Made by a program: the position numbers and the translations under genes. This document shows, piece after piece, positions 1-64,000 of a stretch of 64,000 nt of DNA (its first letter is position 1; every line of letters starts with the position of its first letter). The stretch spans positions 1-64,000 of IMG/VR virus record IMGVR_UViG_3300036770_003386; one strand, given 5' to 3'. This DNA is from a virus. The notes beneath the pieces are model-generated. The model worked only from the letters and a program-made list of their open reading frames with translations. It searched no databases and had not been told where the DNA came from.

Positions 1-72
1 TTTCCCACTACGAGTCATTAAAGATCCTTGTCTTGCCTCTTCTTCTTTCAAAAACTGACTAAAAGACTTCAT
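1..72 (-). CDS. Partial small virion protein with capsid-targeting N-terminus
   Basis: Only the first 24 codons lie in the window; the rest runs off the left edge. The peptide begins MKSFSQFLKEEEARQGS. This matches the T4 internal-protein capsid-targeting pattern (M-K-[TS]-[YF]-x-x-F-[IL]-x-E), which directs proteins into the prohead core and is cut by protease gp21 after the Glu. The same N-terminus recurs in three other genes of this window. A TATAAATA late promoter lies 23 bases upstream, so late expression and packaging in the head are likely. The function of the missing part is unknown. Confidence 0.7.
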   Translation of the reverse strand, partial: MKSFSQFLKEEEARQGSLMTRSGK

Positions 73-94
73 GTTTCTTTCTTACTTTTTTAGT

Positions 95-102
95 TATTTA
101 TA
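95..102 (-). promoter_or_regulatory. T4-type late promoter TATAAATA
   Basis: An exact TATAAATA octamer on the minus strand, the site read by the gp55 sigma factor in T4. It lies 23 bases before the start codon of the left-edge gene and overlaps the T-tract of the preceding terminator. Confidence 0.7.
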
Positions 103-127
103 AAAAAGAGGGTTGGTTAGACCCTCT
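101..127 (-). terminator. Intrinsic terminator
   Basis: Minus-strand stem AGAGGGT/ACCCTCT (7 bp, 7-nt loop) followed by a run of six T. It ends the gene at 152-1024. The T-run merges directly into the next late promoter. Confidence 0.85.
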
Positions 128-129
128 GA

Positions 130-151
130 TGTGTTAGTTTGGGAAGTGAAC
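130..151 (-). repeat. Copy 1 of 3'-end motif
   Basis: On the plus strand this reads as a variant of TGTGNNRGTTTGRRAAGTGR. It starts right after the stop codon of the upstream gene and lies 2 bases before the terminator hairpin. Matching copies lie at 26418-26439 and 29963-29984, with shortened copies at 30735-30745 and 30657-30675. Confidence 0.7.
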
Positions 152-1024
152 TTATTTCACTACTCCAAGTCGTTTTGCATTAGCATCACCACCCAATGCG
201 TTATATCTTTTTCTAGCTGCTTCCGCATCAGAATCTTCAAGAATACTTTCTCTCCACTCTTCACTCATATTTGCCATGATTTGAAGTGCTGCTTCTTCAG
301 TATCGGCATAACCTTCATCGAGAAGATGACCTTTGATTAGGTCGAAAACATCAAATGATGATGAGATATTTCTAATCGACCCCATTGCTGCCATTTTTTT
401 AATATCACCCTTTATCTGATCTGGAGCATATCCAGTTTGATAACCAAAAGTTCTCTGCATCAGAGGATTAAAGGTTCTTTGAGGAGCAGCAGGAGTGGTT
501 GCTGGAGCGGTTGTAGTTGTAGGAGTAGCAGTCGGTCTTGCACCACCTTGTGTTGCTACTGGTGCTGCAGGTCTTGCAGGTGCAGGAGCAGGAGCAGCGG
601 GTCTTGCTAGGGCAGGTGCTGCGGGTCTTACAGGTGCTTGTGCTGCAGGAGATGGTTGTACTCTAAGTGCTTTAGGAGAAGAACTAGTTTGGGTAGCATT
701 TCTATTTCTTCCAGTGCCTCTCATACCTCCCATACCACCACCAGCAGGGCGAGTTGCTTGTGGAGCTGGTCTTGCTGCTGTTTGTGCTTGATCGCGCTTA
801 GGTGCAGTCATTTGACCAGTAGTTGGTCTAACAATTTCATCCAAATATGCCTCATACATCTCTTCCCAAGTATAATCACTCAGGTCATAACCCTCTTCCA
901 CAAGCGAGTTGACCCACGATTCAACTTCTTCCCAGATTTGTTCTTCTGTGAGTTCTTGGGGAGCATAAACGGCACTGTATGCTTCCATCAAATTGGCAAC
1001 GTCGTTTCCAGTAATTCTAGACAT
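152..1024 (-). CDS. Modular virion structural protein, Ala/Pro-rich
   Basis: 290 residues. The N-terminal part (1-70) is acidic and helical, with repeated patterns such as LMEAYSAVYA and LVEEGYDLSDYTWEEMY. Residues about 70-185 are a low-complexity Ala/Pro/Arg/Thr linker. The C-terminal part (about 221-262) holds a FDLIKGHLLDEGYAD segment followed by MSEEWRESILE, a module also present in the genes at 26441 and 29984. Such modular proteins are common virion components in T4-like cyanophages; the exact location in the particle is unknown. A TATAAATA promoter lies 29 bases upstream. The stop codon is followed by the shared 3' motif and a terminator, so the gene is a single late transcription unit. 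Confidence 0.75.
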   Translation of the reverse strand: MSRITGNDVANLMEAYSAVYAPQELTEEQIWEEVESWVNSLVEEGYDLSDYTWEEMYEAYLDEIVRPTTGQMTAPKRDQAQTAARPAPQATRPAGGGMGGMRGTGRNRNATQTSSSPKALRVQPSPAAQAPVRPAAPALARPAAPAPAPARPAAPVATQGGARPTATPTTTTAPATTPAAPQRTFNPLMQRTFGYQTGYAPDQIKGDIKKMAAMGSIRNISSSFDVFDLIKGHLLDEGYADTEEAALQIMANMSEEWRESILEDSDAEAARKRYNALGGDANAKRLGVVK

Positions 1025-1051
1025 TTCGTTATTTTTTAGTTCTTTATAATT

Positions 1052-1231
1052 TTATTTATAAAAAAGAGGGTCTTTATGACCCTCAAAGTTATTTTTCAAC
1101 CATTCTTTTTCATAATCATAATCACCAAAAAGAAACTCGTCAGATTCTGCTGCTTCTCTATAAGCATTCAGAATCTCTTCTTCACACCATTCATCATAGT
1201 TGGAATCCTGAGAAAGTATCTTTGGTAACAT
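1052..1231 (-). CDS. Small acidic hypothetical protein downstream of nrdB
   Basis: 59 residues from the ATG at 1231 (MLPKILSQDSNYDEWCEEE); a GTG five codons upstream is a weaker start. It overlaps the 3' end of nrdB by 38 bases in another frame. It is rich in Asp, Glu, Trp and Tyr, and I do not recognise a function. Its last eight residues are encoded by the terminator stem, the T-tract and the next late promoter, so the stop codon lies inside TATAAATAA. Position suggests co-transcription with nrdA and nrdB. Confidence 0.6.
   Translation of the reverse strand: MLPKILSQDSNYDEWCEEEILNAYREAAESDEFLFGDYDYEKEWLKNNFEGHKDPLFYK
1053..1060 (-). promoter_or_regulatory. T4-type late promoter TATAAATA
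   Basis: Exact octamer on the minus strand, 29 bases before the start of the structural gene at 1024. It directly follows the T-tract of the terminator at 1061-1084. Confidence 0.75.
1061..1084 (-). terminator. Intrinsic terminator after the nrdA-nrdB unit
   Basis: Perfect 7-bp stem GAGGGTC/GACCCTC with a 5-nt loop and six T on the minus strand. It overlaps the 3' end of the small gene at 1052-1231. Confidence 0.85.
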
Positions 1232-2336
1232 CTTGTTTAATCCCACCTACTATGTAGGACTCCACTTCCACTTCTTGTGGTGCCACTTGAAGACCTTTAG
1301 AATCTAACCAATGAGAAGTCCAAGGAAGGGGATTATTCTTTGCAGGAATATCATAAAGTGGTTTGAGTCCAATTGCTTTTATTCTACGATTCGCAATCCA
1401 TTCAACATACTGTTGTAACAGTTTGTCATTCAGACCGATCATAGAACCATCCTTGAACAGATACTCTGCCCAAAGTTTCTCTTGATTGACAGCGTTCTCA
1501 AAGGTCTTGTAGACCCATTGCTCTTCTTCTTTACAGATTCTTGCCATCTCAGGGTCATCACCTTCCTTCCACTTATTCAGGATATTCTGAGTAATGACCA
1601 AGTGCTGATTCTCATCTCTAGCAATCAGAGAGATGATTTTTGCACTTCCTTCCATAAGTTTGAGTTCGCCAAAAGCAAAACTGCAAGCGAAACTGACATA
1701 AAAGCGAATACCTTCAAGAATATTAACGTTTGCAACTGCTCGGAACAGTTTACGTTTGAGTTCATATCTTGCCTCTTGTGCGTATGGGACTTGTTCTAAT
1801 GCATGAACCCACTCATTTGAATTGTCATAATGATGAGCACTGTTGATGAAGTCATTATATGCCTGAGTAACACTCACGGCACGTTCTAAAATACGGTCAT
1901 CTCTGAGAATAGTATCAAAAACTTCAGATGGGTCTGAATAAACATTTTTGATGATATATGTGTATGAGCGACTATGAATCATCTCCATAAATTCCCATAC
2001 CTTCATACATGCTTCCAGTTCTGGAAGGGAGCAGTATGGAGCAAATGCCATACCAGGTCCTCTTCCCTGAACTGAGTCCAACATAATTTGATACTTCAGA
2101 TTTGAAGTAAAAATATGTTTTTGTTCTGGGCGAAGTGTTTGATAATCTCCACGATCTTTTTGTAGAGAAATCTCTTCGGGTCTCCAAAAATATCCTAATT
2201 GCTGTTGAGTTAGTTTATCGAAAATTGGATATTTGTAAGAATCATATCTTTGGATTCCTAGTGGAGCACCAAAAAACATTGGTTGCTTTTTGGTATCTAC
2301 TTCTTGAGAGTTAAAGACGGTCATTGATTCGACCAT
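1194..2336 (-). CDS. nrdB: Ribonucleotide reductase class Ia beta subunit
   Basis: NrdB holds the diiron-tyrosyl radical that NrdA uses to reduce ribonucleotides, feeding phage DNA synthesis. Visible marks are NLKYQIMLDSVQGR with the first Asp ligand, LPELEACMKVWEFMEMIHSRSYTYII with Glu and ExxH ligands and the radical Tyr in SRSY, and LIARDENQH with the second ExxH. The start at 2336 (MVESMTVFNSQE) is preceded by AGGAG at 6-base spacing, and this N-terminus lines up with E. coli NrdB. An in-frame ATG at 2375 also has AAGGAG before it, so a form 13 residues longer is possible. It follows nrdA after a short gap and is probably co-transcribed with it. Confidence 0.96.
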   Translation of the reverse strand: MVESMTVFNSQEVDTKKQPMFFGAPLGIQRYDSYKYPIFDKLTQQQLGYFWRPEEISLQKDRGDYQTLRPEQKHIFTSNLKYQIMLDSVQGRGPGMAFAPYCSLPELEACMKVWEFMEMIHSRSYTYIIKNVYSDPSEVFDTILRDDRILERAVSVTQAYNDFINSAHHYDNSNEWVHALEQVPYAQEARYELKRKLFRAVANVNILEGIRFYVSFACSFAFGELKLMEGSAKIISLIARDENQHLVITQNILNKWKEGDDPEMARICKEEEQWVYKTFENAVNQEKLWAEYLFKDGSMIGLNDKLLQQYVEWIANRRIKAIGLKPLYDIPAKNNPLPWTSHWLDSKGLQVAPQEVEVESYIVGGIKQDVTKDTFSGFQL

Positions 2337-2418
2337 ATTTTTCTCCTGCGAATTGGTTTTGAAACTAAAAGTCATAATTCTCCTTACTAAACTAACTCAA
2401 CTGTAATATTTAACGAAA

Positions 2419-4719
2419 CTAAATTGTGCAACTTTCACAAGATTCTTCATCGGCATTAGAAAGTTCTTGAAGAAGTGATTGAAGGTCTTGTTTTGGTTCT
2501 TCTACCACTTCATCAGACTTAATATCATAAGTGTTTTGATAATATGCTGTCTTGTGCCCTAATTTGAAGCAAGTTAACATATCCTGCGCCATTACGCTAA
2601 CAGGGACTTCATTATCCGGATAATTCTCTGGGTTATAGGACCAGTTTCCACTAATCGCTTGATCGAAGAATTTTTGCATAACAGCAACAATATTGATGTA
2701 ACCACGATTGCTAGGCATATCCCACAGAAGTGTATAATTGTTTTTAAGTGTTTGATACTGTGGAACAATTTGTTTGAGTGGTCCCTTCTTACTCTTTTTA
2801 GTGGACAGGTATCCGCGAGGAGGTTCGATTCCGTTTGTGGCATTTGACACAACGGAACTGCTCTCCGAAGGCATCTGTGCGGACAGTGTTGAGTTCCTAA
2901 CTCCATATTGTAGAACTCGCTGCCTAAGACTCTCCCAATCATACTTCAACTCGTTTGGAACAATTTCATCTACATCCTTCTTGTATGTATCAATGGGAAG
3001 AACTCCTTGCGAGTACTTAGTCCGATAAGAATACTCACAAGCACCTTTCTCTTTCGCAAGATTGACTGTCGCATCAATCAGATAATATTGGAATGCTTCA
3101 GTCAGATCGTGTACTAGTTTCCACGCATTAGGATCATCATATTTTACGCCGTGCTTGGCGAGATAATGTGCTAGACCAATATAACCTACTCCAAGCGAGC
3201 GGCGATTTCTGGTGAAGTTCTCCGCTGCCTTTACGGGGTAATTTTGATAATCAATAATTTCATCCAAAGCACGAACTGAAAGATCACAAAGTTCCCTTAT
3301 ATCATCAAAGTGCTTCACTTTTCCAACATTTATTGCCGACAAAATGCAAGTTGCAATTTCTCCGTTATCATCGTCAATATGTTGAATTGGAGTCGTCGGT
3401 TCAGTAATCTCCATACAAAGATTACTCATATTAACCTTATCTAGATAAGAACTATGAGAATTGCAATGATCAATATTCATAATGTAAATACGACCAGTTT
3501 CTGCTCTCTCTTTTAAGAGATCCAAAAAGAGTTCTTGAGCACTGATAGTTTTTCTTGGAATAGACTCATCTCGTTCATAACAAACATATAACTCGTCAAA
3601 TCCATCAGTGCCAAAAGCATCATACAACCCAGGAACATCGTGTGGAGAGAAGAGTGTGATTTCTTTGTTACTAATGAATCTTTCATAGAATAACTTGCTA
3701 ATTTGAATACCATAGTCTAATTTACGAACACGATTATCTTCAGTTCCCTTATTATTTTTCAATACAAGAATATCTTTTATTTCTTGGTGCCAGATTGGAA
3801 AGAAGCAAGTAGCACTTCCACCGCGAATCCCGTTTTGTGTACAACATCTGACAGTTGCCTCAAACTTTTTGAGGAATGGGACAACACCCGTATGCTGAAC
3901 TTCTCCACCTCTGATTTTAGAGTTGATTCCACGGATGCGACCTGCGTTGATACCAATTCCCGCTCTTTGAGAAACATAGCGACCAATTGCCATATCAGAG
4001 CTGAAGATGCTATCAAGGGTGTCATCAACATCAACAAGAACACAACTTGCAAATTGGCGAAGTGGGGTTCTAACACCCGCCATGATTGGTGTAGGAATGT
4101 TGATTTTGTGCTTTGAGATTGCGTCATAATACTTTTTAACGTAATCTAGACGGGTTTCTTTAGGATACTTTGAGAAGATAGTCGCAGCAATCAAAAGATA
4201 CATAAACTGTGGCGTCTCATAAAGTTCACCAGTGCTACGATCCTGGACCAGATACTTATCAACTACTTGGCGGAGACCAGCATAAGTAAACAAATAATCT
4301 CTATCGTGCTGAATAAAAGACTCCAAACGCTCAAATTCTTCGTCATTGTATAAGTTAAGAATTTCGGCATCATAGACACCTCTACCAACGGCACGAAGGA
4401 CGTGCTGCTTGACTGTGGGGCACTCGTGCATACGACCAAACAACTGCTTGCGGAGGGCGAACAGAAGCAGGCGTGCGGCAACGAATTGATAGTTAGGATG
4501 GTCCAGGTCAATCAAATCCGAAGCAGAACGAATCAGAATCTCCTGGATTTCTGCCGTCGTAATGCCATCATAGAATTGAATACCCGATTTCATCTCAACT
4601 TGACTTGCAGAGACCCCTGCAAGATCCTTACACGCTTCTTCCACCATTACATGGAGTTTATTCAACTCCAATACTTCAGTGGCACCATTTCTTTTAATAA
4701 CTTTTGTACCGTTACTCAT
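2419..4719 (-). CDS. nrdA: Ribonucleotide reductase class Ia alpha subunit
   Basis: Catalytic subunit of the class Ia enzyme, close to E. coli NrdA in sequence. An N-terminal ATP-cone-like region is followed by the catalytic barrel. The active-site cysteines are visible at about residues 226 (FASCVLVDV), 435 (MSNLCMEI) and 458 (IATCILSA), with the Tyr pair of the radical path in KTAYYQNT. The tail ends CESCTI, the CxxC pair that accepts electrons from thioredoxin or glutaredoxin. The ATG at 4719 was chosen because it overlaps the primase stop as ATGA and has GGAAGA upstream. The primase-nrdA-nrdB order suggests one operon for DNA priming and precursor supply. Confidence 0.97.
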   Translation of the reverse strand: MSNGTKVIKRNGATEVLELNKLHVMVEEACKDLAGVSASQVEMKSGIQFYDGITTAEIQEILIRSASDLIDLDHPNYQFVAARLLLFALRKQLFGRMHECPTVKQHVLRAVGRGVYDAEILNLYNDEEFERLESFIQHDRDYLFTYAGLRQVVDKYLVQDRSTGELYETPQFMYLLIAATIFSKYPKETRLDYVKKYYDAISKHKINIPTPIMAGVRTPLRQFASCVLVDVDDTLDSIFSSDMAIGRYVSQRAGIGINAGRIRGINSKIRGGEVQHTGVVPFLKKFEATVRCCTQNGIRGGSATCFFPIWHQEIKDILVLKNNKGTEDNRVRKLDYGIQISKLFYERFISNKEITLFSPHDVPGLYDAFGTDGFDELYVCYERDESIPRKTISAQELFLDLLKERAETGRIYIMNIDHCNSHSSYLDKVNMSNLCMEITEPTTPIQHIDDDNGEIATCILSAINVGKVKHFDDIRELCDLSVRALDEIIDYQNYPVKAAENFTRNRRSLGVGYIGLAHYLAKHGVKYDDPNAWKLVHDLTEAFQYYLIDATVNLAKEKGACEYSYRTKYSQGVLPIDTYKKDVDEIVPNELKYDWESLRQRVLQYGVRNSTLSAQMPSESSSVVSNATNGIEPPRGYLSTKKSKKGPLKQIVPQYQTLKNNYTLLWDMPSNRGYINIVAVMQKFFDQAISGNWSYNPENYPDNEVPVSVMAQDMLTCFKLGHKTAYYQNTYDIKSDEVVEEPKQDLQSLLQELSNADEESCESCTI

Positions 4720-5687
4720 ATTTTCTTCCAATTGTTAAACTTGATTTTTGCTTCTAAACCAGAGTAGATATTTGATTTTAACACATCCATAACATTAAGT
4801 CCAGCAAGCACCATATCGTTAATGTCCTTTTGCTGAATGGTTGTAGGCCAAATAACTATTTTGTCACCTCTATTAATGGTTTTTGATATTCGGTTGACGA
4901 TTTCTCGATTACGTGGTTCGTTATCAAAAACGTAAATATAATTGCACCAACCAAACGACCTAATATCAATGTCGGACCCACACATAGCAACAGCATTTTG
5001 TATAAACGTGGAATCGAAGGGTCCCTCAACGATGTAAATGGATTTTGAAATATCAATTTGGTCCAATCCATAAATTTTTGGTGCGTCATCAGAAAGCATC
5101 ACAGTGATATATTTAACAGAGTTTGAACCTAGTGCTCTTCCTTGAAATCCAATTAGATTACTATCAGTATCATACATTGGTATAATAATGCGACTTTCAT
5201 CCATACCAATATTATCAAAAGTGTGTTTTTGAGTGTTAGACCACTGTTTGAATTTGTCAGCAAAATAAAACTTTTCTGGATTGAGTTTTCTTTTTTCCAA
5301 ATATTCTTTAGCAACTGGATTAGTGGATGCCTTAGGTAAATCTAACTTCTTCTTGAAAACTGGTTTAGTAAACTCAAACTTCGGTTCTTCTACTACAAAG
5401 TTTTTACCAGTATGCCCTTCCTTAAATTTTTCTAAAGTATATTGCTTATGAAGAAATGGATCTAATTCCTTAAGAAAATTATTGAAAGATAAACTAGCAC
5501 CACAGTTATGACACTTAAAGTTAGTGTTATTCTTTACAGGGTATAAATATCCCCTTGCCTTACTTTTATTGCGTTGAGAGTCACCACAAATAGGGCAACG
5601 GAAGTTGTAGAGATCTGCCTTAACTCTCTTAAATTTTTGTAGTCGTGATGAAACGAGTCCAATATACTTGGAGTCAATCAGATCCAT
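4716..5687 (-). CDS. gp61: DNA primase, T4 gp61 family
   Basis: Makes RNA primers for lagging-strand synthesis together with helicase gp41. A zinc-binding motif is clear (C31, C34 in CPICGDS; C59, C62 in CHNCG). A Toprim-type catalytic region follows, with SIYIVEGPFDSTFIQ at about residue 213 and YVFDNEPRN further on. Length (323 residues) fits the family. It overlaps nrdA by 4 bases (ATGA), which indicates translational coupling. Confidence 0.92.
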   Translation of the reverse strand: MDLIDSKYIGLVSSRLQKFKRVKADLYNFRCPICGDSQRNKSKARGYLYPVKNNTNFKCHNCGASLSFNNFLKELDPFLHKQYTLEKFKEGHTGKNFVVEEPKFEFTKPVFKKKLDLPKASTNPVAKEYLEKRKLNPEKFYFADKFKQWSNTQKHTFDNIGMDESRIIIPMYDTDSNLIGFQGRALGSNSVKYITVMLSDDAPKIYGLDQIDISKSIYIVEGPFDSTFIQNAVAMCGSDIDIRSFGWCNYIYVFDNEPRNREIVNRISKTINRGDKIVIWPTTIQQKDINDMVLAGLNVMDVLKSNIYSGLEAKIKFNNWKKI

Positions 5688-5699
5688 TATAAGGTGCTA

Positions 5700-6113
5700 T
5701 TACTTCGCTCTTTCTATTCTAACAGGTTGTGGGTCAGGAGTCAAGAAATCTACTACAAGATGTGATTGAGAAATTGCAAATGTTACCACCGCAAAAACTC
5801 CAACAACAATCCAGCGATACTTTACAAATTCTTCTACTTTAATTTCTAATTTTTCAATTCTTTTTGATACCTCTTCATGCTGTTGTTTATTTTCGACTTT
5901 TAGTTCCTCAATAAGTCTACTAATATGATCATCAGATTTGTTACATTGTTCTATTTTTTCTTCGTGAACTGCAAGCATTTTACTGATGTTTTGACTTGTT
6001 TTTCCCATCAATTGAATTGCTTCATCAATTCTTCTCATCATCATTTCATACGATGACAAACGCTCTTCTAAAACAGCAATTTTGGTGTCCGATGAGGTGT
6101 TTTGATTAAACAT
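5700..6113 (-). CDS. Coiled-coil protein with one C-terminal membrane segment
   Basis: 137 residues. Residues about 10-98 are charged and helical with coiled-coil character (IRxLE-type heptads, for example RIEKLEIKVEEF). Residues about 101-116 (WIVVGVFAVVTFAI) form a single hydrophobic segment, and a short polar tail follows. The design resembles small phage coiled-coil membrane proteins of the XhlA type, but no family motif is certain. It lies directly upstream of primase gp61 with 12 bases between. A role at the host membrane is possible but not shown. Confidence 0.75.
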   Translation of the reverse strand: MFNQNTSSDTKIAVLEERLSSYEMMMRRIDEAIQLMGKTSQNISKMLAVHEEKIEQCNKSDDHISRLIEELKVENKQQHEEVSKRIEKLEIKVEEFVKYRWIVVGVFAVVTFAISQSHLVVDFLTPDPQPVRIERAK

Positions 6114-6166
6114 GATTGGAAGAATATGAGTTTGCTACCTTAATTACATAACAAATCTACTAATAT

Positions 6167-6415
6167 TTATTTTTTAATATATTTCTTCTTAGTATTTATT
6201 AATGCTGACTTATAAGGTGGTGGCAATCTTCTGGCAACTTTACTTCTACCATCAAACAAAGGTTTATCATATCCAGCAGTCGGTCCAGGATCAAATCCCT
6301 GAGCACTACCACCAAATCCAGCCTTACCTGCAGCACTTGCAGTTGTCATTGCCATTTCTTCACGTATATCTCTAACAATAGAAATAAGTTTATCTATTTT
6401 ATCCATTTTACCCAT
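6167..6415 (-). CDS. Small virion-type protein sharing a gp23 N-terminal motif
   Basis: 82 residues. After a short helix (MDKIDKLISIVRDIREEM) comes AAGKAGFGGSAQGFDPGP and TAGYDKPLF. The same pattern occurs in major capsid protein gp23 of this window (GAAGFGGSAQGFSAGPTAGF, residues about 65-84). The tail is basic (KKKYIKK). The start is fixed by a TAATG overlap with the stop of the upstream gene. Function is unknown; the shared motif suggests it is assembled into, or mimics, part of the capsid. Confidence 0.75.
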   Translation of the reverse strand: MGKMDKIDKLISIVRDIREEMAMTTASAAGKAGFGGSAQGFDPGPTAGYDKPLFDGRSKVARRLPPPYKSALINTKKKYIKK

Positions 6416-6795
6416 TAAATTTTTTCCAATAATGTGAGACAGTCTTGATCTTCTTGGATTGTATTGATAAAAGTTTTTGGATATTCTGGTATACGATTCA
6501 AAAAAATTAAAAAACTTTTAATTATAGACCAATGAGATTGATCTAAATTATAAAACAATAAAGGAATAGTAGCATCATTAAAAATATTAAACAACACTAT
6601 AAGATGATTTAATATTAAATGGACTTTTAAATCGCTAATATTTTTGGTTTTTTTATAGCGATTTAAAAGTCTCTTAACATATTTAAACCTTTTTAAATCA
6701 TTATCAAAATCCTCTTTCGTTATTGATTGAGGATTATCATAATTCTTTATAGCAAATATTAAATAATTATCTTTATTCAGTTCATCAAATCTCAT
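6415..6795 (-). CDS. Conserved phage hypothetical protein
   Basis: 126 residues, helical, with MRFDELNKDNYLIFAIKNYD at the start and a middle part LKRFKYVKRLLNRYKK. Proteins of this pattern are common in T4-like cyanophages and pelagiphages (to my memory a DUF7207-type family) without known function. It lies between the Ig-domain structural gene and the small gp23-motif gene, overlapping the latter by one base. No catalytic motif is visible. Confidence 0.75.
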   Translation of the reverse strand: MRFDELNKDNYLIFAIKNYDNPQSITKEDFDNDLKRFKYVKRLLNRYKKTKNISDLKVHLILNHLIVLFNIFNDATIPLLFYNLDQSHWSIIKSFLIFLNRIPEYPKTFINTIQEDQDCLTLLEKI

Positions 6796-6809
6796 AATTT
6801 ATAAATTTA

Positions 6810-7670
6810 TCAAGCGTATGTAATTGTTCCTACACCAGAAGTCACTGAAGTATCACCAGAAGCAATTACAACCTTATACTCTCTACCATCATCCTTGTCA
6901 CTGTCATTTGCAACGGTAAGAACAGTAGTTGCAGAACCAGAGTAATCTCCACTATCAGAAAGTGCTGTAGTATCCTCATACCACTGATAGGTAAGTGGAG
7001 CATATGTTGGATTGACTGAAACTGCCACAGTAAATGTAGCATTTCCATCAGTTGCAACTCCAACTGCATCTACCACATCAGTAGTGATAGTAATCGTTGG
7101 ATCTGGGAATCTTGTGTCGTCATTAGCATCAGTTCCTGCGGAAGCACTAATATTTCCAGCAACTAATACTTCAGACTTAACTCTTAAGTTTCCGTGGGTA
7201 TCAACATAAGTAGTAACTCCAACCCATCCACTGTGAGAAACTGCATAAGCAGCTGCCTTTCCACCAACAGTAATTGTTGCTGCAGCACCAACTTCTTCTG
7301 CGCTTACGCCAAAAACACCAGTAAAGTATGGATTAGCAGAGTATCCAGAAGTTTTTGATTCTGGTGCTTTATAAGTAGAATCACCAAGTGTATAAATTGG
7401 TTCTTCAGAAATGTTGTATGTAGAACCAGAAACAGTTGTTAATCCACTTACAAATCCAGCGGTAGAAGCAATTGATAATGTGGTTGATGTAACACCAGTG
7501 ACAACTGCATATCCATAAGTCGCACCAGCACCAACGGTAATCACATCACCAGCGGAAACTGCAGAAGTAAATGTAACTACGCCAGTCGTACCAGTAATTG
7601 AATTTGTTCCAAGATTAACATTGACGGTTCCAGCAGAATAAACTGAGTCTTTATTGCCCCAAAGAGCCAT
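6810..7670 (-). CDS. Virion structural protein with C-terminal Ig-like domain
   Basis: 286 residues, rich in Thr, Val, Gly and Ser, with beta-strand character throughout. Residues about 195-286 form an Ig-like domain: PTYAPLTYQWYEDTTALSD carries the core Trp, and DGREYKVVIASG carries the paired Tyr. The N-terminal MALWGNKDSVYSAGTV opening is typical of a cyanophage structural protein family. Ig-like domains on phage capsids and tails (T4 Hoc is the model) often bind carbohydrate surfaces. A TATAAATA promoter lies 31 bases upstream and nothing else separates them, so it is a dedicated late gene. Confidence 0.75.
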   Translation of the reverse strand: MALWGNKDSVYSAGTVNVNLGTNSITGTTGVVTFTSAVSAGDVITVGAGATYGYAVVTGVTSTTLSIASTAGFVSGLTTVSGSTYNISEEPIYTLGDSTYKAPESKTSGYSANPYFTGVFGVSAEEVGAAATITVGGKAAAYAVSHSGWVGVTTYVDTHGNLRVKSEVLVAGNISASAGTDANDDTRFPDPTITITTDVVDAVGVATDGNATFTVAVSVNPTYAPLTYQWYEDTTALSDSGDYSGSATTVLTVANDSDKDDGREYKVVIASGDTSVTSGVGTITYA

Positions 7671-7700
7671 GTTTCTTACCCTATAATTTCTTTATATTGA

Positions 7701-7708
7701 TATTTATA
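7701..7708 (-). promoter_or_regulatory. T4-type late promoter TATAAATA
   Basis: Exact octamer on the minus strand, 31 bases before the Ig-domain structural gene and just after a terminator T-tract. Confidence 0.75.
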
Positions 7709-7739
7709 AAAAAAAGAGACCTTATAAAAAGATCTCTTT
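7709..7739 (-). terminator. Intrinsic terminator
   Basis: Stem AAAGAGATC/GGTCTCTTT (9 bp with one G-U pair), 9-nt loop, then a T-run on the minus strand. It closes the unit ending with the 57-residue gene at 7757-7930. Confidence 0.85.
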
Positions 7740-7756
7740 TATCTAAAATATTTATT

Positions 7757-7930
7757 TTATTTTTCAGGTTTAAATAATAATTCCTTAACAGTAGCAAGAA
7801 TCATGTTATCAATACTATTATCTGTAGTATTAACATATTTTTCAAGAAGTTCAATTACAAGATTTTTAACTGATGGGTGTGTTGCAATTCTAATTAATAA
7901 AGGTTTTACAACCGCTACAATTAAATCCAT
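7757..7930 (-). CDS. 57-residue small hydrophobic-helical protein
   Basis: Too short for a 60-residue cutoff but well supported. The ATG at 7930 has a strong GGAGG five bases upstream, the frame runs 57 codons to TAA, and a terminator follows. The product starts MDLIVAVVKPLLIRIATH and continues LVIELLEKYVNTTD. It has one or two amphipathic or hydrophobic helices and no signal peptide. I do not recognise the family. It sits between two structural genes, so a small virion or membrane-active protein is a guess. Confidence 0.75.
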   Translation of the reverse strand: MDLIVAVVKPLLIRIATHPSVKNLVIELLEKYVNTTDNSIDNMILATVKELLFKPEK

Positions 7931-7970
7931 AATGTCCTCCGTGTGAAGAGTATCTTAATTTATTTAGCAA

Positions 7971-9413
7971 TCAACCGAGTCTACGTCTTCTTTCTTCGTC
8001 TCTTTCTTCTCTTTCTCTTGCTGCTACTTGTGCCGCTTGTCTTTGTTTTTTTGCTGCAAGTCTATCTGCAGTTGTCTCTTCTTTTTTCTTAGGACGATCT
8101 CTTTCAGGAACACCTCTCTCTGCTTCATGTTGAGCAAGGGTTTTTCCACTTTTAGTCATAAGACCTTTAGCACTTGGCATTGTTCTCAAAACTTCCATAG
8201 CACGATCTCTTTCAGGTCTTGGTTGACCCTTTCTTGCTCTTGTCCTTTCATCAAGAACTTCACCTTCTGGTTCATAAGACATTTTGAGTCCCATTGCTCT
8301 CAATTTATTTTTAAAGTTTCTAACTTTAGTTGGCATTGATCTTGGATCATCTTCGTTAGATTTATTATCAGACTCACAGTTCTCCTCGTTCATCGCTTGC
8401 TTTCGAATAGTTGCAAAATAAATTTGAGTGCCTTTCTCTTTACCATACTGATCAATCATATTCTTCTTCATTTCTGAGTCATCATATTTTGACTTTAATT
8501 TCTTCTCTTTCTTTTTTTCAGTTTCAGTCATTTCTTTTTCATTCAGTAACCCTAAAAATTTAGAGTATGATGAACTTTCATTCATACCATTACCATTATC
8601 ACTCTTGTGATAAACTACAACTTTATTTTTTTTACCCTTTTTCACATTGATTGTATTTTCATCATTAATTTCACCAAGATATTCCTCTTTTACACTTGAA
8701 GTATCTTTGCCATCTGGAGTTCCACCTCTTCTTTTTTGAATTGCATTATGAACAACTCCACGATATTCTTTAGCAGGACTTTCTTTCTTACCATCACCGT
8801 CCCAATCTTTACCTGCAGTTGCTGCTGCAGTTCTTTCTCCTCTTTTCTTTTCACCTTCATATGGTTCACCATATTCAGTCATTTCAACTGATTCAATATT
8901 TGGATTTGAACGAAGTTGATTAATTTTTTCACGAGTTGCAAATCTTACATATGACACCCCACTTATATCAGTGACTCTAACCTTATATTTTTTATCTCCT
9001 TTATTGTAATTTGATTGCTCTTCTAACTCAGACTTGAGTTGATCGTAATTAATATCATCAGATTTTGGTTCAACAAAAACATTATACAATGCTTTTGCAA
9101 CAGAAGAAGATGCTAATTCAGAAACACCTTCCAAATATGTTTCAGTAACGATTCCACCTTTACCAAAGAGTTTTTCTCTTACCATTGATTTTTCTTGTTC
9201 TGACATAGAACTGTTTTGCATATACTGAGTATATGCCGCCCTTAAAGGAATATTTTCTCTTCTTGCACGATATTTGATATCATAAACAGCTTGCCTAACT
9301 CTTTTTTCTGGTGTTTTTTCTTGTCCATCATCACGATCTCTATCACTACCTTTTGATAAAGATGCCTGAGGAAACTTTCTTGCAGGTAAATCTTCAGCAA
9401 TATGCTTTTTCAT
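7971..9413 (-). CDS. Highly charged modular virion protein
   Basis: 480 residues, very rich in Lys, Arg, Glu and Asp. Modules seen: about 195-245 with DWDGDGKKES, which resembles an EF-hand-type Ca-binding loop (DxDGDG), followed by KEYRGVVHNAIQKRRGG; about 290-345 with KSKYDDSEMKKNMIDQYGKE then YFATIRKQAM, a segment common in cyanophage virion proteins; and a very basic, Arg-rich tail ending EERDEERRRRLG. The tail suggests contact with DNA inside the head. It overlaps nothing. The preceding gene ends 17 bases upstream, with CATAAATA (a late-promoter variant) near that end. Confidence 0.7.
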   Translation of the reverse strand: MKKHIAEDLPARKFPQASLSKGSDRDRDDGQEKTPEKRVRQAVYDIKYRARRENIPLRAAYTQYMQNSSMSEQEKSMVREKLFGKGGIVTETYLEGVSELASSSVAKALYNVFVEPKSDDINYDQLKSELEEQSNYNKGDKKYKVRVTDISGVSYVRFATREKINQLRSNPNIESVEMTEYGEPYEGEKKRGERTAAATAGKDWDGDGKKESPAKEYRGVVHNAIQKRRGGTPDGKDTSSVKEEYLGEINDENTINVKKGKKNKVVVYHKSDNGNGMNESSSYSKFLGLLNEKEMTETEKKKEKKLKSKYDDSEMKKNMIDQYGKEKGTQIYFATIRKQAMNEENCESDNKSNEDDPRSMPTKVRNFKNKLRAMGLKMSYEPEGEVLDERTRARKGQPRPERDRAMEVLRTMPSAKGLMTKSGKTLAQHEAERGVPERDRPKKKEETTADRLAAKKQRQAAQVAAREREERDEERRRRLG

Positions 9414-9429
9414 GAGAAAACTTTTTACT

Positions 9430-10716
9430 TTACTTTTTTCTATTTCTATTTATGAAATTCTTTATATTAGATACTCCCATTACATCCATTACATTCTTCC
9501 TATAACCATCAGTTCCAATTAAAGTATTTCTTTTCCCAGAAACTCTCATTTTTCTAGACATACTCTTTTCTGTATATGATTCAGAGACATCTTTAATCCA
9601 AGACTTAAACATCATTCCATCTTCAGTGACACAAATTAAATAATTTGTTCCTCTGCGAATTATATTGCCAGAAAGACCCGTATTTAAATTTTGAACAATA
9701 TCTCCTACTCTAAAAATATTTTCAGAAACATAATTTTCTCTTAAAGATTGTAAATCAAATTTCGGAGCAATCTCCCAAAGATTATATCCTTCTTGCTGTA
9801 TTTCCTCTATTCCCATTCCTTGACGAACTAAATCAAATAATTGAATAATTTCTTTTCTAGGAATTGAAGGTGGAATTAAATTTCTAAAGGTAACAAAATC
9901 TCCTTCAGCAGCGGCAAGTCTCATTCTTGAAGAAGTTATTCCGCTAATCTCCTTATCATCAGCATCAATTTCTCCTACAGGGAAAACTTCAACTGTATCA
10001 AATTGATATAATTGTCCATTATAAGTATTAGACAAATTTTCAAATTCTTTTACTCTAGTATTTCCACAAATTATTCTTATTCCAGAATATCCATCATTGT
10101 GCGCTTTTTTTAAAGTATCAAAGATTGTAATTTGATTTGAATCATTTACAATTCTCTCTCCATGATTTGGAAATAATTTCCTCATGAAAAATATTTTAGT
10201 ATCAGGATCCAACGGATTTTTCTTAGAATCAAAACTTCTTGATGGAACAATTATATAATCTCCTCCTTCTTCTGCGGCAATTTGTGCTGCAGTATCCATA
10301 AGTTCTTGATGAGCAACTGTTGGTGGATTAAATCTACCAAAAACAATATTTAAAACACCTTTTGTTTTTTCTACAGGTATAAAACTCTGAGGTATTTGCT
10401 CTTGTGGAATTTCCTCTTGTGGAATTTGTTCTTGAGGTATTTCTTCCTGGGGAACTTGTGGAGTTTGTTGTACTATTGCTGAATCATTGTAATTAGGAGA
10501 AGCAATTTGCTTTTCTCTTGGAGTTTGTGCTGGATCTTTTCCAGGTATTCTTTGTCTTTTATTGTAGTATTGAAGACCACCACCAACTGTCTTGGCTTCA
10601 AATTCGCCAGTTGCTCTATTATACCAACCACCATGTCCATCACCTACAAGACCTAATCTTTTTGCTTGTTGAGATGCAGAGGTTGCTTCTGTAATAAATG
10701 TTGAAAATAATTTCAT
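9430..10716 (-). CDS. Capsid-targeted cytidylyltransferase-like protein
   Basis: 428 residues from the ATG at 10716; a longer reading would run into the tRNA gene, so the internal start is preferred. Residues 1-11 (MKLFSTFITEA) match the T4 capsid-targeting pattern. A GDGHGGWYNRATGEFEAKT module follows at about 24-44, then a spacer with EEIPQEQIPQ repeated twice (91-110). Residues about 119-290 form a nucleotidyltransferase fold: GRFNPPTVAHQELM corresponds to the [HT]xGH nucleotide site and ISGITSSRMR to the ISSTxxR site of NMN/FAD/CTP-type transferases. The C-terminal part (about 340-428, RRGTNYLICVTEDGMMF) is a common cyanophage structural module. The substrate is unknown. The combination implies an enzyme packed in the head. 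Confidence 0.75.
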   Translation of the reverse strand: MKLFSTFITEATSASQQAKRLGLVGDGHGGWYNRATGEFEAKTVGGGLQYYNKRQRIPGKDPAQTPREKQIASPNYNDSAIVQQTPQVPQEEIPQEQIPQEEIPQEQIPQSFIPVEKTKGVLNIVFGRFNPPTVAHQELMDTAAQIAAEEGGDYIIVPSRSFDSKKNPLDPDTKIFFMRKLFPNHGERIVNDSNQITIFDTLKKAHNDGYSGIRIICGNTRVKEFENLSNTYNGQLYQFDTVEVFPVGEIDADDKEISGITSSRMRLAAAEGDFVTFRNLIPPSIPRKEIIQLFDLVRQGMGIEEIQQEGYNLWEIAPKFDLQSLRENYVSENIFRVGDIVQNLNTGLSGNIIRRGTNYLICVTEDGMMFKSWIKDVSESYTEKSMSRKMRVSGKRNTLIGTDGYRKNVMDVMGVSNIKNFINRNRKK

Positions 10717-10765
10717 TACTTTATATGAGTATTCTTCTACACACAATATAAAGTATTTAGTAATA

Positions 10766-10838
10766 TGGAGATAAGGAGACTCGAACTCCTGACCCCCTGC
10801 GTGCAAAGCAGGTGCTCTACCAACTGAGCTATATCCCC
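10766..10838 (-). tRNA. tRNA-Ala (anticodon TGC)
   Basis: 73-nt cloverleaf on the minus strand: acceptor GGGGATA/TATCTCC (one G-U), D arm GCTC-AGTTGGTA-GAGC, anticodon arm CCTGC-TTTGCAC-GCAGG with TGC at 34-36, T arm AGGAG-TTCGAGT-CTCCT, discriminator A. CCA is not encoded. It is a lone tRNA between a metalloprotease-like gene and a structural gene. Such tRNAs are frequent in cyanomyoviruses and may help translate GCA codons. Confidence 0.95.
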
Positions 10839-10852
10839 AAAAAAGAATTATA

Positions 10853-11254
10853 TTACCTAATAGGCATTAAGTCAAATAATTCTGGATGAAGTTTACCATA
10901 TTTTCTCATTATTTCCCCTGCTTTTGCGTTTGCAAAATTTTCTTCAGGACTTCCTGGATGAGACTTTATAGTTCCTTTTTCTAAAAGTTGTTTATAATGT
11001 ATTACTTCGTGCGAAAGTGTTCGCAAAATATCAATCGGATGACGATTGATAGTGCTTAAATATATAACTTTTTCTTCGGTTATATATCCAAAAGCAGAAA
11101 CTTTTTTAGCAAAATCGGCATCATCAATTAATATGATTGGAATATCAAATGAAATTCTAAGTTCTCTTTTTAAATAAATTAAAAATGTTTTTAAAATAGA
11201 ATCAAATTGTATTTTTGTAGTTGGTCTACCTTTTCTTTTTCCAATCAAAGACAT
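10853..11254 (-). CDS. Putative zinc metallopeptidase
   Basis: 133 residues. TLSHEVIHYKQ (H82, E83, H86) is an HExxH zinc motif, and the Glu pair in PEENFANAKAG about 20 residues later can supply the third ligand. The N-terminal part is basic (GKRKGRPTTK). The overall size resembles small SprT-like or M78-type peptidase domains, but the family is not certain and activity is not shown. It lies between the tRNA gene and a conserved 62-residue gene. Confidence 0.7.
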   Translation of the reverse strand: MSLIGKRKGRPTTKIQFDSILKTFLIYLKRELRISFDIPIILIDDADFAKKVSAFGYITEEKVIYLSTINRHPIDILRTLSHEVIHYKQLLEKGTIKSHPGSPEENFANAKAGEIMRKYGKLHPELFDLMPIR

Positions 11255-11266
11255 TTTTTAAAATAT

Positions 11267-11455
11267 TTATTCTGGATTAACAATTGATCCAATTTTATCA
11301 TCAAGATCATAAATTACGTTACGAATATCAGAAATGCGTGGAGGAATGTTTCCCTCATTATAAGTATATCCTAATTGCGATTCAAATAAAACTTGACGAA
11401 CTGCGGCAGCGCAGCGAACATCCATTTTAATCGTTACTTGTTTTTCTTTAGTCAT
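11267..11455 (-). CDS. Conserved small cyanophage hypothetical protein
   Basis: 62 residues: MTKEKQVTIKMDVRCAAAV, then RQVLFESQLGYTYNEGNIPP and RISDIRNVIYDLDDKI. The size and pattern are typical of cyanomyovirus proteins near mazG, with no known function. GGAGG lies upstream of the ATG (GGAGGAAGTATG). It follows mazG after 54 bases that hold a small hairpin. Confidence 0.7.
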   Translation of the reverse strand: MTKEKQVTIKMDVRCAAAVRQVLFESQLGYTYNEGNIPPRISDIRNVIYDLDDKIGSIVNPE

Positions 11456-11485
11456 ACTTCCTCCAGATAGTATTTCATATGCTTA

Positions 11486-11501
11486 AGGGTATTTCTACCC
11501 T
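11486..11501 (-). other. Small GAAA-loop hairpin
   Basis: Minus-strand AGGGTA-GAAA-TACCCT, a 6-bp stem with a GNRA tetraloop, between mazG and the downstream 62-residue gene. No T-run follows, so it is more likely an RNA-stability or processing element than a terminator. Confidence 0.4.
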
Positions 11502-11509
11502 CTTTAGTA

Positions 11510-11983
11510 TTAACGATCATTTGGTGATCTATTTTCGGAATAAAATGCGTCAAAAGCACCTTCAGGATAACGCTTTAAAAGTTTTTGAATGTTTCTAGCA
11601 ACTACTTCATCGAGGGTAATATCTAGTGCTATGCACGCTTGAGCAACATACCACATAATATCACCCAGTTCAATAATTAAATGCTCCCTGTTATCTTCGT
11701 TCCACGGTTTAGATTGAAACACGAGTTTTTTTACTATCTCCATAAACTCACCACCTTCGGCATTAATACCAACAGCAGCAGTCAGAAGACGCTCAATGTT
11801 AGCACCCTTTTCATCAAGGGCAACCAAACGGTCAGAAAGAGCAAGAAAGTCTTTGGATGCATCAGAAGTTACAGCATCCACAAACTCTGCATACTTATCA
11901 AAATCAACGTGTTTTGCGGTTTCAGTCATAGTATATTCAGTGTATCCGTTTTCTAATGTTTTTTTAGTGATTGAAATGGTCAT
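11510..11983 (-). CDS. mazG: MazG-like nucleotide pyrophosphohydrolase
   Basis: 157 residues. The core is GINAEGGEFMEIVKKLVF followed by ELGDIMWYVAQACIAL, the ExxE and ExxD metal-binding helices of the all-alpha NTP pyrophosphatase family. MazG is a signature host-like gene of cyanomyoviruses. It has been proposed to alter ppGpp or to recycle nucleotides; biochemical work on cyanophage enzymes supports dNTP/NTP hydrolysis. It starts inside the stop of gp41 (TAATG) and so belongs to the replication operon. Confidence 0.9.
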   Translation of the reverse strand: MTISITKKTLENGYTEYTMTETAKHVDFDKYAEFVDAVTSDASKDFLALSDRLVALDEKGANIERLLTAAVGINAEGGEFMEIVKKLVFQSKPWNEDNREHLIIELGDIMWYVAQACIALDITLDEVVARNIQKLLKRYPEGAFDAFYSENRSPNDR

Positions 11984-13359
11984 TAAAATTTAAATCCTTC
12001 GAATGACTTTTTAGGTTTCTTTTCTTCATAATCATACTCTTCTTCTTGTCCATTGTCAAGGATATCGTTTTGAGCAGATTGTTCGCAATCGTAAAGACGC
12101 ATCTTAGCCCTATCAATTCCAACGACAAAGCGTTTATAAATGGTCGGGTCATTATAACGATTCTTAAGTTGTTTTACAAGAATCTGTCCCAACCCCTCCA
12201 ACTCTTCTGTGCTAATAAGGGCAAACATAAGATCAGCAGTAGCAGGGAGACCAAAGGATTCAGAAGTATCAGTAAGTTCAACGTCAGAACTACCATAACC
12301 TGAACGAGTGGTCTGAGTAGCGGAGACAATTGGGACATTAAACTCAACCGCAAGTCCCCGAAGTTCCTCAGCAATTGCTTTGACAAATGTATAAGAATTG
12401 ATATTGCTGTTTCCGCGATACCTAGAGGAAGAACAAATATTAAGGTAATCGATGAAAATAATATCAGGTCTAAATGACTTCTTAAGTGCAAGTTCATTAA
12501 GAAGTGCCTTAAAGTGTCCACTATGAGCAGAAGCAGTTGGGTATTCCTTAATTATAAGAGTTCCCTGAGTTTTCTTTGCAAGATTAGTTACCTTACTTTC
12601 AAACATCTGCTTTGGCAATTCTGCCATATCTTGAATAGGAACATTCAAGAGATTTGCGTCAATTCTTTCAGCAATTCTTTCCTCCGCCATTTCAAGAGTG
12701 ATGTACAGAACGTTCCTGCCTTGCAATAGGACGGAAGAAGCCACATGGCACATAAAGAGACTCTTTCCGACACCCGTACCAGCCAAAGCGATATTGAGAG
12801 TCTTATTAGGTAAACCACCTTTGGTAATTTTGTTAAAATATTCAAGATCAAATTCAATTTTTTCTTCCTTTCTGTGATAGGACTCATATCGTTCCTCATA
12901 GTCTAACAGATAATCATGACCAATGTGGGTATCAAAAGATACTGCAAGAGCATCGGAAAGAATACTGGGAATGCTATCACGGTTTTTCTTTTCATCTTTA
13001 CCATCTGCAATATGGATTGACTCCATGAGAGCAAGATAGATAGCACGATCACGACACCACTTTTCAGTTGTATCAACCAACCAATTAAACTCAGAGGGTT
13101 CATCGTCAAGATAACTAATAATTTGAGTGATTTCTTTGAAAGAAGTTTCATTAATATCATGGCGTTTTTCTACCTCAATACAAAGAACTTCTTTCGTTGC
13201 TGGTTGATTGTATTCTTGCACAAACTTGAGTATCTCTTCAAATACTACTTTTTGATTTTGATCTTCAAAATATTCAGATTTAATAAAAGGAATTACTTTT
13301 CTTACATATTGTTCATTGTGTAAAAGGTTTCTAAGGACTAGAAACTCAACTTTCTCCAT
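11983..13359 (-). CDS. gp41: Replicative DNA helicase, T4 gp41 (DnaB family)
   Basis: 458 residues. The DnaB-type RecA core starts at about 170. Walker A is GTGVGKS at 194-200, Walker B is DIIFIDYLNI, and the sensor region reads VPIVSATQTTRSG. The N-terminal domain (1-110) is helical, as in DnaB-family helicases. It forms the hexameric fork helicase and pairs with primase gp61. The gene overlaps the HNH endonuclease by 14 bases and mazG by one. Confidence 0.95.
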   Translation of the reverse strand: MEKVEFLVLRNLLHNEQYVRKVIPFIKSEYFEDQNQKVVFEEILKFVQEYNQPATKEVLCIEVEKRHDINETSFKEITQIISYLDDEPSEFNWLVDTTEKWCRDRAIYLALMESIHIADGKDEKKNRDSIPSILSDALAVSFDTHIGHDYLLDYEERYESYHRKEEKIEFDLEYFNKITKGGLPNKTLNIALAGTGVGKSLFMCHVASSVLLQGRNVLYITLEMAEERIAERIDANLLNVPIQDMAELPKQMFESKVTNLAKKTQGTLIIKEYPTASAHSGHFKALLNELALKKSFRPDIIFIDYLNICSSSRYRGNSNINSYTFVKAIAEELRGLAVEFNVPIVSATQTTRSGYGSSDVELTDTSESFGLPATADLMFALISTEELEGLGQILVKQLKNRYNDPTIYKRFVVGIDRAKMRLYDCEQSAQNDILDNGQEEEYDYEEKKPKKSFEGFKF

Positions 13360-13915
13360 AATTCATCTCCACATAATATATGTCTGGATAATTTTTATTT
13401 TTTGCTCTATATCTTAGTTGTCTTAAAGTCAATCCTCCAGATTCTCCATTTCTTACACATTTAGATGCATCTTCCCATATTTTACCATAAACTGATATGG
13501 ACTTTGAATTGTAATTTTTTACAGACCTTTTTCTTTCACTTATAAGTTTAGAACTTTCTTTTGAATTTATTTTTCCTAATTGATTTAATAAGATACTTTG
13601 TTTTCTTTTTCTTTTTTTATAATCTTCATTTTGATGAGACTGTTTCCATTTGTCCGATTTCAGTCTAGCAGTTGTTAATTTGCTTTGATCTCGCTTACAT
13701 CTTGCAACTTGATCTTCATAAATTTTAATTAATTCACCTTCTGTTAAATTTCCACCAAGAAGTTGGAAAGCATACAAATCTGATATGTTTTTATAAACTA
13801 ACCAACGACGATGATGAACCTCTTGATGAAGTTTTCTTGGAAGTTTAACTAAATTACTTGAATCATCAGTTCCGCCTTCATATTTTGGAATAATGTGATG
13901 TGTATCTATAAACAT
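13346..13915 (-). CDS. HNH homing endonuclease
   Basis: 189 residues. The HNH site is at the N-terminus: THHIIPKYEGGTDDSSNLV, then LPRKLHQEVHHRRW, with the His-His, Asn and His of the motif. The middle is basic and Lys/Arg-rich, and the C-terminal SISVYGKIWEDASKCVRNG resembles NUMOD-type DNA-binding repeats of free-standing homing endonucleases. It is inserted between uvsX and gp41, which are usually close in T4-like cyanophages, and overlaps the 5' end of gp41 by 14 bases. No Shine-Dalgarno is visible; a strong palindrome lies just upstream. Confidence 0.85.
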   Translation of the reverse strand: MFIDTHHIIPKYEGGTDDSSNLVKLPRKLHQEVHHRRWLVYKNISDLYAFQLLGGNLTEGELIKIYEDQVARCKRDQSKLTTARLKSDKWKQSHQNEDYKKRKRKQSILLNQLGKINSKESSKLISERKRSVKNYNSKSISVYGKIWEDASKCVRNGESGGLTLRQLRYRAKNKNYPDIYYVEMNYGES

Positions 13916-13921
13916 TTTTTA

Positions 13922-13942
13922 AGTGTGGTTACTAACCATACT
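13922..13942 (-). other. Near-perfect palindrome between uvsX and the HNH gene
   Basis: 21 bases with 10-base arms around a single central base and one G-U pair; the core is TGGTTA-G-TAACCA. It begins right after the uvsX stop and ends 6 bases before the HNH start codon. As RNA it would form a stem next to the start and could restrain translation. As DNA it could be a protein-binding site. Confidence 0.6.
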
Positions 13943-14958
13943 TATTTATTATTTCTCGACCCATAAGAAAATTCATTTCTAGCAATTTCATCAAGCTTTT
14001 GCATTACATCATCAGTAAAATATTTTTCAGGTTCAGATAAAATTTGTTTTGCATAAATTTTCTTACCATCAATTTCGTAACGTCCAGCAACATTTTTCCA
14101 AAGACCACCAAGTTCACCAAGTTCTAATAATCCATAATATCTATCAAGACCACGCTCATCATAGTAAAGACGGACTTCAACTTCTTTATTCTCTTTACTT
14201 AAACGAGACTTGAGACTCTTTGCCTTAATAATGTTTCCGACAACTTCTGTTCCGTCTTTTTCCTTTTTCTTTCCAAGACTAATAATGGTAGAAGCAGCGT
14301 ACTTAAGACCACTACCACCACCCATTTCTTGTGTAGGAACATATGAACCAATAACTTGATATACATGATTAGTTACAATAAGTGGCACATTTGCTTGACC
14401 TAATTTAAGAGTTAACATTCGGAACGCACCTTTGACCAATTGAGATTTGGTCATATCACGAACTTGTTTGTCATTTAGCGCATCGGTGATTTCTTTCTCA
14501 GTCGAAAGCATACCCAGAGAGTCTAGTACAAAAATACAAGGTTTTCTCTCTTCCAGAGGTTTCTTCATATAAAGATCCACTGCTTTCAGTGCTTTACCAC
14601 GGAAATCTTCAATGGTTACAACATTTACAACTACGGTTCTAGAAGTATCAACACCTCTAGATTCTAGAAGAGATTTAGTGATAGCAGCCTCAGTATCAAA
14701 GTAGAGACAGTAACCATCGGGATGAGTATCAAGAAAGTTCTTAACCACTGCGAGAGAGAAAAAAGTCTTTCCAGTAGAAGACTCTCCAGCAATAGCAGTA
14801 ATCTTATTCCCAGATACACCACCAAATATGCTACCTGAAACCAGTGCATTAAAAATGTATGAACCCGTATCAACATAAGTTTCCGTTTCGTCAATATCAG
14901 ATGCTAACTTTGTAAAGTCATCACCGATTTCTTTTACAATATCTTTAAGAAAATCCAT
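13942..14958 (-). CDS. uvsX: RecA-like recombinase UvsX
   Basis: 338 residues from the ATG at 14958, which overlaps the stop of the 54-residue gene as TGATG; the GTG just before it is less likely. Walker A GESSTGKT is at about 58-65 and Walker B is IFVLDSLGML. MGGGSGLKYAAS and VTNHVYQ are typical of UvsX/RecA. It catalyses strand exchange in recombination-dependent replication with UvsY, UvsW, gp46 and gp47, all present here. Confidence 0.95.
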   Translation of the reverse strand: MDFLKDIVKEIGDDFTKLASDIDETETYVDTGSYIFNALVSGSIFGGVSGNKITAIAGESSTGKTFFSLAVVKNFLDTHPDGYCLYFDTEAAITKSLLESRGVDTSRTVVVNVVTIEDFRGKALKAVDLYMKKPLEERKPCIFVLDSLGMLSTEKEITDALNDKQVRDMTKSQLVKGAFRMLTLKLGQANVPLIVTNHVYQVIGSYVPTQEMGGGSGLKYAASTIISLGKKKEKDGTEVVGNIIKAKSLKSRLSKENKEVEVRLYYDERGLDRYYGLLELGELGGLWKNVAGRYEIDGKKIYAKQILSEPEKYFTDDVMQKLDEIARNEFSYGSRNNK

Positions 14959-15122
14959 CACACTACCATCCCGTATTGTTCACGAAGTATTTTTTTATAG
15001 GGTAAACCTTGTTCTTTGAGTTCTTTTACAAGTTTAAGTTTTTGATATAATGCAGAATCTCCACCAAGATGCATGGCATTTATAATTGTATTCAGTTCTT
15101 CATCATTAATAGGTAAATCCAT
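14958..15122 (-). CDS. 54-residue protein between gp43 and uvsX
   Basis: Short but strongly supported by phasing. The ATG at 15122 overlaps the gp43 stop (TAATG) and its TGA overlaps the uvsX start (TGATG). The product reads MDLPINDEELNTIINAMHLG, then GDSALYQKLKLVKELKEQ, then a tail ending REQYGMVV. It is helical and charged, with no known function. Tight coupling to polymerase and recombinase suggests a replication accessory role. Confidence 0.8.
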   Translation of the reverse strand: MDLPINDEELNTIINAMHLGGDSALYQKLKLVKELKEQGLPYKKILREQYGMVV

Positions 15123-17629
15123 TAGGCAAAAAAGGAGTCAAGGTTTGTTGTTTTTTCTACAGACCATCCGATACAATCAAGAATTGCTCTGAGTGGTTCT
15201 ACAAAACTTTTCTCAAATTGTAACTCATAATCAATGTATTTGTCAAGGTTAAGTTCTTTAGGAAACTCTTGAATAAATGAAATAATATTCTCGTGTATGC
15301 TATTTGGTTTTTTCAGATAAATGAATTTCACCTTTTCACCATTATTAATAAGTGAATACTTGTTGGTAAGTTTTTTCTCTTTTATATAATGATTAAACAA
15401 AAGTGCTCCACGAATGTGAACTGGTGTTCCCTTTGCATAAATTGACGAAGATGATTGATATTTTTGAACACCAGATGCTGTCCTTGGAAATGCAATTTGT
15501 TCGGGTGGAAGCTGCTTAAATTGCTTTCGTGAGTTTTCAATAAAGTCAATGACTTCATCCTCAGTTCCACTCATCATCAACTTAAGAGCATCCTTAATCA
15601 TCTTGCGACAAGGTGCAGGTGTGGAAGACTTGACTGCTTCGATACCCATCATCTTGAGTTTAGGTTCTTCATAACGAACACCTTCACTATCCCAGACATT
15701 CAGAATGTATCGTTTCTTGGCAGTCCAGATTCCACGATCAGCAATATTCTCTCGTTTCATCTGCATCTTTTGGTCATAGGCATTTACATACGAAGCCAAT
15801 TCTTGGTAGCAACCTTCAATATACTTTTCAAGTTCCACTTTACAGACCTTATCAAGGAACGAAACAATGCCTTGAGTAGTTTTCTCTCTTCCTTTGTATA
15901 TACAGTCAACCAAAGGACCCATATTAAGGTAAACAGAATCAGTATCTGAAGCAATAACATAATCTATGTCGTGTGTCTTAAGAAGTTTATTTAGATATTG
16001 ATTGAGTTTATTTTCAATCCAACGAATTGCAACCTGTCCAGAAAGTGTAATTGCCTCAGCGTTTGCTAGTTTATAATAACGGAAATACTGATTGCCAATA
16101 GCACCATAAGCAGAGTTAAGTTGAATCTTCCTCGCCATTTGGATGTTGTTACAACGTGCAATCTCCTTTTCCAACTCCTTTGTCTTTTTCTTTTCATATT
16201 CTTGTTTAGCAGCAAGCATTTTCTTCTTATAGATTGTACGATCCTTATAAATTTTATCCATCAATTCTGGGAGAAATCCCCTAATATCCTTACGATACAT
16301 TGCACCATTAGCACATACTGCATAATCTTTATACATTTCAAATGTAATTTCCTGATTTAAAATTTTATCCACAGTAACGGTTGGATGTTTTTCTTCTATA
16401 AGAGTTTCAGGACTTACATTAAATTGCATAATTAAATGAGGGTATAGAGAATTGAGGTCAAAATTAACAACCCAATCATACATTCCAGGAACAGGTTCTT
16501 TTACATATGCCCCAGCATACTTAGAATCTTTTTCAGATCTTTCTTTTGGTGGAATTACAATATTTCTTTTCTTTAAATAATTGTAGATAATAGTATCCCA
16601 CATTCTAACTTGAGAAAAAACATCTTCATAATTTGCTTTAGCATCATATGCCATCGTAATAGCAAGTTCAATCAATTTCATCTTGTCTTCCATTCGGTCA
16701 ACAAGTTCCACGTCTTTGATGTTGTACTCTACAAACTTTTGCCAACCCTTTGTATAGAAGTCCTTAAAGGTATCAAACTCAGAGTGATCTAGTTTCTTTT
16801 GTCCAAGTTCTACTTCAGCAATATAGTCAAGACGATAAGATTCTTGTGCTTTATAAGTAAATTTTTTATAAAGATCAAGATAGTCTAACTGTGATATGCC
16901 ACCAATATCATAACAAATATGCTTGCGTCCAGAAATATAAGTTTCATCTTCGGTCACTAATCCCCAAGGTGATAAACGCTTCATGAGTTTTTCACCAAGA
17001 ACACGATCAATACGTCGCACGAGGTATGGAATATCATACAGTTTACTGTTCCATCCCGTTACAACTTCTGGGGTATTAGTTTCAATCATCCACCAATGAA
17101 TAAAATCATTCAGAAGATCATATTCGGACGAGAAAGAACGGTACGAAACATTTTTTTGATTATTTTGAAAAGAACCCTTTCCCCAAGTATGAATTTGTTT
17201 TGAAGAATAATCTTGAACGGTGATTAAGAGAACTTCTTCTGCTGCAGACTCTACGTCAGGGAAACCATTCTCAGAGGCAACCTCAATATCAATTGTAGTT
17301 ACCTTAATCTTGTTGATATCGAATTTAAGTTCTTCTTCAGGATAAATGTCAGAAATGTATTGATAAATGTACTGCGTATTTCCAAAGATTTTAAAGTTTT
17401 CTACGTTCTCATATTTTTTAACAAATTCCCTACAGTCACGCACAGAACCAGGTTGTACTGCTTCTACATATTCACCATTTAAAGTTTGATATTTAGTTTT
17501 TTTATTAGAAGGGACAAAAAGAGTCGGGTAAAACTTTTCGCGGGTCATGAAATGGTTTCCATTTTCATAACCACGGACGAGAAAGTTGTCCCCGACCATC
17601 TGAACGTTAGTATAAAAACGAAGAGACAT
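15122..17629 (-). CDS. gp43: DNA polymerase, family B (T4 gp43)
   Basis: 835 residues. The 3'-5' exonuclease is visible as TTIDIEVASENGF and VVTGWNSKLYDIPYL. The polymerase motifs are FDLNSLYPHLIMQF (A), KIQLNSAYGAIGNQYFRYY (B) and IASDTDSVYLN (C), with ExoIII around YNIKDVELVDRM. It is the phage replicative polymerase and works with clamp gp45 and loader gp44/62. The start is fixed by a TAATG overlap with the upstream small gene. Confidence 0.97.
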   Translation of the reverse strand: MSLRFYTNVQMVGDNFLVRGYENGNHFMTREKFYPTLFVPSNKKTKYQTLNGEYVEAVQPGSVRDCREFVKKYENVENFKIFGNTQYIYQYISDIYPEEELKFDINKIKVTTIDIEVASENGFPDVESAAEEVLLITVQDYSSKQIHTWGKGSFQNNQKNVSYRSFSSEYDLLNDFIHWWMIETNTPEVVTGWNSKLYDIPYLVRRIDRVLGEKLMKRLSPWGLVTEDETYISGRKHICYDIGGISQLDYLDLYKKFTYKAQESYRLDYIAEVELGQKKLDHSEFDTFKDFYTKGWQKFVEYNIKDVELVDRMEDKMKLIELAITMAYDAKANYEDVFSQVRMWDTIIYNYLKKRNIVIPPKERSEKDSKYAGAYVKEPVPGMYDWVVNFDLNSLYPHLIMQFNVSPETLIEEKHPTVTVDKILNQEITFEMYKDYAVCANGAMYRKDIRGFLPELMDKIYKDRTIYKKKMLAAKQEYEKKKTKELEKEIARCNNIQMARKIQLNSAYGAIGNQYFRYYKLANAEAITLSGQVAIRWIENKLNQYLNKLLKTHDIDYVIASDTDSVYLNMGPLVDCIYKGREKTTQGIVSFLDKVCKVELEKYIEGCYQELASYVNAYDQKMQMKRENIADRGIWTAKKRYILNVWDSEGVRYEEPKLKMMGIEAVKSSTPAPCRKMIKDALKLMMSGTEDEVIDFIENSRKQFKQLPPEQIAFPRTASGVQKYQSSSSIYAKGTPVHIRGALLFNHYIKEKKLTNKYSLINNGEKVKFIYLKKPNSIHENIISFIQEFPKELNLDKYIDYELQFEKSFVEPLRAILDCIGWSVEKTTNLDSFFA

Positions 17630-17898
17630 TAGGCAGTTAATTCAAGATACTTTTCAATAACTTCTGGAGTTGGATCTGCAATCGTTAAAATATCTTCAGA
17701 TCTAATCATAAGTTCTTTTTGGTTAGATGCTTCTATCCATGGTTCAAGATAAAATTCATCAGATGATTCGCTTTTTTTCCATAAGCAAGGATTAGTTAAC
17801 TTGCAATTTGGATCACCTAATTGTGCATCTATTTCAACAACTTCTGATATTAAAACCGTGTCAACATTCAGCAATAGACACTTCACATTCTTTTCCAT
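17629..17898 (-). CDS. Small PW-motif paralog, unknown function
   Basis: 89 residues, beta-rich, with VKCLLLNVDTVLISEVVEI and LEPWIEASNQKELMIRSEDI. It follows the same pattern as the neighbouring 111-residue protein and the 136-residue protein at 35012: LLxxGDxIIS, a DP/NP turn, xxPW[IM], then a strand and a final helix. The fold could be a small Sm-like barrel, which is only a guess. It overlaps the previous gene by 38 bases, and its stop overlaps the gp43 start. It is therefore expressed with the polymerase. Confidence 0.7.
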   Translation of the reverse strand: MEKNVKCLLLNVDTVLISEVVEIDAQLGDPNCKLTNPCLWKKSESSDEFYLEPWIEASNQKELMIRSEDILTIADPTPEVIEKYLELTA

Positions 17899-18196
17899 TT
17901 ACTTTTTCCTCATACATTTCTTTTAAAGAATTAATAGGTTCTACTATGGTAATAACCCAATCTGGAGTGACAATAATTTCTTTATCTTCCGATAAAATAA
18001 TCCATGGAGATAAGGTTACACTAACAACATTGTCAGAATCTTCACCAACATTCTCAGTTAAAAGAACAGGAGAATTCAAAATAACTTTATGCGGATTAGA
18101 AAATAAGTATCCAAATGGTTTTTCTTCAGAAACTAGTTCTTTTGCATCAGAAATAATATAATCTCCAGACTTTAGTAATGCTAATTTAGTTGCCAT
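17861..18196 (-). CDS. Small PW-motif paralog, first gene of polymerase operon
   Basis: 111 residues: TKLALLKSGDYIISDAKEL, FSNPHKVILNSPVL, LSPWIILSEDKEIIVTPDWV, then a helix NSLKEMYEEK. It is a paralog of the genes at 17629 and 35012. It is the first gene after a consensus sigma-70 promoter at 18219-18247, so it should be expressed early with gp43. The function is not known. Confidence 0.7.
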   Translation of the reverse strand: MATKLALLKSGDYIISDAKELVSEEKPFGYLFSNPHKVILNSPVLLTENVGEDSDNVVSVTLSPWIILSEDKEIIVTPDWVITIVEPINSLKEMYEEKVNGKECEVSIAEC

Positions 18197-18218
18197 GTTT
18201 AGATAATTTCCTCATACC

Positions 18219-18247
18219 ATTGTACCAAAGAAAATGGGAGGTGTCAA
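18219..18247 (-). promoter_or_regulatory. Consensus sigma-70 early promoter of the gp43 operon
   Basis: -35 TTGACA (18242-18247), 17-base spacer, -10 TACAAT (18219-18224) on the minus strand. Only one of 12 hexamer positions differs from consensus. The transcript would start near 18212 and read the two small PW-motif genes, gp43 and beyond. Confidence 0.85.
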
Positions 18248-18264
18248 CTGAATTTTGCCAGTTG
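18245..18264. promoter_or_regulatory. Inverted repeat overlapping the -35 box
   Basis: CAACTG, 8 bases, CAGTTG: perfect 6-base arms, the inner arm overlapping the -35 hexamer. The 20-base dyad has the size and place of a dimeric repressor or activator site, but no binding protein is known. Confidence 0.4.
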
Positions 18265-18294
18265 CCTCCCTGCGCCGACGATATTCAGTACTAT

Positions 18295-18729
18295 TTAGAG
18301 ATAGTCCCTACGTGCATGATGTTCTGGAACTATTTTCCCAAGTACGATCCGTAGAAGTCCGTCTTCGAATACAACCTCCCCGACTTCTGTGTCGTCGGAT
18401 AAAGTCCACGCTCGTTTAAAACTTCTGCTAGCCACTCCCTTGTGGATAAACGTCCTATCCGATTCGGTATCTGCCTTTTGTCCTTCGACAAAAAGTTTTC
18501 CATACTCTGTGTATACATTTACCTCTCCTTTTTTGAATCCTGCAAGTGCTAATTCTAGATGAGATTCGACGTTATTTATTTGAATAAGGTTATATGGGGG
18601 ATAATTTGTCGTTGTTTCATGAAGATTAAATAGACGATCAAAGTACTCGTCCATTCCAATACTGTTACGAGTGATCTTGTCCAGAAGAGTAGGCAGATCA
18701 GTAGTAGTATACCTTGTAAGGTTAGTCAT
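18295..18729 (-). CDS. hsp20: Small heat-shock protein, Hsp20 family
   Basis: 144 residues from the ATG at 18729, which has AAGGAG upstream. The alpha-crystallin domain spans about residues 40-135: YPPYNLIQINNVESHLEL, LALAGFKKGEVNVYTE, GKLFVEGQK, HKGVASRSFKRAWTLSDD, FEDGLLRIVLGKIVPE. The conserved A-x-x-x-F-x-R-x-[FW]-x-L strand is present as ASRSFKRAWTL. Phage hsp20 genes are typical of cyanomyoviruses; they may protect virion proteins or host targets. It is preceded by its own extended -10 promoter and followed by the gp43-operon promoter. Confidence 0.95.
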   Translation of the reverse strand: MTNLTRYTTTDLPTLLDKITRNSIGMDEYFDRLFNLHETTTNYPPYNLIQINNVESHLELALAGFKKGEVNVYTEYGKLFVEGQKADTESDRTFIHKGVASRSFKRAWTLSDDTEVGEVVFEDGLLRIVLGKIVPEHHARRDYL

Positions 18730-18789
18730 TATGGTATCTCCTTTAAAAGCGAGTTTGTGTTTTGTGGACCCTTTCGGCATCCGTATATA

Positions 18790-18798
18790 ATTATATCA
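18790..18798 (-). promoter_or_regulatory. Extended -10 promoter of hsp20
   Basis: TGATATAAT on the minus strand, an extended -10 element (TGn-TATAAT) about 60 bases before the hsp20 start. No good -35 is seen. It lies just downstream of a terminator, so hsp20 starts a new unit. Confidence 0.55.
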
Positions 18799-18803
18799 GA
18801 TCA

Positions 18804-18837
18804 TAAAAAAAGACGGGTAGGAAACCCGCCCGTTTTT
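18804..18837. terminator. Bidirectional intrinsic terminator
   Basis: GC-rich hairpin (arms around ACGGG/CCCGT) with A-runs and T-runs on both sides. On the minus strand it ends the clamp/clamp-loader/regA unit before hsp20. Confidence 0.8.
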
Positions 18838-19078
18838 ATTCGGTTTCCACTTCTTTCAAGTGAACTTTCAAAGCATTTTTCCATTGCTGTTCGGTATACC
18901 CACAAGCAATAAAAAATCTGCGAACCATTTCTAGAAATTGATTTTCATTTAGATATGGATCATCACATCTAATTTCTACATCTTCGTCGGGAAGAGCAAA
19001 CTTTGCATTGGAATTATTATGCCAAGCCGCACCTTCATTTTAATGACGAAAACGAAACTCAAAACTTCCCGAAGACAT
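18836..19078 (-). pseudogene. Gene after regA interrupted by an in-frame TAA
   Basis: The ATG at 19078 overlaps the regA stop as TGATG, the coupling used by most neighbours. Translation gives MSSGSFEFRFRH and then TAA as codon 13. The same frame continues open for 67 codons to a second TAA: NEGAAWHNNSNAKFALPDED, VEIRCDDPYLNENQFLEMVR, RFFIACGYTEQQWKNAL. No usable start lies between the TAA and the Met at codon 51. The sequence after the stop is protein-like and ends at a terminator. This points to a nonsense mutation (TAA for a codon such as TAT or TAC), a stop read through by the ribosome, or a sequencing error. Function unknown. Confidence 0.75.
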
Positions 19079-19518
19079 CACTCAGCATCCTCAACTTTTT
19101 TCTTTTTAGCACCAATATTATACTTAGTTTCCAGAATCCAGTCTCCTTTATCCTTATAAGCAAGAACTTTAATTTGATTCAGAGGAGCAATGTCCCGAAT
19201 CTTGGTTACATCAACAATCTCAATCAGACCCCAATCGGCAAGAAGTTGGGCAATGCGATTGCGACGTTGCACATCATTCACAGTCAGGTTTGCGTGCTTA
19301 CCGTCAAGAGCAAACAATTCCTTGAAATGTACAAGGAAGTAACGACCTTGTTTGTGAAGAATATGACACGATTGATAGATTTTCTTTTCCTTTCTTGAAG
19401 CAACTCCGATACGGGTCAAAGTCTCACGAACCTTCAAAAAATCATCAGGTTCGTTTAGAATCACTTCAACCATTTGGTCGGGCGTCCACTTCACTTCAGG
19501 TTCTTGAACGACACTCAT
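19078..19518 (-). CDS. regA: RegA translational repressor
   Basis: 146 residues. After a 16-residue extension, the protein lines up with T4 RegA: VEVILNEPDDFLKVRETLTR, YQSCHILHKQGRYFLVHFKE, RRNRIAQLLADWGLIEIVD. RegA binds start regions of early mRNAs and represses their translation; in T4 it also limits its own and clamp-loader genes. It overlaps gp62 by 4 bases and the next gene by one. Confidence 0.95.
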   Translation of the reverse strand: MSVVQEPEVKWTPDQMVEVILNEPDDFLKVRETLTRIGVASRKEKKIYQSCHILHKQGRYFLVHFKELFALDGKHANLTVNDVQRRNRIAQLLADWGLIEIVDVTKIRDIAPLNQIKVLAYKDKGDWILETKYNIGAKKKKVEDAE

Positions 19519-19895
19519 TTTGTTCCTCCAGTTTCAAATTTCGATTTAATAAAAGTAAGTTGTTCTTTAGTAAGAATCCTCAAAGCCTGTTTTGCCTTTT
19601 CATTACTATAACCATAGTATTGTTTGACACAATCAAGATCTTTGATTTTATCTTGTCGGAGCCAGGGAGAAAATCTCTTCTTTTTCCTCAGACTATTTAG
19701 TAAAAAATCATATTGCATCTTCTTAGGAAGAAAATGATATTGATTCATTTCATTTACAAACATAATTGAATCAATGTGTCCGGAAAAACACCTATTGATG
19801 ATGTAAGGGGGATATTCCTTTTCTAGTAAAGGATCTTCATCAATCAGATTTTGTTTTGTTTGATTAATACTATTCAACCAATCTTTCAGTTCCAT
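19515..19895 (-). CDS. gp62: Clamp loader small subunit, T4 gp62
   Basis: 126 residues, shorter than T4 gp62 but with its pattern: LKDWLNSINQTKQNLIDEDP, EYPPYIINRCFSGHIDSIMF, MNQYHFLPKKMQYDFLLNSL, RKKKRFSPWLRQDK. It forms the loader with gp44 that places clamp gp45 on primer ends. It overlaps regA (ATGA) and follows the DUF4338-like gene by one base, so the operon is tight in spite of the inserted genes. Confidence 0.9.
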   Translation of the reverse strand: MELKDWLNSINQTKQNLIDEDPLLEKEYPPYIINRCFSGHIDSIMFVNEMNQYHFLPKKMQYDFLLNSLRKKKRFSPWLRQDKIKDLDCVKQYYGYSNEKAKQALRILTKEQLTFIKSKFETGGTK

Positions 19896-19896
19896 A

Positions 19897-20961
19897 TCAT
19901 CTAATAATCTCTAAATCAATTCCAGGTTTCCATAACTCCAATTCACTTCTAAGTTTGCTATCTTGAAGCAACTTATTGTATCTTCGTGTTGCCTTGATCT
20001 TCCACCAATCGATTACTTCTTGAGGTTCATATCCAAACTTAGAAATATAATATCTCTTTTTTTCAGTCAGAGATTTTGCATGTTCAATACATTGTTTGAA
20101 CTCATGTAACTTTGAAGCATCTTGAAGAGATTTTATGATAATTGAAATCATCTTTGTCTGAATCTTCAATTTTTTAGAAGACTTATCTGCAGAGATCAAT
20201 CGCTCCCCACCATTGGCATTATTATTAAACCACCAAAACATTTCACGAAAATAATCATCATGAAATAATGGAAGAAAATTACTTTCAGTATCTCCTATAT
20301 GTCTAATATAAGGTTTAAGACCATCATACATGGATACTCCTTTTGTTGTACCGTATAATGAAGTTGTCTCAAAGTATTGTAAATCAGTTCCATACTTTAA
20401 ATCAAATTGTCTTTTGAGTTCATTAGAAGATGCTAGAAGGGCAAGAAGTTTTCCCCCAAGGTAATTATATCCAAATGGTTGAACTGGAACAATATTGAAT
20501 CCCATTACAAACTCATGATTAATTTTTGATAAAGGTAAAACTTCACCAAAATAATCATTTCTTGGTTTCGAATTAATTGTTGGTGAACCGAAACGAATTA
20601 CACCAATGATTTTTTCTGTAGTGTCCTCGGTAACAATCCATTTAATCGTTCTTCCTGGAATTGCTTCTTCAATTGCATTGGAAGCAGTTATGTTTAAAAT
20701 CTCAGAATATAAATCTTGATTGTACTTTGATTTTGGTTTAGAACTGGTATCAACCTCATGAATTGTGAATGACATATCATTTGGATTTATGTCAAAATTA
20801 GAAAACATTTCATCTTCTGGGCCAAATAACTTTCCAGAAGAATTAGATATTCTACTTTGTTTTACATATCTTAAATAATCATCAATTCGCTTAAATTTGG
20901 AGTAGTAATCAATAAATTGATCTGCTGCCCATATTGCATCTTTTTCAGATAATAAACTCAT
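19897..20961 (-). CDS. DUF4338/Mom-like (GNAT-type fold) protein
   Basis: 354 residues. The middle part looks like the DUF4338/Mom group: IIGVIRFGSP (118-127), RNDYFGE (134-140), LGGKLLALL (168-176), KYGTDLQYFETTSLYGTTKG (189-208), then a Gly-containing turn (HIGDT). The likeness is a pattern match by eye. DUF4338 is found in DruA of the Druantia defence system; Mom modifies adenine in phage Mu DNA. The C-terminal part (230-354) is basic and helical. It overlaps its partner at 20958 by 4 bases (ATGA) and lies one base from gp62, inside the clamp-loader operon. Function is unproven. Confidence 0.6.
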   Translation of the reverse strand: MSLLSEKDAIWAADQFIDYYSKFKRIDDYLRYVKQSRISNSSGKLFGPEDEMFSNFDINPNDMSFTIHEVDTSSKPKSKYNQDLYSEILNITASNAIEEAIPGRTIKWIVTEDTTEKIIGVIRFGSPTINSKPRNDYFGEVLPLSKINHEFVMGFNIVPVQPFGYNYLGGKLLALLASSNELKRQFDLKYGTDLQYFETTSLYGTTKGVSMYDGLKPYIRHIGDTESNFLPLFHDDYFREMFWWFNNNANGGERLISADKSSKKLKIQTKMISIIIKSLQDASKLHEFKQCIEHAKSLTEKKRYYISKFGYEPQEVIDWWKIKATRRYNKLLQDSKLRSELELWKPGIDLEIIR

Positions 20962-21500
20962 ACCACTAAAAACTGGGTCTCATATTCAAGAAGTTGCTCT
21001 GGTACATTAATAATATTAGATTCCATAACAACAGAATCTTTCCATTTAGCACCTATTCTATTATATAATACAATTCCAAGATGATTGTACTTTAGGTTTG
21101 TTGGAACATGTACTTTATACACACATCCATCATTCTCAGTTAATTGACTTAACAAATTATTTTCTTTTTTAGTTACAGTAATTGTAGAGCAAGATAACCA
21201 AAAGAGTTTTTCAAATTCTTCATAATTTTCCAAAAATTTATCGGGATTATCCATTACCATTCTACCAATAAATTGAGGAGAAAGGCAGTGATCATGTGTC
21301 CTTTCTTTAGGATTATTAATAGCATTTTCGCTGATAAATCCAGTATGATTTACACCAGCACAATCAAAAACATTAATATAAAAAGTTCTTGTAATAGGTC
21401 GATAATAATCTTCTTTACCCCAATTATTTAAATTAGATTTTAAATTATTAAAAGCAGTCTCACAATATGCTTTCCAATTTTTTTTGTATTTTTTAGTCAT
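20958..21500 (-). CDS. Partner of the DUF4338-like gene, unknown function
   Basis: 180 residues from the ATG at 21500, which overlaps the stop of the 70-residue gene by 8 bases; an ATG three codons upstream is an alternative. It has a basic N-terminus (KKYKKNWKAYCE), then YYRPITRTFYINVFDCAGVN, RTHDHCLSPQFIGRMVMDNP and a beta-rich C-terminal half. HDHC with later Cys residues could bind metal, but no family is recognised. The ATGA overlap with the DUF4338-like gene suggests the two act together or moved together. Confidence 0.65.
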   Translation of the reverse strand: MTKKYKKNWKAYCETAFNNLKSNLNNWGKEDYYRPITRTFYINVFDCAGVNHTGFISENAINNPKERTHDHCLSPQFIGRMVMDNPDKFLENYEEFEKLFWLSCSTITVTKKENNLLSQLTENDGCVYKVHVPTNLKYNHLGIVLYNRIGAKWKDSVVMESNIINVPEQLLEYETQFLVV

Positions 21501-21705
21501 TGTTTTCATAATCAGGTTTGTTGTACTTAAGGTACTCAAAAAAAGTCAATTTCATTTCTTTCTGAGTCATACCACAATGCTTTGCGGCAGCAGGAAGAGT
21601 CATTTTAGCACGAAAGAGACCTTCATTTGCCTCTTTTACATTCTCGGGAGTTGTTTTAACTGGATATTCGTATAGAGTTGTTCTATTTATCTTATAGGGA
21701 TTCAT
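21493..21705 (-). CDS. Small conserved protein with HTH-like segment, after gp44
   Basis: 70 residues. MTLPAAAKHCGMTQKEMKLT has helix-turn-helix character, with a short FFEYLKYNKPDYE tail. It is a usual neighbour of gp44 in cyanomyoviruses to my memory, with no known function. It starts within the gp44 stop (ATGA), so it is coupled to clamp-loader synthesis. Confidence 0.75.
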   Translation of the reverse strand: MNPYKINRTTLYEYPVKTTPENVKEANEGLFRAKMTLPAAAKHCGMTQKEMKLTFFEYLKYNKPDYENND

Positions 21706-22646
21706 TTAAATTCAACCTCACACATCATTTCAGTCAGAGCAGCAAGAAGATTAATCTCTTGATCGGCAACAAAGGATCCCTGATACATATACTTCGCAAT
21801 AATCAAAATCGCAGAAGGAATTGTAGAAGGAACTAAAGATTCATAACACGAATCATAAACACGACGCAAAATAAGATTAGCATCATTGTCAATATTTGCT
21901 ACTACCCACTTTCTCACTTCTGCAAAGTTCTTATCTTTCATATTCTTGATAAGATCATCTACTGCAATGTCTGAAAAAGATGCAAGAATTCCCGCGTCAA
22001 TTTGTCCTCCCGTAGCATATCTTTGGCATTCGTTGAGAACTCTTCTAAAATCTGGGAAGTGTTTTGAGACCAGTTCTGCAACGACCTTTTGATCATATTC
22101 GATCCTCTCCGCATCCAAGATGTTTTGTAGACGCTTGAAGAAGGATCCTGCCAACTGCGCTTTTTGTTTCCCTTTGATCGTAAAGTCGATGACGGCACAT
22201 CGGGAGTGAAGGGGTTCAATGATTTTATTTTTGTAATTGCAGGTGAAGATGAAGCGGCAGTTGTTATAAAATGCCTCAATATTTGCCCGTAGTAGGAGTT
22301 GAACGTCGTTGCCTGTGTTATCTGCTTCATCGATGATGATGACTTTGTGTTTAGAAGATCCCATAAGTGATACGGTCGAAGCAAAGTTCTTCGCTTGGTT
22401 CCGTACAGTATCCAGGAAACGCCCTTCGTCGGATCCGTTGATGATATAAAAGTCTGCTCCCAATTCATTACATAATGCTTTTGCAATAGTTGTTTTACCG
22501 ATACCAGGAGGTCCTGCGAGAAGAAGATTTGGAATCTCACCCTTCTCCACAAACTCCTTGAATGTTTTTTTAGTATCATCGGGAAGGATACAGTCATCAA
22601 TTACTTGAGGACGATACCGTTCCACCCAAAGAAAGTCACTTGTCAT
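21702..22646 (-). CDS. gp44: Clamp loader large subunit, T4 gp44
   Basis: 314 residues. AAA+ ATPase with Walker A AGPPGIGKT (44-52), Walker B IIIDEAD (103-109) and an SRC arginine finger (148-150), like RFC small subunits. It opens clamp gp45 together with gp62. The ATG at 22646 was chosen because it has GGAGG seven bases upstream; a TTG two codons earlier is less likely. Confidence 0.95.
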   Translation of the reverse strand: MTSDFLWVERYRPQVIDDCILPDDTKKTFKEFVEKGEIPNLLLAGPPGIGKTTIAKALCNELGADFYIINGSDEGRFLDTVRNQAKNFASTVSLMGSSKHKVIIIDEADNTGNDVQLLLRANIEAFYNNCRFIFTCNYKNKIIEPLHSRCAVIDFTIKGKQKAQLAGSFFKRLQNILDAERIEYDQKVVAELVSKHFPDFRRVLNECQRYATGGQIDAGILASFSDIAVDDLIKNMKDKNFAEVRKWVVANIDNDANLILRRVYDSCYESLVPSTIPSAILIIAKYMYQGSFVADQEINLLAALTEMMCEVEFK

Positions 22647-22648
22647 AA

Positions 22649-22990
22649 TCAACCTCCAATTGATTGGCGAAATTGATTACTAACATTGCATGAATATTTT
22701 GCTTCTGTAAAAATATTTTCAGGAATCTCATCTGTTTCATGATGAATCATGAGTTTTTTGTAGATAGAATGAAAAACTTCATACTCTTGAACTTCACGAT
22801 CTTCTCCAGGAACATAATCTGAATGTTCAGATTCCTCTCCATTATCACGAAAAGTTTCATACATACTATCTTGATATGCTATGTTGTTCTCATAATTAAG
22901 ATACATTATTACATTTTCTAGGACAATTAATTCTTTGGGAGAAAAAACTTCCATTAATTTGGGATTCCATTCACAATACATAAATTTCAT
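22649..22990 (-). CDS. Hypothetical protein between gp44 and gp45
   Basis: 113 residues, acidic, helical (SPKELIVLENVIMYLNYE, VQEYEVFHSIYKKLMIHH). Its stop lies just before the gp44 ribosome site. No family is recognised. The packed position suggests a replication-operon protein. Confidence 0.6.
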   Translation of the reverse strand: MKFMYCEWNPKLMEVFSPKELIVLENVIMYLNYENNIAYQDSMYETFRDNGEESEHSDYVPGEDREVQEYEVFHSIYKKLMIHHETDEIPENIFTEAKYSCNVSNQFRQSIGG

Positions 22991-22997
22991 AATTTAA

Positions 22998-23510
22998 TTA
23001 AATCCAATCAGGTTTTCGTTGCGGCATACGAAGATAATTAGATGCAACCCAAGGTTTGCTGCTAATGTACATCTTGTAAGCAGTAAAAGTGTCAATGCTT
23101 GTGTCAAATTTAAACTCATCTGGCATCGCACGGGCAAATGGTGTTACTTCTGTAATCTTCCCTTTTGGAAAGATATAATAGGTGTGTACAAGAGTATTAT
23201 AACACGAATGGGTTTTACCATATCGCAAATGATACTCATCACACAAATTCATCCCCCACTTGATTAACCAATAAGCATTGTGGATACTATCCATTGCCCA
23301 TTTGGTACAGGGATGATTTCTAAACGCCCCCTTTTCAGTCTTGTAAGGAGTGTTGTCTTTTTTATAGAGAGGACCATAATTATGACCCCACTTTTCTGAT
23401 GCCACAATAGAAAGCATTTGACAGCATTCTAACGGCATCTTGACGATGTGTTTGTCTGGAAGTACGATTGCACTTTCAGCAGGCCATGGTGATGTAACAA
23501 ATATATTCAA
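22998..23510 (-). CDS. Conserved phage protein, DKHxVKM family
   Basis: 170 residues. The start MNIFVTSPWPAESAIVLPDK, then HIVKMPLECCQMLSI, GAFRNHPCTKWAMDSIHNAY and LCDEYHLRYGKTH match a phage family that databases often label as pyrimidine-dimer glycosylase-like. The label is uncertain and the fold is not proven. Strict His, Cys and Asp positions suggest an enzyme. It lies among clamp genes. Confidence 0.65.
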   Translation of the reverse strand: MNIFVTSPWPAESAIVLPDKHIVKMPLECCQMLSIVASEKWGHNYGPLYKKDNTPYKTEKGAFRNHPCTKWAMDSIHNAYWLIKWGMNLCDEYHLRYGKTHSCYNTLVHTYYIFPKGKITEVTPFARAMPDEFKFDTSIDTFTAYKMYISSKPWVASNYLRMPQRKPDWI

Positions 23511-23565
23511 AGTTAATCCCTCAAAGTTTTTTAATAATTTAAAAGTAGTTCCAACTAAATGTTCA

Positions 23566-23997
23566 TTAGAAGCAATACTTTTTAAGAACGTACTTTACTT
23601 TATTAGGTTTAGTTTCCATCCAATATGCTTCTCTTTCTATATTGGCAACAGCGGAACCAAAATTTTTTACCGAAACCTTTAAATCTTTTTCTAAATTTTT
23701 AGAAAGATTCATTGTAGATGGTGAAATTCCAAATGCTTTTATTTCTCTCATATTTTGTTTACATGCCTGAGCAACATGAACAGATTCATGAAATAAAACC
23801 ATATTGAAGTTGTAATTAGGATTTGGTTTTGAAAGAATCTTATCAGTACAAAATACCATAGTTTTTGATCGATTATCATACCACCCAAATATGTCATGTT
23901 TCCGACATATTGGAGTATTTTCAACTACCCCAATTTTTTTGGAAATCATGTTATAAATTTCCATTCCTTGGGGAGAAAGATAAAGAAGAAAGTCCAT
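23566..23997 (-). CDS. Putative zinc metallopeptidase-like protein
   Basis: 143 residues from the ATG at 23997, which overlaps the gp45 stop (TGATG). LFHESVHVAQACK (H70, E71, H74) is an HExxH motif, and the later NIEREAYWME offers a Glu for the third ligand. It resembles small single-domain metallopeptidases found in cyanophages. The substrate is unknown. It is one of three HExxH proteins in the window. Confidence 0.7.
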   Translation of the reverse strand: MDFLLYLSPQGMEIYNMISKKIGVVENTPICRKHDIFGWYDNRSKTMVFCTDKILSKPNPNYNFNMVLFHESVHVAQACKQNMREIKAFGISPSTMNLSKNLEKDLKVSVKNFGSAVANIEREAYWMETKPNKVKYVLKKYCF

Positions 23998-24662
23998 CAA
24001 CCAAAAGTAGAATCAGGCTCTAGAGCAATATAATACTTTAAATTGTACTTAGAATTCGTGAACTGTGACAGTAATTTTTCTGACACAACTACATCATAAG
24101 CACCAGGAATAATCTTAATGTTTTCAACCTTAAAGTTGAAGGTAAATTCAGAATCAGTTTCACCAACAATGATAGCGTATTCATTAGAGGTGTCATTTTT
24201 TTTATCGCGCACCACCAATTTAATAACGCCCGCTTCTCCAATAGCAGAAAGATCAGGAAGTTGATAAACTGCTGCTGCTTTTACCAATTTCTCCAGAGAA
24301 GTGCTATCCAATTGAAAGCAAACATCCTTAGAAGGAAGATTAATCTCTTTCTCTGGAGGAGAAATAATCACATTAGGATCTGCAAAGAAATACTTCACAC
24401 GTCGTTTACCTTCTTTGATACTCAAATGAGAATCTTCTTTGAAATCCAAATCAGGATCATTATGAAGACTCAAACCATTCAGAAATTGATTGAGATCGTA
24501 AATGGCAAAATCGCGGGGAAAATCTTCAGTAATTTCTGCTTCTGCCAAAATATTTTTAGCAACAGAAATAGTACGAAGTTTAGTACCTTGCTTTACAAGA
24601 ATAGAATTATTAATTCCAGCAAAGTTCTTCAGAATAGTTAAAGTGTTATCAGAGAGTTTCAT
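23997..24662 (-). CDS. gp45: Sliding clamp, T4 gp45
   Basis: 221 residues from the ATG at 24662 (MKLSDNTLTILKNFAGINNS), which matches the T4 gp45 start (MKLSKDTTALLKNFATINSG). A GTG seven codons upstream overlaps the DUF3310 gene and is less likely. It is the ring-shaped processivity factor for gp43 and, in T4, the mobile activator of late transcription with gp55. The end ALEPDSTFG matches the T4 ending ALEADST. Confidence 0.94.
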   Translation of the reverse strand: MKLSDNTLTILKNFAGINNSILVKQGTKLRTISVAKNILAEAEITEDFPRDFAIYDLNQFLNGLSLHNDPDLDFKEDSHLSIKEGKRRVKYFFADPNVIISPPEKEINLPSKDVCFQLDSTSLEKLVKAAAVYQLPDLSAIGEAGVIKLVVRDKKNDTSNEYAIIVGETDSEFTFNFKVENIKIIPGAYDVVVSEKLLSQFTNSKYNLKYYIALEPDSTFG

Positions 24663-24679
24663 AGTTTTGTCTTTAAGTT

Positions 24680-25189
24680 TCACTTGTTTTCAATAAGATT
24701 AAGATGATTGATCAAAAGAATAGTATAGTGAAGAACTTTGAACAAATCAGCACGGGGAGTTCCCTTTGTATCGTATCGATCAATGTATTTGGTCACATTA
24801 CCAGCACAGAAACCTTCCCGACGATTATGTTTGATTTTATCTAGGGTTTGCTCTTTACCACCTCCAGTACGATCAACATAATGTTGCCGATAAGTGCTGG
24901 CAATATATTCTTCAAGTTGCTTGAGAATTTTATCTTCGTTATATTTCCAAAAACCGTTTTTGTTTGTATCTTCAGGCATGTTCAAATTAAAGGTAATAGT
25001 ATCAGAAGCAAAGAAAGGATTTCCAGTCAAACTATATCCATCATCATACCAGAAGTTTTGAGAATGATCTACCATTTCACCAGGAAGACGAGAACTTGTA
25101 AAAGAAATAGTATCTGAACTAGCACTACCAAAGATGGTTTGTGGGGGAATATAATCCGAATAATTTGTTTCTAAATTTTCAGAAGACAT
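24680..25189 (-). CDS. DUF3310 protein upstream of gp45
   Basis: 169 residues. The C-terminal half holds a DUF3310-type segment: DKIKHNRREGFCAGNVTKYI, DRYDTKGTPRADLFKVLHY. DUF3310 is widespread in phages and is often labelled nucleotide-kinase-like, without firm function. The N-terminal half (SASSDTISFTSS) is specific to this group. It is the first gene of the gp45 unit after a terminator. Confidence 0.8.
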   Translation of the reverse strand: MSSENLETNYSDYIPPQTIFGSASSDTISFTSSRLPGEMVDHSQNFWYDDGYSLTGNPFFASDTITFNLNMPEDTNKNGFWKYNEDKILKQLEEYIASTYRQHYVDRTGGGKEQTLDKIKHNRREGFCAGNVTKYIDRYDTKGTPRADLFKVLHYTILLINHLNLIENK

Positions 25190-25211
25190 AATTTTTCATA
25201 GTAAAGTTAAC

Positions 25212-25232
25212 AAAAAGAGGTACATCTACCTC
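25212..25232 (-). terminator. Intrinsic terminator after cobS-like gene
   Basis: Stem GAGGTA/TACCTC (6 bp) with a 4-nt loop and five T on the minus strand. It lies 12 bases after the stop of the AAA ATPase gene. Confidence 0.8.
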
Positions 25233-25243
25233 CTTATATTCTA

Positions 25244-26347
25244 TCAGTTTGTTTGTTGTTCGTCAATGGGCATTTGAAAATCAACATCCACTTTGTCATA
25301 CAATTCAAGAAAGGATTGCTTGGTTTCGTCGTCAAATCGATTGACGCAAACTTGGATTGCCTTTGCCTTGTCTTGGAAGATGCTGTAGGCACGGATGATG
25401 TGAACCAGACGACGGGTGCTGATGATTTCCTCAATACCACCATCGTAGAAGGTCTTGCGGATAATGTCTGCCCAGTCCACCAGACGCTTACAGAAGTCGC
25501 GGTCTTCAACACCCAAGTCCAGAGCAACCCCTTCAAGGATCTTCTGCTCGGTTGCAGGGGCAGGATAGGACTGCTCAAAGGTCACAGGAAAACGCTCCAG
25601 GAATGCCTCATTGAGCACATTGGTGCCGATGAATCGCCCATCATCACTACCCTTACCTTTCGTGTTGGCAGTAGCAAATACGTTGAAACCTTCAGCAGGT
25701 TTTACAAACTTACCAATCTTCTTAAGGAAAACACCTTTACCTTCTAGCACGGATTGTAGACAAAGGATTTTGTTAGAGGCAAGGTCAATCTCATCCAGCA
25801 GAAGGATTGCACCTCGCTGGAGTGCTTCGATGACTGGACCATTATGCCAAACAGTAGCACCATCCACAAGACGGAAACCACCGATCAGATCGTCTTCATC
25901 AGTTTCAATAGTAATATTGACACGAATCAGTTCACGCTTAAGTTGAGCACACGCTTGTTCAACACTGAACGTTTTACCATTACCCGAAAGACCCGTAATG
26001 AACGTCGGATAAAAAAGATTGGACTGAATAATTTTCTTAATATCGTTAAAGTTACCAAACTTGACGAAGGTATCATCTTTATCAGGAATGAGGTTTTGCT
26101 CAACTGTAGGGAGAACAGAAGGTGCTTGATAAGAACGCTCAATCTCTTCAACACGTTCTTGAGTCACTTCCAGGTTCCAACGTCCACGATCAGTTTTAAA
26201 CTTTTCAAGGCGATTAGTGACAGTGGGATAAGAAATGCCTTTGGAGGCACAATATCCACGAACATCACCAGAAGAGAACTCTGTACCAAACAAAGATTTG
26301 AGGTCGGAGATGAGTTGTTCGTCGGTCACAGAAATTTTACGAGGCAT
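25244..26347 (-). CDS. cobS: CobS-like AAA ATPase (MoxR type)
   Basis: 367 residues. A small N-terminal region (1-60) is followed by an AAA core: Walker A GLSGNGKT (119-126), Walker B ILLLDEID (181-188), sensor-type ATANTKGKG, LERFPVTFEQ and STRRLVHIIRAYS. In cyanophages it is called cobS after the cobaltochelatase subunit. No CobN-type catalytic subunit is seen in this window, and the nearby VWA gene fits a MoxR-VWA chaperone pair as well. It has its own -10 box (26382-26387) and terminator, so it forms a single unit, with GC and codon use slightly higher than neighbours by eye. Confidence 0.85.
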   Translation of the reverse strand: MPRKISVTDEQLISDLKSLFGTEFSSGDVRGYCASKGISYPTVTNRLEKFKTDRGRWNLEVTQERVEEIERSYQAPSVLPTVEQNLIPDKDDTFVKFGNFNDIKKIIQSNLFYPTFITGLSGNGKTFSVEQACAQLKRELIRVNITIETDEDDLIGGFRLVDGATVWHNGPVIEALQRGAILLLDEIDLASNKILCLQSVLEGKGVFLKKIGKFVKPAEGFNVFATANTKGKGSDDGRFIGTNVLNEAFLERFPVTFEQSYPAPATEQKILEGVALDLGVEDRDFCKRLVDWADIIRKTFYDGGIEEIISTRRLVHIIRAYSIFQDKAKAIQVCVNRFDDETKQSFLELYDKVDVDFQMPIDEQQTN

Positions 26348-26381
26348 GATGTAGTTAGGCGTATTTCATTTGAACTCCCAT

Positions 26382-26387
26382 ATTATA
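26382..26387 (-). promoter_or_regulatory. Sigma-70-like -10 box of cobS-like gene
   Basis: TATAAT on the minus strand 35 bases before the start codon, right after a terminator T-run. A weak -35 (TTGGTT) lies 16 bases upstream inside the terminator hairpin. Confidence 0.5.
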
Positions 26388-26391
26388 CCAA

Positions 26392-26416
26392 TAAAAAAGG
26401 AGCAACCAAGTGCCCC
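26392..26416 (-). terminator. Intrinsic terminator
   Basis: Stem GGGGCA/TGCTCC (6 bp, one G-U), 6-nt loop, then six T. It ends the structural gene at 26441-27535. Confidence 0.8.
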
Positions 26417-26417
26417 A

Positions 26418-26439
26418 TGTGACGGTTTGGAAAGTGGTT
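26418..26439 (-). repeat. Copy 2 of 3'-end motif
   Basis: Plus-strand TGTGACGGTTTGGAAAGTGG. It starts right after the stop codon and abuts the terminator hairpin, as in the copies at 130-151 and 29963-29984. Confidence 0.7.
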
Positions 26440-26440
26440 T

Positions 26441-27535
26441 TTATCTACCACTTGCTCTGCGTCTGCGAGCACGATAGTCGGTAGGTTGATCATCTTCTTC
26501 TCTTCTTCTAAGAGCACTACCTGGAGCAAACTCATTTCCTCCTACACGACTATCATTACTTCTATTTGTTGCCTTTTCAATTCCTCTTTTAGTAGCAACA
26601 GTTAATCTTCCAGCATCCATTTCAGACTCTCTCTTCTTTTTTTTATCAGATAATTTCTGAGAAAATCTTCTTCTTTCTATCTGATCAGGATTTTCATGTT
26701 CATGATAATCAGAATCTACGGTTGCACCTGGTCTTTTTTTAGATCTTTTTTCTCCCGTTGGAGATGTGACTGACATAATAGGATGTTTTCTTTCAACAAT
26801 ACTCTGTCTCCACTCTTCACTCATATTTGCCATAATCGCAAGTGCTTCCTCATTAGTATCAGCATAACCTTCAGCAACCAGATGCTCAAGAATAATATCA
26901 AAAATATCACCTCCAAACTCTTCATTTGCAAGTGATTTTAAACCATGCTTCTTAACATGTTCTCCAGCACGACGACCTGCTTCGTGAGTTACTGCTGCTG
27001 CCTTTGCAACTGTTTTACCAGTTTCTCTAGCAAGTTCCATTGCTTTACGATGACGCTCCATACCAGCAAGAACTTGTCTTGCAATCGCATCACGAATTGG
27101 TCTTTTCTTTGGTTGTTGTGCCTTTGCTTCAGTATCAGCACCTTTTGATTCTGGTTCTTTTTTTTCAGTTTCAGATCTTTCTTGTGCTGCTGCCTTTGCT
27201 TTTTTCTTTGCCTCTTCTTTTGCGGCAATTTTTGCTTTTACTTCTTCATATGAAGGGCCACCTTTTCTTTTTTTAGCAGATCTCGCTTCAGTCAAAACTG
27301 TAAGATCTTCAGAAAGACCATGAACAAATTCTACAAAATTATCAAGACCAACTTTTTCAATTAAAATATTAACACCATCTTCATTGAGACCATAAGTATA
27401 AAAATATTCTGTTGCAACTTCTACAATATCCTCATCAAAGATAGTGTTATTATATTCATCTGCTTGCTCTCTAAGATTTTCATCATAAACCGCTTGATAA
27501 AGCAGTTCAAAATCCTTTACCTGTTGTGTGTTCAT
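26441..27535 (-). CDS. Modular virion structural protein with EEWRQSIVE module
   Basis: 364 residues. N-terminal module (1-85): MNTQQVKDFELLYQAVYDEN, FYTYGLNEDGVNILIEKVGL, a pattern common in cyanophage virion proteins. Middle (85-200) is Lys/Ala/Glu-rich and helical. Residues about 208-248 (DIFDIILEHLVAEGYAD, MANMSEEWRQSIVE) repeat the module of the gene at 152-1024. The tail is Arg-rich and basic (RARRRRASGR), suited to DNA contact. It ends with the shared 3' motif and a terminator. AATAAATA at 27559-27566 may be its late promoter. Confidence 0.75.
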   Translation of the reverse strand: MNTQQVKDFELLYQAVYDENLREQADEYNNTIFDEDIVEVATEYFYTYGLNEDGVNILIEKVGLDNFVEFVHGLSEDLTVLTEARSAKKRKGGPSYEEVKAKIAAKEEAKKKAKAAAQERSETEKKEPESKGADTEAKAQQPKKRPIRDAIARQVLAGMERHRKAMELARETGKTVAKAAAVTHEAGRRAGEHVKKHGLKSLANEEFGGDIFDIILEHLVAEGYADTNEEALAIMANMSEEWRQSIVERKHPIMSVTSPTGEKRSKKRPGATVDSDYHEHENPDQIERRRFSQKLSDKKKKRESEMDAGRLTVATKRGIEKATNRSNDSRVGGNEFAPGSALRRREEDDQPTDYRARRRRASGR

Positions 27536-27556
27536 TTTTTTTATTTTAGTATAATT

Positions 27557-27718
27557 TTATTTATTTTTTGAATACTTCTTATTTTTTTTAGGGTTTACTG
27601 AGAAATATGAAATAGGTTTTACTGAAAGTTCTGGAGCAGTTTCTGCCACAGGTTCTGAAACAGTTTCTACCACAGGTTCTAATGTTGATACTTGGAATAA
27701 ATCTGTAAATCTACTCAT
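27557..27718 (-). CDS. 53-residue small protein
   Basis: Short open frame with a fitting ribosome site (AGGA four bases before the ATG at 27718). It reads MSRFTDLFQVSTLEPVVETV, then SEPVAETAPELSVKP, with a basic end KKNKKYSKNK. The middle has two similar VVETVSEPV/VAETAPEL repeats. It sits between the VWA gene and a structural gene. A GATAAATA element lies 26 bases upstream. A small virion protein is likely. Confidence 0.65.
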   Translation of the reverse strand: MSRFTDLFQVSTLEPVVETVSEPVAETAPELSVKPISYFSVNPKKNKKYSKNK

Positions 27719-27743
27719 TAATCCTAATAGAATTTTATAAAAT

Positions 27744-27751
27744 TATTTATC
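27744..27751 (-). promoter_or_regulatory. Late-promoter variant GATAAATA
   Basis: Matches TATAAATA in 7 of 8 positions on the minus strand and overlaps the stop codon of the VWA gene (TGATAAATA). The same arrangement occurs at 43708-43715. It lies 26 bases before the 53-residue gene. Confidence 0.45.
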
Positions 27752-29906
27752 AAGCAACGAGTTCTACAAACTCACTAAGAATACGCTTATTCATTTTTTT
27801 AGTCTTTAAACTCTTAACAAAAGCAGATTTGATTTGTGCTTTTGTTGCATCCTCAACAACGGAAAATTCAGATTCTTGAGAAAGAGCACTTGCAGAAAGA
27901 CCAAAATAAGAATGATACCCAGACTTTTTGATGGTAAATGCTTTCTCTTTTTTCCAAGAGTTCATCACCTTATCATACTCATTACCATAATACCCATAGT
28001 AACGGCGAATAAAGTGTCCAGCATCACGAGATTCAAGAACACGAATACCAATAAAGTTGATGTCAGTAAATTTGTCCCGCAGATTGCGAAGAAGAACATC
28101 AGTAAAATTAGGATATTCAACGTCACATGAGTAAGTCATTCCAGTCTTACGATCTCGCAAGAAAGAATTAGGCCCAATATGAGAAGTTCCAAGATACGGG
28201 TCATCTTCCCAACGACGCTGAACTTCACGATGATACTTAAGCATACATCCTTCACCATCAGTCAGCACAACACATTGAACTTTTTGCAATTTATTTTCTT
28301 TTTGAAACTTTGGTAGAATTTGATGAAGTGAAATAAGTGCTTCATTTAAAGGAGTGCCCGAAAGAGTTAATCCAACAGGAGCACTATAATAACAATGAGA
28401 ATTATATCTAAAAGATTCTGCAAGGCGATAAATGTTTTTCATTTGATCCTCTAAGGTTTTACCATTCACTTTACTAGTAAGAAGGTTCATCAAAGAAAAC
28501 CATTCGCCAACTTGAACTAATCCATCCTTCTTTTTATAAGAAAGTTGGCGCATATTTGCTTTACCATTTTCATCATACTTCACCAGAGGATAATCAGTAG
28601 TAAAAGCATAAACCTCAAAAGGAATAGAAACCTTTTTACAGAACCAAACAAGATTAAAAAGTTGCTTGACAGTATCTGCCATCACATTTGACATAGATCC
28701 AGACCAATCAAGAATAAACACCAGTCCATGGTTCTTACCATCAGAAAAAGTAGTTACTTTCTTAAACAGATCTTCATTATACTTGTAAGTATGAAGTTTA
28801 GAACAATCAAGAACACCAGTACGTGCGGTAGAGGCACGAGCATAAGAGTCTGCTGCTTTACGACATTCAAACTCTTTCACAAGATAATTAACTTCCTTTT
28901 GAGCAGAACGCTTAAATTCTGCAAATTGCTTATCAACTGCACCAAAAATATCTTGAAAATTCCATCCCTGAACCTCAAGGTAATTATCCCAATACTGTTT
29001 ACAACTAGAATGAATTTCTTCGTTTGGAACAATTACTTGATCAAGATTAAGTTGAGGCAATTCAAGATAAACATTCTCACATGAGTCAGGATTAACAAGA
29101 TCCTTCAGTGCCTCTTCCAGAGAGTCCATAGTTTTAACCTCTGGATCCTCATCCTTTTCTCCACCCTCTTGAGTGTTTTTAGGTTGTTGCTGATCATTTT
29201 TCTCGGCAGTTCCACCATACGATCCAGGTTCGGCAGGTTGCTCCTGTTGATCATTCTCACCTTCCTGCTGATCAGTAAAATCAGAGGCAGGTTGCTGATT
29301 CGCACCACTATCTTGCGATTCCAGATTATCAATCTTAGTCTTGGTTTCTTCCTGCTGCTTTTGCTTACAATACTTATACAGTGCTTCTGCCGCAATCAGA
29401 ACATCACCAAAAGTCTCACTATCAGCAATCAGATTAATAATTTCAGTCTCTTCACCCCTCTCAACAGGAATATCTACATAGTTACCAATCTTAAACCACA
29501 GGTTAGCACGATCGGCAAGATTATAGGTTTCGATTTTGTCGTCTTTGATTTGAAAGAAATCTTGATCTGCAAGTTCTTTATAACCATTGAAGAAAGTCTT
29601 TGCCAGACCAGCATAACGACGTTTCATCAGTTTCTCAATGCGAGCATCCTCAACCACATTTACAAACTGTGGAGGAATCTTATGCTCCTTCAACCAATCC
29701 TCATCAGGAGTATAAAGTGCGTGACCCACCTCGTGACCCACCAGAAGGTCATACACGGTGTTGCTTGCCTTTTCCCACATCGGCAGTGTCAAAACACGAG
29801 TGTGGACATTGAAACAAGCAGTCTCTACTTTCTTGTGCTCTACCACCAAATCCTCAGTGGCAAGCAGTTTAGCGAGTTGGGACTTAATTTCGTGGCGGAC
29901 AGTCAT
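27750..29906 (-). CDS. CobT-like VWA protein with HExxH motif
   Basis: 718 residues. N-terminal region: LLVGHEVGHALYTP (HEVGH at 58-62) followed by VVEDARIEKLMKRRYAG, a zincin-type pattern. Residues about 185-265 are a Gln/Glu-rich acidic linker. A VWA domain starts near 393: GLVFILDWSGSMSNVMADTV has the MIDAS DxSGS at 400-404. It is called CobT or peptidase in cyanophage annotations. It lies two genes from the cobS-like AAA and probably works with it. It has its own -10 box and follows a terminator, so the unit may be expressed early or mid infection. Confidence 0.85.
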   Translation of the reverse strand: MTVRHEIKSQLAKLLATEDLVVEHKKVETACFNVHTRVLTLPMWEKASNTVYDLLVGHEVGHALYTPDEDWLKEHKIPPQFVNVVEDARIEKLMKRRYAGLAKTFFNGYKELADQDFFQIKDDKIETYNLADRANLWFKIGNYVDIPVERGEETEIINLIADSETFGDVLIAAEALYKYCKQKQQEETKTKIDNLESQDSGANQQPASDFTDQQEGENDQQEQPAEPGSYGGTAEKNDQQQPKNTQEGGEKDEDPEVKTMDSLEEALKDLVNPDSCENVYLELPQLNLDQVIVPNEEIHSSCKQYWDNYLEVQGWNFQDIFGAVDKQFAEFKRSAQKEVNYLVKEFECRKAADSYARASTARTGVLDCSKLHTYKYNEDLFKKVTTFSDGKNHGLVFILDWSGSMSNVMADTVKQLFNLVWFCKKVSIPFEVYAFTTDYPLVKYDENGKANMRQLSYKKKDGLVQVGEWFSLMNLLTSKVNGKTLEDQMKNIYRLAESFRYNSHCYYSAPVGLTLSGTPLNEALISLHQILPKFQKENKLQKVQCVVLTDGEGCMLKYHREVQRRWEDDPYLGTSHIGPNSFLRDRKTGMTYSCDVEYPNFTDVLLRNLRDKFTDINFIGIRVLESRDAGHFIRRYYGYYGNEYDKVMNSWKKEKAFTIKKSGYHSYFGLSASALSQESEFSVVEDATKAQIKSAFVKSLKTKKMNKRILSEFVELVA

Positions 29907-29927
29907 AGGTTTGTTTCAGATGCCCTC

Positions 29928-29933
29928 ATTATA
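29928..29933 (-). promoter_or_regulatory. Sigma-70-like -10 box of VWA gene
   Basis: TATAAT on the minus strand, right after a terminator T-run and 22 bases before the start codon. No clear -35. Confidence 0.5.
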
Positions 29934-29960
29934 CAAAAAAAGAGGGTGGTGAAACCCTCT
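29934..29960 (-). terminator. Intrinsic terminator
   Basis: Stem AGAGGGT/ACCCTCT (7 bp) followed by seven T on the minus strand. It ends the 178-residue gene and leads directly into the TATAAT of the VWA gene. The stem arms equal those at 107-127. Confidence 0.85.
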
Positions 29961-29962
29961 AG

Positions 29963-29984
29963 TGTGCCAGTTTGAAAAGTGGTT
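29963..29984 (-). repeat. Copy 3 of 3'-end motif
   Basis: Plus-strand TGTGCCAGTTTGAAAAGTGG, overlapping the last base of the stop codon and two bases from the terminator hairpin. Confidence 0.7.
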
Positions 29985-30520
29985 CAGTTTGGACGACGCT
30001 TTTGCATCATTTCTTTATTTTTCTTTTCACCAACGCCAAGAACTGCTTTTGTGACACCCTTTATAGCATGTCCTACGGGATCTGCAAGATTTTTTTGGAA
30101 GTTTTTAGCACCCTCTTCTGGAGATGTGCGTGGATTTGAAAGTAATCTTCCCGCAAGTTTTGATGCCCCAACACTCAGACCCATACCCTCAACAATACTT
30201 TGCTTCCACTCTTCACTCATTGCACTTATAATTTTTTCTGCAGATTTCTCATCAGATGCAAATCCTTCACCAAGAAGATAATCAATCAAATATTCTTCAT
30301 TATGTCTATAAGAAACTCTTGGATTAACTTCGTGCTCAGAACCACGACCTCTACTACCAGTCATTCGATGTTGAGAAAAAGTATCTCCCACTCTATCATC
30401 TCCTCTTTCCTTTCTTGCCATCCTTCTTTTCTTTTCAAATTCATGTCTTTTTTTAGCACTCATTTTTTTCTTAGGAATAGGTAGTCCCGTAATACCCTCT
30501 TCGGTTTCGTCTTTTGCCAT
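29984..30520 (-). CDS. Basic virion-type protein with EEWKQSIVE module
   Basis: 178 residues. The N-terminal part is very basic (KKKMSAKKRHEFEKKRRMAR). Residues about 75-111 (YLIDYLLGEGFASDE, MSEEWKQSIVE) repeat the C-terminal module of the genes at 152 and 26441, here in the middle of the chain. The tail is Gly/Lys-rich. A TATAAATA promoter lies 21 bases upstream and the shared 3' motif and a terminator follow. Location in the virion is not known. Confidence 0.7.
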   Translation of the reverse strand: MAKDETEEGITGLPIPKKKMSAKKRHEFEKKRRMARKERGDDRVGDTFSQHRMTGSRGRGSEHEVNPRVSYRHNEEYLIDYLLGEGFASDEKSAEKIISAMSEEWKQSIVEGMGLSVGASKLAGRLLSNPRTSPEEGAKNFQKNLADPVGHAIKGVTKAVLGVGEKKNKEMMQKRRPN

Positions 30521-30540
30521 CTTACTAATACTTTTTTAGA

Positions 30541-30548
30541 TATTTATA
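30541..30548 (-). promoter_or_regulatory. T4-type late promoter TATAAATA
   Basis: Exact octamer, 21 bases before the 178-residue gene, following a terminator T-run and overlapping the stop of the 44-residue gene. Confidence 0.75.
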
Positions 30549-30678
30549 AAAAAGAAGCGCCCCTTGAGAGGCGCTTCTTGAGTGCTTGGCGTCGTGCCTT
30601 TGCTTGTCGGAGTGCTTGCGGTTTGAGTTTACGCTTCTGCTCCTTTTTAGAGTGATGTTGCCAGTTTGGAAGTTTCAT
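30544..30678 (-). CDS. 44-residue very basic peptide
   Basis: Open frame from the ATG at 30678: MKLPNWQHHSKKEQKRKLKP, then QALRQAKARRQALKKRLSRG, then ASFL. The strong Lys/Arg content fits a nucleic-acid-binding peptide. Its first codons derive from a shortened copy of the 3' motif and its last codons are the terminator stem and T-run. The frame could therefore be partly fortuitous, but the composition looks selected. No clear ribosome site. Confidence 0.5.
   Translation of the reverse strand: MKLPNWQHHSKKEQKRKLKPQALRQAKARRQALKKRLSRGASFL
30549..30579 (-). terminator. Strong intrinsic terminator
   Basis: Perfect 10-bp stem AAGAAGCGCC/GGCGCTTCTT with an 8-nt loop and a T-run on the minus strand that runs into TATAAATA. 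It lies within the 3' end of the 44-residue frame. Confidence 0.9.
30657..30675 (-). repeat. Shortened copy of 3'-end motif
   Basis: Plus-strand TGTTGCCAGTTTGGAAGT matches the motif with a small deletion. It is not at a stop codon but within the first codons of the 44-residue frame. Confidence 0.5.
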
Positions 30679-30714
30679 TTGTTCGTTGTTTATGATTCTA
30701 CTTTATATGAGAAT

Positions 30715-30745
30715 CCTCCTTCGTGCGAAGGGGGTGTGCCAGTTT
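30715..30745 (-). terminator. Hairpin plus partial 3'-end motif after GIY-YIG gene
   Basis: CCTTCG-CA-CGAAGG stem (30715-30734) next to the motif core TGTGCCAGTTT (30735-30745), which overlaps the stop of the GIY-YIG gene. No T-run follows, so termination strength is uncertain. The order stop-motif-hairpin is the same as in the other three copies. Confidence 0.5.
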
Positions 30746-31331
30746 ATTTATTGCCCCATCTTTTGAGTGCTGCTTGCCTCATTTTTTCCTTTGCTTCAGG
30801 AGAATGAGATTTACCTTTCATGGGATTATTTTCACTCATTTTTAAACTCATATTTTTTTTAAACTCTTCATTATGATTTTTTCCATACATTCCATTTTTT
30901 TCTCCAGAATTTTTTCTCCTTGGATCATTTTTCATTTTCTCAATGGTTTCGGGTGAATGTTTTTTACCCAGCATAGGCGGTGTTTTTTGTTTTAGTTTTT
31001 CTATTGTTTCTGGAGAATGTTTCCAACCAGAATTTATAGTCATCCCCCCACCACCAGGAGAAACATTTAATAAGTTAGAATTTTCACAAATATATTTTAT
31101 TTCCAAATTTTCAATATAAGAAGCATCTTCACTTTGTTCCAAAATAGATAATTCAAAATTTTCAACTCCATATTTTCTAATAGAGTTATAAAATTTGGGA
31201 CAATCATTTTTCTTCTTTTCGGTTTTATAAGCATATTGATGTTTTTTCCAACGTTCTTCTGGTTTAAGAGAAGTTATGCCAATATATTTTTGTCCCGTAA
31301 TTTTATTTTCAATACAATATAAACTATACAC
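30744..31331 (-). CDS. GIY-YIG homing endonuclease with NUMOD3 repeats
   Basis: 195 residues, GTG start at 31331; no in-frame ATG lies upstream before a stop. The catalytic domain is at the N-terminus: MYSLYCIENKITGQKYIGIT, then LKPEERWKKHQYAY and FELSILEQ. NUMOD3-type DNA-binding repeats follow (GWKHSPETIEKL, GKKHSPETIEKM, GKSHSPEAKEKM). It is a free-standing mobile endonuclease between gp46 and the accessory zone. A TATAAATA promoter lies 28 bases upstream, so late expression is likely. It ends in the same motif-hairpin unit as nearby structural genes. Confidence 0.9.
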   Translation of the reverse strand: MYSLYCIENKITGQKYIGITSLKPEERWKKHQYAYKTEKKKNDCPKFYNSIRKYGVENFELSILEQSEDASYIENLEIKYICENSNLLNVSPGGGGMTINSGWKHSPETIEKLKQKTPPMLGKKHSPETIEKMKNDPRRKNSGEKNGMYGKNHNEEFKKNMSLKMSENNPMKGKSHSPEAKEKMRQAALKRWGNK

Positions 31332-31358
31332 TGAACTAAATGAGAACTGAACTATGAT

Positions 31359-31366
31359 TATTTATA
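31359..31366 (-). promoter_or_regulatory. T4-type late promoter TATAAATA
   Basis: Exact octamer on the minus strand, 28 bases before the GTG start of the GIY-YIG endonuclease. Confidence 0.7.
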
Positions 31367-31371
31367 AAATA

Positions 31372-33087
31372 TTACATTTCAGTCTTATAAGAAAAACCAG
31401 ATTTTTTTTCAAACTTTAGTGTACGGTCAAATTTTTCTTGAAGATCTGATTTATGTGAAATTACAAATACATTAGTGTCTTTAACAACATACCTAATAAT
31501 TTTTAAGAACTCATCGGCACCAAATCCATCAAGAGATCCATCAAAAACTTCATCAAATATAAGGATATTGCAATTTACAGAATTTTTTAGTTTTGCTATT
31601 TCACGCCAAGCAAAAATCAAAGCAAGATCTATACGTGCTTTTTCACCCTCACTGAAAGAACTATAAGAAAAGTCTTCGTGAATAGGTGATTTCACAGTTT
31701 CTGTAAATTCTTCATTCAAATGAAAATTAATATAAAAATCCATCATTTGAAGATAACGGTTCACCTGCTGATTTATGAACGGAAGATACTTCTTAATGAT
31801 CTTCGTTTTTACACCATCATCCTTAAGTAAGGAATAGGCAAAATCGTAATGTACGATTTGTTGTTTTTTATCTGAGAGATCTTCGATTGTCTTTTGGAGA
31901 TTTTCCTTAAATTCTTCTAATTTCTCGTGTTCAGTATTTCGGTTTGCAAGATTCTTGGCAATTGTTTGAATTTCATGTTCAAGATCTCGGATTTGTCTCT
32001 GGTTGAGGGAAATCCTAGTATTATTTTGAGAAATGCCATGCGTTAGTTTCGTAATCTCCTTGGATAGAGCAATGAATTGACGCTCTCTCTCCTGTTCGAA
32101 CTTGATAGTGTTTTCGAGTTCTTCGTAACCTTCCTTAAGTTCCTTTGCCTTATTTTGAGCGTCTGTAATTCTATTTAACCGAAACTCTTCCTCGATTGTT
32201 TGTGTGCAAGTAGGGCATACCGTATTCCCTGTAAAAAACTTATGCTCTTTGGTAATCACAGATACCTTCTGTGATATTTTACCCTTAAGATTGTTTAGTT
32301 TTACTAACTTATCACCAGCACCAACAACTTCTTCCTGTTCTTTCGTATAAGCAAAAATCTGCTCTTCGGTACGAGCATTTTCAGTCATATAAACACCAAC
32401 TTCAACATCTAACTTGGTAATCTTTTCCTTATTGGCATTTATATTGGCATTTCCTCTATTCTCAAGTTCTTCAATGAAACTTTCTTGCATACTAATTTTA
32501 TCTTTGAGATTATCTTTTTTTAAATTTAAAGATTTAATCTCTTCCTTTTGTTCTTTAATCTTTTCCTTCACAATACTGCCCATCGCAGAAAAAACGCGAA
32601 TATCCAAAAGGTCTTCAATTACTTCACGACGATTCGAAGAAGTAAGTTGCATAAATGGTACAAAATTACTGCTACCCAATATCACAATTTGAGTAAAAGA
32701 TTTATAATTTACTTTAAGAATATTTTCTTCTAAGATTTTTTGATTGGCACGATCATCTGACTCTTTATGAAGAAGAACTCCATTCACTTCAATGTCAAAA
32801 ATATTTGGTTTAATTCCACGACGAACCAAATATTTTTTATTATTGACTGAGAATTCAATTTCAACTATACAATCTTTTTCATTTACACTATTTACAAGTT
32901 GTGGTTTTGTGATTCCCCTAAAACTTTTATTGAAAAGAACAAATGTAAGAGCATCCAACATAGTGGACTTTCCTGCTCCATTTGTACCAATTATAAGATT
33001 TGTATTACTTTTTTGAAAGTCAATTTCAGTAAATTGATTACCAGATGAGAGAAAATTTTTATATTTGATCTTATGAAATAACAACAT
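31372..33087 (-). CDS. gp46: Recombination nuclease subunit, T4 gp46 (Rad50/SbcC type)
   Basis: 571 residues. Walker A GTNGAGKST (34-42), a central coiled coil split by a CPTC zinc hook at about residue 290, an ABC signature FSEGEKARIDLAL, and Walker B LIFDEVFDGSLD. With gp47 it resects DNA ends for recombination-dependent replication and host DNA breakdown. The start overlaps the DUF3110 gene by 17 bases. Confidence 0.95.
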   Translation of the reverse strand: MLLFHKIKYKNFLSSGNQFTEIDFQKSNTNLIIGTNGAGKSTMLDALTFVLFNKSFRGITKPQLVNSVNEKDCIVEIEFSVNNKKYLVRRGIKPNIFDIEVNGVLLHKESDDRANQKILEENILKVNYKSFTQIVILGSSNFVPFMQLTSSNRREVIEDLLDIRVFSAMGSIVKEKIKEQKEEIKSLNLKKDNLKDKISMQESFIEELENRGNANINANKEKITKLDVEVGVYMTENARTEEQIFAYTKEQEEVVGAGDKLVKLNNLKGKISQKVSVITKEHKFFTGNTVCPTCTQTIEEEFRLNRITDAQNKAKELKEGYEELENTIKFEQERERQFIALSKEITKLTHGISQNNTRISLNQRQIRDLEHEIQTIAKNLANRNTEHEKLEEFKENLQKTIEDLSDKKQQIVHYDFAYSLLKDDGVKTKIIKKYLPFINQQVNRYLQMMDFYINFHLNEEFTETVKSPIHEDFSYSSFSEGEKARIDLALIFAWREIAKLKNSVNCNILIFDEVFDGSLDGFGADEFLKIIRYVVKDTNVFVISHKSDLQEKFDRTLKFEKKSGFSYKTEM

Positions 33088-33340
33088 TTTTAGGAGGAAT
33101 TACAATATCATTGGGAGTAATTATAGAATACTTGTAATTATACATTTTACAAGTTTTGATGGCAAGTTCAGCATCAACTTCAACAACATCCATTTCAGCA
33201 TCTTCTTGATCTTCTAACATTAAAGCATATCGAGTAGCATCATCTTCTTCTTCAAAAAGAAATAAAACCTTATGTCCATATTGATCTTGGACAGCATATG
33301 CTCCATCATCTTTTCTATCTTTAAGAGTTAGAAGAAACAT
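33071..33340 (-). CDS. DUF3110-like protein between gp46 and gp47
   Basis: 89 residues. VLFLFEEEDDATRYALMLED matches the core of DUF3110, a small family known from cyanobacteria. Its place between gp46 and gp47 is kept in cyanomyoviruses to my memory. The function is unknown; a host origin is likely and supports a cyanobacterial host. Confidence 0.8.
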   Translation of the reverse strand: MFLLTLKDRKDDGAYAVQDQYGHKVLFLFEEEDDATRYALMLEDQEDAEMDVVEVDAELAIKTCKMYNYKYSIITPNDIVIPPKNVVIS

Positions 33341-33341
33341 T

Positions 33342-34376
33342 TTACTCTACTTGCGATGCTTGCTGATAAAGATCTTGAATGATCGTTTTAATAACATTTT
33401 TATCAAAATTAAATTCAGAATCATCTATATAGCGATTTAATACAGAAAGAGTATTTTCATCTTCGTCCACTTGAAAATCTCCACTTTCCTGAATTTCAAA
33501 GTTTTCAATAATTTTTAGTTCTTGGACACCAACATTATAAAGTTTATCTATAAATTTTTCAAAATCTTTTGGTTTAGATTTTTTACGAACAATCACTTTG
33601 ACAATTTTGTTTTGATACTCTGTTGTATCAAATAATTGATGTGGAGTATCTTCATAATAAATGTTATAGAATAATTTATAAGGATTGTTGATTGGAGTAT
33701 GTTCTAATGTTTCCGTATCAAAAATATGGAAACCACGAGTATCATTCACATCAGTCCAATACATTTCATATGGATTTCCTAAGTAAAAGATTGTCCCGTT
33801 AGTCGATCGAGTGTGATAGTGTCCCGAGTAGACCCTATCGAACTTCTCAAATAATTCGCTCTCCAAACCATGTTCCATGATGAGTTGTCGATTAACTCTA
33901 AATCCTTGGCATTCAAGGTGCCCCATCGCACACTTGCAAGTTGTCTTTTCAATAAGTTTAAAAGTAAGTTCTTCATTTTCTTGATTAATCCAGGGTAAAA
34001 ATAAAATATTCAATCCACCGATATTTACTTCAGTTGGTTTACTATAAGTTTTAATATTTGAATAAGTTTGAAGAAGAAGTTCTGGAGAGTTTACGTTATT
34101 AGTATTCTTATAATAAGTATCATGATTACCAATAATCATATAGACTTTATACTTTTTAAGAGGATCAAATACAACTCTTTTTGCCCATTCAAGACTTTGA
34201 TAGTCAATCGATTTCCGACTATCAAATGCATCTCCCATATGAATCACTGCCTCTACATTATTTTCTTCTAATGCAGGGAAAAACACATTATTGTAAAATA
34301 ATTCAAAATAATCGTGAATATATTTTGAACCTTTACGAGCACCGTAGTGAGTATCAGTGATAATTGCTACCTTCAT
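33342..34376 (-). CDS. gp47: Recombination nuclease subunit, T4 gp47 (Mre11/SbcD type)
   Basis: 344 residues. Metallophosphatase motifs: ITDTHYGAR, HMGDAFDSR, IIGNHDTYY, AMGHLECQG and YSGHYHTRS. It forms the nuclease with gp46. The ATG overlaps the gp55 stop by 4 bases, so late sigma and recombination genes share a transcript. Confidence 0.96.
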   Translation of the reverse strand: MKVAIITDTHYGARKGSKYIHDYFELFYNNVFFPALEENNVEAVIHMGDAFDSRKSIDYQSLEWAKRVVFDPLKKYKVYMIIGNHDTYYKNTNNVNSPELLLQTYSNIKTYSKPTEVNIGGLNILFLPWINQENEELTFKLIEKTTCKCAMGHLECQGFRVNRQLIMEHGLESELFEKFDRVYSGHYHTRSTNGTIFYLGNPYEMYWTDVNDTRGFHIFDTETLEHTPINNPYKLFYNIYYEDTPHQLFDTTEYQNKIVKVIVRKKSKPKDFEKFIDKLYNVGVQELKIIENFEIQESGDFQVDEDENTLSVLNRYIDDSEFNFDKNVIKTIIQDLYQQASQVE

Positions 34377-34894
34377 TTATTGCGATATTGAATGGCATCC
34401 TTGATACTATTATACTCCGAACTGTGCCCAGAAAGCAAGCTGTCATCAATCATCATAACCTCATCAAAACCAGTCTTTTCAATAATCTTTGTTTTTATTT
34501 CTAACTGGCGTTTTTCCTTTCCTATTCTTCTCAAAAATGCGTAGTGAATAATTTGAGTAAAATATGAAAATGGATTGGTTGACTTTTCTGGATCAAAGTT
34601 GTGAATGTATTGAACACAATTTTCTATTCCATCAGAGATCATATCCTCACGAAACATATAATTTACAAAGTTTGGTTTATATGAAAGATGAGTAGCAATC
34701 TTCAAAAAACATTCTCCAATATAATTTGGAATTGGTGGTTTACCTTCCCAATGCTTTCCTCTATCTTCTCTAGTGGGAGATCTATTATTTTTTTTAATAA
34801 AAGATTCTTCTACTTTTTTCCTATAAACAACTAAAGATTCTAACAATTCTTTGTTATTGACATAATGTTCAGACTTGGTTTTACCTCTAGACAT
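34373..34894 (-). CDS. gp55: Late-transcription sigma factor, T4 gp55
   Basis: 173 residues, matching the family length. MISDGIENCVQYIHNFDPEK and NPFSYFTQIIHYAFLRRIGK match the sigma region 2-like core of gp55. It redirects host RNA polymerase to TATAAATA sites, at least eight of which occur before genes in this window, with clamp gp45 as co-activator. It is preceded by a good sigma-70 promoter, consistent with its need before late expression. Confidence 0.93.
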   Translation of the reverse strand: MSRGKTKSEHYVNNKELLESLVVYRKKVEESFIKKNNRSPTREDRGKHWEGKPPIPNYIGECFLKIATHLSYKPNFVNYMFREDMISDGIENCVQYIHNFDPEKSTNPFSYFTQIIHYAFLRRIGKEKRQLEIKTKIIEKTGFDEVMMIDDSLLSGHSSEYNSIKDAIQYRNK

Positions 34895-34932
34895 AAAAAT
34901 AATTTATATTAAGTTTAAAAATTGTTATGTCC

Positions 34933-34962
34933 ATTATAGCACATAATTAAAAGGCTTGACAA
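34933..34962 (-). promoter_or_regulatory. Sigma-70 promoter of the gp55-gp47-gp46 operon
   Basis: -35 TTGTCA (34957-34962), 18-base spacer ending in TGC, -10 TATAAT (34933-34938) on the minus strand, which also gives an extended -10. It lies about 40 bases before gp55 in the longest non-coding gap of the window. Confidence 0.8.
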
Positions 34963-35011
34963 ACAGTATAAAACTTAGTAGACTACCTTTGTCTCGGTTG
35001 AAGATGAGAGT

Positions 35012-35422
35012 TTAGTTTTCTTTAATACCATTAAAGATTCTTTCGAGTTTCTTACGAGCATCTTCAACGGAAGATAAGTATCCCATTTTAGGAGATGGTT
35101 TAACACAACCACTAGGTTCATACAATTCAATCGAATTATCATCTTCATTAATATAATTGTTATAAAGACCAATCATTCTTTTATCTTTAGTTTCAGTCAT
35201 AGTAATAATCTTATCAAGTTTTACAATAAAGAAATCATCATCTGACATTTCCATCCAAGGTTTTACTTTAATGTATGATCCTTGAGAACTTGTAACCATT
35301 TTCATTATGATAGGATCTTGAAGAATTATAATAGGATCCCCATCATTATCATCAGTCATTACAAGGGACATGATTTCTTCCCCTGATACTAATTTTATAA
35401 TTGCGTAGAATTCTTCTCCCAT
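35012..35422 (-). CDS. PW-motif paralog between uvsW and gp55
   Basis: 136 residues: YAIIKLVSGEEIMSLVM, DPIIILQDPIIMKMV, IKVKPWMEMSDDDFFIVKLD, then IITMTETKDKRMIGLYNN. It has the same layout as the two small proteins upstream of gp43 (17629, 17861) but with a longer tail. It starts in the uvsW stop (TAATG). Its function is unknown; the repeated use of this fold near replication genes suggests a nucleic-acid or protein-binding adapter. Confidence 0.7.
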   Translation of the reverse strand: MGEEFYAIIKLVSGEEIMSLVMTDDNDGDPIIILQDPIIMKMVTSSQGSYIKVKPWMEMSDDDFFIVKLDKIITMTETKDKRMIGLYNNYINEDDNSIELYEPSGCVKPSPKMGYLSSVEDARKKLERIFNGIKEN

Positions 35423-36885
35423 TAGTTTTTAAGTGGTATATTTACAATATCATAATTAAAGTTTTCTTCATTATAGACTTTGATTCTTTCAATTAAGTGA
35501 TTAAGTGTATAATTCTTTCTTGACTTATAACTGATATCATCGGCAATGTCATATAGAGTTGCTTTTGTTTTATTATTTCCTTTTCTTAAGACTCTTCCGA
35601 TTGATTGGAGGTTTCTGATTCTTGATTTACTAGGGGAAGCAAAGATAACATTATGTAAATTTCGGATGTTAACACCAGTAGAAAAAGTACCGTAAGAAGC
35701 AACGATGATTGCATTGTTTTCTTTTTCAGTGATTTCTCTTACCTTCTCACGATTTTCAGTATCAACGCCACCATGCACAAAGAATACATGGCGGTCATCA
35801 GTAATACTCTTATTTATTAATTCATATAAGGGTTGTCCGTGACCTTCAACACGAGCAAAGAGAATCAAAGTGTTTCCCTTTAAATCAAGAGCAAGATTCT
35901 TGATAAACTTATTTCTTTTTTCGTGATTGATAATATACTGGACTTCATCTTCAAAAGTCTCAAAACGATTTGGTGGGTGTTTCAATAAAAGAATGTTAAT
36001 GTCTAATGTAGCAACATGACCTTTCTTCATTAACTCATCAGTTTTAATAATCTTGTAAGAAGGACCGAATAAACCCTCTAAAACCCACTTATGAGTTTGA
36101 CTTCCATCAAGTGTTCCTGTGAATCCAAAACGATATTTACAATCAGAAAGTTTTGTCATTATAGATACTAATGACTTTGATTTAAACTGGTGTGCTTCAT
36201 CTCCTACGACCACATTAAATCTTGAAAAGTATTGGCGGGGGAGTTTGTAGATGGACTGCCAGGTAGTGATAATTACCTGAGAATCCGTTTCTCTTTCTTT
36301 CCCAGCATAAATCTTGTGGCAATATGACCCCACATCAAACCCATAATCTTCAAAATCTTTATACATCTGCTCTACAAGGGATGTCGTTGGGACAACTACG
36401 AGAATATTTTGTCCTTTCTCAACGTAATATCTCACAATCGAGTATATCATCAAAGACTTTCCAGAAGCAGTTGGAGATATCAACAACTTTCTATTATGTC
36501 TTAATGCGTCGTATACTCCCTCAACTTGGTAATCGCGGGGAGCGTACTTACAGATAGAATTCATATAATCTTTTACACCTTCCTTTGAGATGTGCTCATT
36601 GACCTCAAAAGGAAGACCGTAATACTTATTGTTTAGAAACTCATAAGTGTATTCGTGTTGCTCACAAAATCTTATGAGTTTATCTAATAGACCAACGTAT
36701 ATTTCTTGCGTATTAATATTGAACAGGTGAATGTAACCATCCCACCACTTATTCTTGTAGGCAGGTGCGAATTTAGCATTTGGAACTTCAAATTGAAATG
36801 CGTCTCTTAACTCATAGTAGACGTGTGGCTCTGCTTCAACTTGAAGAAATACCTCATTCTTCTTTGAAATAATCAAATGTGACAT
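35422..36885 (-). CDS. uvsW: Helicase UvsW
   Basis: 487 residues, SF2 helicase. Walker A is SPTASGKS (137-144) and DEAH is at 229-232. FGFTGTLDG and QSIGRVLRKGNN mark motifs III and VI. The N-terminal 1-110 region is a small UvsW-type DNA-binding domain. It unwinds R-loops and branched DNA and helps switch from origin to recombination-dependent replication. Confidence 0.95.
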   Translation of the reverse strand: MSHLIISKKNEVFLQVEAEPHVYYELRDAFQFEVPNAKFAPAYKNKWWDGYIHLFNINTQEIYVGLLDKLIRFCEQHEYTYEFLNNKYYGLPFEVNEHISKEGVKDYMNSICKYAPRDYQVEGVYDALRHNRKLLISPTASGKSLMIYSIVRYYVEKGQNILVVVPTTSLVEQMYKDFEDYGFDVGSYCHKIYAGKERETDSQVIITTWQSIYKLPRQYFSRFNVVVGDEAHQFKSKSLVSIMTKLSDCKYRFGFTGTLDGSQTHKWVLEGLFGPSYKIIKTDELMKKGHVATLDINILLLKHPPNRFETFEDEVQYIINHEKRNKFIKNLALDLKGNTLILFARVEGHGQPLYELINKSITDDRHVFFVHGGVDTENREKVREITEKENNAIIVASYGTFSTGVNIRNLHNVIFASPSKSRIRNLQSIGRVLRKGNNKTKATLYDIADDISYKSRKNYTLNHLIERIKVYNEENFNYDIVNIPLKN

Positions 36886-36918
36886 TCATAACATATCAGT
36901 TATGATTATTTATTTCTG

Positions 36919-37350
36919 TTAATTAAACCCTGCTTGGAAACGGTGCCATTCCAGTGCGTTTTTTATTTGAAACGTCCTATTTGATATACACTTAATAATC
37001 TCTTCAAGAAACTTCAGCATAATGTCATAATATCTAATTTTAAGATCAACTTTATTCAGTTTCTCATCGGCATCCATATGCCTCTGTAAGGCATCCTTTT
37101 CTCTAACTTTATACGGAAATGGTTCTTCGACGTAAACCTCTGCTGGTGCCTTTCCAGTGTAATAATTGTAGCGTTCTAGTTTAACTCTATTGTAAGTTTC
37201 TCTTGCTTTTTCTCTAAGTAGAGTAATTGTATTGTATATGGTATAATATTTGGAGTGAAGTTGCGGAATCTTTAAAGATTCATCATGTAAATTATCAGGA
37301 TCTATGACAGAATCTCTCTCCCACATTTCCTGAATTTGTTCAAGATTCAT
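36919..37350 (-). CDS. uvsY: Recombination mediator UvsY
   Basis: 143 residues, similar in length and pattern to T4 UvsY: MNLEQIQEMWERDSVIDPDN at the start, RYNYYTGKAPAEVY in the middle, KVDLKIRYYDIMLKFLEEII and IKNALEWHRFQAGFN at the end. It loads UvsX on ssDNA covered by gp32. Its start overlaps the stop of the tube-fold gene by 4 bases (ATGA). Confidence 0.9.
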   Translation of the reverse strand: MNLEQIQEMWERDSVIDPDNLHDESLKIPQLHSKYYTIYNTITLLREKARETYNRVKLERYNYYTGKAPAEVYVEEPFPYKVREKDALQRHMDADEKLNKVDLKIRYYDIMLKFLEEIIKCISNRTFQIKNALEWHRFQAGFN

Positions 37351-37892
37351 AAAGGCCTATTTTGCATATTTAAGATATTATAGACAGTATACTTGAAAGA
37401 TACCTCTGCTGTAAAGTATTGTATATCAGTTGCTGTTGCATTAAAATCTAAAGAAGTTAATGAAACTGGAAATAAGTCTTTGAACTTTACCTGTGCTTTT
37501 GGATTATAATTGCTATTCAATATAATTAATGTACCATCACTAAAAAAGTTTAAAGGATCTCTTATACCATCTTCATTTAATTGATTCGCGTACTGTTCGG
37601 TAGTTTCTGGAAATCCAAGAGAAGTTAACCATTTATGTATCGTTGTATAGTTAACTAATTCTTCGTCAACTAAAAATCTTAAAGTTAAATCGGAATAAGT
37701 AAGTTGATCACCGGGAACATCAATTTGCTTTAAGTATGACGATTGTATTTGTGTCTCTAAAGATATTTCTGGAATCTTTGCTGAATTGCAGAAAAATGAA
37801 ACTTTTGGATATTTTGCTAAAGAAAACTCAAATCCTACTGGAGATAAAAAGTTTCTATTTTGTAATTGTTTATTAAAAGGAGAAGTTGCCAT
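37347..37892 (-). CDS. Tail-tube-fold structural protein (gp3 position)
   Basis: 181 residues. NFLSPVGFEFSLAKYPKVSF, DVPGDQLTYSDLTLRFLVDE and EVSFKYTVYNILN follow the pattern of the T4 tail-tube and tube-cap fold (gp19/gp54). In cyanomyoviruses the gene between gp23 and uvsY is often listed as tail completion protein gp3, but direct gp3 similarity is not evident to me. I keep the fold-based call. It overlaps uvsY by 4 bases. Confidence 0.6.
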   Translation of the reverse strand: MATSPFNKQLQNRNFLSPVGFEFSLAKYPKVSFFCNSAKIPEISLETQIQSSYLKQIDVPGDQLTYSDLTLRFLVDEELVNYTTIHKWLTSLGFPETTEQYANQLNEDGIRDPLNFFSDGTLIILNSNYNPKAQVKFKDLFPVSLTSLDFNATATDIQYFTAEVSFKYTVYNILNMQNRPL

Positions 37893-37898
37893 TATTTT

Positions 37899-38135
37899 TT
37901 ATAAAGGGGAAAACATTGTACTTCCAACAAGTCTTTTTACAAATTTATCCGAATAAGATGAATTTGGTTTTGGAGTTTGTTTTTTTGGTTTTGATAAACT
38001 CATAGGAGGTGGACCAGCAGGTCTCATTGCAGATTGTATATTTTTTTGCACTCCCGCATCACTAAGTTTAAATACGCTATTTGGACTTATTGGATCTCCT
38101 ACTGCCTCATTAATAAATTGTTTGAATGTCTTCAT
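37899..38135 (-). CDS. Small protein with capsid-targeting N-terminus
   Basis: 78 residues. It starts MKTFKQFINEAVGDP, very close to the T4 internal-protein leader MKTYQEFIAEA, so cleavage after NE by gp21 is predicted. The rest is Pro/Ser/Lys-rich and basic, with PSYxKFVKRLVG-like tail residues. It probably enters the prohead core and leaves with the DNA. It lies directly downstream of gp23 after a strong terminator. Confidence 0.75.
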   Translation of the reverse strand: MKTFKQFINEAVGDPISPNSVFKLSDAGVQKNIQSAMRPAGPPPMSLSKPKKQTPKPNSSYSDKFVKRLVGSTMFSPL

Positions 38136-38156
38136 TCTTTTTATTTTTATTTAGAT

Positions 38157-38182
38157 AAAAAAAGACCCCCTTTCGGGGGTCT
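38157..38182 (-). terminator. Strong intrinsic terminator after gp23
   Basis: Perfect 8-bp stem AGACCCCC/GGGGGTCT with a GAAA tetraloop and seven T on the minus strand. It lies 20 bases after the gp23 stop. Confidence 0.93.
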
Positions 38183-38202
38183 GATAGATATGTGAATCGA
38201 GA

Positions 38203-39618
38203 TCACATGAGGTTGCTGATTGCAACTCTTCTGTAGTAAGCGTTCTTATTACGGGTAAGAGCACCTTGTCCAACATCTGCACCTTCAGCGAATGGGTTAG
38301 CAACAAGACCATATCTGGTCTTAAAGCCGATCTTAGGCTGGAAGGTGTTCTCACCAACGGCACGAACCATTTGGAGAGGAACATATGGGCAGTAGAAGAG
38401 TCCTGCGTCATAAGGATTAGCACCCTTATAACCAACTACGTAGTACTGACCACCAGAAGCGCCAGGGTTTGAACCACCAGCATAAGGATCGATATAAACA
38501 CGATACTTACCTTGGAGAACACCAGCGAAGGTATTACCAGTCTCATCAACCTGAAGGTTAGCGTTGAGTGCAGGGGTGTAGTCGAGAACGCCTGCCATGG
38601 TGAGTGCAGAAGCAACATCAGCAGAGCAAAGGATCATGTTACCCTTTCCTCTACGAGTTGTGTTTGCAATAGCATTTGCATCACGCTCGATTTGGAAGAT
38701 CAGACCCTTGAACTTCTCAACAGACCAACGACCATTGGAGTCAACGTCGAGGTCAAAAGTACCTGCAGTAGCAACGTTGTGCTGAGCACCAGGTCTAGCA
38801 ACGTTGTAGATGGTACGGATGATTTCGCGGTTGATTTCAGCAAGAATCTCAGTTGAGAGAATATTTGCTAATTCAGCCTCAGCATTCAGACCATGAATTG
38901 CCTTCAGGTCTTGTGCGAGTTCGAGTGAGTACTCAGCTTTCAGTGCGCGTGACTTAGCAGTTACGGTGACTTTCTCGATTGAGAATGCCATCTGGTTGAA
39001 TGCACCAGAACCGTCTCCAAGATCTTCTGCACTGTCAGTACGCATACCCTGACCTACGTTGTAGGTAGTTGCGTCAGTTGGAGGAACAGTACCATCAAGG
39101 ATTCCAGGATTGCTACCTGATTGTGCGGTAGTACCCATACCAACGCTAGCACCAGTGAATCCACTGGTAACGTTGAAGGATCCACTCTGACCAGAGAATG
39201 CAGAATTTGCTTCATTGTAGAACGCTTCAGTTCCACTCTGGTCATTATAGCGGGAACGCATTGCGAAGATGAGTCCAGTAGGACCGTTCATTGGTTGAAC
39301 ACCACACAGGTCATAAGCGACCAGGTTGGGCATTGCGCGACGGATCAGGGAGATCAGAACAGGGTCGAAACCTGCGGTAGGACCAGCACTGAATCCTTGT
39401 GCGCTACCACCAAAACCAGCAGCACCAGTAGTAGAAGCGGTGAAGTTGGTTGGTGATTCGTGAAGAAACTCGCGTGCTTCACGGAGTTCTTTTTCTTGGT
39501 TTTCGAGCAGGATAGCGGTTACAGCTCTACGATGTGAATCTTTGATTTCATCGAGTCCTGAGTAGTCCAGGATAGGTGCCCACTTCTCCTGCAAATATTC
39601 TGCGTTGAACATTTGCAT
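38203..39618 (-). CDS. gp23: Major capsid protein gp23
   Basis: 471 residues. LIRRAMPNLVAYDLCGVQPM, SRYNDQSGTEAFYNEANSAF and KGANPYDAGLFYCPYVPLQM are typical of T4-type gp23. The propeptide is residues 1-54: FLHE-S at 54/55 fits the gp21 cleavage rule ([LI]xE). After the cut comes GAAGFGGSAQGFSAGPTAGF, a motif shared with the small protein at 6167. GAGGT lies nine bases before the ATG. GC content and codon use look more constrained than in neighbouring genes, as expected for a highly expressed gene. Confidence 0.97.
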   Translation of the reverse strand: MQMFNAEYLQEKWAPILDYSGLDEIKDSHRRAVTAILLENQEKELREAREFLHESPTNFTASTTGAAGFGGSAQGFSAGPTAGFDPVLISLIRRAMPNLVAYDLCGVQPMNGPTGLIFAMRSRYNDQSGTEAFYNEANSAFSGQSGSFNVTSGFTGASVGMGTTAQSGSNPGILDGTVPPTDATTYNVGQGMRTDSAEDLGDGSGAFNQMAFSIEKVTVTAKSRALKAEYSLELAQDLKAIHGLNAEAELANILSTEILAEINREIIRTIYNVARPGAQHNVATAGTFDLDVDSNGRWSVEKFKGLIFQIERDANAIANTTRRGKGNMILCSADVASALTMAGVLDYTPALNANLQVDETGNTFAGVLQGKYRVYIDPYAGGSNPGASGGQYYVVGYKGANPYDAGLFYCPYVPLQMVRAVGENTFQPKIGFKTRYGLVANPFAEGADVGQGALTRNKNAYYRRVAISNLM

Positions 39619-39669
39619 TGGATTTTACCTCTTTTAAAAAATTTAGTTTGATTGTTTATGATTTAAAAA

Positions 39670-40797
39670 TCACTTCTTGGCGACTCTACTGAGAGTCTGA
39701 AGATATGCTCCCATCATTGGTGATACAGATTCAGTTAAATCTGAACCATAAGAAGTCTCTTCAGATAATGTCTCGGAGTCATCTCTTTGAGTACCAGCAG
39801 GTCTGGTTGGGAAATATGATTCCCTCAGAGTTACCAGTTTCTCACGATAGTTTTCTTCACTATCAAACTCAACATTTTCTGCAAGAGAAGCGAGTTTGTC
39901 CTTCTGAGAAAGTGCGAGACCCTCAGCGACATCTGCAAAGATTACATCAGCAACCGACTCTGCTAATCTTCTATTCAGAGCAATATTTCTTTCAATTTGC
40001 TCGTTGAGTTTTTCTTCCATTTCATCAAGTTTATCTACCATACTCTCGATTACATCATATCTATCTTCAGGGATTGAAACATAATGATCTTCAAAAAGAC
40101 CTTTCATTCCTTGGAGGAATGATTCTGTCATTTCGGTCTTAAGACCGTGCTCAACTGCGAGTGCATTCTCTTGAATCCACTCGTCAGCAACATACTCAAG
40201 ATAAGCGTCTAAACGCTCAGTAAGTTCTTGTTTGATGAACTCAACTTCTTCAACAAGAGCATTTTCATAAGTCTCTTGAAGTTGTTCTTTAATTTCAGAA
40301 ACTTTTGAACGAATAGCAGTCTCAAAAATAGTACGTGCTTTTTCTTGAAACTCCTCAGAAAGCTCTTCACCAGCAAGAAGAGCATTGACATCTTCTTCGA
40401 TATCAAATTCTTCTTCTACTACTTCTTCTTCGTCGTCACCTTCTTCTGTGACTTCTTCTTCTGCTACTTCTTCTTCACCACCCTCTTCTGCAACTACCTC
40501 TTCCTCTTCTTCGGAAATAGTTTCAGATTCTTCATCAACAGTTTCTTCTTTAACTGCTGCTGCTTTTGCATTAACAACATCCTTTACTTGAGCAAGAGTT
40601 GTTGCTGGATCTTTAATTTTTGCAGAATCGTCGTCTGGACGATAGTTATCTGGAGTAGGGCCACCTAAATCTTCCCATGCACCAGTCTGCCCAGGTGTTG
40701 CGACACCGGAAGCATTTCCAGATTGCATTGGTTCTGCAGGTTTTGCGCCTTTGGTTACTACGTTTTCCATTTCTTGTAAATTTTTACCAACGGACAT
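39670..40797 (-). CDS. gp22: Prohead core scaffolding protein gp22
   Basis: 375 residues. The middle (about 95-155) is a long run of Glu/Asp (EEEEEVVAEEGGEEEVAEEE), followed by a helical, coiled-coil region (160-330) such as ARTIFETAIRSKVSEIKEQL. gp22 is the main scaffold inside the prohead and is degraded by gp21. Its place between gp21 and gp23 is as in T4. A TATAAATA promoter lies 32 bases upstream. Confidence 0.9.
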   Translation of the reverse strand: MSVGKNLQEMENVVTKGAKPAEPMQSGNASGVATPGQTGAWEDLGGPTPDNYRPDDDSAKIKDPATTLAQVKDVVNAKAAAVKEETVDEESETISEEEEEVVAEEGGEEEVAEEEVTEEGDDEEEVVEEEFDIEEDVNALLAGEELSEEFQEKARTIFETAIRSKVSEIKEQLQETYENALVEEVEFIKQELTERLDAYLEYVADEWIQENALAVEHGLKTEMTESFLQGMKGLFEDHYVSIPEDRYDVIESMVDKLDEMEEKLNEQIERNIALNRRLAESVADVIFADVAEGLALSQKDKLASLAENVEFDSEENYREKLVTLRESYFPTRPAGTQRDDSETLSEETSYGSDLTESVSPMMGAYLQTLSRVAKK

Positions 40798-40828
40798 TTG
40801 TTTTAGATCGTTTATTATAATCTATATT

Positions 40829-40836
40829 TATTTATA
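40829..40836 (-). promoter_or_regulatory. T4-type late promoter TATAAATA
   Basis: Exact octamer on the minus strand, 32 bases before gp22, in the gap between gp21 and gp22. Confidence 0.75.
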
Positions 40837-40838
40837 AT

Positions 40839-41489
40839 TTATAAATTTGAAAGAAACTCTTGGAACAATAAAACCTTATTTTCTTGAAAAGTTCTTTCAT
40901 CAACTAAAGTATTAATTCTACGCTTTGTTGATTCGGCAAGTCTTTCACGAAGAATTCCACCTTCCCAAATCCACTCTTTACCTTCCATAATTCCTTGAAC
41001 AAAAGCATCAGGAGCAGAAGGATCGGCAACGATATCAGCAGCAGTTGCTAACATGAAATCTTCGCCAACAACTTTATGACCTTCATTAGTCATTTTAAGT
41101 GATCCTACTCCACGAGAAGAAACACCAAGGCAAACACCTTCACCAATTAATGATTGGGCAATTTTACCCATTGGTGTATCAAGAAGTTGTGCCTTACCTC
41201 TAAAATTATTTCCCTCACACTGAAGAGAAACAATTTTATGAGAAACACGATCAAGATTTACAGTTGGACCATCTGGGTGACCAAGTTCACCTAAAGCACG
41301 TCCTTTATTGACAAAAGATTCTGTATATCTCTTTACTTCACGGGAGAGTGTTTCCATAGGATACATTCTTCCATTACGATTACAAATGTCTCCCTGAAGG
41401 AAGATTCCCTCAATAAACATTTTTTTAGAATTACCCTTTCCTTCGGTAATAAATTTAACTTCTGATACTTCTTCCGTGATTAATTTCAT
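40839..41489 (-). CDS. gp21: Prohead protease gp21
   Basis: 216 residues, herpes-protease-type serine protease. The probable catalytic His is in GELGHPDGPT (H71) and the Ser in LGVSSRGVGS (about 124-125). It cleaves gp23, scaffold and capsid-targeted proteins after [LI]xE. Its substrates in this window probably include the proteins starting at 72, 10716, 38135 and 49868. Confidence 0.93.
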   Translation of the reverse strand: MKLITEEVSEVKFITEGKGNSKKMFIEGIFLQGDICNRNGRMYPMETLSREVKRYTESFVNKGRALGELGHPDGPTVNLDRVSHKIVSLQCEGNNFRGKAQLLDTPMGKIAQSLIGEGVCLGVSSRGVGSLKMTNEGHKVVGEDFMLATAADIVADPSAPDAFVQGIMEGKEWIWEGGILRERLAESTKRRINTLVDERTFQENKVLLFQEFLSNL

Positions 41490-41493
41490 GGTT

Positions 41494-41760
41494 TTAATTT
41501 GTAAATCCTACTTTTGTTCCTCTAACTAAAGCACTATCTGCAAAAACACAATGACTTGCAACTTTTACAAGTTGTTCAACAGAACCACCTGGCATAGTGA
41601 TAGAACCGATACCTGTTCCTCCTTGAGTTTCAACAACTGATACAACATGAGAAGAAGTATCTGTATTTACAAGACGAACTACAGTTGCAGAACTAAAACT
41701 AGTTGCAGTCCCAGTTAATATTGGCAGTGCAATCTCATCACCTAAAATTTTTGTTGTCAT
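41494..41760 (-). CDS. Small beta-rich virion-type protein
   Basis: 88 residues: ALPILTGTATSFSSATVVRL, SHVVSVVETQGGTGIGSITM, HCVFADSALVRGTKVGF. It is all-beta in look, without charged runs. It occupies the usual place between gp21 and the small core protein in cyanomyoviruses; the function is unknown. It begins in the stop codon of the upstream gene (TAATG). Confidence 0.7.
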   Translation of the reverse strand: MTTKILGDEIALPILTGTATSFSSATVVRLVNTDTSSHVVSVVETQGGTGIGSITMPGGSVEQLVKVASHCVFADSALVRGTKVGFTN

Positions 41761-41963
41761 TATTCCTCTTCCTGATCTTGATTATCATCATATTCAAGTT
41801 CATCTTCACTCTCAACATCTTCCACTTCAAACATAGCATTTGCAACATAAGGACGAATTTGGTCAATTTTTTCTGTTGATTTTGCAAAAAGTGCTGCTTT
41901 AATGCCGTCAGAAATTTCTGCAGGAGAAGAATCTGTCGCAATCAAATCGATAATGTTTTCCAT
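41760..41963 (-). CDS. Small acidic prohead core protein (gp67/68-like)
   Basis: 67 residues. A helical part (MENIIDLIATDSSPAEISDG, IKAALFAKSTEKIDQ) is followed by an acidic tail (EDVESEDELEYDD). Size, charge and the portal-protease position fit the T4 core proteins gp67 or gp68, though sequence similarity is too weak to decide. A TATAAATA promoter lies 25 bases upstream. Confidence 0.65.
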   Translation of the reverse strand: MENIIDLIATDSSPAEISDGIKAALFAKSTEKIDQIRPYVANAMFEVEDVESEDELEYDDNQDQEEE

Positions 41964-41987
41964 AAAGTTATTTTATTATTATATTGA

Positions 41988-41995
41988 TATTTATA
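41988..41995 (-). promoter_or_regulatory. T4-type late promoter TATAAATA
   Basis: Exact octamer on the minus strand overlapping the end of gp20, 25 bases before the core-protein gene. Confidence 0.65.
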
Positions 41996-43679
41996 TTTTT
42001 CCACCTTTTGGTTTAATTTCAGGTGGTTGAACCATAGATGCATCAATTCCTGGTTCTTCTGGAACTTCTCCAAGAGGTGCTTCCTCTGCTCCAGTCATGC
42101 CCTGTTTTGGTGAAACTCCTTCACCTTCTTGTGGAATGGGATTTCCCATTTCATCAACTGGAGCATTTGGATCTGGTAAAATGCCCCTCTGAATTTCATC
42201 TTGAATTTGCAAATCAATTTCAATAATTTCTGAATCAGTTTGACGAAGTACTCTTTTTCTTACATATTCTGTTGAATAATATTTTCCAATATAAGGTTCT
42301 ATAGTGGTTGCAAGAGTCAATCTATTAGTTAACATTTCCGACTCTTTTAATTCAGCAAACTGATTATCATAAAGAAAATCATATTGAATATGATCTTCCA
42401 TTTTTTCCCAGTCTTCTGGTGATACTATATTTTTTAATAATAATTGAGTGCGAAGCATGTCACTAAACATGCTTGCAAATCTTTTTCTAAGTCTTCCTAC
42501 AAACTTTGCAAATTTTAATTCGTCTCTGAGAATTTCAGATGATCTACCTAGGTTAAAACCAGTGTCTCCAGTAATTCTTGATTCTGGAACATTTAATGAA
42601 CGATAAAGTTTCTTTTGAAAATAATTAACATCTGATAATTCTCCAAGATTTTGACCTCCAGGTAAAGTAGTGATTTCTGTGCCTCTACCACCCTCTCTTC
42701 TTGGAAGCCAAAAATCTTCAAGCATACTCATGAATTTACGATCATCACGAACTTCACCAGTATTAGCATCGTAAACAAGTTTGTTACGATAGCGACTCAT
42801 GACCTCTTTTAGATATTGCTCAGCCTTTACTTTAGGAAGATTTCCAACATCAATATAAAAAATACGACGTTCTGGTGCTCTTGACAATCTATAGATAACC
42901 AAAGAATCTTCAATCATTCTTAATTGATTGAGTGCCTTGATTGCTTTATGAAGATAAGATAAAATAGTTCCCTTGTTTCTATCAACTAAACCTGATGTAC
43001 AGTATGTAATTGAATCTTTAGTTATTTTAATTCCTTTTTGTGGTCTACTGTTATATGAAGTTAATGAATAACTTGACGATGGAGTGTAGATATAATATTC
43101 TTCTATTTCTGGAAACTTAACATCTTCCTGCCCTGCTAAAAATCTTGTTGATTGCTGATTTTTTACTTTCTTTTCTTGCTTAACATGCTTTATTCGCATG
43201 GAATCAATATAACGTATTTCCTGTATTCCATCTTCTGGTCTTTTTACATCAATAACTTTCAGGTAAAATAATCTTCCATCAACATACCAATTCCTAAAAA
43301 TTTCATGACATTTTCTATCAAAATCCATCATTTCTTTAATGGATTTAAATTCTTTACGCATAATCTCTTTCAACTTGTCACTTGCATTCAAGTTTGAAAG
43401 TTCTATTTCTACAGGAGAATCATATAAGTCACTTACCAATGCTTCATTTACAACATCTTCTATGGCATTGTCACACTCTGGATGCAATGCCATTTCTCTA
43501 TATCTTTTAATTAAATCGTACTCTGTACGATAAACACCTTCAATATCAACATACTGACCATAAAAACCACTTTGTATATAATGATCAACCCCGTCCTCAT
43601 TTGAAGGAGGTACGGGGGATACTATAGACTTAGATTTTTTTTCGCTATCCTCAATTGAAAAACCAAAAAGTTTCGCCAT
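41991..43679 (-). CDS. gp20: Portal vertex protein gp20
   Basis: 562 residues. NAIEDVVNEALVSDL, VIYRLSRAPERRIFYIDVGN, EGGRGTEITTLPGGQNLGEL, NVPESRITGDTGFNLGRSSE and the Pro-rich tail are typical of T4 gp20, the gene used as a cyanophage marker. It forms the dodecameric DNA channel at the head-tail vertex. Confidence 0.97.
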   Translation of the reverse strand: MAKLFGFSIEDSEKKSKSIVSPVPPSNEDGVDHYIQSGFYGQYVDIEGVYRTEYDLIKRYREMALHPECDNAIEDVVNEALVSDLYDSPVEIELSNLNASDKLKEIMRKEFKSIKEMMDFDRKCHEIFRNWYVDGRLFYLKVIDVKRPEDGIQEIRYIDSMRIKHVKQEKKVKNQQSTRFLAGQEDVKFPEIEEYYIYTPSSSYSLTSYNSRPQKGIKITKDSITYCTSGLVDRNKGTILSYLHKAIKALNQLRMIEDSLVIYRLSRAPERRIFYIDVGNLPKVKAEQYLKEVMSRYRNKLVYDANTGEVRDDRKFMSMLEDFWLPRREGGRGTEITTLPGGQNLGELSDVNYFQKKLYRSLNVPESRITGDTGFNLGRSSEILRDELKFAKFVGRLRKRFASMFSDMLRTQLLLKNIVSPEDWEKMEDHIQYDFLYDNQFAELKESEMLTNRLTLATTIEPYIGKYYSTEYVRKRVLRQTDSEIIEIDLQIQDEIQRGILPDPNAPVDEMGNPIPQEGEGVSPKQGMTGAEEAPLGEVPEEPGIDASMVQPPEIKPKGGKI

Positions 43680-43707
43680 TTTATAAATTTAACTGCTTAT
43701 TATGTAT

Positions 43708-43715
43708 TATTTATC
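43708..43715 (-). promoter_or_regulatory. Late-promoter variant GATAAATA
   Basis: Matches TATAAATA in 7 of 8 positions and overlaps the gp19 stop codon (TGATAAATA). It lies 29 bases before gp20. Confidence 0.45.
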
Positions 43716-44304
43716 AATTGATATTTGTTCCACCAGATACGGGAGAATTACCCTTGAGTGCTTCCCACCAAAGAACTTGCATTTCTACAGTAAATTCTTG
43801 AATATTGGCATTGTCTGCGGAAACAGGAATTGCTGCAACGGAAGTTGGGAAAAGATCATATAAATGATATGCTCTTAAAGTTTTTCCGTCACGATCTAAT
43901 TGATAGACAAATGCATCTGCAGTATATGAAGCTGGATCTGTTGCACCAGTTCCATCAGAAACTCTATTGATTTTGTTGACCCAGTTTTCAAATGCTGAGC
44001 GAATGCTAAAGTCAGTGTCGTTAACAATTGTAATTGTCCAACTTTCAAAAGATCTGTCACCAGCAACTTTTAATGTACGACCTCTAAAAGGCACATCGAT
44101 CATTGCAACTTGAGATGCTGGTAAGTTAGCAGCTTTAATTAAAAATCTAGATTTTTCTAAAACTGCATTTTCAACTTTTGCAATATCCGGAAAAGAAATT
44201 ACAACTTCAAATAGATTACTTCTTGCACCACCTCCAGTTAACTGACTTTTGAAGTCAGTAATTTTTCTAAGAGGAGGTGGATTAAATTGTGTTCTTGTTG
44301 CCAT
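43714..44304 (-). CDS. gp19: Tail tube protein gp19
   Basis: 196 residues. AGDRSFESWTITIVNDTDFS matches AGDRTFDDWTVTVMND of T4 gp19. FPDIAKVENAVLEKSRFLIK and the C-terminal IQEFTVEMQVLWWE also fit. It forms the inner tube of the contractile tail and follows gp18 by 17 bases. Confidence 0.95.
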   Translation of the reverse strand: MATRTQFNPPPLRKITDFKSQLTGGGARSNLFEVVISFPDIAKVENAVLEKSRFLIKAANLPASQVAMIDVPFRGRTLKVAGDRSFESWTITIVNDTDFSIRSAFENWVNKINRVSDGTGATDPASYTADAFVYQLDRDGKTLRAYHLYDLFPTSVAAIPVSADNANIQEFTVEMQVLWWEALKGNSPVSGGTNIN

Positions 44305-44321
44305 TTGATTTAACCTCTAAA

Positions 44322-46475
44322 TTAGAAATTGCCGATTACTTCTTCAAAAGCGACACCAGTTCTGGTGGCAATGAAGGTCAGACCAATGAAGTTTATTGAC
44401 TTCGCTGGTTTGATGTAAATATCTGCAACAAACTCGTTAGCATCAATAATTGCAGGAGTGTTGTTAGTTTCATCGCAGACTACAACATAATCAAAGATAC
44501 CTCTCTTAGATTGGACATCTCTTAAGAATGGTTCAACAATATTAACAAAGTTTGTTCTGGTTAATTCGTCATTAAACTCAAAGAGTTGATCCTTTGCTGC
44601 TGCAGAAATTGCATTTTCAAGGTAAACGAACAATCTACGAACATTAATTCTATCAAATGCAGATGCTTTTCCGTATCCAGTTTTATCTCCAAAGAGAATG
44701 ATACCATCTCCAGGAGATAAAATCACAGAATTAATTCTGTTTGTATAAAGACGATCTCTTTGAATTTTTCCTGGATTATATGCAAGTTTAACTGCATTCA
44801 AGATTGCTCCTCTGGTAGTTCCTGCTGGAGAATACCATGGGAAATTGTTAATATCATTTCTTGCACAACAACCAGCAATGTCTCCATTTAAAGGAACATA
44901 TCTGAATGTGCTATTGAATCTATCATACATGTACTTATAACCACTATCGAAAATGGCATAAGTTGATGATGCGACTGGAGCGTAGAAACTAACTACATTT
45001 TCAGTAACTGTATCAACATCTCTGATTGTTTCAGCAATCTGTGATGATGTATCAGTAATTGCAGCACCTCTGTATGGTGAGATGAAAGCAATTGCATCTT
45101 TTCTCAATTCTGCAACAGAAATTAGTTTATTTGCAAGTGCTTGAGCATCTTCTTTAGCATAACCTGCAGATCCCATCAGAAGAAAATCAATATCAGTTTC
45201 TTCCTCATTAATAAATGCATCATATCCTGAGATTATTTCTCCAAGTGTAGCAGATAACGAACCAGCGGTATCTATAGTGGAATTTCCATCATAGTTCTTT
45301 CCTCCACTGAGTGACAGATCTAAAGCACCACCACCAGCAAAAATAACATCTTGTGCCTCTTGATCCCAACCAGTATCGGTTGCAAGTTCAAATCCTTCAC
45401 CAAATCCTGTAGTTACAATACCTGCTGGAGAAGATCCTGCAAAAATGTATTGTGAACCAGTGGTTAAATACTTTCTCCAGTAAGAAGGACTTCCAGAAGA
45501 GTAGAGAGCATCTTTTGCCTTTGAAAGACCTACATGCTTTTCTAATATTGTTCCAGAATTTCCAGTAATCTTTCCTTCATCATCAATTACTACAATATGC
45601 AGTTCGTCAAATCTAGAATTTCTTTCTGCAGCAAATTCAGAAGTACTTGGTCTTGGTGTCAGTGAATTCCAAGAAACTTGTGTTCCTGATGAAAGAGTAA
45701 CTTTTTGTTGATCAAACCAATCTAATTCTACTGAATAAGATCTCGATGTAAACGCCATAGATACATTAGTTGTATGTATACCTACAGTACCATTATCAGC
45801 AAAATTATATACACCTAATGGTTGATAATCAACATTAGTTGCAGTTCCTGCAGCAGATACATGATTAATAACTTTAACGTTAATTTGACTCGCGCCAACT
45901 TCAGTAATCACACCTTTTAAATAACCATCTAAAACAGAAGTGGTTCCTGCTCCAGGTAAAGTATTAGAAATTGCTTGAGTTATTCCATATCCAACTGATA
46001 CACCGTCAGTATTAAATCCAGTTAAAATTTGATCTGCTTGAGCATCAATTATTGAAACCTTGATTCCATTTGCCCAAGATCCTGGGTTTTGTGCAAGTAC
46101 AGTTACATCTGTAATTGGATTATCTAAGTAACCTAACTCAGTATAATGACCTAAACTTTTTACCTTAATCTCTACGGAACCAGATCTTGCATTTTTTAAG
46201 TCAGAACTATCAGTTCTAACAACTTGCATTGTTCCACCATATGCCAGATAAGAAGAAGCGACCATCCAATGCTCATAGTGCTTATCTGTAGAATATGGTT
46301 TTCCAAAGGTGTTCAGTAAATCATTTTCATTTTCAACTAAAGTTGGTTCATCTACAGGTCCTTTTGCAAATGGTGATGCGATTGCACCCACAGAAGCTGA
46401 TACTGGATCTATTCTTCCAACAGTTAAATCAACCTCTCTTATTAAAATTCCAGGAGATGCTAAATTAAGTGGCAT
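44322..46475 (-). CDS. gp18: Tail sheath protein gp18
   Basis: 717 residues. The N-terminal LASPGILIREVDLTVGRIDP and C-terminal RRLFVYLENAISAAAKDQLF, FNDELTRTNFVNIVEPFLRD are typical of T4-type sheath proteins. The middle carries the variable outer domains. A TATAAATA promoter lies 36 bases upstream and a good ribosome site (AGGAG) precedes the ATG. Confidence 0.96.
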   Translation of the reverse strand: MPLNLASPGILIREVDLTVGRIDPVSASVGAIASPFAKGPVDEPTLVENENDLLNTFGKPYSTDKHYEHWMVASSYLAYGGTMQVVRTDSSDLKNARSGSVEIKVKSLGHYTELGYLDNPITDVTVLAQNPGSWANGIKVSIIDAQADQILTGFNTDGVSVGYGITQAISNTLPGAGTTSVLDGYLKGVITEVGASQINVKVINHVSAAGTATNVDYQPLGVYNFADNGTVGIHTTNVSMAFTSRSYSVELDWFDQQKVTLSSGTQVSWNSLTPRPSTSEFAAERNSRFDELHIVVIDDEGKITGNSGTILEKHVGLSKAKDALYSSGSPSYWRKYLTTGSQYIFAGSSPAGIVTTGFGEGFELATDTGWDQEAQDVIFAGGGALDLSLSGGKNYDGNSTIDTAGSLSATLGEIISGYDAFINEEETDIDFLLMGSAGYAKEDAQALANKLISVAELRKDAIAFISPYRGAAITDTSSQIAETIRDVDTVTENVVSFYAPVASSTYAIFDSGYKYMYDRFNSTFRYVPLNGDIAGCCARNDINNFPWYSPAGTTRGAILNAVKLAYNPGKIQRDRLYTNRINSVILSPGDGIILFGDKTGYGKASAFDRINVRRLFVYLENAISAAAKDQLFEFNDELTRTNFVNIVEPFLRDVQSKRGIFDYVVVCDETNNTPAIIDANEFVADIYIKPAKSINFIGLTFIATRTGVAFEEVIGNF

Positions 46476-46510
46476 CTTTATTCTCCTACAAGTCCAGAAT
46501 TATCTAAAAA

Positions 46511-46518
46511 TATTTATA
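46511..46518 (-). promoter_or_regulatory. T4-type late promoter TATAAATA
   Basis: Exact octamer on the minus strand, 36 bases before gp18, in the gap after gp17. Confidence 0.75.
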
Positions 46519-46537
46519 ATTTTGTCCGCTTTAAGAC

Positions 46538-48235
46538 CTACATGTAATCCCACATATATGATCTGTCTCCGTATTCATCTACATTCCAGACTTCCATCGC
46601 ATGATTACTTTTATCTGTTCCTGCCCAAATCCATTTATCCTCACTATTTTTATCAATGATTGGTTCAAAATCATCCAAACCATCAGAAATGAATCCAAAT
46701 GGAGACATATCTTGCTCTATTTGATTTTTTTGCTCTTCATAAATTCTTTTACGAACATCATTATTAGTCATTTCTTTGAAGTAAGGTTGTGCAACTAACC
46801 AGGAAAAAATGACAAGACACATTGCCAAGTCATCATTACAACCCTCTTCTGCCTCAAATGAATTATGTCTCTGTGCAAATGTTGTAAGTTCTGATATAAT
46901 ATCATAGTCAATTGTTATCAGTTTATCATCTTCCATTAATGTTTTGAGATTAGAACATCCCAGTTTTTTAACTGCAGATGTCATTCTTATTCCAAGTTGA
47001 GATTTTTTACCACTAAATCCAGTCCCAACAATTTGTCCAGCACGTCCTCTCATAGAACACATAAGAACGTTATCATATTCTAAGTCGAAATGTAAAATAT
47101 TAGCAACTTGATCTCCAATATCATTAACTTCAACTAATAACCAAGCATTATTATAACCTCTTGCCACTTCATTAATTATACTTGGAAATAACATTGGTTT
47201 TATTTCATTATTTCTATACTTTGCAACTACTTTATATGGAAAATTTGTAATATCGAAAACGACAAACGCAGAATAATCATTACTCATACCGCGAGCAACG
47301 TCAACAGTCATTAGATAATTATTATCCTTTTTTGGATGTTCATAAATGTCCAACCCAGCATTTCTCTTAATTGGATCCTCATAAACTAGATTTCTGAGTT
47401 TTGCTGGATTGATAAGGGTATTTGTAGAACCCAAGAACTCGCAGTTAAATTCCACATTAAACTGCTGCTCAGAAGTGTTAGCAATCGTCTGCTCCTTCCA
47501 GGCAGCGTCTCTACCAGGTACTTCCGACCAATGGACATCTGTAGGTACGTATTCATTCTTGCCCCGTTCAGCGTCATGCCACATGCGGTAGAAATGGTTC
47601 ATACCGCGTGGAGTAGAAACGATAATTACTTTCGTACTCTGTCCAGAAGAAATAGTAGGATAAACAGAGGCAAAGAAGTCATCAGCAATGTGATTCGGGA
47701 TGAAAGCGAACTCGTCAAGAAAGATGACATTATAGGATCCACCTCGGACAGCAGATGAAGAAGTAGAGTTAGATGAAATTTTGGATCCATTTTCTAATTC
47801 TAAACTACCTTTATTCCATGATATAATTCCTTGTTGCATCCATTTTGGTAGATTTTCATAAGCAAGTTGCAATCTACCAAGAAGATCTCTAGCAGTAGAT
47901 GCTTTGTTTGCTAAGATTGCGATGTTAACATTATCGTTGAAAACTGCATAATGTAAAAGATATGAAACTACTGTAGTACTTTTCCCCGTCTGACGAGGCA
48001 TCTTACAAATGTTAAAACGATTATTATGAAAATTTTCAATCAGTTTTTCTTGAAATGGATACATTTCAAATGGAACAAGACCATGATCGAGAGAAACAAT
48101 CTTGATATAGTTTCTGGCAAAATATACTGGATCTTCTTTACATTTTAAAAACTCAATAACTTGCTTTTCTGTAAACTCAATTGGGGTATTTGCTTTTTTG
48201 AGCAGAGGATTGCCCAAATAGATATTATCAGACAT
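46538..48235 (-). CDS. gp17: Terminase large subunit gp17
   Basis: 565 residues. Walker A PRQTGKST (80-87), Walker B NVIFLDEFAF (169-178) and coupling SGQSTKVIIVSTPRG. The RNase H-type nuclease part has MTVDVARGMSNDYSAF and a later Asp in the acidic cluster. It pumps DNA into the head through gp20. AAGGAG precedes the ATG. Confidence 0.96.
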   Translation of the reverse strand: MSDNIYLGNPLLKKANTPIEFTEKQVIEFLKCKEDPVYFARNYIKIVSLDHGLVPFEMYPFQEKLIENFHNNRFNICKMPRQTGKSTTVVSYLLHYAVFNDNVNIAILANKASTARDLLGRLQLAYENLPKWMQQGIISWNKGSLELENGSKISSNSTSSSAVRGGSYNVIFLDEFAFIPNHIADDFFASVYPTISSGQSTKVIIVSTPRGMNHFYRMWHDAERGKNEYVPTDVHWSEVPGRDAAWKEQTIANTSEQQFNVEFNCEFLGSTNTLINPAKLRNLVYEDPIKRNAGLDIYEHPKKDNNYLMTVDVARGMSNDYSAFVVFDITNFPYKVVAKYRNNEIKPMLFPSIINEVARGYNNAWLLVEVNDIGDQVANILHFDLEYDNVLMCSMRGRAGQIVGTGFSGKKSQLGIRMTSAVKKLGCSNLKTLMEDDKLITIDYDIISELTTFAQRHNSFEAEEGCNDDLAMCLVIFSWLVAQPYFKEMTNNDVRKRIYEEQKNQIEQDMSPFGFISDGLDDFEPIIDKNSEDKWIWAGTDKSNHAMEVWNVDEYGDRSYMWDYM

Positions 48236-48246
48236 AATATATCTCC

Positions 48247-49557
48247 TTATGTTAAATCATAAAAACTAATAGAACCGATACAATCCGCAGAACCACTGAC
48301 TGCTCTGACTGCTAGAGTTAAAATATCACTCACCTTTGCTTGAGTTCTTCCAAGTTGCAAGTCCCAGTTATAGTTACTCTCAATATTTAAAGGAGTATCT
48401 GATTTATTTGCAGAAGAAACAAAGTCATTCAATATAAAACTTCCACCAGTCATTGTGGTTGCATCAGTATTGAATTGTGCATTTGGGGTATTTACTGCAG
48501 TCCAAGTTAAAGTTCCTACATTGGATAGAGTTGCATTTCTTATCAAAGCAACCTCTAAAACTGCAGTAGATGCAGAACTTCCCAAAAATGCAAAAGATTT
48601 TGGAAGGATGATTGAATCTTCTCTTCCTGGAGTGAGACGAATACTTAATAAAGGAACAAAAGAAGTTCCCGAAACCGAAACTGTGGTTGTTCTTCTAGCA
48701 ATATCTCTTTTTACTAATCTCTCATAACCACCATTTGATTGAACAGATACACAAATCTGTTTCATAGTAGAAGCAGATGTTGTAATTCCTGTGTTTAGAA
48801 TTTCATATCTAACTGGAAGTGTCGCAGTAGTCATATAAGTGGAATCAATACGATTTGCGTGATTAAATTGATGAACTGGAATAAATTTTCCATCAATTGC
48901 AAATCCTACTCTAACTGAACCTACACCCAACCATTCATATTCAGTAAAAAGAATTTGTGCTTTAGATATATCTAACTCAATACCACTTGGATTACTTGTG
49001 CTAAATCCAGTTCCATCAAGAGTATCCAAATTCCACTCCGATTGCGGAACTGTGATAGTGGTTCCTACTCCAGAAGTTGCAGTCCTCTTAATAATGTTGA
49101 GTTGGGAACCATTTAGTTCAAGCATTACACCATTCTCTGATGATGCATATCCTGCTCTTTGAACTAGATTTTCCTTTGCAGGATTGAATACAAATGTTTG
49201 AAGAACTTGTAAGGATTTTCCTGGTTGATATGAGAATACTCTTTTGCTTTCACGAATGTAAGAACATCCTGCAGTAGTTCCAATACCTAATGTTGCGGTA
49301 CTTTGTGCGGTGATGATTCCTACAGTAGAACCAGATCCAATGACGACATCACTGAAATCACCATCCTGCGAATATCTGTGAGACGAATCAAAAAGTGTAA
49401 AAGGTTGTGATACTTTTAATCTTCCAAAAAGATCCCCACTAAATCCTTGCCCTAGGTCATCATAAATATTTCCGTACCTATCAGCACGCATATAAACTTC
49501 AAAAAGACTTCTTTCTTGATTTAGATAGTCTTGTGTATTCTTATTCCATTGTGCCAT
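48247..49557 (-). CDS. Virion structural protein between gp17 and gp16
   Basis: 436 residues, beta-rich. NTQDYLNQERSLFEVYMRAD, RYGNIYDDLGQGFSGDLFGR and LKVSQPFTLFDSSHRYSQDG open the protein; the C-terminal half has GGSFILNDFVSSANKSD. It belongs to a structural family usual at this place in cyanomyoviruses. Its position in the particle (tail or head surface) is not clear. No enzyme motif. Confidence 0.7.
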   Translation of the reverse strand: MAQWNKNTQDYLNQERSLFEVYMRADRYGNIYDDLGQGFSGDLFGRLKVSQPFTLFDSSHRYSQDGDFSDVVIGSGSTVGIITAQSTATLGIGTTAGCSYIRESKRVFSYQPGKSLQVLQTFVFNPAKENLVQRAGYASSENGVMLELNGSQLNIIKRTATSGVGTTITVPQSEWNLDTLDGTGFSTSNPSGIELDISKAQILFTEYEWLGVGSVRVGFAIDGKFIPVHQFNHANRIDSTYMTTATLPVRYEILNTGITTSASTMKQICVSVQSNGGYERLVKRDIARRTTTVSVSGTSFVPLLSIRLTPGREDSIILPKSFAFLGSSASTAVLEVALIRNATLSNVGTLTWTAVNTPNAQFNTDATTMTGGSFILNDFVSSANKSDTPLNIESNYNWDLQLGRTQAKVSDILTLAVRAVSGSADCIGSISFYDLT

Positions 49558-49559
49558 TA

Positions 49560-49868
49560 TTAATCAGTCCAAGTTAATCTTTCTGGTTGATATCTTTGTG
49601 CGCTTTTAATCCTAGAAGTATTTACCTCACCAGGATAAATGTTATGAACAATTGCACCAGGATATTCTCCTTGAATTTGCTCTGCAAGTTCATTTCTGGT
49701 GAGCATTTTTCCTTCTACTTCTAAACGATACATTTTTCCTTCCCAGACAACATCAGCAAAAAAAGACTCGCTTGCTTGCTCTGGTTGCGAAGACCCTATA
49801 TTTAAAGTCCCATTGAAATCTCCATTAATGGTGATGCTTTCTGATAAAAACTGTTGAAAACTTTTCAT
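49560..49868 (-). CDS. Small protein with capsid-targeting N-terminus
   Basis: 102 residues from the ATG at 49868, which overlaps the stop of the upstream gene (TAATG). It starts MKSFQQFLSESITINGD, fitting the T4 capsid-targeting pattern with cleavage after SE. The rest is a small mixed domain: FFADVVWEGKMYRLEVEGKM, LTRNELAEQIQGEYPGAIVH. The likely site is the head interior; the role is unknown. Confidence 0.75.
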   Translation of the reverse strand: MKSFQQFLSESITINGDFNGTLNIGSSQPEQASESFFADVVWEGKMYRLEVEGKMLTRNELAEQIQGEYPGAIVHNIYPGEVNTSRIKSAQRYQPERLTWTD

Positions 49869-51382
49869 TAGTTGCACCTCCAACGGCGTAATGCTTTGTT
49901 AATTCTTGAATCTGGATCTCTTGCAGTTTTTGCAGAAGTCAGTTTTGATTTCATCCCAGACATACGACGACAAAATGAAGCACGACGCTTTGCTCTCTTA
50001 CCTTTTGGTTTCTTCTCAGTTACTGCAGTTTGAAGTTTTGAACCTGGATTTTCACGACGATAAGCATTTACTGCTGCTTGACTTAAACCATCGGTTTTAT
50101 CTTTACGATTTACTTTTTGCCAATCTTCGGATAATCCAAAATCTTCTCTCCAATTAGAAAATTCTTCTTTTTTTACACAGTTTGGATATCTTTTTCCAAA
50201 CATTGTCTTCATACCTTTTTTCTTATATCCAGGCCAACACTTTTCATCAAGTTGATTACCTTCTGGTTGATAATGTGCTTGCTGAAGTTTGGGGAGTTTT
50301 GGTTCTTTATCACCATGTTTTTTGGGAGATTTACCTTCAGGATAAGAAATAACCGCTCCTCCAAGACCAGAACCAGATTTTATTTTTACAGATCCACCAA
50401 CTTGTTGCTCATCAATTCTTTGCAATTTTCCTGCTTGTTTAAGAGCAATTATTCTTTGAGTTGGAGTCATTTTTCCCTTTCTTTTCATAATTTTTTGTAC
50501 TGCAATATCGAAAGGTTTTTTATCGGACATAGAATCTGTGTCAGCAACTTGCTCACTCATTTCACCACTGTCAACATAATCTGCTGCAGAATCAAGATAA
50601 TCTGCCGCTTTAGTAATTTTTGATTGAACCCATGCTTCAATATTTCCTTCACCTTTCATTTTTTTACGAAGTCTTCTTGCTGCAGAAATGATGGTAGAAA
50701 TTTCAGATCTTGCCATTGAATACTCATGATCTTTTGATTCTGGCATAGTTCCTGGATGTGGAGTGTTAGGTGTATAATCTTTCAGTTTAATTGGCATTGA
50801 AAACATGTCCCAATATTTTGAACCATACTTACATTCATTTCTAGTTTCTTCTTTTTTACATTTTGGACAATACCTAATCATTTCTACAGATTCTCCCCAA
50901 TTTGAAGCACCAACTTTACGACACTTAACTAATGCTCCAGATGCATAAGCACTTGGCCAAACACTATATCTCGACTTAACCTTGTGGTAACAAGCATCTT
51001 TTGTTCCGCTACCTTTTCCAGGTTTGTCTTTTCTTGCTTCGGTAAGTTCCATTGATTCTTTAATTCCTGGTTCTGCCTTAATATAATTAGGATCTTTTTT
51101 TCCTTTAGCGAAAGTTTTAACCATTGTTGGTTTTGCTGCTCCAGACTTTAACTGTTGATTTTTATCTTTTTGTCTTTTACGGCGAACAGAAGATCTAATT
51201 AAAGATTCACCCTTTTTACCCTTTTTCTTTAATGATTTAAGTCTTCCACTACTAAAACACTTTGGTGTCTTAGTTTCACCAGGTTCATTTGCACATGGGG
51301 AACCGTCTGCCTGAACCCATCCAGGCTTTCCATCCTTTGATTTAGAACCTTTAAACCAATGATGAAGAGTTCCCTCGTTCAT
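49868..51382 (-). CDS. Basic modular virion protein, Cys-rich modules
   Basis: 504 residues, strongly basic. Module 1 (1-50): HHWFKGSKSKDGKPGWVQAD, then CANEPGETKTPKCFSSGRLK. Module 2 (about 125-165): ACYHKVKSRYSVWPSAYASG, KCRKVGASNWG. Module 3: CPKCKKEETRNEC, a small zinc-finger-like pattern. Module 4 (about 225-275): MARSEISTIISAARRLRKKM then AADYLDSAADYVDSGEM. The last part (about 385-504) has CWPGYKKKGMKTMFGKRYPN and RRMSGMKSKLTSAKTARDPD. These modules recur in many cyanophage and other large-virus proteins. A DNA-binding head component is likely. Confidence 0.7.
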   Translation of the reverse strand: MNEGTLHHWFKGSKSKDGKPGWVQADGSPCANEPGETKTPKCFSSGRLKSLKKKGKKGESLIRSSVRRKRQKDKNQQLKSGAAKPTMVKTFAKGKKDPNYIKAEPGIKESMELTEARKDKPGKGSGTKDACYHKVKSRYSVWPSAYASGALVKCRKVGASNWGESVEMIRYCPKCKKEETRNECKYGSKYWDMFSMPIKLKDYTPNTPHPGTMPESKDHEYSMARSEISTIISAARRLRKKMKGEGNIEAWVQSKITKAADYLDSAADYVDSGEMSEQVADTDSMSDKKPFDIAVQKIMKRKGKMTPTQRIIALKQAGKLQRIDEQQVGGSVKIKSGSGLGGAVISYPEGKSPKKHGDKEPKLPKLQQAHYQPEGNQLDEKCWPGYKKKGMKTMFGKRYPNCVKKEEFSNWREDFGLSEDWQKVNRKDKTDGLSQAAVNAYRRENPGSKLQTAVTEKKPKGKRAKRRASFCRRMSGMKSKLTSAKTARDPDSRINKALRRWRCN

Positions 51383-51396
51383 TCTATATTAAAATA

Positions 51397-51837
51397 TTAT
51401 TCTTTATTATTTAGAAAACCTTGCTTTAACAATTTTGATAGTTCAGAAGTAGACCCTACAAATACTGCATTGTTTGTAACATTATTTGTTGTTTTTATTG
51501 ATTCTTCTTCAATATCCTTTAATTTCTTTTGCAAGTCTATCAGTTTATCTGTAACATCACCAACACTTTTAATTAATTGTCCAGCAACTTCATATGCTCT
51601 TGGTTGATCACTTTCTGAAGCAAGTTCCATAATTCCATCAATTGCTTCTTGCCCCTTTTCAATTAAAGAATAAAGATTTGCTCTTGTATATTCATAATCT
51701 CTTTTTATATCAACAGAAGATGACGAAAATTCTTTCACTTCATTGTTAACTACAATTGCATCAGAATTATTACATACTTGAATTTCGCTAGATGTATTTA
51801 ATACATCATCTAATTTATCAAAATTTTTAGGTTTCAT
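51397..51837 (-). CDS. gp16: Terminase small subunit gp16
   Basis: 146 residues from the ATG at 51837; a TTG three codons upstream is less likely. VDIKRDYEYTRANLYSLIEK and GQEAIDGIMELASESDQPRA match the central helices of T4 gp16. It recognises DNA and regulates gp17. It follows gp15 by 5 bases. Confidence 0.88.
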   Translation of the reverse strand: MKPKNFDKLDDVLNTSSEIQVCNNSDAIVVNNEVKEFSSSSVDIKRDYEYTRANLYSLIEKGQEAIDGIMELASESDQPRAYEVAGQLIKSVGDVTDKLIDLQKKLKDIEEESIKTTNNVTNNAVFVGSTSELSKLLKQGFLNNKE

Positions 51838-51842
51838 AATAA

Positions 51843-52640
51843 TCAAAGATCCGTTTGTTGAACTGGACTATAAACTTTAGCGTCTCCAAAGAACTCCCAA
51901 TTTTCATTGAATCCAAAATCATCATCAGGATCTGCATTAATTGGATCTGGTGTAACTGTATATCTCATTTCCCTTTTCGCAGTCTGAGTATCAGTAGATG
52001 AATACATATCCACTTGTACTTTACGAATGAGACCATCAGTGCTATCAGATATTGGACCGAAGAGATAAGTTTTTGCAGTAAATTGTAAAGTGTATAAAAG
52101 AATTCTTCTGGTAGAAAAATCACCTTCATAATCATCTCTAAAAGAAATATCATCCAAAACTATTGGTATATCTTTCTTTTCTCCAATAGTATCAATCATA
52201 TCTACCGTTACTGTAAACGCTGGTTGAAAAAATGGCAAAATTTGTTCGATAATTTGAAGTACATCATCATTTAATTTTGCCATTATGTTCAGTTCAAATC
52301 CTATATTATAAGGAACTGGCATAAAAACTTTTTTTATATTATTTCCATCAGAAGCTTTGAATGACTGTGAAATACCAGATTTTCTTGAGGCATCATATTT
52401 TATAGAGTTCATTTCAAAAGACATTCTAGGTAAAGTTATTGCAACTGGTTTATTTAAATCTGCCTGTTGCTCTAAACGTGCCAAAAATTTTTGAGTCGGA
52501 CCATATGCTAAAGGAACTCTAATATCACTATAATCATTTCCATCACCATCTTTATGTTGTATGGTTATGTTATTAAATAGATTACCAAAAGAAATAATTG
52601 TTTTTCTAATATTCTGGTGATAAAAATATGTTCCTAGCAT
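51843..52640 (-). CDS. gp15: Tail terminator/sheath stabiliser gp15
   Basis: 265 residues. The start MLGTYFYHQNIRKTIISFGN and IRVPLAYGPTQKFLARLEQQ match T4 gp15. QIIEQILPFFQPAFTVTV matches QIVEQILPYFQPHFNTTM, and DSTDGLIRKVQVDMYSS matches the T4 end. It forms the ring that ends the tail and joins it to the neck. It overlaps gp14 by one base. Confidence 0.93.
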   Translation of the reverse strand: MLGTYFYHQNIRKTIISFGNLFNNITIQHKDGDGNDYSDIRVPLAYGPTQKFLARLEQQADLNKPVAITLPRMSFEMNSIKYDASRKSGISQSFKASDGNNIKKVFMPVPYNIGFELNIMAKLNDDVLQIIEQILPFFQPAFTVTVDMIDTIGEKKDIPIVLDDISFRDDYEGDFSTRRILLYTLQFTAKTYLFGPISDSTDGLIRKVQVDMYSSTDTQTAKREMRYTVTPDPINADPDDDFGFNENWEFFGDAKVYSPVQQTDL

Positions 52641-54037
52641 TAATAATTACCGAATAAATTGGATTCTGAAAAATCAACAATAGAATCTGACTCTTGTTGA
52701 ATTTCATCGTTTTGTTCATATTTATCATATAAATCAGATACTTGGTACTTTTGAAGTGGATATCTTGCTGAAGATATTGATCCAACTATGATTTCACCTG
52801 GTATAAAGTCACCACTTACTGTACCGACCTTTAAAGTGTTAGTAGTACTGTCCCAAGTTTTTACTCTACTCTTGGCACCAGATGTTTCCCCAGTAACTAC
52901 TTCATTAAATATATAAGTATTTATTCCTACAAGTAGTGGTGGATTTGCTATTGATATTGTTGGATTTGATGTATAACCAATTCCAGCATCAGAAATTAAT
53001 ATTCTACTAATTTGACCATCAGCATTTACAATAGTTCTTGCCGCTGCAGTGATTGCAGCACCAACAGTTGGCGCAGAAAATCCTATTGATGGAGAAGTAA
53101 CGTATCCAGATCCATTATCAGTTATTGTTATACTCCCAATTCCAGAATATGTTTTTTCAATAACTGCTCTTGCAGTTGCTCCAATACCAGTAGATCCTGA
53201 GATTATTACTGTAGGTTCTACAGTATATCCTACACCAGGATTTACTAGTAAAATTTCTTTTACGGAACAGAAATTTCCTATACAAGAAGTAATTGCAACT
53301 GCCTCTGCATTTACACCGCCTGAAGGAGCCGTACTAATTGATACTGTGGGTGTTGTAGTATAATTATATCCATCGTTAATCAAATTTATTTTTCTAACAT
53401 ATCCAGTTACGATAGAAGTTTCTGCGGTTGCTTGTGTTCCAGAAGGAAATAATTTAAGAGTTGTGATATATCCTTGATTTTCTAAAGTTCTATCAATTTC
53501 TTCAACAGTTGTATTTACATTATCCCATCCACCAATATTATCAGAGTATTCGAACAGTTCACATTTCAATTCATAAACATAAGTTTTTCCTAACTGATAA
53601 AATGGTTGTTCGTGCTCAACAAACTTTATTTCAAATAATCTTTTACCTAATGGAAAATAAATTAAATCGCCTTCTCTTGGTCTAGTAGATACTATTATTT
53701 CATCTGGATCCATATCAGTTAAGAATGGTGCAATAAAATCCTCAAATCTTTCTTTAGATATAATTAATGTTAATTCATCCTTCAAATTCATTCCAAATTT
53801 TGATAAAATATCTCCAGATCCAGTATACCCATCAAAATTACTTACGTAGGCTTCTATTGAAAAGTTATCATCAAATTTTGATGCACTAACTTCTCTTATT
53901 ATTGTTTCCTTTCTAATAAATTTTTGGGGTAAATATGATACTTCTACACCAAAAATCTTAAGTTGTTCATTGATCAACTGTTGAATTAAATCTTGTTCAG
54001 AATCTGAACCTTGAAGAAAAAATGGATTTAATGCCAT
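52640..54037 (-). CDS. gp14: Neck protein gp14 with internal beta repeats
   Basis: 465 residues, much longer than T4 gp14 (256). The N-terminal part (NPFFLQGSDSEQDLIQQLIN, VEVSYLPQKFIRKETIIREV) is the gp14 core. Between about 205 and 370 there are four repeats with the pattern G-x-GY-x-x-x-PT-[VI]-x-[IF]-[SA]: NDGYNYTTTPTVSIS, NPGVGYTVEPTVIIS, NGSGYVTSPSIGFS and DAGIGYTSNPTISIA. The C-terminal part returns to the core. gp13 and gp14 form the head-tail neck. Confidence 0.9.
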   Translation of the reverse strand: MALNPFFLQGSDSEQDLIQQLINEQLKIFGVEVSYLPQKFIRKETIIREVSASKFDDNFSIEAYVSNFDGYTGSGDILSKFGMNLKDELTLIISKERFEDFIAPFLTDMDPDEIIVSTRPREGDLIYFPLGKRLFEIKFVEHEQPFYQLGKTYVYELKCELFEYSDNIGGWDNVNTTVEEIDRTLENQGYITTLKLFPSGTQATAETSIVTGYVRKINLINDGYNYTTTPTVSISTAPSGGVNAEAVAITSCIGNFCSVKEILLVNPGVGYTVEPTVIISGSTGIGATARAVIEKTYSGIGSITITDNGSGYVTSPSIGFSAPTVGAAITAAARTIVNADGQISRILISDAGIGYTSNPTISIANPPLLVGINTYIFNEVVTGETSGAKSRVKTWDSTTNTLKVGTVSGDFIPGEIIVGSISSARYPLQKYQVSDLYDKYEQNDEIQQESDSIVDFSESNLFGNY

Positions 54038-54039
54038 AA

Positions 54040-54867
54040 TTATCCTATGAAATCATATGGGGGAAGTTCGTATTCGGAGGCCATTCTTTGCTTTAAATCA
54101 TCCAATTCTCTTTGTCCATCATCATATAGTTCTCTTCCATTCAATTCAATACCACCAGGTAATTTAACACCTCTAAACTTAATTAAATTTTGTCCCCACT
54201 GTCTTTTTATTAAAGATGTTAAGTATTGTTTTAAGAAACTATCATTATATACTTTAGTAAAATCATTGGGATTTAAAATTCTATAACAATCAATAACTAT
54301 AAAATTGCCAGCAGATTGTGCTCCCCAATCAATATCTAAATACATTCTATTTTGTCTTTTATTAAATCTTATTTGCTTATCTGTTGTCAATAAAAAATCT
54401 ATATCCTCAAGATATGATTTAACCATTGCATATTGTAATAGTTCAACTGAATTAAAATAATATAAGTCGTTTAAAAACAATTGATATTTTATACTAAACA
54501 TACCACCAGATATCGAACTGGTATCAAATTTAAATACTTTTTCTATTCCAATTACAGAATCTGGTACTTGAATATAATTAGAGGTCTCGTAAAAATTAAA
54601 AGCACCAATACTTGATGTTCCAGTAGTAGTTGTTATTCCAGTGCCATTAGTTTCTTTTGCTCTACCTCTATCAATATCTTCTTGTGTTATTTGATATTTT
54701 AAGTACATTCTCTCAACACCATCAAAATGGCGCTCATTAAAATACTGAAGAGCATCATCAACTAAATCATCAATTTGATCATCATCTACGTTAATTTCCA
54801 ATACTGGTGCTCCAAGTCTTCTGAGACAATAATCAATTAATTCTTGTCTTGTTGATGGTTTTGCCAT
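54040..54867 (-). CDS. gp13: Neck protein gp13
   Basis: 275 residues. STRQELIDYCLRRLGAPVLE, INVDDDQIDDLVDDALQYFN and ERHFDGVERMYLKYQITQED match T4 gp13. Later YLDIDWGAQSAGNFIVIDCY and WGQNLIKFRGVKLPGGIELN fit too. It joins the filled head to the tail with gp14. The gap to gp14 is two bases. Confidence 0.93.
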   Translation of the reverse strand: MAKPSTRQELIDYCLRRLGAPVLEINVDDDQIDDLVDDALQYFNERHFDGVERMYLKYQITQEDIDRGRAKETNGTGITTTTGTSSIGAFNFYETSNYIQVPDSVIGIEKVFKFDTSSISGGMFSIKYQLFLNDLYYFNSVELLQYAMVKSYLEDIDFLLTTDKQIRFNKRQNRMYLDIDWGAQSAGNFIVIDCYRILNPNDFTKVYNDSFLKQYLTSLIKRQWGQNLIKFRGVKLPGGIELNGRELYDDGQRELDDLKQRMASEYELPPYDFIG

Positions 54868-54871
54868 AGCA

Positions 54872-55222
54872 TTAACTATCTCTTGTTATACTTTTTGAAA
54901 CTAACGCAGAACCCTCTATAACTTTTGTTTTTTCACCAGTTCCATTATTTGTTATTATAATATCATACATATATCTTCCAGATTTTAAACTGGTAGTAGA
55001 AGATGGTTCTAATTCAATTTTTATAACTCCTGTAGAAGGCGGAGAAACTGCAGTAGCAATGAAATTAACGTATGAGTTACTTTGTGGGTGCTTTCTTAAT
55101 TGAGATTTAATATCATAATTTGTAAGATTAAGTGCAGACCCATTTTCATTAGCTAAAGTAAAAGTCTGGGTAAAAGAAGTCCCACTATTGATGCTTAAAT
55201 TAACTACATATGGTGATGCCAT
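54872..55222 (-). CDS. Small beta-sandwich virion protein
   Basis: 116 residues. LSINSGTSFTQTFTLANENG, NLTNYDIKSQLRKHPQSNS, GVIKIELEPSSTTSLKSGRY, MYDIIITNNGTGEKTKVIEG suggest an immunoglobulin-like or BppU-type baseplate domain. It lies just upstream of gp13 in transcription order. CATAAATA, a late-promoter variant, is at 55249-55256. Confidence 0.65.
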   Translation of the reverse strand: MASPYVVNLSINSGTSFTQTFTLANENGSALNLTNYDIKSQLRKHPQSNSYVNFIATAVSPPSTGVIKIELEPSSTTSLKSGRYMYDIIITNNGTGEKTKVIEGSALVSKSITRDS

Positions 55223-55256
55223 CTACCATCAAAAATACGCCTATGGACTATTTATG

Positions 55257-55421
55257 TTAATTAAATAATGATATTACTTCTTGCTGTTTTAAATATAATT
55301 TAAAATACAATTTAGAAAAAGTCCTTAGTTCATCAGCACTTAATTCGTCAATTACTCTACAATGTTTTTCGTATTCGAATAATTTGTTAATATCACTAAG
55401 TTCAATGTCTTCTGGTTTCAT
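55257..55421 (-). CDS. 54-residue acidic helical protein
   Basis: Open frame from the ATG at 55421: MKPEDIELSDINKLFEYEKH, then CRVIDELSADELRTFSKLYF, then KLYLKQQEVISLFN. It overlaps the end of the 71-residue gene by 20 bases in another frame. It is helical and acidic at the start. The function is unknown. Its regular composition and the packed location support a real gene. Confidence 0.65.
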   Translation of the reverse strand: MKPEDIELSDINKLFEYEKHCRVIDELSADELRTFSKLYFKLYLKQQEVISLFN

Positions 55422-55617
55422 TTAATAACTCCCGTAATAGAGATTTAATTTCTTGAACTTCACCTTTTAGATTTTGAATTTCTTTTTTTGTATTCATTCT
55501 ATTTGAAACACTATTTAAATAATGTTCATATGCTACATTATCACAATTCACTATGGCACCCGTTTTTTCATCTCTAAAAAGATTAGGGTGCCCTTCAACT
55601 GATATTAAATGATCCAT
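55402..55617 (-). CDS. Small coiled-coil protein
   Basis: 71 residues. An N-terminal HLISVEGHPNLFRDEKTGAI segment is followed by a coiled coil (KKEIQNLKGEVQEIKSLLRE). The HPNLFRD pattern with a coiled coil is typical of small cyanophage virion proteins near gp13. It begins in the stop of the giant gene (TAATG). Confidence 0.7.
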   Translation of the reverse strand: MDHLISVEGHPNLFRDEKTGAIVNCDNVAYEHYLNSVSNRMNTKKEIQNLKGEVQEIKSLLRELLNETRRH

Positions 55618-58600
55618 TATGCTAATGCAATTGCTCTTAAATCTCTAAATCTGGGATATTTATCTTGTCTTGTACCTGACATCACGATTTTAATAGTAAA
55701 TCCAATAAATGGACCAACATTTGCTGCAGTATACTGATACTCTAAGAATTGATTTTCCAAACTACTTGGAACAAACGTATCCGATAATCCACTATTTTTA
55801 CTTTCATCAACAACATCAAAGTAACCATCAAGATTATTGTCAATTGTCAAATTATTATATCCAGGGAACAAGTTAAATGATGGTAATGATTCATTTGATT
55901 CTGGTCTTACTAACGAATACAAAACTCTGAAATCTGAAGATGGATGTTTGTATGCGGATAATAAAACTCTTAGACTGTTTGAAGGTTGTGATAATCTAAT
56001 AGTTCTAGAAACGTAAATCGCTGCATGAGGATCATCTGTAAGACCATTTACTCTACCATCGTTCACATAATTGGAAACTGGATTATTCAATCTTGCATTA
56101 TGGAATTCTATGAATGTATCATCCAAGAAAACCATTGGTGAAAGATTATAATTATCTGATGATAAAGTTAATGCTGTTATTAGAGATTTATTTCTAGGTA
56201 ATGCATCCAAATATTCGTCAGAATTAACCTTAGACGAAATCATTCTAATACTATTCAATTTATTTGCCTGATTAATTTGAACATTTTCATAACCAAGATC
56301 AGTAAATGAAATTTCATTTCCATTTGCACTAGTACCAGTTATTGTTCTCATCTGTGCAGTAACTTCAGTTGTCGCTCCAGGTATGATAGTATTGTAGAAC
56401 GGTATTGTGGTGTCATAAATGATATTTTCCGATGCATATGCTGTAGATCCTCCAACATTCTTTTCAGAATTAAATGATAACATTGGATATGGATCTGCAT
56501 CACTAGATCTATCATATCCAAAATTATTTGAACCATCTAAACCATCCTTATCAATTTCCAAATAATAACTGTCCAGTTCAATTCCAGAATCAACAATATT
56601 ATGAGTTTTGTTAATTCTTCTAAGAGAAACACCACTAAGTTCATATTTACGAATAATTGAATTTTCTGGATGATTAATTGCAATAGTATTATCAATACCT
56701 CTTTCTAAACCTTCCAGAGATGATGATTGGACAGTGGTATATTTAATTATTTCGTTGTTAATTATTAAATATCCAGGATTTGATGCACTAACTGCAGATC
56801 CTTCAAAAGTTTGAAAATACGTGGCATCTACAGAAGGTATATTTAGTGTAGAATCTGTTCTTAGAAGTTGAGATGATAAAATTACTCCAGGTGTATCTGG
56901 TGTAATACCACTTAGTTCAACTATGTTATTTGCTGCATACATTCCATGATTGAAATGATTTACTTTCATGTAATTTCCTTCAGAGTATGAACCATAAGTC
57001 TCAGACGATTGAATAATGGTAGAACCTAAAGTAACTCTAGTATTGGAATCATTATAATAGACTAATTCTGCACTTCCATTTGTAAATGTATTTCCTTGAA
57101 CACCACTTAAATACAAAGTATCAATAGCATCATTATTTCCTGTTATTGTTATTAAAGCATTTTGACCTTTACTCAAATTAGAAGATCCTGTAATATTTGA
57201 AGTTACAATTCCAACTACATCACCAATTGAATATCCATTTCCAGGTTGATTAATGGTCGTAGATGTAATAGTTCCATTTGAACCTGCAGTAACTTCTAAT
57301 TTTAAACCAGAACCATTTCCAGTAACATTAAATGTTTCTACAGTAGAAATTCCAACAGAATAGTTTCTTCCACCAGTACTAATAGCAACGGATGATACTG
57401 AACATCCCGTACCAACAATATTTCCATATATGAAGGTTTTGGATGTTTCACCCACCTTTCTACCTACAGTTAAGATAGTATCCACTTGTGTACTATCATA
57501 TACTGTTGTTATCCCTACTTTAAGTTTTCTTGGCAATGTTGTAATCGGATTGTTTATCAGATTTCTAACATATCCATTACTCTTACTTAATGTTGGGTTT
57601 TGGAAATATGCAATGCCATTTAAAGAATTGAATTTAGCTTTATATAGTTTAAATTTCAAGTCTTCATATTGATCATCAGTCCATATTGATCCATTTTGAG
57701 ACTTAAACAAACTTCCAATAGCAAACTGTTTTGTATATCTAACACTTTCAACATCTGGAAGATTTAATGTATTAACTGTTGTCTCTCCCATTCTAGCAAC
57801 CCAAAGTTCATATTGATCACTTTGTGGTGCCAATATTACTATTGCATATTCTAATCCAGGTGGTAAAAATATTGGATATGGGAATGTAACTTTAGTTGCA
57901 ACTGAACCATCAGTTGAAGTTTGTATATCGTTCGGTCTTAGAGTTACTGGATCACCAATAATTGTTAATGTTGGTGTTCCAAATTCAACTGTTCTTATTT
58001 GCACAGTAACAGTTGCATTTCCTGGATCTTTTTTAGCAAAGAAAAGATCAACCGAAGTTAAAAATGCACCATTAATGTCATCATTGAATGAATTTAAACC
58101 CCTACTAGATCCAACAAGGAATGTTTGTGCTAAAGGATCAGCATGTCTTTGTTGTTGTAGTATCCTTGTTACATTTGTTATATTTTGCGTAATATTTTGC
58201 GTAACATTTTGCGTAATATTTTGCGTAATATTTTGAGTTACATTAACTACAGGTTCTGGAAGATTTATTGTTGAAATGTTTTCATTTCTAACGGCATTTA
58301 ATGTTCTTGTTCTTATATTATTTGTAGTAGTTAATGAAGCATTTATAGTGTGAATTCTAATTATATTTTGATATGTTTGTACAGTTCCCTCAGATAAGTA
58401 ACTGGTTTCTGCTGATGATATATCAGTTCCATTTAATAATCCATTTTCATTTATTTGACTTGAAGATAATTTAAATGTTTTGTTACCTGTAGGAACTCTT
58501 ATGACTGGTGGTGGTAATGTATTTGGATCTCTAATAAAGAAAGTTCCAATTAAATCACCATAATTATCTGTAATTAATCTTAAATCTTTAACATATGCTG

Positions 58601-61600
58601 CGGCACCACTAGTTTCTCCGATTAAAATTGCTCTACGAACTAAGTAACCAGAATATAATCCTTGTGCTTCTTCCGATAGTGAAAATGTATCAATGTTTAA
58701 TACTGTAGATGATTCACTATATGCTGTTGGTAAAATTTCTGATTTTGAATATGGATTTACATCGTATGTTTTTGATGGATTATTAAAAGGCCCAGATTTA
58801 TGATTTGGTTGTGCAAGTCTAAATGTTATAATTGGAACACCATTATCAAATCCAACTATATTTTCCCCAACAGTAAAACTACCATCAGTTCCTGGATTTT
58901 GTAGTTGTACATCACTAGTTACTTCGATTAATTTTGGAGTAAAATCAATTGTAGAAATACCATCTAGGAATGAATAATATTGAGTAAATGCTCTTAAATT
59001 AGATACAGAAAACTCAGTATTTCTTGATCTCATGAAAGTATCAAATTCACTTTCAATAAATGATCTTTCTGTTGATCTTGAAGTGCCACTGTCAGAAGAA
59101 GTAAATGTTTCTTGAGAAACTGTACCATCACTTAAACTTAATTCTGTCCAAGTGTCTCTTACTTGACCAACACCCAATCCACCAGATCCAGTTCCTGTAG
59201 TATTATCAACATTATTTAAAGTAATCCTCTCAGTATTGACTTTACTTTCTAAATTCAGACTATTATTGTGTGTAATAACTCTATCGGGAAGTTCAACAGT
59301 CCTTATCCAAGTATCTCTAAATGGATTTAATCTAACATCACCAACATATTGAATAACGTGGAATGGATTTACATTTTCAACTCTTGTTGCCAATGGTTGT
59401 TCTATCCAATCAACACTTTCATAATCCAAAGTAATTACTTGTCCCGTCTTTTTAACTCTATTATCTAATAGTTCAAAATTTTGAGATAAATCTAACTCAT
59501 AATCCGCAGAATTTGCTAATGGTATAATTTGATTTTTTAAACTATTTTTTGATATTAATGGAGTTAATTCATTGTTATCTGAAATTTCTGCTAGAGAATT
59601 TCCTAAATCAATAAAATTATCATTTCTAAAAGAATCGGCAAAAAATCCTGTTTTGAATCTGTTTATACCATCAGCATCCTGTATCTGCAATGTTTGTGTG
59701 TCTAATTCTAATAGTGATAATGAAGTTACAACCTCTAAATTTTCTACTCTATCTTCAATCTTTCCAATATCTCTCATAGTATATCTTCTATTATCAACTA
59801 AAGATACTTTTGCATCACTAGTATCATAAAGATATGGTGGTAATGAAATAGATGCTATTTCTAACAAATCTCCTGACTTATAAGGTTCTTTTGGATTAGT
59901 TGATGATATTCCTTTTTCAACAACAAAAGATCCATAACTATCCAAATATACTTTATCAATTCTTCCAAGATAGAAATTGTAGTTTACTAAACTAGACTCA
60001 TTTGGGGTAAATATTACTTTTGGACCGTTTCCAAAATTTCTTGATGAAAAATCAAAAGGTGAAGATGATGATCCACTAAAGTATGATACTCTTGGTCTAA
60101 AGTCCAATGTGTCAGAGGATCTAATATTTAAAAATCCTATGTTTGGTATATCTTTACCATAATTTTCATCATTGTAACTTAATATGCTAAATAAGTCTCC
60201 CGAATCTGTTGAAGAAACATCATAATGATCAATAACTATAGTGAGTTTTTTAGTTGGTTCTTGTTCGTTTGAATTTCTTATTATTTTTGAATAATCATAA
60301 TATTGGTTTTTTTGTCCTTTATCTAATTTAAAAATATTGGTAATATTTTTATATCTTCCAAATGACACTGATTCTATTGGTGATGTAATATTAGATTGTT
60401 CAAATGATACTTCTTCACCAACTTGGAATTTATTGCCATTTAAATATACAATCTCAACACTATTTGGATAAAGAGGATCTTTTTTAACAATTCTTGCTAT
60501 AGAATTGCTTGTTTTACCTGTTATATTTTCCCCAACTATTGAATTATTATAAACTCCATATAGAGAAGAAAAGTTTAATCTGTCAAAAGTTGGAAGAGAT
60601 GAATCCAAAGATTCATAAACTGCCAAAACTCTAATTACATCTGGATATCTTAAACAAATTTCATTATCTTGAACTCTTAATCCATAATATCTATTAAAAG
60701 TTAATCCATCGTTAATAGATGATCCAGAATTAGATCCAGATTGTTCATATTTTGATAACTCAACATTAACTAAAGTACTCTTTTTATGAACTTTAGTTTT
60801 ACTTTGTATACCAGTCTTTACAAATGTGCCATTAACAATATAGGTAGTCTTACCATTAGTTATGCCATTAAATGTAATTTGTGTATATTCGGGATTAAAA
60901 GTAACTTGGTCATCAGTTAAAGACTCTATAGTTCCATCGTCATAATGAATAGAATACTTCTCTGCATCAAAAGTGTCAAATTTTATAGATCCAGAATTTC
61001 CCGGTAAAGTAAAATCTCCTGTTGATAATGTTAATGATCCTCCAGATATTGTATTAGAAGATACTGATTGTGCAGAAAATGTTAATTGTGAGTTACTAAG
61101 ATCTATACTAGAAATATTTGTATTAGGTAATACTGAATATAAATATCCAGAATTTTGATCTCTTATTACAGAATTGCCAACTATGAATCTAGATTGTAGA
61201 TTTGAATCTGTAATGTCACCATTATTTACATTAGATACTGAAGATACACTTGATAATGTAAAAGTTGTTCCATCAGCAGATACATTAGTAACACTATTAT
61301 AAGTTTCTGTACTAAATCCAACTCTAGAATATTTTACTATTGTATCAGTCGATATTCCACTAAAAGGTTTATTTGCAGTTCTTACTACCCCATCAGATCC
61401 TATAGTAATTTGATCTTGACCACTAAAACCAACTGGAATAAAGGATTCTAAAACAGAATCTGCTAAAAATGCAGGACTTCCAGAAGAATAAACAGATTTA
61501 ATATCTGATGATTTATAAGACCTTACACCTAAAATCGATCTAGATTGTAAAGTTATACCATTAATAGAAATATTTTCATTAACTAAAAATGTTCCAGATG

Positions 61601-63131
61601 TTTGTCTTACAACTGCAAGATTATTACTAGTTCCTGCAGAAACAACATATCCAGTAGCACCACTGCTATTTCCTGTAATAATTGATCCTGCTGGTAATTC
61701 TGTTGCAGTTAATGAATTATTTAAAGTTAAATGTGTATAAAACTGAATATCATAAAGATATAAATCCCATTTTGTCCTTGCTCCTTCATAAGCAGCATCA
61801 GTAAGTTTACATAAATAAATTCTTGCAGATCCCAATTCAACTCCACCTGGAGTTGAAGTTGCACCATTTCTTCTCCTACTGTAAAAATAGACTGTAGATC
61901 TATTTACAGGAGCTCCGTAAATATTATTGATTCTTAAAATATTACCCATCTTAAAGGGTACTAAAGCACCAGTAACTGTTTGAGTATCTCTTGGTTTTTC
62001 AATATCTAAAATAGTTGTGCTGGTTTTTTCAACGTCATATCCTTTTACATATGCTTTGCCAGGACTTATAGTAACACACATTAAATCATCTGAAGGTGTA
62101 TTTCCTCCAGTTGTAGTATTACCATCAAAGTAAATTCCATTATTACCTAATAAATTATTTAATGAATTATTGATAGAAATATTAAAGGGTGTTACTGTGT
62201 AATTACCAGATTCATCATAAGTTCTCTGGGCAAGATAGTCTTTTATTAAATTGTAATCAGTTTTGTTCTCTATTCTTTTAAGAAATCCATTTTCAACTCT
62301 TAGTAATTCTATAAAATCAGTATCATTTATATCAGACAAAGATTTTTTTGTTAATGATAAATTTATTTTTAAACGATCTGCACCAGGTGCAACAAAGTTT
62401 GTAAATCCTTTTGCGTTATCAAATAAAGATTCATCTTCTTTTGTTGTTATAATATTCTCAGATACTCTTAACCCAACTCTATATGAAGAAATGTTATTAT
62501 AATAATCTAATATTAAAGTTTGTTTATTTACATTTACAAAAGTTCCTCTAACAAAATATATACCATTATCAATTGAAACTGAAGATCCTAACACAGTTGC
62601 ATTATCAGATATTAATGATGCAAAGGGAGTTCCATCAGATATTAATACGTTGTTTATTCCATAAGATACTGGTTGTGTTGATAATAAAGATTCTCCATCC
62701 GAAAAGACTGATTGATTGAAACTATTGTCAGAATCTAAGTACTTTACATAAATTGTAATATTTTCTACACCACTACTATTCGGAAAAACTACTTCTTTTA
62801 CAATTGCTGATATCCCAGATACCTCTCCTCTAATTATCTGACCAACATATTTTTCTATATAGAGTGAAATATCAACTCCGAAAGATGTAGAATTTAATTT
62901 TACTGCACAATATTCTGAGTCATATGATACACCACCAGGTATTACCATAGAACCTTCTTTGAAAATATGACTTCCAAAAGATTCTATTTGGTTTTGTAAA
63001 ATAGACTGTATTGTATTTAATTCTCTAGACTGAACTGGCTTTGCCGGATTGAAAAGAACTTTATAAAAGTTCTTTGTAGAATCAAAGTCATCAAAATATG
63101 GATTAACATTGAGATTAGTTTTTTGTGCCAT
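55617..63131 (-). CDS. Giant DUF4815-type virion structural protein
   Basis: 2504 residues, the longest gene here. The N-terminus NVNPYFDDFDSTKNFYKVLF, NPAKPVQSRELNTIQSILQN, IFKEGSMVIPGG is typical of the DUF4815 phage structural family. The body is beta-rich, Ser/Thr/Asn-rich and without enzyme motifs. At about residues 1630-1655 lies a tetrapeptide run N-[IV]-T-Q, then RHADPLAQTFLVG, which opens a C-terminal region with Gly-rich repeats (GNGYSIGDVVGI). The tail ends PRFRDLRAIALA. A baseplate or tail-fibre role is likely because gp8 precedes it and small virion genes follow. It follows gp8 after three bases. Confidence 0.85.
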   Translation of the reverse strand: MAQKTNLNVNPYFDDFDSTKNFYKVLFNPAKPVQSRELNTIQSILQNQIESFGSHIFKEGSMVIPGGVSYDSEYCAVKLNSTSFGVDISLYIEKYVGQIIRGEVSGISAIVKEVVFPNSSGVENITIYVKYLDSDNSFNQSVFSDGESLLSTQPVSYGINNVLISDGTPFASLISDNATVLGSSVSIDNGIYFVRGTFVNVNKQTLILDYYNNISSYRVGLRVSENIITTKEDESLFDNAKGFTNFVAPGADRLKINLSLTKKSLSDINDTDFIELLRVENGFLKRIENKTDYNLIKDYLAQRTYDESGNYTVTPFNISINNSLNNLLGNNGIYFDGNTTTGGNTPSDDLMCVTISPGKAYVKGYDVEKTSTTILDIEKPRDTQTVTGALVPFKMGNILRINNIYGAPVNRSTVYFYSRRRNGATSTPGGVELGSARIYLCKLTDAAYEGARTKWDLYLYDIQFYTHLTLNNSLTATELPAGSIITGNSSGATGYVVSAGTSNNLAVVRQTSGTFLVNENISINGITLQSRSILGVRSYKSSDIKSVYSSGSPAFLADSVLESFIPVGFSGQDQITIGSDGVVRTANKPFSGISTDTIVKYSRVGFSTETYNSVTNVSADGTTFTLSSVSSVSNVNNGDITDSNLQSRFIVGNSVIRDQNSGYLYSVLPNTNISSIDLSNSQLTFSAQSVSSNTISGGSLTLSTGDFTLPGNSGSIKFDTFDAEKYSIHYDDGTIESLTDDQVTFNPEYTQITFNGITNGKTTYIVNGTFVKTGIQSKTKVHKKSTLVNVELSKYEQSGSNSGSSINDGLTFNRYYGLRVQDNEICLRYPDVIRVLAVYESLDSSLPTFDRLNFSSLYGVYNNSIVGENITGKTSNSIARIVKKDPLYPNSVEIVYLNGNKFQVGEEVSFEQSNITSPIESVSFGRYKNITNIFKLDKGQKNQYYDYSKIIRNSNEQEPTKKLTIVIDHYDVSSTDSGDLFSILSYNDENYGKDIPNIGFLNIRSSDTLDFRPRVSYFSGSSSSPFDFSSRNFGNGPKVIFTPNESSLVNYNFYLGRIDKVYLDSYGSFVVEKGISSTNPKEPYKSGDLLEIASISLPPYLYDTSDAKVSLVDNRRYTMRDIGKIEDRVENLEVVTSLSLLELDTQTLQIQDADGINRFKTGFFADSFRNDNFIDLGNSLAEISDNNELTPLISKNSLKNQIIPLANSADYELDLSQNFELLDNRVKKTGQVITLDYESVDWIEQPLATRVENVNPFHVIQYVGDVRLNPFRDTWIRTVELPDRVITHNNSLNLESKVNTERITLNNVDNTTGTGSGGLGVGQVRDTWTELSLSDGTVSQETFTSSDSGTSRSTERSFIESEFDTFMRSRNTEFSVSNLRAFTQYYSFLDGISTIDFTPKLIEVTSDVQLQNPGTDGSFTVGENIVGFDNGVPIITFRLAQPNHKSGPFNNPSKTYDVNPYSKSEILPTAYSESSTVLNIDTFSLSEEAQGLYSGYLVRRAILIGETSGAAAYVKDLRLITDNYGDLIGTFFIRDPNTLPPPVIRVPTGNKTFKLSSSQINENGLLNGTDISSAETSYLSEGTVQTYQNIIRIHTINASLTTTNNIRTRTLNAVRNENISTINLPEPVVNVTQNITQNITQNVTQNITQNITNVTRILQQQRHADPLAQTFLVGSSRGLNSFNDDINGAFLTSVDLFFAKKDPGNATVTVQIRTVEFGTPTLTIIGDPVTLRPNDIQTSTDGSVATKVTFPYPIFLPPGLEYAIVILAPQSDQYELWVARMGETTVNTLNLPDVESVRYTKQFAIGSLFKSQNGSIWTDDQYEDLKFKLYKAKFNSLNGIAYFQNPTLSKSNGYVRNLINNPITTLPRKLKVGITTVYDSTQVDTILTVGRKVGETSKTFIYGNIVGTGCSVSSVAISTGGRNYSVGISTVETFNVTGNGSGLKLEVTAGSNGTITSTTINQPGNGYSIGDVVGIVTSNITGSSNLSKGQNALITITGNNDAIDTLYLSGVQGNTFTNGSAELVYYNDSNTRVTLGSTIIQSSETYGSYSEGNYMKVNHFNHGMYAANNIVELSGITPDTPGVILSSQLLRTDSTLNIPSVDATYFQTFEGSAVSASNPGYLIINNEIIKYTTVQSSSLEGLERGIDNTIAINHPENSIIRKYELSGVSLRRINKTHNIVDSGIELDSYYLEIDKDGLDGSNNFGYDRSSDADPYPMLSFNSEKNVGGSTAYASENIIYDTTIPFYNTIIPGATTEVTAQMRTITGTSANGNEISFTDLGYENVQINQANKLNSIRMISSKVNSDEYLDALPRNKSLITALTLSSDNYNLSPMVFLDDTFIEFHNARLNNPVSNYVNDGRVNGLTDDPHAAIYVSRTIRLSQPSNSLRVLLSAYKHPSSDFRVLYSLVRPESNESLPSFNLFPGYNNLTIDNNLDGYFDVVDESKNSGLSDTFVPSSLENQFLEYQYTAANVGPFIGFTIKIVMSGTRQDKYPRFRDLRAIALA
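58167..58244 (-). repeat. 12-bp tandem repeat coding (N-[IV]-T-Q)n
   Basis: About six copies of a 12-base unit (AAT-ATT-ACG-CAA with slight changes) inside the giant structural gene. The repeat keeps the reading frame and should be able to change copy number. Confidence 0.85.
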
Positions 63132-63134
63132 TTT

Positions 63135-64000
63135 TTAAAATTCTAGAATAATTTTAATATCTTCTTTTTGTCTAGAGTTTCTTTGTACTAAAGGTCTGTT
63201 ATCGATGTAAATAATATCTCCAGATGTTTTATTTATTTCAGGACTTGCAATACCAGAAGTAAAAGATACATCAAGGTTAATTATTTTATTTTGAACTGTT
63301 AATGTTGATGCGCTAAACGATGAATCTATCGAACATAAAAATCCACTATCAATACCTCTAATTGAACCACCAGAAGAACTAAAGTCAATTGAAGCGTTTG
63401 CTGAAGAGGAAATACCAACATAATCAGTTTGATCATATGTTGATTGATTATAGTATAATGATCTGTCTTTAAAATATTTTAAAACTTTTGTATCTCTATC
63501 ATAAGATGCCACATATCCAACTACTTTATCTCCATTCGTCAGAGTTTGTTCTATTTTTTCACCAACAGTTGGTAAAGTTGTTCCATATGGTATAACTTTT
63601 AATGATGTTAAACCAGAAAATCTGTCCGAAGTATAAGATTCTGTGGATATAAATTTAGTTGGATTTTTTAATATTCCTATTTGAGCAAATTTTGTATCTA
63701 CCGGGAAATCTTTGGAAGAATCATCAAATCTAGAGTAGATTAAAACCTTATCTGATCCCATTTCCCTATATAAATCATATCCATGCCCTCTTGAAGGTGG
63801 TATTATTGGTATTAGTTTTGCTGGAAATGGAATAGTGTCTACAGTTTGAAGTGGACCAAGATCAACAATTCCATAAGTATATCCACTACCACCTGCAGTT
63901 ACTGTGGTTTTTATTATTTGACCATCTTCGTTTGCTTCAACAAAAACTCTACCTCCAGATCCATCACCTAAAATATCTACCTCTCCTGTAGCATAATTAC
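63135..64000 (-). CDS. gp8: Baseplate wedge protein gp8, 5' part missing
   Basis: The frame is open to the right edge, so the start lies outside the window; the Met at 63761 is internal. The visible part holds VDILGDGSGGRVFVEANEDG, GGSGYTYGIVDLG, IPIIPPSRGHGYDLYREMGS and the end VQRNSRQKEDIKIILEF. The PPSRGHGxD segment and the QKEDIKxILEF end are typical of the gp8 of cyanomyoviruses and T4. gp8 is part of the wedge that surrounds the baseplate hub. Confidence 0.88.
   Translation of the reverse strand, partial: NYATGEVDILGDGSGGRVFVEANEDGQIIKTTVTAGGSGYTYGIVDLGPLQTVDTIPFPAKLIPIIPPSRGHGYDLYREMGSDKVLIYSRFDDSSKDFPVDTKFAQIGILKNPTKFISTESYTSDRFSGLTSLKVIPYGTTLPTVGEKIEQTLTNGDKVVGYVASYDRDTKVLKYFKDRSLYYNQSTYDQTDYVGISSSANASIDFSSSGGSIRGIDSGFLCSIDSSFSASTLTVQNKIINLDVSFTSGIASPEINKTSGDIIYIDNRPLVQRNSRQKEDIKIILEF

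Follow-up and report, generated by a model that had tools for sequence, protein, structure and literature searches.

The window analysed here, a stretch of 64,000 nucleotides (positions 1 to 64,000 of IMG/VR virus record IMGVR_UViG_3300036770_003386), belongs to a T4-like cyanophage: a major head protein, a scaffold and a head maturation protease are encoded in it, together with what we take, from their sequences, to be replication genes. The minus-strand ORF 10716-9430 (428 amino acids plus stop) encodes an adenylyltransferase-like protein, very probably head-targeted, of the PHROG_395 / T4-GC190 family. The preliminary description of this DNA had proposed an enzyme-like gene at 9430..10716 (-) and left its strand unstated; the gene is real, and both of the motifs named there can be located in it. 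The 428-residue ORF matches PHROG_395 'cytidyltransferase' (1.1e-85) and Pfam PF01467, CTP_transf_like (1.2e-4, above the Pfam cut-off), and by tblastn the protein matches 557 phage records, mostly cyanophages.

Read from its N-terminus, with all coordinates on the minus strand, the protein begins with a predicted capsid-targeting leader, MKLFSTFITE (residues 1-10, 10687..10716), recognised by an in-register match to T4 IPII and IPIII; the prohead protease is predicted to cut just behind it, between E10 and A11. Next come a 'DGHG' beta module (residues 12-62, 10531..10683) and a Gln/Pro-rich linker (residues 63-118, 10363..10530), which has a pLDDT of ~30-60 over most of its length and is the fastest-evolving segment in most comparisons. 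PF01467, an AlphaFold model and Foldseek together delimit an adenylyltransferase-like Rossmann core (residues 119-305, 9802..10362). Within it, alignment and per-position counts place the motif GRFNPPTVAH, with Ala for the usual Gly135, at residues 127-136 (10309..10338) and ITSSRMR, the equivalent of ISSTxxR with an invariant R266, at residues 260-266 (9919..9939); the longer string ISGITSSRMR covers residues 257-266. The remainder (9433..9801) is a family-specific C-terminal region, defined by occurrence counts and the model, with a small beta-rich domain at residues ~340-379.

The C-terminal region had been described as a cyanophage virion module, which the occurrence count contradicts: because it is found once per record in 476 records, always in association with this gene or the genes next to it, it is not a general virion module. 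The module common to other virion proteins is the N-terminal one (residues ~12-62). An HMM of residues 12-62 matches S-CREM2 gp12 (3.5e-10), S-CREM2 gp14 (twice), S-CRM01 g128 (2e-11) and the S-CRM01 kinase g130 (1.3e-5), all proteins other than the transferase, and returns nothing significant in T4 or S-SZBM1.

Fold, active site and selection

What kind of enzyme does the core resemble, and might it still be active? AlphaFold gives the core (pLDDT ~85-95, against a mean of 76 for the whole model) a Rossmann-like fold. Foldseek places NaMN/NMN adenylyltransferases and CoaD at the head of its PDB matches (E 3e-6 to 1e-4), with NadD at 3e-6 and CoaD matching the core nearly as well as NadD. The nucleotidyltransferase fold proposed from the motifs is thereby upheld, with NaMN/NMN adenylyltransferases as nearest neighbours. 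Like NadD, human NMNAT and CoaD, the protein combines a Rossmann-like core with GxFNPxTxxH and SSxxR motifs; unlike them, it is a distant member, with 12-18% identity to those structures and scores below the NCBIfam cut-offs. Among NCBIfam subfamilies, those of NMN/NaMN adenylyltransferases come closest, every one of them scoring far short of its cut-off; for the curated equivalog TIGR00482 the score was 14.7 bits against a cut-off of 112. A PDB sequence search with the single protein found no match, and the best match of a PDB profile search was UPF0348 MJ0951 (E 0.04). The function 'cytidyltransferase' was set aside: it is a Pfam name only, and the closest solved structures work with ATP.

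The preliminary description had depended on a nucleotide site that was not lost. This stands for the catalytic motifs, which are kept, and not for three family-conserved residues, which are replaced. At the [HT]xGH site, TVAH retains T133 and H136, while Gly135 has become Ala in the window and in near relatives; all 12 sequences of the near clade carry G135A, D220T/E/G and R250I/V/F, whereas almost all other relatives, leader-bearing and leaderless, keep the three residues. Activity on the ancestral substrate is therefore doubtful. We read the replacements as a changed pocket; loss of activity is possible.

Might the fold have ceased to be catalytic in this lineage, leaving a packaged internal or core protein, or a binder of nucleotides or of a host protein, like T4 IPI-III? 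We consider this less probable than the reading preferred below, and still a serious minority possibility. The uniformity of the three replacements in the near clade, set against their retention almost everywhere else in the family, favours it, as does the precedent of the characterised T4 CTS proteins IP1-3, which are non-enzymatic restriction inhibitors (PMC12373910). What counts against an inactive fold is that H136, N130, K166, K174, R221, D251, D253 and R266 are still invariant and that the core is under purifying selection: dN/dS is ~0.1 to 0.2 in the near clade, with core dN of 0.05-0.14 against dS of 0.54-0.94 for the near relatives L002-L010. Eukaryotic NMNATs likewise do without the Gly of HxGH, a further point against loss of catalysis. 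The sequence itself shows the leader, the fold, the motifs and the purifying selection, and the chances that some nucleotidyl transfer persists in the window lineage appear about even. NMN or NaMN as the acceptor is a tentative suggestion, and one we would not expect to be correct. A HIGH-superfamily adenylyltransferase does occur in phage NAD salvage, in NadV + NadM/NadR pairs thought to counter NAD depletion (PMC9503650); the 428-residue protein resembles these in being a phage member of that superfamily and differs in having neither a Nudix nor a kinase fusion.

The leader and probable carriage in the virion

The leader of T4 IPIII, MKTYQEFIAE, has been dissected by mutation, with residues 4 and 7 found to be important for targeting and residues 8 and 10 for cleavage (PMC9026906). 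MKLFSTFITE|A aligns with it in register and agrees with it in residue class at positions 4, 7, 8 and 10: F4 and F7 occupy the aromatic targeting positions, and I-T-E|A at positions 8-11 fits the gp21 cleavage signature [LI]xE|[AG]. In IMG/VR, each of the 80 nearest relatives opens with MK + F..F[IL].E or something close to it, and by regular expression the leader is found in 158/158 copies of the cyanophage type, Syn9-like copies included, and in 0/41 distant copies. Among 118 distinct leader-bearing proteins, position 4 is F or Y and position 7 is F throughout, position 8 is L, I, V or F, E10 is present in 118/118 and A11 in 117/118, while positions 3, 5, 6 and 9 vary freely. The four T4-mapped positions are kept in 117 of the 118, among which there are 37 different 11-mers. 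Because these positions stay fixed despite such variety, and because the near-clade core has the low dN/dS given above, leader conservation is more than chance, and the capsid-targeting leader proposed in the preliminary description is well founded.

Two further components of a T4-type packaging route are encoded in the same window on the minus strand: a gp21-type prohead (head maturation) protease, the predicted leader-processing enzyme (40839..41489, PHROG_207, 1.8e-80), and a gp22-type head scaffold, the core part that CTS proteins join in T4 (39670..40797, PHROG_237, 8e-114). The arrangement is like that of T4 IPI-III in its ten-residue N-terminal leader, its E|A at the cut and the presence of a prohead protease in the same genome; unlike those small restriction inhibitors, this protein is 428 residues long and has both an adenylyltransferase-like core and a further module. 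Run over T4 itself, the leader pattern picked out gp61.1 and two more reading frames besides IPII and IPIII, and the T4 major capsid protein holds the same context, FGSFLTEA. T4 Alt, which begins MELITELFDED, does not fit the pattern used here. As a separate observation, T4 gp61.1 (54 amino acids, L243:18966-19130, minus strand) starts MKTFKEFIKED, fits the pattern and, from its sequence, may be an unrecognised T4 head cargo.

Members of the same family, cyanophage T4-GC190 'cytidyltransferase' or NMNAT-like proteins, have already been shown by others to be present in purified virion preparations. Mass spectrometry detected the T4-GC190 protein of S-SM1 (PMC3037559) and the S-SCSM1 orthologue (PMC9602691), and S-SZBM1_140 was found with 2 peptides (PMC9146016) and S-CREM2 gp154 with 3 (PMC10665884). 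Each of these orthologues bears the leader: it is present in the S-SM1 protein, reads MKSFLQFLKEA in that of S-SCSM1 (which also has the DGHG module and is 45% identical to the 428-residue protein), MRFRQFIIEA in S-SZBM1_140 and MKNFSSFLTEA in S-CREM2 gp154. Virion carriage of the family is thus already published; the link to the leader, unmentioned in the available portions of those papers, is new here. The window lineage differs from the published proteins in its three altered family-conserved residues.

Is the leader associated with virion carriage more generally? In S-CREM2 the leader pattern marks 5/52 virion-detected proteins and 0/167 others (p = 6e-4), for a pattern defined after looking at those same data, so that only S-SZBM1 provides an independent comparison, and alone it is not significant (1/30 detected against 1/188 undetected, p = 0.26). 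Pooling both proteomes gives p = 2e-4, and a T4-only version of the pattern over both gives p = 0.02. The strict [LI]xE[AG] anywhere in residues 5-18 shows no enrichment in S-CREM2 virions (1/52 against 2/167); the fuller pattern with aromatic positions is needed for the S-CREM2 enrichment.

It is improbable that the protein is an ordinary cytoplasmic NMNAT-like auxiliary enzyme, its virion presence a matter of carry-over and its leader incidental. Carry-over after CsCl purification is conceded as a possibility by the S-SCSM1 (PMC9602691) and S-CREM2 (PMC10665884) authors, and distant relatives, 121Q gp418 for one, stand alone and have no leader. Carry-over and an incidental leader would nevertheless have to account for detection of orthologues in four independent phages, for a leader kept at T4 functional positions in nearly every distinct relative, and for the recurrence of this leader on further enzymes detected in virions. 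Because it combines a T4-type leader with relatives in purified particles, it is probable that the protein travels inside the head and reaches the host at infection. Packaging itself, as the preliminary description had it, we regard as highly likely, given the in-register leader, the prohead protease of the window and the leader-bearing orthologues detected by others. In the open-access papers searched, 'capsid targeting' and 'cyanophage' occur together only in one T4 review.

Other leader-bearing genes and the DUF6267 neighbour

The leader is not confined to the transferase. Among the leader-marked virion proteins of S-CREM2 are a SAM lyase (PF23780, 2e-19) and a kinase whose match is weak. 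Beyond the window, the analysis covered the record as three stretches. The phage studied here has three further leader-bearing ORFs, all on the minus strand. One, outside the window at record positions 93302-93823, encodes a 173-residue GNAT acetyltransferase (PF13508, 4.6e-8) with the leader MKTFSQFVQEA, and its S-CRM01 relative starts MKTFDEFLTEG. The other two are candidate head cargoes in the window: a 78-residue ORF (37899..38135, MKTFKQFINEA) that adjoins the major capsid gene, and a 102-residue ORF (49560..49868, MKSFQQFLSES, PHROG_1742), whose counterpart S-SZBM1_191 also bears the leader and went undetected in S-SZBM1 virions (PMC9146016). S-CREM2 gp12 (L085:7704-10313, minus strand) carries both FASFMAEA and the DGHG module and matches PHROG_3561; its 'Cas9' annotation has no Pfam match at E 0.01, and it is therefore not counted as an enzyme.

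A second family recurs beside the transferase. DUF6267 (PF19782) adjoins the transferase gene in Syn9 and S-SZBM1, and lies within three genes of it in HTVC008M and nearby in S-CRM01; in loci L225 (1819-3591), L227, L232 and L234 it occurs as a fusion with this transferase core. Its invariant motifs KxDGAP, EGxV and KxV resemble those of ATP-dependent ligases, and on these motifs DUF6267 is a putative ligase-type nucleotidyltransferase; a PDB search with its model gave nothing significant, the second-ranked match being human DNA ligase IV at E 0.5. The leader changes places between the two proteins. It is on the transferase and absent from DUF6267 in 76 loci, on DUF6267 and absent from the transferase clearly in 7 loci and weakly in 9 more, and on both in no locus; since a good number of these loci are close relatives, few of the events are independent. 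Loci in which a leader-bearing DUF6267 stands beside a leaderless transferase include L202:345-1571, L205:1715-2938, L207:1725-2948 and L209:758-1978. DUF6267 is mentioned in none of the open-access papers searched.

Such an association raises the alternative that the family acts with DUF6267 on nucleic-acid or tRNA ends, rather than on NMN. The neighbourhood, the fusions, the ligase-like motifs and a leader that marks one partner and never both would all suit a joint reaction of this kind. Yet the fold search for DUF6267 was not significant, and the 121.8-kb record of the phage, possibly a fragment, contains no DUF6267; on balance we think action on such ends unlikely.

Proposed delivery at infection

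The reading we prefer, and which we think probable, is that the protein is a packaged, injected head cargo that retains its fold, a variant of the T4 internal proteins. Residues 1-10 would bind the scaffold core as a T4-type capsid-targeting sequence, and the gp21-type protease would then cut after Glu10, a step that, judging from the cleavage signature, is likely. The DGHG module, linker, core and C-terminal domain would remain inside the head beside the DNA, and the processed protein would accompany it into the cell; ejection is somewhat less certain than cutting, and we still expect it. At the start of infection the core might use ATP to adenylylate a small acceptor, with NMN or NaMN, and hence the making of NAD, the likeliest among the candidates.

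This resembles T4 Alt, a head-packaged ADP-ribosyltransferase, in its proposed logic of a head-carried enzyme acting on the host at once, and by that analogy early action on the host, as suggested in the preliminary description, is a reasonable inference. Fold and chemistry are unrelated: T4 Alt consumes NAD, whereas an NMNAT would make it.

A broader and speculative possibility, which we hold to be rather unlikely as a whole, is that the heads of T4-like cyanophages take an unrelated-enzyme kit (adenylyltransferase, kinase, SAM lyase, GNAT) via an interchangeable T4-type tag, sometimes with the DGHG module, and that the adenylyltransferase and the putative ligase-type DUF6267 form a two-enzyme cargo in which a tag on one partner is enough. 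Virion-carried cyanophage NMNAT-like proteins have been reported several times before as unexplained or as possible carry-over. A T4-type leader kept at the mapped positions offers a mechanism for their packaging and lets other head cargoes be predicted from sequence, and what T4-like cyanophages deliver in the first minute of infection becomes a directly testable question.
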